NCBI GenBank assembly: GCA_902773425.1
Contig: CACYEP010000146.1
Span: forward strand, 1-33,860
Source of the DNA: an uncultured Erysipelotrichaceae bacterium
GTDB lineage: Bacteria > Bacillota_I > Bacilli_A > Erysipelotrichales > Erysipelotrichaceae
Direction of reading: 5' to 3'
DNA length: 33,860 nt
Each line of letters opens with the position of its first letter. Within the stretch, counting starts at the first letter, position 1. The notes beneath the pieces are model-generated. The model saw only the letters and a list, made by a program, of their open reading frames with translations, was not told the origin of the DNA and searched no databases. Positions 1 to 33,860 of this stretch are shown one piece after another. The position numbers were made by a program, and so were the translations under genes.

Positions 1-1
1 T

Positions 2-256
2 GCGAAAGCATTCTTAATCTGGCTCTATTCCGAAGAAGGCTGGAAGGGCAACGGCGAATTAAAGATCGATGACGGTTCCGTTTACAAAGGAATGTCCGGC
101 CGTTTCGGCGACTACTCCGGCAACCAGGCGAACCCGGTAGCGGAAGGCGACCTTTCCGTTAAGGAATGGAAGAAAGTTCTGATTCAGGAAGATGCTGAAC
201 AGGCAGCTGAATACAGAGCGGATGTTGAAGACTTCATCCAGAAAATCAAAGGCTAA
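2..256 (+). CDS. ABC transporter substrate-binding protein, C-terminal end (partial)
   Basis: The window opens inside this gene; 84 C-terminal residues are readable, from AKAFLIWLYSEEGW to DFIQKIKG and a TAA stop. The soluble, lysine- and glutamate-rich helical end, and the FbpB-type permease and ATPase genes downstream, fit the extracytoplasmic binding protein of an Fbp/Afu-type ABC importer. The signal peptide and ligand-binding residues lie outside the window, so the ligand cannot be read. A hairpin terminator follows, as is common where the binding protein is made in excess over the membrane parts. Assignment rests mainly on context. Confidence 0.7.
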   Translation, partial: AKAFLIWLYSEEGWKGNGELKIDDGSVYKGMSGRFGDYSGNQANPVAEGDLSVKEWKKVLIQEDAEQAAEYRADVEDFIQKIKG

Positions 257-277
257 TCAATCATAAGTTGGCATAAG

Positions 278-317
278 AGGAAGGCGACTGACTGTAAGAG
301 GCCAGTGCCTTCCTTTG
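278..317 (+). terminator. Hairpin terminator after the binding-protein gene
   Basis: AGGAAGGCGACTG (278-290) pairs with CAGTGCCTTCCT (303-314) apart from one bulged base, with a 12-base loop. The following tract is short (TTTGCTT), so it is probably leaky. It separates the binding-protein gene from the exported-protein gene at 334. Confidence 0.6.
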
Positions 318-333
318 CTTCACAGAGGTAAAA

Positions 334-1143
334 ATGAGAGTAAGAATTCTTGCGTTGTTGATGGTTTTTTCCATTACATTCTCTATTCTTCATGCCTATG
401 CAGCCGATATGCCGACGTCCGAATTATCGGAGAGAACGAAACAGTCCATTGAAGAGTACTATCAGTCTCATTTTGACGAGATCGTAAACTTTATAACATG
501 TGAGCCGCTTTATAAAAACGAAATCGTTACGGAAAACGATTTGGATTTGGCTCATTCTTACCGTGTTTGGGTGTTTAACGGAAATACGGATGAGTATATT
601 GATAAAAGATTGTCCGATTTTCCTTATCAGTATACGGAAATATGGGCAGATATCGGGCATCATTCCTATCTCGTTTTTAATGACAAAGAGTCTTTTCAGA
701 TGTCGAGAGGGGTGACGACGTTCAGTGACTCACCGATCATTGATGTTGATCGTGCTATTCAACGGATGGATGGACAATTTGGAGCAGGACAATACCGGTA
801 TTTCTACGCTTATTATGCCCCGCTTTCACTGAGGGTCGCCGTCGTCGTGGATGCGGAAGGAAAAGAGTATATTTACTCATTCTATTATGCAATGGAAGAT
901 TTCGGAATGGAAAATGATGTCTTCATGACGACAGGAGACTTCTTGCGCGCGGTAAGCCCAATCGTGCATGAGATGATGCAGGGACAGGGAGAGAATACTA
1001 CCGGAGGCGGATTTATCCCGGCCGATGCGAAAACATCTGCAGACCTTTCCGGTTTGTATTGGGTGCTGTTGCCCATCGGATGTGTCTTTGGGAGCGTCTT
1101 TGTTTTTGATTATCTCCAAAAAAGGAAAACGAGCCGATCGTAA
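334..1143 (+). CDS. Exported, C-terminally membrane-anchored protein of unknown function
   Basis: I do not recognise the family. The 269-residue product begins with a clear signal peptide (MRVRILALLMVFSITF, likely cut after AYA near residue 24). It has a tyrosine-rich extracytoplasmic body and one C-terminal membrane segment (about 243-262, GLYWVLLPIGCVFG) followed by a short basic tail, KRKTSRS. The fold would thus be exposed outside and anchored by its C-terminus with a cytosolic positive tail. AGAGGT lies six bases before the ATG. The next gene is an exported cysteine protease. A mutilated copy of this gene lies at 17910-18208, next to a scrap of the protease gene, which shows that the two travel together. 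Function unknown; a protease substrate, inhibitor or partner is possible. Confidence 0.8.
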   Translation: MRVRILALLMVFSITFSILHAYAADMPTSELSERTKQSIEEYYQSHFDEIVNFITCEPLYKNEIVTENDLDLAHSYRVWVFNGNTDEYIDKRLSDFPYQYTEIWADIGHHSYLVFNDKESFQMSRGVTTFSDSPIIDVDRAIQRMDGQFGAGQYRYFYAYYAPLSLRVAVVVDAEGKEYIYSFYYAMEDFGMENDVFMTTGDFLRAVSPIVHEMMQGQGENTTGGGFIPADAKTSADLSGLYWVLLPIGCVFGSVFVFDYLQKRKTSRS

Positions 1144-1262
1144 ATCACGGGACTCTAGGATTATTGGGCGCCGTTCATGAAGAACACAATCTGATAAGCT
1201 TACTTAAACTGGGATGACCGGTGACGGGATCGAGGAGAACAACAGCAGAAGATAATAAAACA

Positions 1263-1829
1263 ATGAGAAGAAAACTTATGTTGACTGGGATGACGATATG
1301 CATTATATACGGGCTTTGTATTGTTAAAGTTCATGCATTGACCACGAATATATTGAGCGTTTATCGTTATCAGCAGCAAAATTCACAATGGTGTTGGGCA
1401 GCTTGTGCCCAAATGGAAGGAAAATATCTGACCGGTTCTTTCAGAGCTCAATGGGAAATGGTGAATTTTATTTTGGGGAATCCGGATGCAAACCAAGGAG
1501 TGAACAGTTTGCAATTGCGAAACGCCTGTAAGTACGCAACTTATAATAATCACTCATTCGGTGAAACGGGAAGTTTTCTCTATTATTCATCATATAAAAC
1601 CAACATTGATCAATCTAAGCCATTGGTGTTATGGCTTTCAAATTATGACTATGGTTCAGGAAATCACGTTGTTTTCGCATATGGATATCTTCCGTATGAA
1701 AACACGGATGGCATCAGGTTTTACGACCCTTTAAAACAAGTTAATAACGTGTCGACAATAACGCATACCAAACTGCGTTATGGTTACGATAGTGCAGTAG
1801 GGCAATGGACGAATACCATCTGCCCGTAG
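1263..1829 (+). CDS. Exported papain-like cysteine protease (C39/C70-like)
   Basis: From the ATG at 1263 the product has 188 residues. It has a signal peptide (MRRKLMLTGMTICIIYGLC, cut near VHA 23-25) and then a small papain-like domain. The block QQQNSQWCWAACAQM holds the candidate nucleophile Cys44 and oxyanion Gln38/Gln42. His135 in GNHVVFAYGY and Asp155 in FYDP complete a plausible triad. The QWCWAA motif is typical of AvrRpt2-like (C70) and C39-like peptidases. A GTG at 1221 in the same frame would add 14 polar residues before the signal peptide and is less likely; the ribosome site is weak for both. The stop codon overlaps the AGGAGG site of the permease gene, so the two genes are tightly joined. 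The natural substrate is unknown. Confidence 0.75.
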   Translation: MRRKLMLTGMTICIIYGLCIVKVHALTTNILSVYRYQQQNSQWCWAACAQMEGKYLTGSFRAQWEMVNFILGNPDANQGVNSLQLRNACKYATYNNHSFGETGSFLYYSSYKTNIDQSKPLVLWLSNYDYGSGNHVVFAYGYLPYENTDGIRFYDPLKQVNNVSTITHTKLRYGYDSAVGQWTNTICP

Positions 1830-1839
1830 GAGGCTTTAA

Positions 1840-3636
1840 ATGAAAAAACGATGGAACAGGATCAAAACATTTTTCAGCAAGCCGTACAACGTCTTACTGG
1901 TGTTGTTCTTGGTGATTTTAACGTTTTTAGTTGTTTTCCCGCTTATTTCGATTGTCCGGGATACGTTTATCGTTCATGCGCAGGAAAAAACCCGTGTTCA
2001 TCAGGCGGTAGGCACATTCACCACATATCATTGGATCCGGGCATTCGCAAGTGAATTCAGCAATTCGTTACTATGGGAACCGATCCGTCACAGTATCGTG
2101 ACATCCGCGTGGGCATGCGTGGTCGCGATTGCGATCGGCGGTTCGTTCGCGTGGCTGGTATCCCGTACGGATATGGCATGGAAAAAGGTTTTGACAAAAT
2201 TATTTATCTTCCCGTATATCATGCCGAGCTGGACTTTGGCTCTTGCGTGGAAGAACTTCTTCAAAAATGTCGCGGTTACCGGTTCGGCCGGCATCTTCAC
2301 CGCGATTACAGGTCTGGTGACACCGACCTGGTTCGGATACGGAGAATTCCCGATCATCATCGTGACGGGCATGCACTATGCGCCGTTTGCGTATATTCTG
2401 ATCGGCGGTATATTACATAACATGGACGCCAACCTCGAAGAGGCGGCGATCATCTTAAAAACAAAGAGAGCCCGCATGTTCTGGCGGATCACGATTCCGA
2501 TCGTTATGCCGGCCGTGCTGAGCACGATTATCCTGGTATTCTCGGGCGCGATGGCATCCTTCGCGACGCCGCAGTTCTTGGGCTTACCGGTAAGGTACTA
2601 TGTATTGACCACGGAGTTATATGCCGCGATCAACGGCACCAATCCGGGGGTCGGGTATATCCTGGCGCTAGTTATGATCGTATTGTCGGTATTGATCATG
2701 ATGATCAACCAATGGCTGATCGGCACCAGAAAATCTTATGCGACAGTTACCGGTAAGAGCGCAAACATCTCGATCTTCCATCTGCGCAAGTGGAAGTATC
2801 CGATCACAATCGTTGCGACGTTTGTCGTTATGTGCATGTCGGTGATTCCGTTGGTTACGTTCGCGCTGGAATCGGTGATGCAGATGCCGGGAGATTACCG
2901 GTTATCCAATATGACCTTAAGCTTCTGGATCGGCCAGTCGCAAGGCCATAACTCGATTCAGGATCAGCCGGGCATCCTGCTGAATCCGGAAGTTTACCGT
3001 ACTTTATGGAACTCTTTGAAATTATCGTTCACCTGCGCGATCGGCGCCGGTACGTTAGGTTTCCTGGCAGGATATTGCATCGTACGCAGAAGAGGAAGCT
3101 TATTATCCAGAACGGTTGAAAACTTAACGTTTATTCCGTATCTGATCCCGTCGATGGCTTTGGCGGCGATTTATCTGTCGATGTTCTCGACGCAGCACGG
3201 TATTATTCCTTCGCTGTACGGTACGTTTGCGATGCTGGCATTAATCGGTACGGTCAAGTATCTGCCGATGGCTTCGAGAAGCGGTGTTAACTCAATGATG
3301 CAGCTGTCTCCGGAAATTGAAGAAGCAGGTATCATCATGGGTGTTCCGTGGGTGAAGCGTATGACCCGGATCATTGTTCCGATCGAAAAATCAACCATTG
3401 TTTCAGGATATCTCTTACCGTTTATCTCGGGCATGAGAGAACTGAGCTTGTTCGTTATCCTGGTTGCCGCAAACAACCGCGTACTTACCACATTGCTGTT
3501 CTTCTATGATGAAAAGGGGTTCACCCAGTTCTCCAACGCAGTTAACCTTTTGATCATCATTGTTGTATTGATTATTAACTTCACAGTTGAAAAACTGACC
3601 GGAGCTTCCATTGAGAAAGGTGTAGGAGGTAATTAA
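1840..3636 (+). CDS. ABC transporter permease, fused double-domain (FbpB/AfuB type)
   Basis: A 598-residue inner-membrane protein with two binding-protein-dependent permease domains in tandem. Each half carries an EAA loop that docks the ATPase: EEAAIILKTKRARMFW in the first (about 199-214) and EIEEAGIIMGVPWVK in the second (about 490-505). About twelve membrane segments are visible. Double-length permeases of this kind serve ferric-ion (FbpB, SfuB), phosphonate and hexose-phosphate (AfuB) importers. The substrate cannot be told from the permease. A YesL-like gene downstream and the sugar-acid genes nearby make a carbohydrate ligand as reasonable as iron. AGGAGG at 1828-1833 sets the start; the ATPase begins two bases after the stop. 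Confidence 0.88.
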   Translation: MKKRWNRIKTFFSKPYNVLLVLFLVILTFLVVFPLISIVRDTFIVHAQEKTRVHQAVGTFTTYHWIRAFASEFSNSLLWEPIRHSIVTSAWACVVAIAIGGSFAWLVSRTDMAWKKVLTKLFIFPYIMPSWTLALAWKNFFKNVAVTGSAGIFTAITGLVTPTWFGYGEFPIIIVTGMHYAPFAYILIGGILHNMDANLEEAAIILKTKRARMFWRITIPIVMPAVLSTIILVFSGAMASFATPQFLGLPVRYYVLTTELYAAINGTNPGVGYILALVMIVLSVLIMMINQWLIGTRKSYATVTGKSANISIFHLRKWKYPITIVATFVVMCMSVIPLVTFALESVMQMPGDYRLSNMTLSFWIGQSQGHNSIQDQPGILLNPEVYRTLWNSLKLSFTCAIGAGTLGFLAGYCIVRRRGSLLSRTVENLTFIPYLIPSMALAAIYLSMFSTQHGIIPSLYGTFAMLALIGTVKYLPMASRSGVNSMMQLSPEIEEAGIIMGVPWVKRMTRIIVPIEKSTIVSGYLLPFISGMRELSLFVILVAANNRVLTTLLFFYDEKGFTQFSNAVNLLIIIVVLIINFTVEKLTGASIEKGVGGN

Positions 3637-3637
3637 A

Positions 3638-4753
3638 ATGCCAACCATTCGTTTAGTAAATGTTACGAAAAAATTCGGGAAAGGCTCATTGGCCGTTGAC
3701 CGTTTGAACATGGAAATCAAAGACGGGGAATTCGTATCCCTGTTAGGACCTTCCGGATGCGGAAAAACGACGACCCTCCGTATGATCGCCGGTTTGGAAA
3801 CTCCGACCGAAGGTGAGATTTATTTTGACGATGAATGCGTCTTCTCCGATGAAAAGGGAATCAATCTTTCCCCGGATAAGAGAAACGTAGGATTCTTGTT
3901 CCAGAACTACGCGTTATGGCCGCATATGACCGTTTACAAGAACATCTCGTTCGGCTTGGAAAATATGAAGTGGCCGAAAGATAAGATCGATGCGCGCGTG
4001 AAGGAAATCTGCAAGATCATGCGCATTGAGGAATATATCAGCCGTTATCCGGCGGAATTGTCCGGCGGTCAGCAGCAGCGTGTTGCGATTGCGCGTACTT
4101 TGGCACCGAATCCGAGAGTCTTACTGATGGATGAACCGTTATCGAACCTGGATGCGAAATTACGTAATGATATGCGCGCGGAGTTAAAGAGATTACATTT
4201 AACGACCGGAAGCACCTTCGTATATGTAACGCATGACCAGTCCGAAGCTATGACCTTAAGTACGAAGGTTGCCCTGATCAAGCTGGGATTACTGCAGCAG
4301 TATTGCCCGCCGTTAGAACTCTACGGCGAACCGAACAACATCTTCTGCGCAGACTTCATGGGAAATCCGTCGATGAACTTCGTGAACTGTCACGGTGTGA
4401 AAGAAGGGGATCATGTAGTTCTGCACGCAGGTCATTTCACGGTGAAATTCATGCCGAATGAAAAACTGGATCTTGAGCCGGAACATGATTATGTCCTCGG
4501 TGTACGTCCGGAATTTGTACATGTCGGTGATCAGGGTATTGAAGCTACGGTTATCTCCTCGTTACCGTCCGGTATGGAAACTACGCTTTCCTTGGCAGTC
4601 AAGGATATTACGTTATCCGCGGTAGCATTCGGAAGCGTCGACTTCAAGATGGATTCCACGGTTCATTTCAATTTCGAAGGAAACCGCTATGTATTATTCG
4701 ACAAGGAAACCCAAAACAAGCTGGGATTAGGTTCCCTGGAGATTGTTGAATAA
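3638..4753 (+). CDS. ABC transporter ATP-binding protein (FbpC/PotA-like)
   Basis: The 371-residue ATPase energises the permease encoded just upstream. All motifs are intact: Walker A GPSGCGKTT (37-45), Q-loop FQNYALWPH (from 88), signature LSGGQQQR (141-148), Walker B VLLMDEP (161-167), D-loop SNLDA and H-loop His199 in VTHDQSEAMT. The last ~120 residues match the size and position of the TOBE-type regulatory domain found in importers for iron, polyamines and sugars. GGAGG before the ATG and a one-base gap to the permease gene show co-translation. The protein works as a dimer on the cytosolic face. Family is certain; substrate is not. Confidence 0.92.
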   Translation: MPTIRLVNVTKKFGKGSLAVDRLNMEIKDGEFVSLLGPSGCGKTTTLRMIAGLETPTEGEIYFDDECVFSDEKGINLSPDKRNVGFLFQNYALWPHMTVYKNISFGLENMKWPKDKIDARVKEICKIMRIEEYISRYPAELSGGQQQRVAIARTLAPNPRVLLMDEPLSNLDAKLRNDMRAELKRLHLTTGSTFVYVTHDQSEAMTLSTKVALIKLGLLQQYCPPLELYGEPNNIFCADFMGNPSMNFVNCHGVKEGDHVVLHAGHFTVKFMPNEKLDLEPEHDYVLGVRPEFVHVGDQGIEATVISSLPSGMETTLSLAVKDITLSAVAFGSVDFKMDSTVHFNFEGNRYVLFDKETQNKLGLGSLEIVE

Positions 4754-4754
4754 G

Positions 4755-5432
4755 ATGAAAAAGAAATCCGATTTCACATGGGACGGATTCTTCAATAAGC
4801 TCGCAGGACGGTTGATGAATATCGTCCTGCTGGGCTTTTTTACGATGTTGGGATGTATCCTTATAATCCCCGCAGGAGCCTCTTTGACGGCCGTAAACGT
4901 TGCGATGAAGTCTTACCTGCTGGAAGACGATCCGAAGCCTCTGAAGACTTTATGGGCCGCTTTCAAGGAGAATTTCAAACTATCGACCGTTGTATGGCTG
5001 ATTCACCTCGTATTCATTGCGGTGCTGATCATTGATTTCCTGTATTACCGCGCGGGAAGCGGAACTCTGGATATCCTGGCGCAGACCGCGGTGTTCGTGC
5101 TGATTATTCTTCTGGCGTTTGAATTGCTGCTGGTATTTGTAGTGATTGCGGAGAAGATGGAAACCAATGTCTGGAAAATCATGGGAAAGTCCCTGGATCT
5201 TGCGTTTACCTGCATGCTGGAATCCTTCTTCATTCTGGTCATCAGTATCGCGATTCCGATTGCGGCAGTATTCCTGTTCCCGGCGTTTGTGATTGTGCTT
5301 CCGGGGGTGATTGCTTATCTGAGCTGGCAGATTTTGCCGAACATGTTACAGAAGTACAAGTTCCGAAAAGGCAATGCCCAATATCAGCGCGATAGGCGAA
5401 AAGAAGAGGAACAGAAACAGATCAAGAAGTAA
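4755..5432 (+). CDS. YesL-like DUF624 membrane protein
   Basis: A 225-residue membrane protein with about five hydrophobic segments and a charged C-terminal tail (RDRRKEEEQKQIKK). The N-terminal block, in which a Gly/Leu-rich first segment is followed by PAGASLTAVNVAMKSY and a DDPKPLKTLWAAFKENF loop, is characteristic of the YesL/DUF624 family. That family is typically encoded beside carbohydrate ABC transporters; its biochemical role is not established. ATG 4755, one base after the ATPase stop, is preferred over an in-frame TTG at 4743, which lies too close to the CTGGAG site. It is the last gene of the transporter operon, followed by a terminator, and argues mildly for a sugar-type substrate. 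Confidence 0.78.
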   Translation: MKKKSDFTWDGFFNKLAGRLMNIVLLGFFTMLGCILIIPAGASLTAVNVAMKSYLLEDDPKPLKTLWAAFKENFKLSTVVWLIHLVFIAVLIIDFLYYRAGSGTLDILAQTAVFVLIILLAFELLLVFVVIAEKMETNVWKIMGKSLDLAFTCMLESFFILVISIAIPIAAVFLFPAFVIVLPGVIAYLSWQILPNMLQKYKFRKGNAQYQRDRRKEEEQKQIKK

Positions 5433-5433
5433 A

Positions 5434-5464
5434 GCGGAAGAATGTAATCTTCCGTTTTCTTTTG
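5434..5464 (+). terminator. Intrinsic terminator of the ABC transporter operon
   Basis: CGGAAGA (5435-5441) and TCTTCCG (5448-5454) form a perfect 7-bp stem with a 6-base loop, followed by TTTTCTTTT. It sits directly after the DUF624 stop codon. Confidence 0.85.
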
Positions 5465-5512
5465 CGCCGCGGTTGTACTACAATAAAATATCAGGTCACG
5501 GAGGTATGAAAT

Positions 5513-6976
5513 ATGGCTTGTACAACGATATTGGTAGGTAAGAAGGCGAGTTACGACGGATCGACGATGATAGCGCGCAACGATGACGGATTCTTCGATG
5601 AGAAGAAACTGATTGTTGTTGATCCGAAAAAACAGCCTAAGAAATATAAGAGTGTCATCGGGCATCTGGAGATCGAACTGCCGGAGAATCCGATGCGTTA
5701 TACATCGACCCCGAGTGTTTCAGACAAGAACGGCATCTGGGCGGCTAACGGAATCAATGAAGCGAATGTTGCGATGACCGCTACGGAAACGATTACTTCG
5801 AATCCATTGGTTCTCGGCGCGGATCCGTATGTCAAATATGTAAAGGCGGAAAAACGCGGCGAAAAGGATAAAGCCGGAGGCCTCGGGGAAGAAGATCTGG
5901 TGGTATTGGTGATTCCGTATATCCGCAGCGCCAGAGAAGGTGTCGAACGTTTAGGATCCCTCTTGGAGAAATACGGCACTTATGAACCCAACGGCATTGC
6001 GTTTTCCGACGCAGATGAAATCTGGTGGTTGGAGACCATCGGCGGACATCATTGGATCGCAAGACGGGTCAGGGATGAAGAATACGTCATCATGCCCAAT
6101 CAGTTCGGTATCGACAAATTTGATTTCAAGGATGCCTTCGGCGCGAAAAAAGAATATATGTGCAGCGCCGATCTGAAGGAATTCATCCGGGAAAATCATC
6201 TTGATTTAAACAATGACGGAACCTTCAATCCGCGCAATGTGTTCGGATCCCACTCGGATTCCGACCATGTCTACAACACACCGCGGGCATGGTTCATGGG
6301 GCGTTATTTCAATCCGACTTCGTACAGGTGGGATGGAGAAAACGCCGACTTCAAGCCCGAGAGCGACAATATTCCGTGGTCCTTCGTGCCGGAGCGCAAG
6401 ATTACACCGGAAGATGTCAAATACATCCTGTCTTCATACTATCAGGGAACTCCGTATAATCCGTACAGTTCGGTGAATCATCCGGAGAAGGGGATTTACC
6501 GCACGATCGGAATCGGACGCACGGGAGTCATGGCGATTTTACAAATCCGCGGGTACATGCCTAAAGAGATACAGGCATTGGAATGGATCTCCTTCGGATC
6601 CAACGCGTTTAACGCTTCATTGCCGGTATATGCGAACATAGATAAGATGCCGAAATACTTGAGCAATGTCACTCTGGATGTGTCCACGGAAAACTTTTAT
6701 TGGTCAAGCCGGCTGATCGGAGCCCTGGCGGATCCGTATTACGGTTCGGCCATCCAGCTGATTGAGCGCTACCAGGCTGCGGTAGCCAACGGAGGTCACC
6801 GGTTGGTCCATGAATATGATGCGAAGATGAAGGATACCGGGGATTTCAGCCTGATTGAAAAAGCGAACGAAGAACTCTGCGATATGGCAAAGAAGGAAAC
6901 GGTCAAGTGTTTGAACCAAGTCCTTCTGAACGCTTCGAAAGGCATGAAAAACAATTATAACCGCGCCGATAATTAA
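5513..6976 (+). CDS. pepD: C69-family dipeptidase (PepD-like Ntn hydrolase)
   Basis: The 487-residue product starts MACTTILVGKKASYDGS, the signature of the peptidase C69 (dipeptidase A) family. Cys3, exposed after removal of the first residues, is the expected N-terminal nucleophile. RNDDG and a conserved WWLETIGGHHW block (about residues 169-179) support this. The family cleaves a broad range of dipeptides in the cytosol and feeds amino-acid use. The length is normal. CGGAGGT at 5499-5505 with a seven-base spacer selects this ATG. The gene stands alone between two terminators; I see only a weak TACAAT-like -10 (5479-5484) as promoter. Confidence 0.9.
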   Translation: MACTTILVGKKASYDGSTMIARNDDGFFDEKKLIVVDPKKQPKKYKSVIGHLEIELPENPMRYTSTPSVSDKNGIWAANGINEANVAMTATETITSNPLVLGADPYVKYVKAEKRGEKDKAGGLGEEDLVVLVIPYIRSAREGVERLGSLLEKYGTYEPNGIAFSDADEIWWLETIGGHHWIARRVRDEEYVIMPNQFGIDKFDFKDAFGAKKEYMCSADLKEFIRENHLDLNNDGTFNPRNVFGSHSDSDHVYNTPRAWFMGRYFNPTSYRWDGENADFKPESDNIPWSFVPERKITPEDVKYILSSYYQGTPYNPYSSVNHPEKGIYRTIGIGRTGVMAILQIRGYMPKEIQALEWISFGSNAFNASLPVYANIDKMPKYLSNVTLDVSTENFYWSSRLIGALADPYYGSAIQLIERYQAAVANGGHRLVHEYDAKMKDTGDFSLIEKANEELCDMAKKETVKCLNQVLLNASKGMKNNYNRADN

Positions 6977-6982
6977 GACATG

Positions 6983-7012
6983 AAAAAAGCCATCCGCCGG
7001 GATGGCTTTTTT
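6983..7012 (+). terminator. Bidirectional terminator between convergent genes
   Basis: AAAAAAGCCATCC (6983-6995) pairs perfectly with GGATGGCTTTTTT (7000-7012) around a GCCG loop. A-tract and T-tract flank the stem, so it can end transcription of pepD on the plus strand and of the uxaBA operon on the minus strand. Confidence 0.9.
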
Positions 7013-7013
7013 A

Positions 7014-7655
7014 CTATTTGTCAATCTTTCCGCCGAGCTTCTGGTAGATCTCATCGATTTCGATATCGTTGAGTCCGTAGTCACATTCGGAATTCTGAAT
7101 GAAATCTGTGATTTCCGAGAACTTGACGATTTTCGCGGTGTTCAGAAGAACGTGCGAGATATCCGCGTTATCGGATACCGCGACAGCCTTCAGGATTCCT
7201 TTGCCTTCGGTAACTTTTTTGACATGTTCATCGTATTCCTTCAGATGGACGACCGGGTTTTCAATCTTATAGTTTTTCAAACCTTCGCCGTCATCTCTGC
7301 GGACATACCAGTTTCCCGTGTCTTTCCCGTGAAGCTCTCCGCCCGGGTTCATATACGCAAAGGTAACGATTCCCTTGGTGTGAATGATTGTGCAAAGCTG
7401 CGTGACAATCTGACCTTCCCGGTTGGATACGGTGGAATATACGATACGGTGGCGTCCGATCAGCTTTTTGAGCTTTCCGGACTTAGAGATGTCATTCTGA
7501 ACGTTGATCTTGTAGAAGTAATCAATCAGATAGTTGTCGTATAAATGCGGAAAGATGGCGTTCTTGTAACTTTTGTAGCTCGTCGCTGCCCTGAACAGAA
7601 ACAGCAGTACGATGAAGGATACAACAACTACAAGGAAGTATTCCATTTTTCCCAT
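7014..7655 (-). CDS. Membrane-anchored protein with a NERD-like domain
   Basis: The 213-residue product has one N-terminal membrane segment (about 5-22) and a cytosolic body. The stretch IIHTKGIVTFAY...GGELHGKD...NWYVRR...NPVVHLKEYDEHVKKV resembles the NERD (nuclease-related) layout: a G-x-I-x-G strand turn, a conserved Trp, then NP and a helix with His. I cannot find the acidic-x-Lys pair of an active PD-(D/E)XK nuclease, so catalysis is doubtful. The ATG overlaps the uxaA stop by one base (TAATG), so it is translationally coupled and last in the uxaB-uxaA unit. That link to hexuronate enzymes may be only transcriptional. Family assignment is tentative. Confidence 0.6.
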   Translation of the reverse strand: MGKMEYFLVVVVSFIVLLFLFRAATSYKSYKNAIFPHLYDNYLIDYFYKINVQNDISKSGKLKKLIGRHRIVYSTVSNREGQIVTQLCTIIHTKGIVTFAYMNPGGELHGKDTGNWYVRRDDGEGLKNYKIENPVVHLKEYDEHVKKVTEGKGILKAVAVSDNADISHVLLNTAKIVKFSEITDFIQNSECDYGLNDIEIDEIYQKLGGKIDK

Positions 7656-9133
7656 TACAGCGTGACACCTCTCTTGAAGATCGCGATTTCCTTATACTCG
7701 TGGGTTTCGTTGTTGGTCTTACGGTCGCCGTTTACGTAATCCACAATCTGTTTGATAAAGAGATCCGCGGCTTCATCCATGGTGGTATCTTCCGTCAGGA
7801 TACCCGCGTTGAAGTCGATCCAATGAGGTTTCTTGTTGTAGATGTCGGAGTTGGTGGAGACCTTGCAGGTCGGAATGAATCCGCCGAACGGTGTTCCTCT
7901 TCCGGTTGTAAACAATACCATCTGGCTTCCGGCTGCGCCAAGTACCGTAGTGGATACCAAGTCGTTTCCCGGGCCGTATAACAGGTTCAATCCCGGAACG
8001 GTGCGCTTTTCGCCGTATTGGATCGTACCGTCAATAATCGCGGTGCCGCCTTTTTGGATACAGCCGCAGGACTTATCTTCCAGAGTCGTAATACCGCCGG
8101 CCTTGTTGCCCGGAGACGGATTTTCATAGACAACCTGATGGTTATCGATGAAATACTGTTTGTAGTCATCGATCAGTTTCACGATTTGGTTGAAGACATC
8201 TTCGTTTCTTGCACGGTTCATCAATAAGTGTTCCGCGCCGAACATTTCCGGAACTTCCGTCAGGATGATGTTTCCGCCGTAGGATAATACACGGTCGGAG
8301 AATCTTCCCAGAAGCGGATTCGCAGTGATTCCGCTTAAGCCGTCCGAACCGCCGCACTTCAGACCGAAGGTTAAATCGGACCATTCGACCGGTTCGCGGC
8401 GATCATTCTTCATGTTCGCGTAGAGTTCTTCCAGCGCCTTGCCGGCTTCTTCGACTTCATCATCGACTTCCTGGCAATTGAAATAGCGGATGCGGTCTTT
8501 ATCGAAGTTTGTCAATCCTTCATAGAAGGTGTGCAGCTGGTTGTTTTCGCAGCCGAGTCCCAATAACAGCACACCGCCGGCATTCGGATGGGTTACGATA
8601 TCGCGTAAGATCGCAACGGTTGCGTTATGGTCATCTCCCATCTGCGAACAGCCGTAGGGATGTTCGAAGGTGAAGATGCCGTCGATGTCCGAAAGATCGT
8701 GGGAATCACGGAAATTGCGGACAATGCGCTTAGCGAGGGAATTAATGCAGCCGACGGTCACAATGACCCATAATTCGTTGCGGATGCCGACCGTACCGTT
8801 TTTCCGGCGGAAACCGGTCAGTTTGTACGGGGATTCGCAATGAACGTCATTCTGCGGCACCGGGTTGTAGTGATATTCCAGAATACCCTCGAGGTTGGTG
8901 CGCATGTTGTGGGAGTGTACATGTTCTCCCGCTTGAATCTCTGCGGTAGCGCGGCCGATGATCTGGCCGTATTTAATGATGTGTTCACCCTCATGGATGG
9001 TGCGTAACGCAATCTTGTGACCCTTTGGGATATCGCGGTCCAGAACAAGGTTTTCCGCCGCATCGCCCGCATGCAGGTCATGAAGTGCTACACAGACATT
9101 GTCATTCGGATGAATGTGGATGGTGTTTCTCAT
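7655..9133 (-). CDS. uxaA: Altronate dehydratase
   Basis: UxaA dehydrates D-altronate to 2-keto-3-deoxy-D-gluconate in galacturonate breakdown; the family is iron-dependent. The 492-residue length is typical. The N-terminal ~75 residues form a SAF-like domain rich in His (IHIHPNDNV, GEHVHSHNM). The dehydratase part starts with GFRRKNGTVGIRN and has the conserved cysteine-containing blocks HPYGCSQMGDD, GLGCENNQ and FGLKCGGSDG. The ATG overlaps the uxaB stop by four bases (ATGA), so the two are co-translated. Galactarate dehydratase (GarD) is the nearest alternative, but the uxaB partner decides for altronate. Confidence 0.95.
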   Translation of the reverse strand: MRNTIHIHPNDNVCVALHDLHAGDAAENLVLDRDIPKGHKIALRTIHEGEHIIKYGQIIGRATAEIQAGEHVHSHNMRTNLEGILEYHYNPVPQNDVHCESPYKLTGFRRKNGTVGIRNELWVIVTVGCINSLAKRIVRNFRDSHDLSDIDGIFTFEHPYGCSQMGDDHNATVAILRDIVTHPNAGGVLLLGLGCENNQLHTFYEGLTNFDKDRIRYFNCQEVDDEVEEAGKALEELYANMKNDRREPVEWSDLTFGLKCGGSDGLSGITANPLLGRFSDRVLSYGGNIILTEVPEMFGAEHLLMNRARNEDVFNQIVKLIDDYKQYFIDNHQVVYENPSPGNKAGGITTLEDKSCGCIQKGGTAIIDGTIQYGEKRTVPGLNLLYGPGNDLVSTTVLGAAGSQMVLFTTGRGTPFGGFIPTCKVSTNSDIYNKKPHWIDFNAGILTEDTTMDEAADLFIKQIVDYVNGDRKTNNETHEYKEIAIFKRGVTL

Positions 9134-10569
9134 AAGCCGAACTCTTTGGCTAAAGCTTCTCTGACACCGTTCTTACGGAGTTCTTTGAACGATTCGGTGA
9201 CGAACGCTTTTGCGCCTTTCATGGAATCGAAATCATATTCCCAATGCGGTAAAGACATAACATGTTCTACGATTTCCTCATCGGAATGGGTGCCGTCATA
9301 GAGGTTCGCCCACATTTCGAGGAATTCCGGATCATCCTTGACTAAGGAGGAACCGTCTTCGGCCTTTAAGGAATACATGTTGAATAAGCACGCTAAGGAG
9401 AATAACGCATGTTTCGGCAGTTCGCCGGTCTTTGCGTAAATCGCGGTTGCGGACGGAAGGATACGGGTCTTGTACTTGGTCATGGAGTTTAACGAAATCG
9501 TCAGTAATTCATGACGGATCGTCGGGTTCATGAAACGTTCGAAGACATCGTTGGTGAACGATTCGCATTCTTTCTCGGTCAGCTTGATGGTCGGCCATAC
9601 TTCGTTCTTCATGAAGTCGTTCAGGTAGGTGCGGCAGGTTTCATCGTTCATCATTTCGGAAACGAGTTCCTTGCCCATCTGATACGCAATCGGAACCATG
9701 CAGGTATGCGCGCCGTTTAAGATCTTGACTTTGCGTTCCTTATACGGTTTTACGTTATCGGTTAAGATGATGTTCAGTCCCGCTTTGTCTACCGGGAAGA
9801 CATCCTTCAGGCTGAAGTCGCCTTCGACAACCCACAGGTGGAAGATTTCGCCCTTGACCATGTTGTTGTCCACGTAGCCGAGTTCTTCGCGCAGCTTGTC
9901 AACCTGATCGCGCGGATAACCCGGAACGATACGGTCAACCAATGTGTTGTAATACTTGTTGGCGGTGGTTAACCAGTTGATGAAGTCTTCATCGAAGCCT
10001 TTGTCGCGGGACAATTTCACGAGGCAGTTCTTCAATTCATCGCCGTTGTTGTCGATCAATTCGCATGCGATGATGTAAAGTCCGGCTTCCTTCGCGCCGT
10101 GGAAATAGTCATAACGTGCTTTCAGTAACGCGAGTAATTTGCCCGGATAGGTCTTCGGGGTGTGTTCGAAATCCAGATCGGTCGGATCGTACGCGATGCC
10201 GGCTTCGGTCGTGTTGGAAATCGTAATCTTCAGATCTTCGCTCTTCGCGTAAGACAGGTAATGTTCGTATTCGGTATACGGGTTGATGAAGTCTTCGAGA
10301 ACGTCGATCACTTCGCGGTGACGGATGACTTCTCCGTTCTGTACACCTTCCAGAAGAAGTGTGTAGAGTCCGTTCTGCGCTTCGAGGTCTTTGACTCTTC
10401 CGAAGGCTAACGGCTGAACGACTGCGACACCGCCGTTGAAATCGGTTTTGTTGTCGATGGTCTGGATGAACCAGTCAATGAATGCACGTAAGAAGTTTCC
10501 TTCTCCGAACTGCATGATCTTGACGGGGCGGTGAGTTTTCTTCACCAATGCTTCATTTAATGTTTCCAT
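9130..10569 (-). CDS. uxaB: Tagaturonate reductase (altronate oxidoreductase)
   Basis: A 479-residue member of the polyol-specific long-chain (mannitol) dehydrogenase family that reduces D-tagaturonate with NADH to D-altronate. The N-terminal block KIMQFGEGNFLRAFIDWF is the family's nucleotide-binding start. KVKILNGAHTCMVP, about residues 284-297, carries the Lys-Asn-His set expected at the active site. A fructuronate reductase (UxuB) would be the alternative; the immediate coupling to uxaA favours UxaB. AGGAGATCC stands seven bases before the ATG. It is the first gene of a minus-strand unit with its own promoter candidate upstream. The uronate isomerase that makes its substrate is not in the window. 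Confidence 0.93.
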   Translation of the reverse strand: METLNEALVKKTHRPVKIMQFGEGNFLRAFIDWFIQTIDNKTDFNGGVAVVQPLAFGRVKDLEAQNGLYTLLLEGVQNGEVIRHREVIDVLEDFINPYTEYEHYLSYAKSEDLKITISNTTEAGIAYDPTDLDFEHTPKTYPGKLLALLKARYDYFHGAKEAGLYIIACELIDNNGDELKNCLVKLSRDKGFDEDFINWLTTANKYYNTLVDRIVPGYPRDQVDKLREELGYVDNNMVKGEIFHLWVVEGDFSLKDVFPVDKAGLNIILTDNVKPYKERKVKILNGAHTCMVPIAYQMGKELVSEMMNDETCRTYLNDFMKNEVWPTIKLTEKECESFTNDVFERFMNPTIRHELLTISLNSMTKYKTRILPSATAIYAKTGELPKHALFSLACLFNMYSLKAEDGSSLVKDDPEFLEMWANLYDGTHSDEEIVEHVMSLPHWEYDFDSMKGAKAFVTESFKELRKNGVREALAKEFGL

Positions 10570-10618
10570 TTAGGATCTCCTTTATTTGCAACATGATTTT
10601 ACCACGTGTTTCCTTAAT

Positions 10619-10646
10619 CTTATAGAAAAACAATTCGAAAAGACAA
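10619..10646 (-). promoter_or_regulatory. Candidate promoter of uxaBA
   Basis: Reading the minus strand, TTGTCT (10646-10641) and TATAAG (10624-10619) are spaced by 16 bases, and the uxaB ATG lies about 50 bases downstream. The -35 touches the T-tract of the upstream terminator. A second -10-like TAAAAT lies nearer the gene without a good -35. Confidence 0.45.
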
Positions 10647-10672
10647 AAAAACGGAAGACATGTCGTCTTCCG
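10645..10672 (-). terminator. Intrinsic terminator of the transaldolase/alcohol dehydrogenase unit
   Basis: On the minus strand CGGAAGAC (10672-10665) pairs with GTCTTCCG (10659-10652) around a GACAT loop, followed by seven T. It lies ten bases after the stop codon of the dehydrogenase gene and separates it from uxaBA. Confidence 0.88.
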
Positions 10673-10681
10673 TATCCGGAA

Positions 10682-11836
10682 TTAACGGTAAATCTTTTTG
10701 TAAAGCGCGATCATGTCTTCTTCCGTGACGTTTTTGATCGTGTTGGAAGGGGATCCGCTGAGGTAGGCATCGTGCGCCATTTTTTCGATGGAGGCGAAGT
10801 AGGTTTCTTTGTCGATTCCAAGTTCGCTCATTGTCGGAACATTCAGGCGGTGAAGAAGTCCCGAAAGCTGTTCAAGGAAAGCGTGCGCTGCCTTGACATC
10901 ATTGTCTTCATTTCCCGCGAATCCCAGGGATCTTGCGATTTGCGCGAATTTGTCATAGGCGCCGTCCACGGCGAAATTCATGCATTCTTCCAATAAGATC
11001 GCGTTGGATAAACCGTGCGGCACATGGAACAATGCGCCGATCGGACGGGACATGCCGTGTACGATCGTTACGGACGCATTGGTGAAGGCCAAACCTGCCT
11101 CGGTGGCAGCCAGGCTCATCTGGATACGTGCCTGTTCGTTGGACGGATCGTTGTAACAGGTCTCGAGATTTCCGAAGATCCGCTTGATTGCGGAAAGAGA
11201 GAATGTCTCGGATAACGGCTGGGCCTTGCGGGATGTGTAGGATTCCACAGCGTGGCAAAGGGCATCAATGCCGGTGTGCGAGGTAACGCTTTTGGGAGCG
11301 GTCATCGTGAATTTCGGGTCGACAACAGCCATGGCCGGAATTAAGCAGGCACCCGTCAGTAACATCTTCACTTTCGTAGAGGTGTCATTGATGATCGTGA
11401 ACTTGGTGACTTCCGAACCGGTTCCCGCGGTTGTCGGGATGGCGACCAGCCCGGGCATTTTTACGTCGATCAGTTTTCCCATGTAGGAAGCGATCGGGCA
11501 ATCGGACACCGACATCATACCGATGGCTTTGGCGCTGTCGATCGGAGATCCGCCGCCTAACGCGATCAGGAAATCGCATCCGTTGTCTTTGTAAGCCTTA
11601 AGGCCGTCCATGATCATGAGGTCGTTCGGTTCGGAATTGATGCCGTCATAGATGACATAATCGATGTTGTTTTTACGGCATGCGTCTTCCAGGACTGCGG
11701 CATTTCCAAGTTTGACCATCATGGAATCCGTGACGATCAAAGCCTTTTTGCCGAAGGAAGAGAACTTCTTCGCGGCATTTTCCAGCGCGCCGGAACCGGA
11801 GATGATTTCACGCGGAGCCAGGAATGAGTAGGCCAT
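10682..11836 (-). CDS. Iron-containing alcohol dehydrogenase
   Basis: A 384-residue group III (iron-type) alcohol dehydrogenase. GGGSPID (94-100) binds NAD(P)H. The metal ligands are visible as Asp191, His195, His260 and His274 in GIDALCHAVESY, TIVHGMSRP and FHVPHG. The family includes lactaldehyde reductase (FucO), 1,3-propanediol and butanol dehydrogenases, so it reduces a small aldehyde or oxidises a short diol. It begins one base after the transaldolase-like stop, so the two are surely co-transcribed. An attractive inference is that it reduces the aldehyde released or used by that aldolase. Exact substrate unknown. Confidence 0.9.
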   Translation of the reverse strand: MAYSFLAPREIISGSGALENAAKKFSSFGKKALIVTDSMMVKLGNAAVLEDACRKNNIDYVIYDGINSEPNDLMIMDGLKAYKDNGCDFLIALGGGSPIDSAKAIGMMSVSDCPIASYMGKLIDVKMPGLVAIPTTAGTGSEVTKFTIINDTSTKVKMLLTGACLIPAMAVVDPKFTMTAPKSVTSHTGIDALCHAVESYTSRKAQPLSETFSLSAIKRIFGNLETCYNDPSNEQARIQMSLAATEAGLAFTNASVTIVHGMSRPIGALFHVPHGLSNAILLEECMNFAVDGAYDKFAQIARSLGFAGNEDNDVKAAHAFLEQLSGLLHRLNVPTMSELGIDKETYFASIEKMAHDAYLSGSPSNTIKNVTEEDMIALYKKIYR

Positions 11837-11837
11837 G

Positions 11838-12893
11838 TTATTTCACCATGTACTTTCTGATCAGCTGGACTAAGGAATCATAACCGCTTAAGAACTGGTT
11901 GATGGTTGCCAAGAAGGCGCCGTAGTGTTCGAACTCTTCCGGCTGCAGTCCCTTCGGGAAGTATGCCTTACGGAATTCTTCGAGAGTTAACAGTTCGTTC
12001 AGGAGCTTTTCGTCAACCGGCGTATCCATGTTGTTTTTGACTTCGACATCCGCCGCGTTGTACTTTCTTTGCCACTTGTAAGGAATGGTTAAGATGAGGT
12101 CGCCGCCGATGAATTCTTCGAAATGGTTCATGCAGCGGAAAGCCGCAACCAGCAGTTTCGTACGGAAACCGCGTTCCTTGTAGATTCTGTAGGCATTTTT
12201 GACGACCGCGACGCCTGCCATGTCATACGCTTCGGAATGTAACAGGGTATCGGTGGATCCGTAATGCGCCTTCAGATAATCGTCGGTGCGTCCTGCCATG
12301 ATCGTGCATACCGGATGCATCCATTCGGTGGATAAGCCTTCCGCTTCGCGTCTTGCCAAGCCGCGTTCAACCGCTTCTGCAACCGCAACTGCCTGTGCGC
12401 AGGTGAAGGAAACCGTCGCGTTGATTGAGATGCCTCTGTAAGTAAGTTCTTCCATGGCTTCGACGCCTGCCTTGGATGCCGGAAGCTTGATCTGGCTGTT
12501 TTCGGTGACGGCCGCGAGTTCAACCGCGTGCGCGATCATCTTTTCTTTGTTGTTGTAGAATTTCGCGTTGGTCTGGAAGGAGATGCGTCCTTTCTGGCCT
12601 TTGGTTTCGTAGTACATCGGCTGTAATAATTTGGAAGCTTTGAGTCCGAGAGCCTTGATGACTTCCCAGGCGATTTCGTCTTCCGAGTAGGACGGATGGT
12701 CTTTGATCAGCTGTTCGATGGTCGGCTCCCAGTCTTTCAGTTCATTCTTCAGAACATTTCCGACGATGACAGGGTTGGTGGTCGCTCCGGAAGCTCCGTT
12801 TTCCATCGCGTAGGAGAGTTCCATGCACGAGCAGGAGTCGTTCCAGACTTCGGTAGCGGGGAATTTTTGTACAGTTTCGAGTAATTTGTTCAT
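11838..12893 (-). CDS. Transaldolase-family protein
   Basis: A 351-residue TIM-barrel protein of the class I aldolase/transaldolase type. GATTNPVIV (36-44) corresponds to the family's G-x-TTNP block. QIKLPASKAG (135-144) holds Lys136, the probable Schiff-base lysine. SINATVSFT (156-164) and an AYRIYKERGFRTKLLVAAFR stretch near 234-253 match later strands. It is longer than fructose-6-phosphate aldolases (~220) and near the size of classical transaldolases, but its sequence reads as a separate branch. It is divergently transcribed from deoR, leads a two-gene unit with an alcohol dehydrogenase and has AGGAAAGGA upstream. It may be a C3-transferring or dihydroxyacetone/hydroxyacetone-type aldolase; I cannot decide. 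Confidence 0.82.
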   Translation of the reverse strand: MNKLLETVQKFPATEVWNDSCSCMELSYAMENGASGATTNPVIVGNVLKNELKDWEPTIEQLIKDHPSYSEDEIAWEVIKALGLKASKLLQPMYYETKGQKGRISFQTNAKFYNNKEKMIAHAVELAAVTENSQIKLPASKAGVEAMEELTYRGISINATVSFTCAQAVAVAEAVERGLARREAEGLSTEWMHPVCTIMAGRTDDYLKAHYGSTDTLLHSEAYDMAGVAVVKNAYRIYKERGFRTKLLVAAFRCMNHFEEFIGGDLILTIPYKWQRKYNAADVEVKNNMDTPVDEKLLNELLTLEEFRKAYFPKGLQPEEFEHYGAFLATINQFLSGYDSLVQLIRKYMVK

Positions 12894-12926
12894 GATTTAT
12901 CGTTCCTTTCCTCTCATTTGTGAGTT

Positions 12927-12955
12927 TTGATGAATTTCTGCGTAAGATTTGATAA
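12927..12955 (+). promoter_or_regulatory. Candidate deoR promoter
   Basis: TTGATG (12927-12932) and TGATAA (12950-12955) are separated by 17 bases, 34 bases before the regulator's ATG. The -10 lies inside ATTTGATAAAATTGA (12947-12961), which recurs at 13805-13819 with one mismatch, so autoregulation is plausible. On the other strand TTGCTG and TATCAA with a 16-base spacer could serve the divergent transaldolase unit. Confidence 0.5.
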
Positions 12956-12988
12956 AATTGAGTTGTTAATCAGCAATGAGGTGATCAT

Positions 12989-13741
12989 ATGAAATATAAC
13001 CGTGTTCAGGAAATACGTCAGTATGTAGAGTCCCGTCACTCGGTGAGCAACGAGGAGCTCTTAAAAGAATTTGATATATCCATCCAGACGCTTCGCCGTG
13101 ATTTGAAGGGCTTGGAAGAGGAAGGATACATCACCAAGGTCTACGGAGGCGTTGTATACAACGAACCGACGACCAAGGCGGAAGTGGATGCGTTAGAGAA
13201 ACGCGAGGCTTCCAATGCCGAAGAGAAGGATTACATCGGCAAGCTCGCCGCAAGTTTCGTGGAAGATAACGATGTCATCTTCATCGACTCGGGAACAACC
13301 GCATACCGGATGCTGAAGTATCTCGGGCATGTGAAGAACGTCACTGTCATTTCCCATTGCCTGGACGTGATGCTGGAATGCCGGAAGATGAAGAACCTGA
13401 CCGCGATCTGCGCAGGCGGATCTTTGCATCCGGAAACCGGCACATTCCTGGTGGATACCAGTTTTTATCCTTACAACTACAACAAGTGTTTTATCTCCGC
13501 AGTCGGGATTTCCACCGTGCGCGGAATGACGAACACGTATCTGCAGGAAGGATTTATGAAACATCATGTCATCGCGCACAGCCATAAGGTGTTCGTGGTG
13601 GCCGATCATACGAAGTTCGATGTCATTGCGTTCAATCACTTCGCGGATTTCTCGGAAGTCCAGGTGATGATCACCGATAAGGAGCCTCCGAAAAAGTACG
13701 AGAAGATTTTGGAAAGCAATCAGATCAAAATCGTATACTGA
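12989..13741 (+). CDS. DeoR-family transcriptional regulator
   Basis: The 250-residue protein has the DeoR layout. The N-terminal winged helix contains EELLKEFDISIQTLRRDLKGLEEEGYITKVYGGV, split here as EELLKEFDIS, IQTLRRDLKGLEE and GYITKVYGGV. The C-terminal sugar-phosphate-sensing domain contains VIFIDSGTTAYRML (about 91-104), an AGG-x-L block (ICAGGSLHPETG), and ADHTKFD near the end. Such proteins usually repress nearby sugar operons and release DNA on binding a phosphorylated sugar. It lies between the divergent transaldolase unit and the PTS operon, so it probably controls one or both. GAGGTGATC precedes the ATG. The shared TTGATAA-containing sequences at its own and the PTS promoter are candidate operators. 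Confidence 0.92.
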   Translation: MKYNRVQEIRQYVESRHSVSNEELLKEFDISIQTLRRDLKGLEEEGYITKVYGGVVYNEPTTKAEVDALEKREASNAEEKDYIGKLAASFVEDNDVIFIDSGTTAYRMLKYLGHVKNVTVISHCLDVMLECRKMKNLTAICAGGSLHPETGTFLVDTSFYPYNYNKCFISAVGISTVRGMTNTYLQEGFMKHHVIAHSHKVFVVADHTKFDVIAFNHFADFSEVQVMITDKEPPKKYEKILESNQIKIVY

Positions 13742-13752
13742 TGTTCCGGTTC

Positions 13753-13779
13753 CGTCTAAATAGTAGACGCGCACGTGCG
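13753..13779. repeat. Adjacent inverted repeats behind deoR
   Basis: CGTCTA-AATAG-TAGACG (13753-13769) is a 6-bp stem, directly followed by the perfect 10-bp palindrome CGCACGTGCG (13770-13779). No T-tract follows, so this is not a standard terminator. A protein-binding site is possible. Confidence 0.45.
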
Positions 13780-13795
13780 GATTGTCAATAAAAAA

Positions 13796-13822
13796 TTGAT
13801 AATAATTTGATAATATTGATAA
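13796..13822 (+). promoter_or_regulatory. Triple TTGATAA repeat, candidate DeoR operator
   Basis: TTGATAA occurs at 13796, 13807 and 13816. The central unit, ATTTGATAATATTGA (13805-13819), differs by one base from ATTTGATAAAATTGA at the deoR -10. The cluster sits about 30-55 bases upstream of the putative PTS -35 box. The region is A+T rich, so chance repeats cannot be excluded. Confidence 0.45.
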
Positions 13823-13850
13823 ATTGTTGAGCAAATTTGCGAAAAGAAAA

Positions 13851-13879
13851 TATACAACCTGAAAAAGTTGTGCTATAGT
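13851..13879 (+). promoter_or_regulatory. Candidate promoter of the PTS operon
   Basis: TATACA (13851-13856), a 17-base spacer and TATAGT (13874-13879). The TGC just before TATAGT makes an extended -10 element, which tolerates a weak -35. Start would be near 13886, ahead of the TGGAGGG ribosome site of the EIIA gene. Confidence 0.6.
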
Positions 13880-13909
13880 ACAGAATGTAATTTGTCTGGA
13901 GGGTAAAAT

Positions 13910-14443
13910 ATGACATTACTGGATATCCTGAATCCGAACATTATCGACCTTGAAGTAGAAGGCACGACCAAAGACGAAGTTCTCCATCATATGGCAAACG
14001 ATCTGTATAACGAGGGCTATATCAGCGATGTGGAACAGTTTGTGAAAGACATCTATGAACGTGAGGCGGAAGGCCCTACCGGAATGGGCAGCCAGATCTC
14101 CATTCCGCACGGAAAGAGCCAGGCAGTCAAGAAAATCGGCATTGCCATCGGCAGAACCCTGCATCCGATCCGCTGGGAATCCAGCATGACCGATGACGGC
14201 TTCCAGGACACCCGTCTGATCTTCTTATTCTGCGTAAGCGCGGACAATGAATTCGCGAGAAACCATATGCTTCTTTTGAGCGAACTGGCCGGCAAGCTCG
14301 GAAATGACGCACGCGTCGCGAAGCTTGCGGAAGCGGAAACAAAGGAAGAAATTGTACGCTTAATTCTCTGTGACGACAGTGAATTGGAAGGCGTAAAACC
14401 GCTTCAGGAAGAAGAAATCGTAGATCTGGATATTGATTTATAA
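13910..14443 (+). CDS. PTS fructose-type EIIA component
   Basis: A 177-residue EIIA of the fructose/mannitol/Ntr type. It takes phosphate from HPr at His67, seen in ISIPHGKS (63-70), and passes it to the EIIB encoded next. The family domain takes up about residues 1-150. The remaining tail ends EEEIVDLDIDL (167-177), nearly identical to the end of the EIIC of the same operon although the codons differ. TGGAGGG eight bases before the ATG supports the start. A 140-base gap with a weak terminator and a cre-overlapped second promoter separates it from EIIB, so EIIA and EIIBC levels can be set apart. Confidence 0.92.
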   Translation: MTLLDILNPNIIDLEVEGTTKDEVLHHMANDLYNEGYISDVEQFVKDIYEREAEGPTGMGSQISIPHGKSQAVKKIGIAIGRTLHPIRWESSMTDDGFQDTRLIFLFCVSADNEFARNHMLLLSELAGKLGNDARVAKLAEAETKEEIVRLILCDDSELEGVKPLQEEEIVDLDIDL

Positions 14444-14463
14444 TCAAAACATGATCAAAACTT

Positions 14464-14483
14464 GGTCACGGCGGTGATTTTTT
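14464..14483 (+). terminator. Weak hairpin terminator between EIIA and EIIB
   Basis: GGTCAC (14464-14469) pairs with GTGATT (14474-14479), with two G-U pairs around a GGCG loop, followed by four T. The stem is short, so partial read-through is expected. Confidence 0.4.
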
Positions 14484-14517
14484 GCAGAGCAAACCGCAGA
14501 AATATTGTGACTCGCAA

Positions 14518-14546
14518 TTGTGTAAGCGGTTTCCCTGTGATAAATT
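14518..14546 (+). promoter_or_regulatory. Internal promoter with cre-like CcpA box before EIIB
   Basis: TTGTGT (14518-14523) and TAAATT (14541-14546) have the ideal 17-base spacing. TGTAAGCGGTTTCC (14521-14534) matches the cre consensus TGWNANCGNTNWCA at every position but the last and covers the -35 and half the spacer. CcpA binding there would block RNA polymerase, giving glucose repression of EIIB, EIIC and the aldolase. Confidence 0.6.
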
Positions 14547-14583
14547 ATCGGTGATATATAGATGATAAGGAGGTACTCTCTAT

Positions 14584-14901
14584 ATGAAGATTTTAGCAGT
14601 TACAGCATGCACGGCAGGAATTGCTCACACCTATCTCGTGGCAGAAAAACTTCAGAAAGCCGCCGAAGAATTAGGCCATGAAATCAAGGTGGAAACCCAG
14701 GGTTCCGCAGGTATCGAAAACGAAATCACCGAAGCGGATGTCGCTCAGGCAGACGTTGTGATTTACGCACATGATATCGCGATCCGCGGCGCTTCCCGCT
14801 TCGCAGGCAAAAAAGTTGTCGATGTTCCGATTTCCCTGGCAATGAAGCAGCCGAAGAGCTTGCTCGCTACCATCGAAAAGAAACTCGCAGCAAAGAAATA
14901 G
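14584..14901 (+). CDS. PTS fructose-type EIIB component
   Basis: A 105-residue EIIB of the fructose family. The phosphorylated residue is Cys9 in AVTACTAGIAHTYL, the hallmark loop of this family; the rest is a compact alpha/beta domain ending in lysine-rich LAAKK. It transfers phosphate from EIIA to the incoming sugar bound by EIIC. Length is normal for a free-standing EIIB. AAGGAGGT eight to nine bases before the ATG is a near-perfect ribosome site. The EIIC gene follows after 59 bases. Confidence 0.93.
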   Translation: MKILAVTACTAGIAHTYLVAEKLQKAAEELGHEIKVETQGSAGIENEITEADVAQADVVIYAHDIAIRGASRFAGKKVVDVPISLAMKQPKSLLATIEKKLAAKK

Positions 14902-14960
14902 CAGAAGAAGAACTGCTTTAACAAATTGAAAAGCAAAACATATTAAAGGGGAGAATTCTA

Positions 14961-16070
14961 ATGAAATTTGCTAACATCAGAAAGCACATTATGACCGGTA
15001 TCTCGTTCTTGATCCCGATGGTTGTAATGGCTGGTATCATGGGCGCGATCCAGAAGGCATTCAGCTGGAACGGCGTTCCATTATCTGAACCGACTGTTTC
15101 CGGCTTAGCTTATTCCGGATACAAGATTTTCAGCATTACTGACTACATGCACATGCTCCAAGAATTAAACGGCAACGGCTTCAACTGGGCTTATGCATTC
15201 TTATGCGCAGGTATCGCTTACTCGATCGGCGACCGTCCGGGTATTGTTCCGGGCTTCGCAATCGGTTACTACGCAGGCGGCCCGACCAAGACCGGTTTCG
15301 TAGGCGCGATGATCATGGGCTTCATCATTGGTTACATTGTTAAATGGATGAAGAGCTGGAAGATGCCGAAGGCTTTACAGGGTTTAATGCCTGTATTGAT
15401 TATCCCGGTATTATCCACTGCTTTAGCTACCTGGCTGTTCTTCGGAATCTTCATGGGCCCGATTTCCTCGCTCATGATCGCTTTCCAGAACTGGATCCAG
15501 AGCTTAGCTTCCGGTTCCTTATTCGTAGTCGGCGCTGTCATCGGCGCATGCATGGGCTTCGATATGGGCGGTCCGGTTAACAAGACTGCTTCCATGGCTG
15601 CTAACGCTTTATACGCTGACGCTCCGGACGGAATCGGCGGATGCGCTGAAACCGCGAAGATTATCGGTGGTATGACCCCGGCAATCGGTATGGGTTTAGC
15701 TGCCATCATCGCTCCGAAGAAGTTCACCGAACAACAGAAGAACGCTGCTTACACCTGCATCCCGATGGGCTTATGCTTCATCACCGAAGGTGTATTACCG
15801 TTCGTTGCAGAAGATCCGGTACGTGTTATCGGTTCCTCCATGCTCGGTTCTGCAATCGCTTCCGGCTTAGCAATGGTTTGGGGTGTTAACACTCCGGCTG
15901 CTCACGGCGGTGTCTTAGTTGCTCCGTTATCCAACAACATCGGTTTATGGCTGCTCGCTTGCGCGATCGGTTCCGTAATCACCGGCGTTCTGTATGCGGT
16001 GTTAAAGAAGAAACCGGAAGAAGAAGAAGTTAAAGAAGAAGAAGTTGTTGATTTAGACATCGATCTGTAA
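14961..16070 (+). CDS. PTS fructose-type EIIC permease
   Basis: A 369-residue membrane permease. The start KHIMTGISFLIPMVVMAGI and the loop GFDMGGPVNKTASMAANALY (about 194-213) are diagnostic of fructose-family EIIC. Eight to ten hydrophobic segments span it, and the C-terminal tail is cytosolic: KKKPEEEEVKEEE then VVDLDIDL. The tail copies the last 11 residues of the EIIA with one conservative change. The gene uses a narrow codon set (GCT, TTA, TCC), as expected for high expression. The sugar is not determined; the neighbouring aldolase suggests a ketose (fructose, tagatose or sorbose) or a polyol. Confidence 0.93.
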   Translation: MKFANIRKHIMTGISFLIPMVVMAGIMGAIQKAFSWNGVPLSEPTVSGLAYSGYKIFSITDYMHMLQELNGNGFNWAYAFLCAGIAYSIGDRPGIVPGFAIGYYAGGPTKTGFVGAMIMGFIIGYIVKWMKSWKMPKALQGLMPVLIIPVLSTALATWLFFGIFMGPISSLMIAFQNWIQSLASGSLFVVGAVIGACMGFDMGGPVNKTASMAANALYADAPDGIGGCAETAKIIGGMTPAIGMGLAAIIAPKKFTEQQKNAAYTCIPMGLCFITEGVLPFVAEDPVRVIGSSMLGSAIASGLAMVWGVNTPAAHGGVLVAPLSNNIGLWLLACAIGSVITGVLYAVLKKKPEEEEVKEEEVVDLDIDL

Positions 16071-16109
16071 TCAACTTAAATCGTTCATATAGAAAGAGGA
16101 CACAAATCT

Positions 16110-16994
16110 ATGTATGTAAACATGAAGTATCTCCTTGATAACGCGAACCGTGACGGTTATGCCGTAATGGCAGTTAACAGCGTTAACATGGAAATGGCAA
16201 GAGCTGTCATTGAAGCAGCGGAAGAACTTCATTCTCCGATCATCGTTCAGTTCGGTGTCGGTCAGATGTCGAAACTGGCGCATCCGTCGGAAATGGTTCC
16301 GATGATCAAAGCGATGGCAGAAAGAGCGAGCGTTCCGGTATGCTTAAACTTAGACCACGGCCCGTCTTTAGAGGCGGTTGTCGAAGCGATTCATTGGGGT
16401 TTCTCCAATGTAATGCTCGACGCTTCTTCCTTACCGTTTGAAGAAAACGTAAGAAGATCCCGTATGGTTGTTGATTTAGCACACGCAAAGGGTATCAGTG
16501 TTGAAGCGGAATTAGGTCATGTCGGCCAGGCGGCGGACGGCGATGACAACCGTGATGACTTATACACGAATGTTGCTCAGGCCAGAGAATTTGTTGATCG
16601 TACCGGTGTTGACGCATTAGCGGTAGCAATCGGCACGGCGCACGGTAATTATCCGAAGGGATATGTTCCAAAACTTGATTTCCAGAGACTTGCGGAACTC
16701 AAAGCGGAATTAAAGATGCCGTTAGTATTGCACGGCGGCTCCGGTTCCGGTGAAGAAAACATCCGTAAGGCTGTGGCAGGCGGTATCAATAAGATCAATG
16801 TCTGCACCGACGCATTCCACGCGGCAGAAGACGCGATGAAGGCGAAATGGGAGGAAGCTCCGGGTACAGATTATCTGAATATCATGATGACTGCGGAAGC
16901 AGCGATCAAGAAATTCGTGAAAGATTATATCCGCTTGATCGGATCAAACGATCGTTATATTTTCGAAGCTGCAGACAACGGCAGCAAGGAATAA
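16110..16994 (+). CDS. Class II ketose-bisphosphate aldolase
   Basis: A 294-residue zinc aldolase that splits a ketose 1,6-bisphosphate (fructose or tagatose) into dihydroxyacetone phosphate and glyceraldehyde 3-phosphate. Visible active-site residues are Asp82 and His83 in NLDHG, Glu134 in EAELGHVGQ, His178 in GTAHGNYPKG and His208 in LHGGSGS, followed by the phosphate-binding NKINVCTD. The length fits the KbaY/GatY/FbaA family. It is the last gene of the PTS operon before a strong terminator, so it should act on the phosphosugar brought in by the PTS after a second phosphorylation. The 1-phosphofructokinase-type kinase for that step is not in the window. Fructose versus tagatose specificity cannot be read. 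Confidence 0.92.
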   Translation: MYVNMKYLLDNANRDGYAVMAVNSVNMEMARAVIEAAEELHSPIIVQFGVGQMSKLAHPSEMVPMIKAMAERASVPVCLNLDHGPSLEAVVEAIHWGFSNVMLDASSLPFEENVRRSRMVVDLAHAKGISVEAELGHVGQAADGDDNRDDLYTNVAQAREFVDRTGVDALAVAIGTAHGNYPKGYVPKLDFQRLAELKAELKMPLVLHGGSGSGEENIRKAVAGGINKINVCTDAFHAAEDAMKAKWEEAPGTDYLNIMMTAEAAIKKFVKDYIRLIGSNDRYIFEAADNGSKE

Positions 16995-17005
16995 CTGTAT
17001 CGCTC

Positions 17006-17040
17006 AGCAGGCGGAAGGGAAATCCTTCTGCCTGCTTTTT
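17006..17040 (+). terminator. Intrinsic terminator of the PTS operon
   Basis: AGCAGGCGGAAGG (17006-17018) pairs with CCTTCTGCCTGCT (17024-17036) with one mismatch and a 5-base loop, followed by a run of T to 17040. Confidence 0.9.
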
Positions 17041-17105
17041 ATGAAGAAACTGAATTTGCGTATTCGTCCTGAAATATCAGGCATTATATAAAGGAGAAAG
17101 AAACT

Positions 17106-17762
17106 ATGAAAATCGCAATGATTAATGAATTTTCGCAGGCAGCGAAGAATGAAATCGTCTTAAGCGCGTTAAAAGAAGTCGTTGAACCGATGGGACACAC
17201 TGTCTACAACACCGGTATGTCCACCGAAGAAGCTCCGTTACAGCTTGGTGAGCCGGGCTATCTTACCTATCTGAACATCGGTGTGCAGGCAGCGTTATTG
17301 CTGAACTCCGGCGCGGTAGACTTCGTTGTTACCGGATGCGGAACCGGCCAGGGCGCCTTGATGGCATGCAACATGATGCCGGGCGTTGTCTGCGGTTACT
17401 GCATCGAACCGTCGGATGCTTATCTGTACTTACAGATCAACAACGGTAACGCGTTATCCTTACCGTATGCGAAAGGCTTCGGATGGGGCGCGGATGTCAA
17501 CCTCCGCAACATCTTCAAGGTAGCGTTCGGTTCCCCGAAGGGAATGGGCTATCCGGCAGAACGCAAGGAATCCCAGAACCGTAACGCAGCGAAACTGAAC
17601 GAAGTGAAGGCTGCCATCGCGAAACCGTTGGTAGAAGGCTTAAAGGCTATGGACCAGGATGTTGTCCGCAAGAGCTTAACTCCGCGTTTCCTGGAATGCT
17701 TCAATGCCGGCTGCAAGGATCCGGAATTAAAAGCATTCGTTGACAGCGTATTAAACGCGTAA
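17106..17762 (+). CDS. RpiB/LacAB-family isomerase, DhuI-like
   Basis: A 218-residue protein with the RpiB core, including TGCGTGQGALMAC (about 77-89) and PGVVCGYCIEPSDAYLY, and a C-terminal extension beyond ordinary RpiB (~150). The start MKIAMINEFSQAAKN, NNGNALSLPYAKGFGWGADVNL and the length match my recollection of DhuI. That streptococcal and lactobacillal enzyme isomerises the unsaturated uronate 4-deoxy-5-hexosulose uronate in glycosaminoglycan and pectin use. Its usual partner DhuD, an SDR, is represented at 24264. AAAGGAGAAAG precedes the ATG. A CCTGA-AATA-TCAGG inverted repeat (17068-17081) upstream may be an operator. A pentose- or hexose-phosphate isomerase is the alternative. Confidence 0.8.
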   Translation: MKIAMINEFSQAAKNEIVLSALKEVVEPMGHTVYNTGMSTEEAPLQLGEPGYLTYLNIGVQAALLLNSGAVDFVVTGCGTGQGALMACNMMPGVVCGYCIEPSDAYLYLQINNGNALSLPYAKGFGWGADVNLRNIFKVAFGSPKGMGYPAERKESQNRNAAKLNEVKAAIAKPLVEGLKAMDQDVVRKSLTPRFLECFNAGCKDPELKAFVDSVLNA

Positions 17763-17782
17763 AACAGTTTGGATTAAAGAAG

Positions 17783-17824
17783 AAACACTATCTCGGTTTT
17801 CACTCGGAAGCTGAGATAGTGTTT
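17783..17824 (+). terminator. Long hairpin, probable terminator of the dhuI-like gene
   Basis: AAACACTATCTC (17783-17794) and GAGATAGTGTTT (17813-17824) are perfectly complementary over 12 bp with an 18-base loop. The only T-run is the end of the stem itself, so termination is likely but less certain than for the others. It also marks the left edge of the decayed module. Confidence 0.6.
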
Positions 17825-17837
17825 GCAATTACCCGGA

Positions 17838-17900
17838 AAAAACTATGAATATGATTCCGGTACCGGACAATGGACGAAAACTGTTGCAGCCATTTCATAG
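17838..17900 (+). pseudogene. Remnant of the exported cysteine protease gene (C-terminus only)
   Basis: In one frame this reads KNYEYDSGTGQWTKTVAAIS and a TAG stop. The intact protease at 1263-1829 ends LRYGYDSAVGQWTNTICP. The shared YxYDSxxGQWTxT block, the same distance from a stop codon and the adjacent second remnant make common descent convincing. Catalytic Cys and His are absent, so nothing functional remains. Confidence 0.7.
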
Positions 17901-17909
17901 GAGATGTGT

Positions 17910-18208
17910 ATGAAAAAAGTGCTTTTAGTTTGCTTCTTGACGTTGTTGTGTGTATCCGGAAACGCAAGAGATGTTCCTTCTTCTGAACTGTCTAAAGATA
18001 TTCAGGATAGAATTTCATAGTATTATCATAAGTATTTTGCAGATATCAGCAATTTGATTCTCACCGGTTCATATTATCAGGGAGAGCCGGTGACAGATTC
18101 GGATCTTCGTCACCCTCGGAATCATTCTATTGGGTTATATTGCCGGTGGGAATCGCATTTGCAGGTTTCTTGTTTTTCTCCGGGGAAAGAAAAAATAAGG
18201 ATTTAAAA
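17910..18208 (+). pseudogene. Remnant of the exported anchored-protein gene
   Basis: An ATG at 17910 behind AGGAGATG opens a signal peptide (MKKVLLVCFLTLLCVSG), then DVPSSELSKDIQDRIS, ended by a TAG at 18018. This parallels DMPTSELSERTKQSIE of the intact 334-1143 gene. Past the stop, the same frame continues YYHKYFADISNLI to VTDSDL, matching EYYQSHFDEIVNFI to VTENDL. A large internal deletion (about 170 codons) and a frame change then join it to FYWVILPVGIAFAGFLFF, the counterpart of LYWVLLPIGCVFGSVFVF, and a basic tail. It thus keeps both ends of the parent gene and has lost the middle. A 36-residue secreted peptide could still be made. Confidence 0.8.
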
Positions 18209-18209
18209 C

Positions 18210-18229
18210 AGCAGCAGTTTTGCTGCTTT
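18210..18229 (+). terminator. Small hairpin before the gldA-like gene, weak terminator candidate
   Basis: AGCAGC (18210-18215) and GCTGCT (18222-18227) pair around an AGTTTT loop, followed by only TT before the AGGAGG ribosome site of the next gene. It may be the old terminator of the decayed gene. Confidence 0.3.
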
Positions 18230-18239
18230 AGGAGGTTAT

Positions 18240-19313
18240 ATGCAACAGTTATTTCTTCCGCGTTATACGATCGGACCGGACGCGTATGAGGCAATCGAGC
18301 CTCTGGTTTCCGGATACGGCCGGAAACTGGCTTTGGTTCATGGGGAAAAAGCCTTCAGGGCGAGTCAGGCCAAACTTCTTCCGGCGCTGAAGAATTTTGA
18401 AACCGTCTACGAAGGAGTCTACGGGAAAGAAGCTTCCTGGGACAATATTCATGCGCTGATCAACAATGAAGATGTCAAGAACGCCGACGCGATTCTGGCA
18501 ATCGGCGGAGGCAAATGCATCGATGTCGCGAAGGTGGCGGGAGACCGTTTAGGTATTCCGGTATTCTCTGTAGCGACGATTGCGTCAACCTGCGCGGCGG
18601 TGACCAAAATCAGCATCATCCACAACAATGACGGTTCCTTCAAGGAAATCGTGAAACTGAATGAACCGCCGGTACATTGTTTCATCGACAGCGACATCAT
18701 CGCGGCTTCCCCGGCAGAATACTTCTGGGCAGGCATGGGTGACGCGATGGCGAAACATGTCGAGTGCGAATTCTCCGCAAAGAACGACGTACTGGATTTC
18801 GCGAGTGAGTACGGGCGCATCGTATCGGAGCTTTGTTTCAAACCGATGATCGAACACGGTCCGGCGGCCTATGAATGTGTGAAGAACCATCAAAACTCTG
18901 CGGCTGTCGAACAGGTGATCTTGAGCATCATCATTGCGACCGGTTCGGTATCCGTGGCGGTCCATCCCAACTACAACAGCGCCGTTGCCCATGCGTTATA
19001 TTACGGTCTGACGGTGCGTGAATGGATGGAACGTAAACACCTGCACGGAGAAATCGTATCGTACGGAACTCTGGTGCAGCTAGTTGTTGACAAACAATGG
19101 GAGAACCTTGCGAAGGTTTATGCCTTCAATAAGGCCGTAGGATTACCGACAAAACTCGCAGACTTGGATCTTACGGCGGATGATCCGCTGGACGATGTGC
19201 TGGATGCGACGGTAGTCAACCAGGAACTTGATTATGTCCCGTATCCTGTGACCAAGGAAATGTTACGCAAAGCCATTGATGATCTGGAGGTCTACAACCG
19301 TGAAAATCCGTGA
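18240..19313 (+). CDS. GldA-like (glycerol dehydrogenase family) oxidoreductase
   Basis: A 357-residue iron/zinc alcohol dehydrogenase of the glycerol dehydrogenase branch. GGGK (89-92) in AIGGGKCIDVAK binds NAD. Metal ligands are expected at Asp168 (GMGDAMAKHVE), His251 (SAVAHALYYG) and His269 (RKHLHGEIVSYG). It is distinct from the other Fe-ADH at 10682. The family oxidises glycerol, diols or related polyols; several uncharacterised branches sit in sugar-acid clusters, so the substrate is open. TTAGGAGG is well placed before the ATG. A small membrane-protein gene overlaps its 3' end. Confidence 0.87.
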   Translation: MQQLFLPRYTIGPDAYEAIEPLVSGYGRKLALVHGEKAFRASQAKLLPALKNFETVYEGVYGKEASWDNIHALINNEDVKNADAILAIGGGKCIDVAKVAGDRLGIPVFSVATIASTCAAVTKISIIHNNDGSFKEIVKLNEPPVHCFIDSDIIAASPAEYFWAGMGDAMAKHVECEFSAKNDVLDFASEYGRIVSELCFKPMIEHGPAAYECVKNHQNSAAVEQVILSIIIATGSVSVAVHPNYNSAVAHALYYGLTVREWMERKHLHGEIVSYGTLVQLVVDKQWENLAKVYAFNKAVGLPTKLADLDLTADDPLDDVLDATVVNQELDYVPYPVTKEMLRKAIDDLEVYNRENP

Positions 19314-19512
19314 TATCTTCATGTATCTGTTCGCGTTCGGAGGGATCGGATTAATTGCGTATGTGCGCATCTCGTTTTCGTCCCGCCAACAGAAATCCCC
19401 GGGAAGGGCTTTGGATTATTCCGAGAAGGAAAAGAAGCTTCGCAAGATCGGCATCGTGCTGACGGTGCTGGGCGTGCTGCTGGCATGCATTCCCGCAAAA
19501 TACGCATTCTAG
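19300..19512 (+). CDS. Small two-helix membrane protein
   Basis: I do not recognise it. The start is taken as GTG 19300 because TGGAGG (19285-19290) lies nine bases before it, inside the end of the gldA-like gene; the two genes overlap by 14 bases. The 70-residue product has two hydrophobic segments (about 6-24 and 49-65) separated by a basic, glutamate-rich loop with RRALDYSEKEKKLRKI-like charge pattern, so both ends face the same side. Tight coupling suggests co-expression. A terminator follows immediately. Confidence 0.62.
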   Translation: MKIRDIFMYLFAFGGIGLIAYVRISFSSRQQKSPGRALDYSEKEKKLRKIGIVLTVLGVLLACIPAKYAF

Positions 19513-19520
19513 ACAGAATT

Positions 19521-19547
19521 CCCGGCTCTCTGCGGAGGCCGGGTTTT
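19521..19547 (+). terminator. Intrinsic terminator after the small membrane protein
   Basis: CCCGGC (19521-19526) pairs with GCCGGG (19538-19543), followed by TTTT. It separates the gldA-like unit from the hexulose-phosphate genes. Confidence 0.75.
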
Positions 19548-19603
19548 ATTTCGGTAAGATTTCCGAAGAGCGCGGTAGTAAACTGATATTGAGGTGATCA
19601 ATC

Positions 19604-20251
19604 GTGAAACTGCAGGTTGCGTTGGATACATTGACCCTGGAGGAATGTATCGAATTGCTGGAAGAAACAAAAGGTTCGGTGGATATCGCGGAAGTCGGTA
19701 CACCGTTTGTGATCCGGGAAGGAATGAGGCCGGTAAGGGAACTGAAGAAGAGATTCCCGGAACTGGAAATTCTGGCGGATGTCAAAATCATGGATGCGGG
19801 AGAACTTGAAGCGGATCATTGCTTCGAAGCCGGCGCAGATATTGTGACGGTGCTCGGTGCTTCCAATGACGCAACCGTGGCCGGTGTTGTACGGAGCGCA
19901 AAAAAACACGGCGGAAAAGTCATGGCCGATATGATCGAAGTTCATAACCTGAAAGAACGTGCGCTTCAAATTGAAAAACTCGGTGTGAATTCTATTTGCG
20001 TGCATACTGCATTCGATATTCAGAATACCGGCAAAAACCCGCTGGATGAACTGATCGAAGTCAACAAGGTTCTGACTAAGGCACAAAGCGCAGTCGCGGG
20101 CGGCGTGAAAGTACATACAGCCCGTCAAATCGCGGCGGAACATCCGGCGATTCTGGTTGTCGGCGGAGGAATTACAAATGCGCCAGACCGTGCGGCGGCA
20201 GCCAAAACCATCAAAGACATCATGAATTCCGAGGAGGCATCCCATGAATAG
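19604..20251 (+). CDS. hxlA: 3-hexulose-6-phosphate synthase
   Basis: A 215-residue TIM-barrel enzyme of the OMP-decarboxylase suprafamily. It condenses formaldehyde with ribulose 5-phosphate to hexulose 6-phosphate, or runs in reverse to supply ribulose 5-phosphate. Active-site residues are visible: Asp8 in ALDTL, Glu30 in DIAEVGTP, and the D-x-K-x-x-D block LADVKIMDAG (Asp59, Lys61, Asp64), plus GGGIT near the end. The wording is much closer to Bacillus HxlA than to keto-gulonate-phosphate decarboxylases (UlaD/SgbH). GTG is the start, set by GAGGTGA seven bases before. Its partner isomerase overlaps its end by eight bases, as in formaldehyde-fixing operons. Confidence 0.92.
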   Translation: MKLQVALDTLTLEECIELLEETKGSVDIAEVGTPFVIREGMRPVRELKKRFPELEILADVKIMDAGELEADHCFEAGADIVTVLGASNDATVAGVVRSAKKHGGKVMADMIEVHNLKERALQIEKLGVNSICVHTAFDIQNTGKNPLDELIEVNKVLTKAQSAVAGGVKVHTARQIAAEHPAILVVGGGITNAPDRAAAAKTIKDIMNSEEASHE

Positions 20252-20804
20252 CACAGAGTATGCAGGCATCATTTTGGAAGAATTATCAAAGACCTTATCT
20301 GCGGTGGATTCGGAAAAGGCAGAGCGGTTTTGTGATTTGATCGAAGAAGCGGAAGAGATTTTCTGTGCCGGTGCGGGAAGAAGCGGATTCCAGGTAAAAG
20401 GATTCGCGATGCGTTTGATGCACATGGGAAAGAAGAGCTACGTGGTCGGGGAAACCTGCACGCCGAATATCACGGCGAACGGATTATTGGTTGTCTGCAG
20501 CGGTTCGGGGTCCACAAAGTCCCTGGTCAACCATGCGAACAAGGCCAAAGAAACCGGCGCGAAGGTGGCGCTGATTACCATTGATCCGGATTCGCCGATC
20601 GGAAAGATTGCGGATGTTGTGATTGAAATCCCGGCACCGAGCCCCAAAAGTAAGAAACAGGGAAGTATTACGTCGGTTCAGCCGATGGGATCGTTGTTCG
20701 AACAGTCGGAAGGATTGTTCATGGATTCTGTCGTGATGATGTTAATGGAAAGAGAAGGCATGGACAGCGATACGATGTTCGGACGCCATGCGAATATGGA
20801 ATAG
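20244..20804 (+). CDS. hxlB: 6-phospho-3-hexuloisomerase
   Basis: A 186-residue SIS-domain isomerase that turns 3-hexulose 6-phosphate into fructose 6-phosphate. AGAGRSGFQVKGFAMRLMHMG (near 42-62), here quoted in parts AGAGRSG and AMRLMHMG, forms the phosphate-binding start. VVGETCTP, CSGSGSTKSL, SVQPMGSLFEQ and the C-terminal FGRHANME are all family landmarks shared with Bacillus HxlB. It overlaps hxlA by eight bases and has GAGGAGG before its ATG, so the pair is co-translated. The dehydrogenase that follows starts eight bases after its stop. Confidence 0.93.
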   Translation: MNSTEYAGIILEELSKTLSAVDSEKAERFCDLIEEAEEIFCAGAGRSGFQVKGFAMRLMHMGKKSYVVGETCTPNITANGLLVVCSGSGSTKSLVNHANKAKETGAKVALITIDPDSPIGKIADVVIEIPAPSPKSKKQGSITSVQPMGSLFEQSEGLFMDSVVMMLMEREGMDSDTMFGRHANME

Positions 20805-20812
20805 GGGGAACT

Positions 20813-22069
20813 ATGAAGACAAAAGCTGTACGTTTTTACGGAAAAAATGATTTGCGCCTGGAAGAATTCGAACTTCCGGAAGTTCATGATGACGCGGTGA
20901 TCATGAAGGTGATTTCGGACAGCGTCTGCATGTCCACCTACAAGGAATCCAAAAAAGGAACGGATCATGTAAGAGTTCCGAACGATATCGCGGAAAACCC
21001 GATCATTATCGGGCATGAGTTCTCCGGAGTCATCGTCAAAGCGGGAAAGAACCTGAAGGAACGTTTCCCGGAAGGAACCATGGTGGCGGCTTATCCGCCG
21101 GGACTCGGAACCAGCGGGGATCTCGGGTATGCGAAGACGACAATCGGCGGCGATTCCACGTATTCCTATCTCGAAGGAAACGATCTGGTGAATTGGCATC
21201 TGGTTCCGGAAAAGTATCCGTCATTTTATGAGGTGTCCGCAACGGAACCGTTATTCTGCGTCATCAGCGGTTTTAATTCAATGATGCATCAAATCGACGG
21301 CACGCATACCGTTGTGATGGGGCCGAAAGAAAACGGAAACGTCATCATCATGGGCGGATGCGGCCCGATGGGAATTGTCGCGACGGATTACGCGTTAGTC
21401 ATGGAACCCAAACCGAAACGCGTTGTAGTGACGGACGTGAACCAGACAAGAATCGACCGGGTGAAGTCCATGATCCGGCCGGAAAATGCCGCAAAGAACG
21501 GAATCGAATTGATTTTCGTGAACACGAAAGATCTTGAAGATGAAAAACAGTATCTTCTGGATCTCACGGATGGGGAAGGGTATGATGACGTGATGGTGTT
21601 TGCGCCGGTGCGCAGCGTCGCGGAAACCGGAAACCGCATCATGGCGAAAAACGGCTGTATGAACTTGTTCGCAGGTCCGGTGGACCCGAACTTTTCCGCG
21701 GATATCAATCTCTATGACTGTCATTATCGCGGCACGAAGATTCTGGGCTCAAGCGGAGGCACCCGGGAAGACTATATGTTCGCACTAAAAATCATGAAAG
21801 AAGGCAAGGTCAATCTGGCGCATATGTTAACGCATATCGGAGGTCTTGATTCGGTGATTGAAACTACGAAGAATCTTCCGTCGATTCCCGGCGGGAAGAA
21901 ACTGATCTACACCCAGATTTCCCTTCCGTTAACTGCCATTGACGAATTTGCGGAAAAAGGAAAAACGGATCCGCTGTTTGCGAAACTGGCGGAAATCTGC
22001 GCGCGTTACGGCGGGTTATGGAACCGCGAAGCTGAAGATTATCTTTTGGAACACGCGCCGAAAATCTGA
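20813..22069 (+). CDS. Zinc-type dehydrogenase, L-sorbose-1-phosphate reductase (SorE)-like
   Basis: A 418-residue medium-chain dehydrogenase. The N-terminal GroES-like part includes YGKNDLRLEEFELP, SVCMSTYKESKKG and IIIGHEFSGVIVKAG. The Rossmann part has IIMGGCGPMGIVATDYAL and VVVTDVNQTRIDR. The length and the STYK block resemble SorE, which reduces L-sorbose 1-phosphate to glucitol 6-phosphate with NADPH. The usual structural-zinc cysteine cluster of ADHs is not evident. Coupling to hxlAB suggests that it acts on a hexose or hexitol phosphate flowing to fructose 6-phosphate, or that it oxidises an alcohol generating formaldehyde. SorE is the closest match I can name, not a proven identity. 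Confidence 0.78.
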   Translation: MKTKAVRFYGKNDLRLEEFELPEVHDDAVIMKVISDSVCMSTYKESKKGTDHVRVPNDIAENPIIIGHEFSGVIVKAGKNLKERFPEGTMVAAYPPGLGTSGDLGYAKTTIGGDSTYSYLEGNDLVNWHLVPEKYPSFYEVSATEPLFCVISGFNSMMHQIDGTHTVVMGPKENGNVIIMGGCGPMGIVATDYALVMEPKPKRVVVTDVNQTRIDRVKSMIRPENAAKNGIELIFVNTKDLEDEKQYLLDLTDGEGYDDVMVFAPVRSVAETGNRIMAKNGCMNLFAGPVDPNFSADINLYDCHYRGTKILGSSGGTREDYMFALKIMKEGKVNLAHMLTHIGGLDSVIETTKNLPSIPGGKKLIYTQISLPLTAIDEFAEKGKTDPLFAKLAEICARYGGLWNREAEDYLLEHAPKI

Positions 22070-22071
22070 AT

Positions 22072-22104
22072 TATATAAGCCGGAAGAAATTCCGGTTTTA
22101 TATA
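22072..22104 (+). terminator. Intrinsic terminator of the hxlAB-dehydrogenase unit
   Basis: CCGGAA (22080-22085) pairs with TTCCGG (22090-22095) around GAAA. A/T pairing of the flanking TATATAA and TTTATATA lengthens the stem, and TTTT follows. Confidence 0.75.
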
Positions 22105-22114
22105 GCCATTCGGA

Positions 22115-22145
22115 TTACAATTGCAATATGAAAATGCGTTATAAT
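22115..22145 (+). promoter_or_regulatory. Candidate promoter for the kinase/DUF4139 pair
   Basis: A perfect TATAAT (22140-22145) lies 31 bases before the ATG at 22177. TTACAA (22115-22120) is 19 bases upstream, a slightly long spacer. Confidence 0.55.
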
Positions 22146-22176
22146 AACGGTAGAAAAGAAAAGTAAAGGTATCATC

Positions 22177-22689
22177 ATGGTAGTAATCATTACAGGCGCT
22201 TCCCATACAGGGAAAACTTTGCTGGCCCAGAAATTTCTGGAAGTCTACAATTATCCCTATGTTTCGCAAGACCTTGTGAAGATGGGACTGATCCGCAGCG
22301 GAAACACAAGATTAACTCCGCTTGATGACAAAGAACTGAAGAAATATCTTTGGCCGATCTTCCGGGAAATGATTAAAACCGCCCTGGAGAACGAACAGAA
22401 TCTGACCGTGGAAGGCGTATACATTCCGTATGACTGGAAAAAGGATTTCACGGAAAGCGAGCTGGCCAGGATCCGGTTCGTATGCCTGATTATGTCGGAA
22501 TCTTACATCCGGAATCATTTCGAGGATATTCAATTTTATGCCAACGCCATTGAGACAAGGCTGGATGACCGGGAATGCACCCTGCAGAATGTCTTAAGGG
22601 ATAATCTCAAGTTCTTGAAGGGATGCCGGAAGTATCATCTTCCGTATACCTTGATTGATACGCAATATGATCTCAAACCTGAGTTATGA
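22177..22689 (+). CDS. P-loop kinase-like ATPase
   Basis: A 170-residue nucleoside-triphosphate-binding protein starting MVVIITGASHTGKTLLA, with Walker A GASHTGKT at 7-14. SQDLVKMGLIRSG follows as the likely acceptor-site region, and NLTVEGVYIPYDW looks like strand 3 plus the Walker B-like acidic residue. The size and order fit small AAA_33/zeta-toxin-like or shikimate-kinase-like P-loop kinases. The substrate is unknown; there is no antitoxin gene, so a toxin role is not supported. Its stop overlaps the start of the longer in-frame form of the DUF4139 gene (ATGA at 22686), so the two are one unit. Confidence 0.75.
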   Translation: MVVIITGASHTGKTLLAQKFLEVYNYPYVSQDLVKMGLIRSGNTRLTPLDDKELKKYLWPIFREMIKTALENEQNLTVEGVYIPYDWKKDFTESELARIRFVCLIMSESYIRNHFEDIQFYANAIETRLDDRECTLQNVLRDNLKFLKGCRKYHLPYTLIDTQYDLKPEL

Positions 22690-22706
22690 AAGGAGAACTG
22701 ATTGTT

Positions 22707-24212
22707 ATGTATGCAGATACCAAAGTGACCGCCGCAACGATTTACCGCAGCGGGTGTGTTGTCACCAGAAAAGGAACGGTCCATCTTCCGGAAGGCCGTC
22801 ATGACCTGATTATCCGGGGCCTTTCTTCCGGCGCGGAGGATATGACTGCCAGACTGGCGCTTCCGGAATCCTTAGAAGGTTCCAACGTACAGGTGCGCAA
22901 TCTGACCAAGGAAGAAAAAGAAGAAATCACCAAGGAAACCGAGCGCAAAATCGAAGAACTGGATACCCGGATCGAACTATTGACAGGCCTTGCGGAGATC
23001 TGGAAAAACAATGCGGATTTCACGGGAAAGGAATCCGTGAATCTTTCCGAGATGACCGATTATCTGGAGAAACTGCCGGAACGGATCGAAAAGCTCGGCT
23101 TGGAAGTCCGTGAACTGCAGTTAAAGCGTGCGGATCTTCAAAAGGAACTCAAGGAAAAGGAACAGGAATCTTCCCGCAAAGTCATGACCGCGCAGGTGAA
23201 TGTTCCGCAAGAAGGCACCTATCCGCTGGAAGTGCGCTACCACGACGCGGGCGCCTATTGGTATCCGGTATATGAAATCCATACCGACGGAGAAACAAGC
23301 GGTCTGAATCTTCGCTTGCGCGCAAAGCTTCGTGAGATGACAGGGGAAGACTGGAATGATGTCAAAGTATCTCTGTTTACGGGAAATCCTTCCGTTTCAG
23401 GCACGATTCCGGAATTGAATCCGGTGCACGTTCGCTTCTATCAGCCGATGCCTCGCCGTCAGAACGCACTGATGGGCATGATGGCCATGTCGATGGCCAA
23501 GACCGCGGCTGTCGCGGAAGAGGAAATCTGCGACGAAGATGCAGTCGATTATTCCGAAGAACAGGTGGAAGAAATTGAGGCTCCGACTGCGGAAGTCAAA
23601 CAGGGTGAGACGATGACCGAGTACGAACTTCCGGGGCTTTGGAATCTGGAAAAAGGAAGAGATGTAATGGCGGATCTCTCGCGTGAAACGATTGAGGCAG
23701 AATTCCATAATGTCATCGTCCCAAAACTGGATGCGGAAGTATTCCTGGCTGCGGAGATCAAGACTTCTTCCGTGGAACATCTGATGAATACCGATGCGGA
23801 TGTCTATCTGAAAGGCACGTATGCGGGACAGGTTCATATTCATCCGGATCTGACCGAGAAGACCTATGATATTTCCTTGGGAAGAGATGAAACCGTGAAG
23901 GTAAAACGCAGGCAGACCAAGAATCATACGTCCAACGTTCTTCTGAAAGGCCAGAAGAAGACGGAATATGAATTTGAAACGGTGATAACTTCGCGCAAGG
24001 ATAAGCCGTGTAAGATTACCGTCTGGGATCAGATTCCGGTTTCGGATGATAAGTCAATCGTGGTTGAATCCGTTGAACTCTCCAAAGGAGTATTGGAAGA
24101 GAAGACCGGCAAGATCCGTTATGACTTCGAACTGAATCCGAAAGAATCGAAGACGCTGGTGTTAAACTACACGGTTGCCTGGCCGAAGGACAAACAAATT
24201 CAAGAGCTCTGA
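22707..24212 (+). CDS. MuiA-like DUF4139 protein
   Basis: A protein of about 501 residues resembling the mucoidy-inhibitor A (DUF4140/DUF4139) family. The N-terminal part (MYADTKVTAATIYRSG, VTRKGTVHLPEGRHDL) is the DUF4140-like strand region. A coiled coil follows (about 70-165, rich in E, K and L). The beta-rich remainder contains DAGAYWYPVYEIH and EDWNDVKVSLFTGNP, typical of DUF4139. An acidic insertion (EEEICDEDAVDYSEE) interrupts the C-terminal domain near 270-290. No signal peptide, so it is cytosolic; the biochemical role of the family is not established. An ATG at 22686 overlaps the kinase stop, but AAAGGAG lies downstream of it, so 22707 is preferred with an 11-base spacer. Confidence 0.8.
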   Translation: MYADTKVTAATIYRSGCVVTRKGTVHLPEGRHDLIIRGLSSGAEDMTARLALPESLEGSNVQVRNLTKEEKEEITKETERKIEELDTRIELLTGLAEIWKNNADFTGKESVNLSEMTDYLEKLPERIEKLGLEVRELQLKRADLQKELKEKEQESSRKVMTAQVNVPQEGTYPLEVRYHDAGAYWYPVYEIHTDGETSGLNLRLRAKLREMTGEDWNDVKVSLFTGNPSVSGTIPELNPVHVRFYQPMPRRQNALMGMMAMSMAKTAAVAEEEICDEDAVDYSEEQVEEIEAPTAEVKQGETMTEYELPGLWNLEKGRDVMADLSRETIEAEFHNVIVPKLDAEVFLAAEIKTSSVEHLMNTDADVYLKGTYAGQVHIHPDLTEKTYDISLGRDETVKVKRRQTKNHTSNVLLKGQKKTEYEFETVITSRKDKPCKITVWDQIPVSDDKSIVVESVELSKGVLEEKTGKIRYDFELNPKESKTLVLNYTVAWPKDKQIQEL

Positions 24213-24220
24213 ACATAATA

Positions 24221-24255
24221 AAAACGGGAATCTCTGTACGCAGGATTCCCGTTTT
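24221..24255 (+). terminator. Bidirectional terminator between convergent genes
   Basis: AAAACGGGAATC (24221-24232) and GATTCCCGTTTT (24244-24255) pair perfectly over 12 bp with an 11-base loop, flanked by A and T runs. It can serve the DUF4139 gene and the opposing SDR gene. Confidence 0.9.
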
Positions 24256-24263
24256 CATTTGTC

Positions 24264-25064
24264 TTATTGCGGCTGTTTGCCGAGGTAAGCGAGGATGCCG
24301 CCGTCCACATACAGGATATGTCCGTTGACGAAGTCGCTGGCGGAACTTGCCAGGAAGATGGCCGGTCCCATGAGGTCTTTCGCGATGCCCCAGCGGTTTG
24401 CCGGGGTTTTGCTCATGATGAAGTGATGGAACGGGGTGGGATTCCCGTTTTCATCTTCACGGATGGCCTTGGTCTGTTCGGTTGCGATGTAGCCCGGACC
24501 GATGGCGTTGCATTGAATATTGTAGGCACCGTATTCCGACGCAATGTTCCGTGTCAACATCTTCAATCCGCCTTTCGCTGCTGCATACGCTGCGACGGTC
24601 TCTCTTCCGAGTTCCGACATCATCGAACAAAGGTTGATGATTTTTCCGGATTTCCGTTCCATCATGGAAGGCAATACTGCCTTGGCACAGATAAACTGCG
24701 CGGTAAGATCGGTGTTGATGATTTTGTTCCAGACTTCCAGCGGCATCTCATGCATCGGCATGCGCTTGATCGTTGCCGCATTGTTCACTAAGATGTCTAC
24801 CGGGCCCAACGTTTCGGTGATATCTTTAACCATAGCGTTGACGGCGTTTTCATCCGTTACGTCGCACACATAGCCTTTGGCGTCGATTCCGGCTTCCGCA
24901 TAAGCCTTCATTGCACGCTCTTTGCTGCCTTCACTGCTGCAGCAGAATACAATTTTCGCACCGGTGGATGCTAATCCTTCCGCAATCGCAAATCCGATCC
25001 CGTGGGATGCTCCGGTGACTAACGCTACTTTCCCTTCGAGGGAAAACATTTCAAATCCGTTCAT
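24264..25064 (-). CDS. Short-chain dehydrogenase, DhuD/gluconate 5-dehydrogenase-like
   Basis: A 266-residue SDR with TGASHGIG (17-24), NNAA (94-97), Ser147 and the YAAAK catalytic pair Tyr160/Lys164. The C-terminal wording (NAIGPGYIATEQT, FHHFIMSKTPANRWG, NGHILYVDGGILAYLGKQPQ) is that of Bacillota gluconate-5-dehydrogenase-like proteins, which include DhuD. DhuD reduces the product of DhuI to 2-keto-3-deoxygluconate. With a DhuI-like isomerase at 17106 this role is likely here, though the genes are 6.5 kb apart and on opposite strands. The start at 25064 is set by AAAGGAGA seven bases before; an upstream in-frame ATG (25130) has no such site. Confidence 0.87.
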   Translation of the reverse strand: MNGFEMFSLEGKVALVTGASHGIGFAIAEGLASTGAKIVFCCSSEGSKERAMKAYAEAGIDAKGYVCDVTDENAVNAMVKDITETLGPVDILVNNAATIKRMPMHEMPLEVWNKIINTDLTAQFICAKAVLPSMMERKSGKIINLCSMMSELGRETVAAYAAAKGGLKMLTRNIASEYGAYNIQCNAIGPGYIATEQTKAIREDENGNPTPFHHFIMSKTPANRWGIAKDLMGPAIFLASSASDFVNGHILYVDGGILAYLGKQPQ

Positions 25065-25189
25065 AGCAGTTCTCCTTTGAATACCGCATCTATTGTAACG
25101 CAAAGAAGAAGAATCAGCGATCTTTTTCAAAAGTTGGAAAAAAAAGGGTCTTGTGATAATGTTGTAAGTAGTGCGGATGAGGATATCAT

Positions 25190-25885
25190 ATGAAACAGTT
25201 TTTTGAAAAAATCAAAAGAATTCCCTGGTGGGGATATGCGCTCGGAGCCGGATTCTTCATTCTCCAGCGGATCTTTTACCGGCTGGCGGAATGGCTGAGC
25301 CAGATACTCGGAACCGTAAACTATGCGTTTGAATGTAAGATTCCGTTTCTGGATGATCCGATTAAGCTGATTCCGGCATTTGTCGTAATTTATATTTATT
25401 CGTTTGTGTTTTGGCTTTGCGGACCGGTAGCGGTATCCCTGACCAAAAAGAAAAATGTTGTGAATTTTATTGTGGGAATGCTGATTGCGTATTTCATCGG
25501 TTTCTTATTCTTCGTGTTCATGCCTACCTACATGGACCGCGCGGCGGAAGGCTTAACGGCAGGCGCGGAGGGCCCGGGAATCTTCAAATGGCTGCTGCGG
25601 TGGATCTACAGCGCGGACGGGGGAGATAAGGCATTTAACCTTTTCCCGTCGTATCATTGTTTAATCAGTTTGTATTGTTATTTCGGTGTACGCAAACAGC
25701 CGGAAATCTCCAAAGGATATCAAATGTATTCTTTGATCCTGACAGGACTCATCTGTTTATCGACATTATTTACCAAACAGCACTACATCGTTGACGTATT
25801 CGGCGGTCTTGCGATCTCGCTTCTTGTGTATATCGTTGTAGAAAAATGGAATCCGGGTAAGAAATATGAAAAGATTCAGGAATGA
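25190..25885 (+). CDS. PAP2-family membrane phosphatase
   Basis: A 231-residue membrane protein with about six hydrophobic segments. PSYHCLISLY (about 153-162) and STLFTKQHYIVDVFGG (about 186-201) correspond to the second and third PAP2 motifs, with both catalytic His residues and the nucleophile-assisting Asp. The first motif (K-x6-RP) is not obvious, as in the PAP2 branch resembling inositol-phosphoceramide synthases. It should act on a lipid phosphate or diphosphate at the membrane. It is monocistronic; a TTGGAA-17-TAATGT pair at about 25134-25162 is a possible promoter. Its final codons form one arm of a bidirectional terminator. Confidence 0.82.
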   Translation: MKQFFEKIKRIPWWGYALGAGFFILQRIFYRLAEWLSQILGTVNYAFECKIPFLDDPIKLIPAFVVIYIYSFVFWLCGPVAVSLTKKKNVVNFIVGMLIAYFIGFLFFVFMPTYMDRAAEGLTAGAEGPGIFKWLLRWIYSADGGDKAFNLFPSYHCLISLYCYFGVRKQPEISKGYQMYSLILTGLICLSTLFTKQHYIVDVFGGLAISLLVYIVVEKWNPGKKYEKIQE

Positions 25886-25899
25886 CTCCTGAATCTTTT
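25871..25899 (+). terminator. Compact bidirectional terminator overlapping two gene ends
   Basis: AAGATTCAGGA (25871-25881) pairs perfectly with TCCTGAATCTT (25887-25897). The left arm encodes the last residues of the PAP2 protein, its TGA lies in the loop, and the adenosine deaminase stop abuts the right arm. A and T runs flank both sides. Confidence 0.85.
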
Positions 25900-26899
25900 A
25901 CTTCATCAGTTTACGGAGCTTTTCACGAAGTTCCGTTTTTGTTTTCTCATCCAAGAAGGCGGCATCCACGGCATTGTACGTGCACTGTTTCAGTTCGTTT
26001 TCCGTGATGCCGATCATCTCAAGCTGCGCATGTTCGTTGGAAAGGTCGGTTTTCGCGAAAATCATGTTGTCGGTGTTTAAGGTGATTTTTGCGCCGGAAC
26101 GAATCAGTTTCTTAACCGGATGATTCGCATAGTCCAGGGTGTCCTTGATGTTGGAAGTGACGCAGACTTCCAGAGGGATCTGCCGTTTGACAAGTTCTTC
26201 CAACAATTCCGGATCATCGGCCGCATTGACTCCGTGCCCGATCCGGTCCGCGCCGAAATCAAGCGCATCTTTCACATGTTCGGCAATTCCCATCTCGCCC
26301 GCATGCACCGTAAACGGAATACCCAGTTCTTTCGCAAGGCGGAAATACGGCGCGTATTCCTTGAAATCGCAATTGTTTTCGTATCCCGCAAGATCCAATC
26401 CTACGGCGCCTTTTCCCAAGAGTTCCCGGGTGACTTGAATGGTCTCCCGGTTTTCCGCATCATTGAACGCGGCGGAGTCCCTTTTGTGCATCAGACAGTT
26501 GATGATGCCGGTCTGAATCGAAGGAAAATTGATTTCGGCTGCTTTCGCTCTGTCAATCACGGCTTGAAGGGCTTCTTTTTGTGTTAAGCCACGTTTGGTG
26601 TGCTGCTGGGACGCAAATCGGATCTCGGCATAGATGATACCGCGTTTAGCCATGGTTTCCGTTAAGCGGTAGGATGCGTCAAATAGGTCCGCCCTTGTCT
26701 GAAGAATGTCACATACCAGTTCGAATTTTTTGATGCTTTCGGAACGGGTCATGAAGTTTCGCTTGTATAACATCTCATAGTATTCCTCAAACGTGCTGTC
26801 CGCGGGAATGATTTTCTGGCGCAAAGATGCTTTGTATGCCCAGTCAATGTTGAGCGATCCGTCCAGATGAATATGTAATTCGATGCGTGCAGTCTTCAT
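25898..26899 (-). CDS. add: Adenosine deaminase
   Basis: A 333-residue zinc hydrolase that deaminates adenosine (or deoxyadenosine) to inosine. ELHIHLDGSL gives the zinc-binding His9 and His11 and the substrate loop. FTVHAGEMG contains the third His and catalytic Glu region, IGHGVNA the next His, and LNTDN the zinc-binding Asp. Length is standard. The ATG at 26899 behind GGACGGTGG is preferred over an in-frame ATG 13 codons upstream, because the conserved N-terminus begins just after it. Adenine deaminase is a close relative and cannot be fully excluded. Divergent from the aro operon. Confidence 0.88.
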   Translation of the reverse strand: MKTARIELHIHLDGSLNIDWAYKASLRQKIIPADSTFEEYYEMLYKRNFMTRSESIKKFELVCDILQTRADLFDASYRLTETMAKRGIIYAEIRFASQQHTKRGLTQKEALQAVIDRAKAAEINFPSIQTGIINCLMHKRDSAAFNDAENRETIQVTRELLGKGAVGLDLAGYENNCDFKEYAPYFRLAKELGIPFTVHAGEMGIAEHVKDALDFGADRIGHGVNAADDPELLEELVKRQIPLEVCVTSNIKDTLDYANHPVKKLIRSGAKITLNTDNMIFAKTDLSNEHAQLEMIGITENELKQCTYNAVDAAFLDEKTKTELREKLRKLMK

Positions 26900-26943
26900 G
26901 ATCCACCGTCCTTTTCTACATTGTAGCGCCATCCGCAAGGAGT

Positions 26944-26959
26944 TTCTATCTTGATAGAA
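26944..26959. promoter_or_regulatory. Palindrome overlapping the aro -35 box, candidate operator
   Basis: TTCTATC-TT-GATAGAA is a perfect 7+7 inverted repeat. Its right half contains the -35 hexamer TTGATA of the aro promoter, so a bound repressor would block initiation. It lies in the add-aro divergent region and may serve both directions. Confidence 0.5.
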
Positions 26960-26979
26960 TCCTTTTTTAACGCTATACT
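26951..26979 (+). promoter_or_regulatory. aro operon promoter
   Basis: TTGATA (26951-26956), exactly 17 bases, then TATACT (26974-26979). Each hexamer matches consensus at five or four of six positions. Transcription should start near 26985-26987, that is, at the A of the leader-peptide ATG. Confidence 0.75.
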
Positions 26980-26985
26980 TTTCCC

Positions 26986-27027
26986 ATGAAACCTAACAAG
27001 AACTTCGCCTATTACTACGAAAGATAA
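26986..27027 (+). CDS. Aromatic leader peptide of the aro operon (13 codons)
   Basis: The frame encodes MKPNKNFAYYYER and stops at TAA. One Phe and three consecutive Tyr codons (27010-27018) in 13 codons, directly ahead of a shikimate/tyrosine operon, are what a charging-sensitive leader peptide should show. There is no Shine-Dalgarno sequence. The ATG coincides with the predicted transcription start, so translation would have to use a leaderless mRNA. Ribosomes waiting for Tyr-tRNA would cover GATAAC at 27023-27028, the sequence able to pair with GTTATC at 27066-27071. The reading is inference from sequence alone. Confidence 0.6.
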   Translation: MKPNKNFAYYYER

Positions 27028-27117
27028 CTCGGGCATATGATAATGCCCGCTTTGGTTTGCCTGGTGTTATCGATTGGATAGGTTCTCTCCCATACGGATA
27101 ACACCGTATGGTTTTTT
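27023..27117 (+). promoter_or_regulatory. Transcription attenuator of the aro operon
   Basis: Four pairings can be drawn. GATAAC (27023-27028, over the leader stop) with GTTATC (27066-27071). A local hairpin CGGGCAT/ATGCCCG (27030-27049). GGTGTTATC (27063-27071) with GATAACACC (27097-27105), nine perfect pairs. The terminator CCATACGG/CCGTATGG (27090-27111). The third and fourth exclude each other, and the first competes with the third. A ribosome stalled on the Tyr codons would hide GATAAC, let the antiterminator form and allow aro transcription. Confidence 0.65.
27090..27117 (+). terminator. Attenuator terminator before aroB
   Basis: CCATACGG (27090-27097) and CCGTATGG (27104-27111) form a perfect 8-bp stem with an ATAACA loop and six T. 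It lies upstream of, not after, the structural genes, only seven bases before the aroB ribosome site. Confidence 0.88.
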
Positions 27118-27137
27118 ATTTCAAAGGAGGATCGCGT

Positions 27138-28142
27138 ATGGTCATACCGGTGCACACAAATGCGAAAGATTACGAAATCATCTTCAAACGGGGAATCCTG
27201 CCGGAAGTATCGTCCTATCTTCCCGGAAATATCCGGGTCATGATCGTTACGGATGACGGCGTCCCGGATTTCTGGCTTGAATCTTTGACGGTTCAGTATC
27301 CCAAAGCTCCCGTCCATGTGATTCCTAACGGCGAAGCTTCCAAGAACTTTGATACGTACAAGGGTATTTTGGAAGATATGCTGGAACATCATCTGTCCCG
27401 CAGGGATTATCTGATTGCGCTGGGCGGAGGGGTTGTCGGTGATCTTACCGGATTCTGTGCCGCAACGTATATGCGCGGAATCTCCTGGATCAATATTCCG
27501 ACCACAACGTTATCGCAGATCGATTCATCCATCGGGGGAAAGACCGGTATTGATTTCGGAGGTGTCAAGAATTCCGTGGGTGCGTTCTGGCAGCCGGAAA
27601 AGGTATTCATTGACCCGGAAGTCCTGTCGACTTTGCCGCTTCGTCATTACCGTAACGGGATGGCGGAAGCTCTGAAGGCAGGCATGATCCGTGACCCGGA
27701 ATTGTTCGAACTGTTTGAAAACGGGGACATGATGGACAACGAGGAAGAAATCATCCGCCGTGCGCTGATGGTGAAAAAAGAAGTCGTAGAGAAAGATGAG
27801 AGGGAAGCCGGATTACGGAAGATCCTGAATTTCGGACATACGGCAGGTCATGCGTATGAGAGTTATTACGGATTTGATAAGTACCTTCACGGCGAATGTG
27901 TCGCGATGGGAATGATGAAGATGACAACCGATCCGGTTACAAAGGCCAGATTGAGAAAAGTATTGGAGAAGATGAATCTGCCGGTTTCGTGTGACGCGGA
28001 TCCGCTGAAAATTGCGGAATTCATTACGCATGACAAGAAAGCGGACCATGATCAGATCACGGTGGTGACTGTGTCGAAAATCGGAGATTGCAAGCTTGAA
28101 ACATGGACGACGGATGAGGTCGTCCGGAGGTGCCGGGTATGA
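27138..28142 (+). CDS. aroB: 3-dehydroquinate synthase
   Basis: AroB converts DAHP to 3-dehydroquinate using NAD and a divalent metal. The 334-residue product has ALGGGVVGDLTGFCAATYMRG (94-114), here given as ALGGGVVGDLTGF, for NAD binding. The phosphate/substrate block PTTTLSQIDSSIGGKTGID spans 121-139. Metal-binding His residues are in NFGHTAGHA and YLHGE. ATG 27138 follows AAAGGAGG with a six-base spacer; an in-frame earlier ATG at 27108 lies inside the terminator and is rejected. It is the first structural gene of the operon and overlaps aroC by four bases. Confidence 0.95.
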   Translation: MVIPVHTNAKDYEIIFKRGILPEVSSYLPGNIRVMIVTDDGVPDFWLESLTVQYPKAPVHVIPNGEASKNFDTYKGILEDMLEHHLSRRDYLIALGGGVVGDLTGFCAATYMRGISWINIPTTTLSQIDSSIGGKTGIDFGGVKNSVGAFWQPEKVFIDPEVLSTLPLRHYRNGMAEALKAGMIRDPELFELFENGDMMDNEEEIIRRALMVKKEVVEKDEREAGLRKILNFGHTAGHAYESYYGFDKYLHGECVAMGMMKMTTDPVTKARLRKVLEKMNLPVSCDADPLKIAEFITHDKKADHDQITVVTVSKIGDCKLETWTTDEVVRRCRV

Positions 28143-29236
28143 AAAACAGTTTCGGAAATGCGCTTTGCGTGACCTTATTCGGAGAGTCCCACGGGGATGC
28201 GGTCGGATGTGTTCTGGACGGCATTGCGCCGGGAATCAAAGTTGATGTTGACTTGATTCAAACCGAGATGGAAAAGCGCCGGGGAGGAAAAGAATACACC
28301 ACGCCGCGCAAGGAAGAGGACGTTCCGGTCTTTTTGTCCGGGGTAAAGGACGGATATACCGAGGGAACGCCGGTTTGCCTGATTATCCGGAATACAAACG
28401 CGCATTCCGCGGATTATTCGAAATTCAGGGATATGCCGCGCCCGGGACATGCGGATATGACCGCCGGATACAAGTATCGGGGATACGAAGATCTTCGCGG
28501 GGGAGGACATTTTTCGGGAAGACTGACGGCTGCGCTTGTTGCGGCAGGCGCATTGATCGAAGGCGCTCTTGCCGGAAAGGGAATCCGCATCGTTTCCCAT
28601 ATTGAATCCATCGGTGATGTGAAGGACCGCAGATTTGATGCGGATCATCCGGAAATTGATGCGCTGAACGGAAAAGACTTTCCGGTGCTGGATGAAGAAG
28701 CCGGCGAAAAGATGAAGGAAGTCATCCGCAAAGCGGCGGAAGAAAAAGATTCTGCCGGAGGAGTCATTGAAACCTGCGTTGCGGGATTGCCGGAAGGAAT
28801 CGGAGAACCATGGTTTGATACGTTAGAGAGTATGCTCGGACATATGGCATTGTCCGTGCCTGCCTGCAAGGGCATTGAATTCGGAGACGGTTTCGGACTC
28901 GCCGGGATGAAAGGTTCCGAAGCGAATGATCCGTGGATTCCGGAAGACGGGAAAATCCGCACGGCGTCCAACCATTGCGGAGGAATTGTCGGCGGCATCT
29001 CCGATGGTATGCCGGTGATCTTCCGCACGGTATTCAAACCGACCGCATCCATCGCCAAACCGCAGGAAACCCTGAACCGGAAGACCGGTAAGACAGAAGT
29101 TCTGGAAGTAACCGGAAGACATGATCCGTGTATTGCCGTACGTGCCGTACCGGTTATGAACGCGGTCAGTGCCTTGGTGATTGCGGATTTATTGACCCAA
29201 AGATACGGAAACCTTTGGCTCGGAGAAACGAAATGA
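28139..29236 (+). CDS. aroC: Chorismate synthase
   Basis: AroC makes chorismate from EPSP with reduced FMN. The 365-residue length is standard. GESHGDAVGCVLDG (15-28) is the signature start. RPGHADMTAGYKY, then GGGHFSGRLTAALVAAGA and KPTASIAKPQ are the other conserved blocks. ATG 28139 overlaps the aroB TGA; an in-frame ATG nine bases earlier is possible but less well placed behind CGGAGG. Its own stop overlaps the next start (ATGA at 29233). Confidence 0.96.
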   Translation: MKNSFGNALCVTLFGESHGDAVGCVLDGIAPGIKVDVDLIQTEMEKRRGGKEYTTPRKEEDVPVFLSGVKDGYTEGTPVCLIIRNTNAHSADYSKFRDMPRPGHADMTAGYKYRGYEDLRGGGHFSGRLTAALVAAGALIEGALAGKGIRIVSHIESIGDVKDRRFDADHPEIDALNGKDFPVLDEEAGEKMKEVIRKAAEEKDSAGGVIETCVAGLPEGIGEPWFDTLESMLGHMALSVPACKGIEFGDGFGLAGMKGSEANDPWIPEDGKIRTASNHCGGIVGGISDGMPVIFRTVFKPTASIAKPQETLNRKTGKTEVLEVTGRHDPCIAVRAVPVMNAVSALVIADLLTQRYGNLWLGETK

Positions 29237-30468
29237 AACTGGGATTGATCGGATATCCGTTAGGTCACAGCCGTTCTCCGGAAATTCATAAGTATCTGAC
29301 CGGTGAAGACTACCGTCTTTGGGAATTGAAGCCGGAAGATCTGGATGAATTCATGAAACGGAAGGACTTTGACGGGATCAATGTCACGATTCCCTACAAG
29401 GAGGCAGTTCTTCCGTATTTGGATGAGATCGAAGAAAATGCCGCAAAGATCGGTGCCGTCAACTGTATCGTGCATCAAAACGGGAAACTTACCGGCTATA
29501 ACACGGACTGTATGGGGTTTGCGGGAATGGTGCGTTCGCACGGAATTAATTTCGCAGGAAAAAACGTTGCGGTGCTGGGAACCGGCGGAGCTTCCAAGGC
29601 AGTCTTTGAAGCCGTCAAAGATCTTTCGGGCATTCCGTACCGCATCAGCCGTTCAAAAGATAAAGGCGATATGGATTATGCGGAGCTTTACGAACGCGAA
29701 GGCATGTTTTCGTACATCGTGAATACGACACCTGCCGGCATGTACCCGCATACGGACGAAGTTCCGTGCGATTTGTCGAAGTTCCTGCATCTTCAGGGGA
29801 TCATTGATATCATCGCCAATCCGTTATGCACGCATTGGATGCTGGAGGCAAAGCTGCGAGGCATTCCTGCCTTAGGCGGATGGGAAATGCTGGTAAGACA
29901 GGCATATTACGCGGATAAATGTTTCGGTCTTGAAGTCAGAAATCCGGACGCGGTTACCGGTTGTATCCGCGATTTGAAAAAGGCACAGATGAATACCGTG
30001 CTGATCGGGATGCCTTCTTCCGGCAAAACCACTCTCGGGAAGAAGCTGGCGGAAATCACCGGAAGGAACTTTATTGATCTGGATGAACGTGTCGTGTCGG
30101 ATACCGGCATGGAAATCAGACAAATCTTCGAACAGTACGGAGAAGATGCGTTTCGCGAGGCGGAAACCAAAGCCGTCACGGGGGTCAAGGATACGCCGGG
30201 GAATGTGATATCCTGCGGCGGGGGAATCATTAAGCGCAAACGCAATATGGAATATCTCAAGGAGCGCGGATTCATTGTATGGGTGCAACGCGATCTGGAA
30301 CTTCTTGAGCCGACAGAGGACAGACCGCTTTCTTCCGTGAGGGAAGATTTGGTACAATTATTACATGAGCGGAAACCGCTCTACGAAAAGTATGCGGACG
30401 CTGTTGTCCGCAACAATACATCCGTAGAGGATGTCATCGCGGAACTTCAGAAGATTCCGGAGGTATAA
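29233..30468 (+). CDS. Shikimate dehydrogenase-shikimate kinase fusion (AroE-AroK)
   Basis: One 411-residue chain carries two successive enzymes. Residues 1-250 are shikimate dehydrogenase: GHSRSP (11-16) binds shikimate, Lys56 in IPYKEA and Asp92 in YNTDCMGF are catalytic, and LGTGGASKAV (115-124) binds NADP. Residues about 253-411 are shikimate kinase: Walker A GMPSSGKTT (259-267), IDLDERV (281-287), CGGGI (328-332) and the lid Arg in EDRPL. No stop or frameshift separates them, and the linker (DLKKAQ) is very short. The chain reduces dehydroshikimate and then phosphorylates shikimate. It overlaps aroC by four bases. Confidence 0.94.
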   Translation: MKLGLIGYPLGHSRSPEIHKYLTGEDYRLWELKPEDLDEFMKRKDFDGINVTIPYKEAVLPYLDEIEENAAKIGAVNCIVHQNGKLTGYNTDCMGFAGMVRSHGINFAGKNVAVLGTGGASKAVFEAVKDLSGIPYRISRSKDKGDMDYAELYEREGMFSYIVNTTPAGMYPHTDEVPCDLSKFLHLQGIIDIIANPLCTHWMLEAKLRGIPALGGWEMLVRQAYYADKCFGLEVRNPDAVTGCIRDLKKAQMNTVLIGMPSSGKTTLGKKLAEITGRNFIDLDERVVSDTGMEIRQIFEQYGEDAFREAETKAVTGVKDTPGNVISCGGGIIKRKRNMEYLKERGFIVWVQRDLELLEPTEDRPLSSVREDLVQLLHERKPLYEKYADAVVRNNTSVEDVIAELQKIPEV

Positions 30469-30470
30469 CT

Positions 30471-31487
30471 ATGATTGTTACATTGAAGAAACAAACTCCT
30501 AAAACCGAAATCAACCGGCTGACCGGCTTGTTTGAAAGCCGGGGACTGAAGATTCATTTCAGCGAAGGGGACAATTATATTGTATTGGGTCTTGTCGGGG
30601 ATGCGACGCAGTTATCCGAACGGGACATTCTGGCCAACGAATGGGTATCCAATGTCCAGCGTGTCGGCGCACCGTACAAGCTTGCGAACCGCATGTTCCA
30701 TCCGGACGATACCGTGGTGGATGTCGGAGGGATCAAGATCGGCGGGCATGAAAAGATTGCCGTGATCGCCGGCCCCTGCGCAGTGGAATCCGAGGAAGCA
30801 ATTATTGAAGCTGCCAAGGAAGTGAAGGAAGCCGGCGCGGAACTGTTACGCGGCGGCGCCTACAAACCGCGCACATCTCCGTACTCTTTCCAGGGACTCG
30901 GCTATGAGGGTATCCTGGATCTTGCGAAGGCAAGAGAGATCACCGGACTTCCGGTTGTGACAGAGATCATGAGCGTGGATCATCTGGAGGAATTCGCGGA
31001 AAATGTCGACTTGATCCAGATCGGCGCCCGGAACATGCAGAACTTTGACCTTCTGAAAGAAGTCGGTAAACTGAAAAAGCCGGTGCTGCTGAAACGGGGA
31101 ATGTCCGCGACAATCGAGGAATGGATCATGGCGGCGGAATATATCATGGCATCGGGAAACCCGAATGTCATCTTCTGCGAAAGAGGAATCCGGACCTTTG
31201 AAAAATATACGCGGAATACTCTGGATCTCGCAGTGATTCCGTTATTGAAAGAGAAAACACATCTTCCGGTCATCATTGACCCGTCGCATGCGACAGGGGA
31301 CTGGAAGCTGATTGAACCTGTGGCTTTGGCGGCCATCGCAGCCGGCGCGGACGGATTGATGATTGAAGTGCATCCGCATCCGGAATGCGCGTTAAGCGAC
31401 GGGGCCCAGAGCTTGAAGCCTGCGAAGTTCGCAGAATTAATGAAGAAGGCGCGCAAAGTCGCCAACGCAGTCGGGAGAGATCTTTAA
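30471..31487 (+). CDS. aroF: 3-deoxy-7-phosphoheptulonate (DAHP) synthase
   Basis: This enzyme joins phosphoenolpyruvate and erythrose 4-phosphate, the entry step of the pathway. Residues 1 to about 70 form a ferredoxin-like regulatory domain as in Thermotoga DAHP synthase, where Tyr and Phe bind as feedback inhibitors. The barrel follows, with metal-binding Cys103 in AGPCAVES, KPRTSPYSFQG (132-142), LLKRGMSAT and IDPSHATGDW. At 338 residues it has the standard length for this subtype. Presence of the domain suggests that both activity and, through the attenuator, expression respond to aromatic amino acids. GGAGGT precedes the ATG; aroA starts at its stop (TAATG). Confidence 0.94.
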   Translation: MIVTLKKQTPKTEINRLTGLFESRGLKIHFSEGDNYIVLGLVGDATQLSERDILANEWVSNVQRVGAPYKLANRMFHPDDTVVDVGGIKIGGHEKIAVIAGPCAVESEEAIIEAAKEVKEAGAELLRGGAYKPRTSPYSFQGLGYEGILDLAKAREITGLPVVTEIMSVDHLEEFAENVDLIQIGARNMQNFDLLKEVGKLKKPVLLKRGMSATIEEWIMAAEYIMASGNPNVIFCERGIRTFEKYTRNTLDLAVIPLLKEKTHLPVIIDPSHATGDWKLIEPVALAAIAAGADGLMIEVHPHPECALSDGAQSLKPAKFAELMKKARKVANAVGRDL

Positions 31488-32764
31488 TGAAAGTTCGCAT
31501 CGGTCAAAGAAAGACATCCAGTAATTCTACGGTATCGATTCCTGCGGGAAAATCTACATCACACAGGGTTTTGATTGCGGCTTCTCTGGCAAAGGGAAGA
31601 TCTTTGATCCGCAACATTTCCCAGAATGATGATGTTTTCGCAACTTCGAGATGTCTTCGCGAGGCCGGAACAGTCATTGTCCGTCATGACAATTCCGCGG
31701 AAGTATTCGGATTGCAGAACCCCGAATCCGACAGAGAAATATTGTTGGATGCGGGAGAATCCGGAAGCACTCTGCGCTTTTTGATTCCGGTGCTGATGAA
31801 TGAACACCGCACCTGTGTTTGGACAGGACACGGCAGACTGATGGAACGTCCGATGGATATTTATGAAGAACTGTTCGAGGCCCAGAAGATTCAATTCCGC
31901 AAAGAAGGAAAGATCTGGGAAATCCGCGGAAGACTGCGCCCGGGGGAATACGTGATCCCGGGGAATGTATCCTCGCAGTTTATCTCGGGATTATTGTTTG
32001 AACTTCCGCGTCTGGCCGGAGATTCCGTAATCCGCATCACCGGAAAGTTCGAGTCGCAATCCTATGTCCGGTTGACTGAAAAAGCGTTATCTTATGCGGG
32101 TATCACCGTGAAGGATGAAGGAAATATCATTCATATCCCGGGCAATCAGGTCTACAAACCGTTTGAGACTACGGTGGACGGGGATGATTCAAGCGCGGCG
32201 TTTTTCGGCGTATTGGCGGCTATTACCGGAAAACCGGTGACGGTATTAGGAATTGCGCACGATTCGGTTCAGCCGGACCACGTGATTTTTGAAATATTGA
32301 AACGAGCGGGACTGGAAGTTGTTCCGGTGGATGACGGCTACAAATTCCTTCCGGGAAAAGAATTAAAACCTCTGAAGGAAGATCTGTCGGATTGCCCGGA
32401 TCTCGGACCGGCATTATTCGCCCTGGCAGCGAGGATTCCCGGGAAGTCGGAATTTACGGGAACTGCCAGACTCAGATTCAAGGAGTCGGACCGTATTGCG
32501 TCCATGAAGGAAGAATTGGGCAAGCTTGGCTGTAAGCTGACGGATATGGAAAACTCAGTGACGGTTTACGGAGGATCCAAACTGCACGGGAATGTGTCCG
32601 TGGAAAGCCATAACGACCACCGGATCGTCATGGCCATGAGCGTGCTGGCTTCGGCATTGGATGAACCGGTGGATGTGGACGGCGCGGATTGCGTTTCCAA
32701 GAGTTTCCCGGAATTCTTCAACCGCCTGGAAAAGGCCGGCGTGGAGGTGACGTATTATGATTAG
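31487..32764 (+). CDS. aroA: EPSP synthase (3-phosphoshikimate 1-carboxyvinyltransferase)
   Basis: AroA adds enolpyruvate from PEP to shikimate 3-phosphate. The 425-residue product begins with a basic strand, then PAGKSTSHRVLIAASLA (19-35) with the PEP-binding Lys22. DAGESGSTLRFLIPVL is the second family signature and RFKESDRI, SHNDHRIVMAMSV the C-terminal ones. The loop equivalent to the glyphosate-binding G-x-A motif reads GESGSTLRF, with no further inference drawn. ATG 31487 overlaps the aroF stop by one base and replaces a longer in-frame start at 31385 that would run inside aroF. Confidence 0.95.
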   Translation: MKVRIGQRKTSSNSTVSIPAGKSTSHRVLIAASLAKGRSLIRNISQNDDVFATSRCLREAGTVIVRHDNSAEVFGLQNPESDREILLDAGESGSTLRFLIPVLMNEHRTCVWTGHGRLMERPMDIYEELFEAQKIQFRKEGKIWEIRGRLRPGEYVIPGNVSSQFISGLLFELPRLAGDSVIRITGKFESQSYVRLTEKALSYAGITVKDEGNIIHIPGNQVYKPFETTVDGDDSSAAFFGVLAAITGKPVTVLGIAHDSVQPDHVIFEILKRAGLEVVPVDDGYKFLPGKELKPLKEDLSDCPDLGPALFALAARIPGKSEFTGTARLRFKESDRIASMKEELGKLGCKLTDMENSVTVYGGSKLHGNVSVESHNDHRIVMAMSVLASALDEPVDVDGADCVSKSFPEFFNRLEKAGVEVTYYD

Positions 32765-33611
32765 CACCGGCTCGAAAATAACAATTGTCGGCCTCGGACT
32801 TCTCGGGGGAAGCTATGCCAAGGGATTGCACGATGCGGGATATACCGTCTATGGGATTGATATCGATCCCAAGGCAATCGATTACGCGATTGCGATGAAT
32901 TGGATCAAGGACGGAAGTGAGGATCCTTCGTTATGCGAGGGAAGCGACATCATTATTTCCGCCTTATATCCGCGCACATTCATCAGCTGGGTCAAAGATA
33001 ACCAGAAATATTTCAAACCAGGCTCCATCCTGACTGACGTGACCGGCATCAAGCGGGAAACCGTAAAGGAACTGGCGGAGATCTTACGGCCGGATGTGGA
33101 ATACATCGCATGCCACCCGATGGCCGGACGCGAACAGAAAGGCATTCGCTTTTCCGATCCGGAACTGTTCAGGAAGGCAAATTTCATCATCGTGCCGACA
33201 GAGAAAAACACGGAACGTGCGATTCAAACTGCGGAAGATCTTGCGGAAATCTTACACTTCAGGAAGGTGTCCAAACTGTCTCCGGAAGAACATGATGAAG
33301 TCATCGGGTTTGTGTCTCAGCTTTGTCATGTGATTGCGGTAGCGTTGATGAATGTCGGGGACAATCCCAGGTTGGTGGATTATACCGGGGACAGTTTCCG
33401 TGATTTGACGCGCATTGCGGATATCAATGAAGATTTATGGCCGGAATTGTTTATTTGCAATAAAGATTATCTGGTTGCGGAAATCGACAAATTGGTTGAT
33501 AAACTGAAGGATTACCAGGAATGGATCGATACCGAAAATGTCGAAGAAATGAAAAAGGCCATGATTGAAGCCGCGGGCCGCAGAAGATTGTTCGGGAGGA
33601 GTTCCAAATGA
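32757..33611 (+). CDS. tyrA: Prephenate dehydrogenase
   Basis: TyrA oxidises and decarboxylates prephenate to 4-hydroxyphenylpyruvate, the tyrosine precursor. The 284-residue protein has the NAD-binding GLGLLGGSYAKGL (12-24), the acidic IDIDP at the end of strand 2, and HPMAGRE (about 119-125) with the catalytic His. FVSQLCHVIAVAL and FRDLTRIAD follow in the dimerisation domain. There is no ACT domain, so feedback control by tyrosine would have to come from elsewhere. It overlaps aroA by eight bases and aroQ by four. Confidence 0.94.
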   Translation: MISTGSKITIVGLGLLGGSYAKGLHDAGYTVYGIDIDPKAIDYAIAMNWIKDGSEDPSLCEGSDIIISALYPRTFISWVKDNQKYFKPGSILTDVTGIKRETVKELAEILRPDVEYIACHPMAGREQKGIRFSDPELFRKANFIIVPTEKNTERAIQTAEDLAEILHFRKVSKLSPEEHDEVIGFVSQLCHVIAVALMNVGDNPRLVDYTGDSFRDLTRIADINEDLWPELFICNKDYLVAEIDKLVDKLKDYQEWIDTENVEEMKKAMIEAAGRRRLFGRSSK

Positions 33612-33860
33612 AAGTCATGATTATCAACGGCCCGAATCTGAATATGATCGGGATCCGGGAACCGGGGATTTACGGGACCAAGACCTACGCCGACCTGAAA
33701 GAACTCTTGGAATCGGAGGGAAAAAAGCGCGGGGCGGAAGTTTCCGTGCGGCAATCCAACCATGAAGGGGACCTGGTCGATTGGATCCAGGAAGCTTATT
33801 TTGAAAAGTACGACGGAATCATCATCAATCCCGGGGCATATACGCATACCAGTATCGCAA
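33608..33860 (+). CDS. aroQ: Type II 3-dehydroquinate dehydratase (partial, cut by window end)
   Basis: The first 84 residues are present, beginning MKVMIINGPNLNMIG. REPGIYGTKT carries the catalytic Arg and Tyr of the flexible lid, SNHEGDLVDWI the conserved Glu, and NPGAYTHTSIA the substrate-binding Asn and His region. Type II enzymes are ~145-150 residues, so a little under half is missing beyond the window. It fills the step between AroB and AroE, completing all seven shikimate steps in this operon. Its ATG overlaps the tyrA TGA. Confidence 0.95.
   Translation, partial: MKVMIINGPNLNMIGIREPGIYGTKTYADLKELLESEGKKRGAEVSVRQSNHEGDLVDWIQEAYFEKYDGIIINPGAYTHTSIA

Follow-up and report, generated by a model that had tools for sequence, protein, structure and literature searches.

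Shikimate operon of the window

The window (the whole 33,860-nt stretch of DNA analysed here) comes from the genome of a gut bacterium; among named organisms, those nearest to it are Erysipelotrichaceae, for example Lactimicrobium and Solobacterium. It carries on its forward strand a set of shikimate pathway genes in the order aroB-aroC-aroEK-DAHP synthase-aroA-tyrA-aroQ. The first of these, aroB (3-dehydroquinate synthase, 27138-28142; TIGR01357 above cut-off), is preceded by the ribosome-binding site AAAGGAGG (27123-27130). It is followed by aroC (chorismate synthase, 28130-29236), an aroE-aroK fusion (29128-30468), the DAHP synthase gene (30471-31487), aroA (EPSP synthase, 31385-32764), tyrA (prephenate dehydrogenase family, 32757-33611) and aroQ (type II 3-dehydroquinate dehydratase, 33608-33859), the last being truncated by the contig end. 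The bounds of aroC, aroEK and aroA are those of the ORFs; the real start of aroC is probably slightly downstream and that of aroA probably at ~31520. Shikimate dehydrogenase and shikimate kinase share a single reading frame at 29128-30468. As the genes of the operon abut or overlap, aroB through aroQ are likely to form one transcript. An adenosine deaminase family gene (25898-26938, reverse strand) is divergent from the promoter described below.

Leader frame and promoter

Upstream of aroB, a putative sigma-A type promoter was identified on the forward strand (TTGATA at 26951-26956, a spacer of 17 nt and TATACT at 26974-26979; 10/12 matches), the layout of which is shared by the leaders of relatives. 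It is followed by a leader ORF of 13 codons (26986-27027, forward strand; ATG at 26986, TAA at 27025-27027) with the predicted product MKPNKNFAYYYER. Its codons are ATG AAA CCT AAC AAG AAC TTC GCC TAT TAC TAC GAA AGA TAA, giving the aromatic run FAYYY with Phe at 27004 and Tyr at 27010, 27013 and 27016. The amino acids that such a leader would sense are made by the genes behind it, namely the shikimate pathway and tyrA.

The -10 box of the window lies exactly 6 nt from the ATG. This distance recurs in 11 further leaders, forming a sharp peak among 65, and other leaders are spaced 15-24 nt from the -10 box, often with GAGG. Because the distance is only 6 nt, +1 should be the A of the ATG, which implies a leader mRNA predicted to be leaderless, with its own AUG as the 5' end.

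RNA elements of the leader

All RNA elements lie on the forward strand. The sequence GATAAC over the Arg and stop codons (region 0, 27023-27028) is an exact 6-pair complement of GTTATC at 27066-27071. A hairpin (A:B, 27030-27049) is formed by seven pairs between 27030-27036 and 27043-27049; it is probably an RNA polymerase pause hairpin, and its 5' arm falls under a ribosome positioned at the stop codon. The loop and 3' arm of this hairpin contain region B (GATAATGCC, 27039-27047). Region C (GGTGTTATC, 27063-27071) is the 5' strand of the antiterminator and the target of 0, B and D, while region D (GATAACACC, 27097-27105), lying within the loop and stem of the terminator, is its 3' strand; the two pair at all nine of nine positions. 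An intrinsic terminator (27090-27117; stem of eight pairs, 27090-27097 with 27104-27111, T run at 27112-27117) is located between the leader and the first structural gene. The window leader folds more stably than its shuffles (z -2.9).

An earlier note on this DNA had read the region as a leader-peptide attenuator that responds to Phe and Tyr and controls the shikimate operon, and the parts it described (promoter, FAYYY frame, hairpin, antiterminator, terminator and GATAAC/GTTATC) were all recovered in the sequence at their given positions. Missing from its list of elements was the pairing of B with C (27039-27047 with 27063-27071), which comprises nine pairs and is absent from exact-match searches because two of these are G-U.

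Occurrence of Phe/Tyr leaders before aroB

Of 273 Erysipelotrichaceae genomes, aroB was detected in 138, and the sequence 5' of the gene was inspected at 128 loci. Once four duplicate loci were excluded, 124 flanks remained; in these a short frame was sought in which four or more of six codons specify Phe or Tyr and behind which a terminator lies. Such a combination precedes aroB at 70/124 loci, compared with 0-3/124 in ten dinucleotide-shuffled sets and 4 on the reverse strand, so that the arrangement noted in the window is not one of chance. Among all amino-acid pairs, F+Y ranks first in this detector (next L+Y, 44). The reading of an ordinary intergenic terminator beside a chance short frame, terminators alone being commonplace, is refuted by this conservation and by covarying alternative stems, and its probability is negligible.

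Across 61 distinct leaders there are 336 Phe/Tyr codons (Tyr 190, Phe 146) and no Trp codon, with the synonymous codons TTT/TTC and TAT/TAC mixed. F or Y predominates at positions -2 to -7 relative to the stop, and Arg at position -1. Codons for the pathway products are thus enriched both in the window (FAYYY) and in these 61 Tyr/Phe leaders, the translation of which is predicted. Sensing of Trp was rejected, as the leaders lack Trp codons and no member of the trpE/pabB family was found in the window's genome. This genome is 88% complete, and neither prephenate dehydratase nor the chorismate-binding (trpE/pabB) family was found in it. A lack of Trp synthesis would agree with a leader blind to Trp, but the absence may stem from incomplete assembly.

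A covariance model of the post-stop RNA, built without the leader codons (R1), was run against genomes of the family and a sample drawn from across the class. Strong matches are essentially confined to Erysipelotrichaceae; beyond the family, the class-wide sample gave marginal matches only. Taking R1 matches and aroB-derived loci together, the RNA type of the window is present in ~49 genomes of 11 genera, and the attenuator occurs in only part of the 138 aroB-carrying genomes of the family. Two strong R1 matches lie outside the set gathered through aroB, both with aromatic leaders: L187 (leader MRLSGYTYFYFIFR), located at a contig end, and L185 (G020:C51; leader MIKLDKKGFYYFYYR), 5' of a separate DAHP synthase gene. 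The latter suggests that this attenuator type moves between pathway genes.

Weak R1 matches in other genomes, at L188, L190-L192, L194 and L198 (E ~1e-4 to 1e-2), were set aside as non-members. They precede amino-acid ABC transporter-like genes and have no aromatic frame; these loci have a conserved upstream RNA in common, which looks like another, known riboswitch class sharing the terminator.

A second architecture, in which F/Y leaders are followed by a different downstream RNA, was found in ~23 genomes of 13 genera (among its loci L012, L020, L092, L093, L105, L110, L111, L117, L121, L123, L124, L131, L138, L141 and L146). Several of these leaders also lie 6 nt from the -10 box. Equilibrium folding showed a switch in 0/18 of them.

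At several loci (L007, L055, L059, L060, L064, L067, L078, L081 and L085), aroB begins a few bases after the end of pheA (prephenate dehydratase). No attenuator is present between the two genes there, and none displaced upstream of pheA was found in the stretches fetched.

Leaders that keep the terminator and have lost the reading frame, which the earlier note had regarded as evidence against its model, do exist. The aromatic frame is missing in four genomes of genus g67 (G234-G237; L097, L099, L101 and L103), where hairpin- and terminator-like sequence is kept, and in L113 and L114 of genus g19, where the terminator and portions of the hairpin likewise persist; a further genome of g67 (G233) and a further locus of g19 (L017) have the frame. 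R1 matches L097 at E=0.005 and gives no match at L099, L101, L103, L113 and L114. As these loci are a minority, stand beside intact relatives and have a degraded RNA as well, they are read as apparent decay of the attenuator.

Covariation of the alternative stems

The earlier note had proposed a comparison of related leaders for conserved aromatic codons and covarying stems, and its attenuator came through this comparison well. The window was aligned with close relatives (33 sequences in all), which showed conserved segments covering the stop codon and following it. Segment 0, AGATAR, spans the last codon and the stop; A and B form the hairpin, C is GGCATTATCT, and D and E form the terminator. 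For 0:C, pairing holds in 89.6% of cells and 17 cells show double changes (0/500 in shuffles, relatedness ignored), and the extended 0:C helix covaries in relatives. For C:D, 95.9% of cells are paired with 15 double-change cells, and A:B and D:E jointly reach 89.7% with 44 double-change cells (0/500, relatedness ignored). Of the terminator cells, 98.6% are paired, and relatives show double changes in 5/9 pairs. For B:C, 96.1% of cells are paired and double-change covariation is slight (3 cells in A1, 21/500). When the partner strand is shifted by 1-3 columns, pairing falls to ~17-49%. The mutual exclusivity of antiterminator and terminator claimed for the window is thereby backed by covariation of both C:D and D:E.

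Folding with ribosome positions

The window was folded with ribosome-covered bases held unpaired, the footprint being assumed to extend 12 nt beyond the first base of the A site. With no ribosome, the terminator forms at 0.99 and 0:C makes up only ~5% of the ensemble. In this fold, AACCTA (26990-26995) pairs with TAGGTT (27079-27084). The earlier note had listed this pair as a competitor that weakened the model; the pairing is present, but it appears to aid the ribosome-free terminator and is probably specific to the window. With the ribosome stalled, C:D forms at 0.79 when the Phe codon is in the A site and at 0.73, 0.93 and 0.90 for the first, second and third Tyr codons. With the ribosome at the stop codon, B:C forms at 0.996 and the terminator at 0.99.

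Among relatives the result is weaker, as full-length equilibrium folding gave a clear switch between the stalled and stop states in only 13/47. Truncated transcripts were used as a proxy for co-transcriptional folding. In these the antiterminator (capture of D) forms at 0.94 when stalled versus 0.33 in shuffled sequences, and drops partially at the stop codon (mean 0.64), with a full switch in 11/41; for the window the drop is small, from 0.90 stalled to 0.84 at stop. Attenuation is a kinetic process, so equilibrium folding has limited power to support or contradict it.

Proposed mechanism and alternatives

The computed results comprise the parts themselves, conserved Phe/Tyr codons with Trp absent, covarying stems 0:C, A:B, C:D and D:E, the conserved complementarity of B and C and the folding states of the window; from these we infer the steps of stalling, pausing and read-through. 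Taken together, the comparative evidence supports the earlier assignment of a Phe/Tyr leader-peptide attenuator to this shikimate operon, and the sequence data make it very probable that a ribosome-mediated transcription attenuator links transcription of the operon to how much Tyr-tRNA and Phe-tRNA is supplied.

In the proposed mechanism, strand C (27063-27071) would be the switch for which the look-alike strands 0, B and D compete. When charged Tyr-tRNA (or Phe-tRNA) is scarce, the ribosome would stall in FAYYY and cover region 0; hairpin A:B could still fold, leaving C free to pair with D. Formation of C:D would block the terminator and RNA polymerase would continue into aroB. With enough charged tRNA, the ribosome would reach the stop codon and cover region 0 together with the 5' arm of the hairpin, B would be freed to capture C, and D would join the terminator, leading to termination. 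With no ribosome, region 0 (and in the window also AACCTA/TAGGTT) would tie up the leader, so that termination would again be favoured.

The earlier note had assigned capture of C to GATAAC alone. Region 0 (27023-27028) is a second capture strand for C, taking it when uncovered by the ribosome, and its covariation bears this part of the claim out; for termination while the ribosome sits at the stop codon, capture of 27063-27071 by 27039-27047 is the better explanation, so that B:C, and not the six-pair GATAAC alone, is likely the route in that state. An alternative form of the same attenuator, in which fed-state termination proceeds only via 0:C after ribosome release and B:C is idle, draws on the clear covariation of 0:C (the 17 double-change cells and the permutation test). 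However, region 0 would be covered by a ribosome at the stop codon, and B:C is paired in 96% of cells and forms nearly completely in the window when the stop state is masked. The loop GAT is near-invariant in relatives though unpaired in A:B, an invariance accounted for by B:C, which uses these bases. In addition, the cognate 0:C, B:C and D:C duplexes are each stabler than non-cognate ones (45 loci; 0/2000 permutations each, relatedness ignored). The form with an idle B:C is therefore considered unlikely.

The leader peptide itself might act by nascent-peptide arrest, as in TnaC and ErmCL, responding to free Tyr/Phe or a drug and not to a shortage of charged tRNA. A C-terminal FR-stop is indeed common, 39 of the unique leaders carrying Arg at -1, but this terminal R is replaced elsewhere by G, E, S, C, F or L, and F and Y swap freely at each position. 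Moreover, region C changes together with the leader end: in L051 the leader ends CTC GGA TGA and region C carries ATCCGA, and in L088/L090 GGATAG is matched by TTATCC in C. This co-change indicates that the constraint on the leader end is one of base pairing, and arrest by the peptide is very unlikely.

A T-box, riboswitch or protein-binding leader sensing aromatic compounds without translation would be in keeping with the frequency of such elements in Bacillota and with the T-boxes 5' of the same genes in a sister family. The Rfam search gave no match to T-box RF00230 in the window or leader, and none to amino-acid leader families (e.g. RF00514 His leader) at the gathering cut-off or at E up to 1, the sole match at E up to 1 being a chance one to an unrelated family. 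The RNA is ~132 nt without a conserved aptamer-like block, whereas the in-frame Phe/Tyr codons are conserved, and such a leader is accordingly highly improbable.

One extension of the preferred ribosome-mediated attenuator is more tentative. In it, a leaderless attenuator would work by three-way strand mimicry, with three copies of a short sequence (over the stop codon, in the hairpin loop and in the terminator loop) set against a single strand. This is possible, though we lean somewhat against it. If true, only ribosomes loading on the bare 5' end could read the leader, the switch would report the capacity for leaderless initiation besides Tyr/Phe supply, and the mimicry would give separate outputs for no ribosome, a stalled ribosome and a finished ribosome.

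Comparison with known attenuators

Like trpL, pheL and hisL of Enterobacteria, the window has a short leader rich in codons for the pathway product, a pause-type hairpin, an exclusive antiterminator and terminator, and a biosynthetic operon downstream. Unlike these, its family has no match to an Rfam model, the codons are mixed Phe/Tyr without Trp, three strands (0, B and D) compete for C with one of them over the stop codon, the window's attenuator is predicted to be leaderless, and the host lineage is Bacillota. The earlier note's statement that T-box or TRAP control is usual in Bacillota holds as background, but leader-peptide attenuation is already known there (PMC2965389, PMC5794164, PMC9413887).

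In the available text of Ashniev et al. 2022 (PMC9413887), his attenuators are predicted in Erysipelotrichales, Peptostreptococcaceae and the Bacillus cereus group. Those of Erysipelotrichales belong to the same order as the window and to lineages without a His T-box, but differ in having His codons and a his operon; that text contains no aromatic or shikimate attenuator. The predicted uORFC-13-1 motif 5' of aroF in Acholeplasma (PMC8632094), compared here by its published description only, likewise has a predicted Phe-coding short frame, a promoter and a terminator before a shikimate gene. Unlike the window family, it carries an RBS and one or more Phe codons, precedes aroF only, and is restricted to Acholeplasma and environmental sequences. 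The leucine-rich attenuator of S. aureus ilv-leu is an experimentally supported case in a biosynthetic operon of Bacillota (PMC5794164), differing in its Leu/Ile codons and its RNA. A leaderless attenuator RNA is known from S. meliloti trpL (rnTrpL), the 5' end of which is the ATG of the leader peptide (PMC7298713); it differs in sensing Trp, in its alphaproteobacterial host and in its RNA, and trans roles have been shown for rnTrpL. The mechanism type is thus known, and an aromatic attenuator family across Erysipelotrichaceae appears to be undescribed so far: no report of one was found in the open-access literature searched, and priority is uncertain with respect to subscription papers, which lay outside the search.

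Leader peptides and T-boxes in Erysipelotrichales

Ten T-box matches (L037-L046) were identified in the window's genome, most of them before aminoacyl-tRNA synthetase genes. These include tyrS and pheS (hmmscan) as well as valS, thrS, hisS, metG, alaS, ileS and leuS (from translations); one match (L043) lies near an ABC/ECF-type ATPase gene. T-boxes scoring above the Rfam cut-off lie 5' of the aroB region at three loci of the sister family f2 (L029, L032 and L035). The shikimate pathway is therefore associated with a T-box in that family and with a leader peptide in Erysipelotrichaceae, a sharp contrast within one order, while the window's genome retains T-boxes on tyrS and pheS. The swap of one tRNA-sensing system for another becomes directly testable here. 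Bacillota gain a well-supported family of aromatic leader-peptide attenuators, and the predicted leaderless start together with three rival look-alike strands would offer a compact model of RNA folding set by ribosome position.
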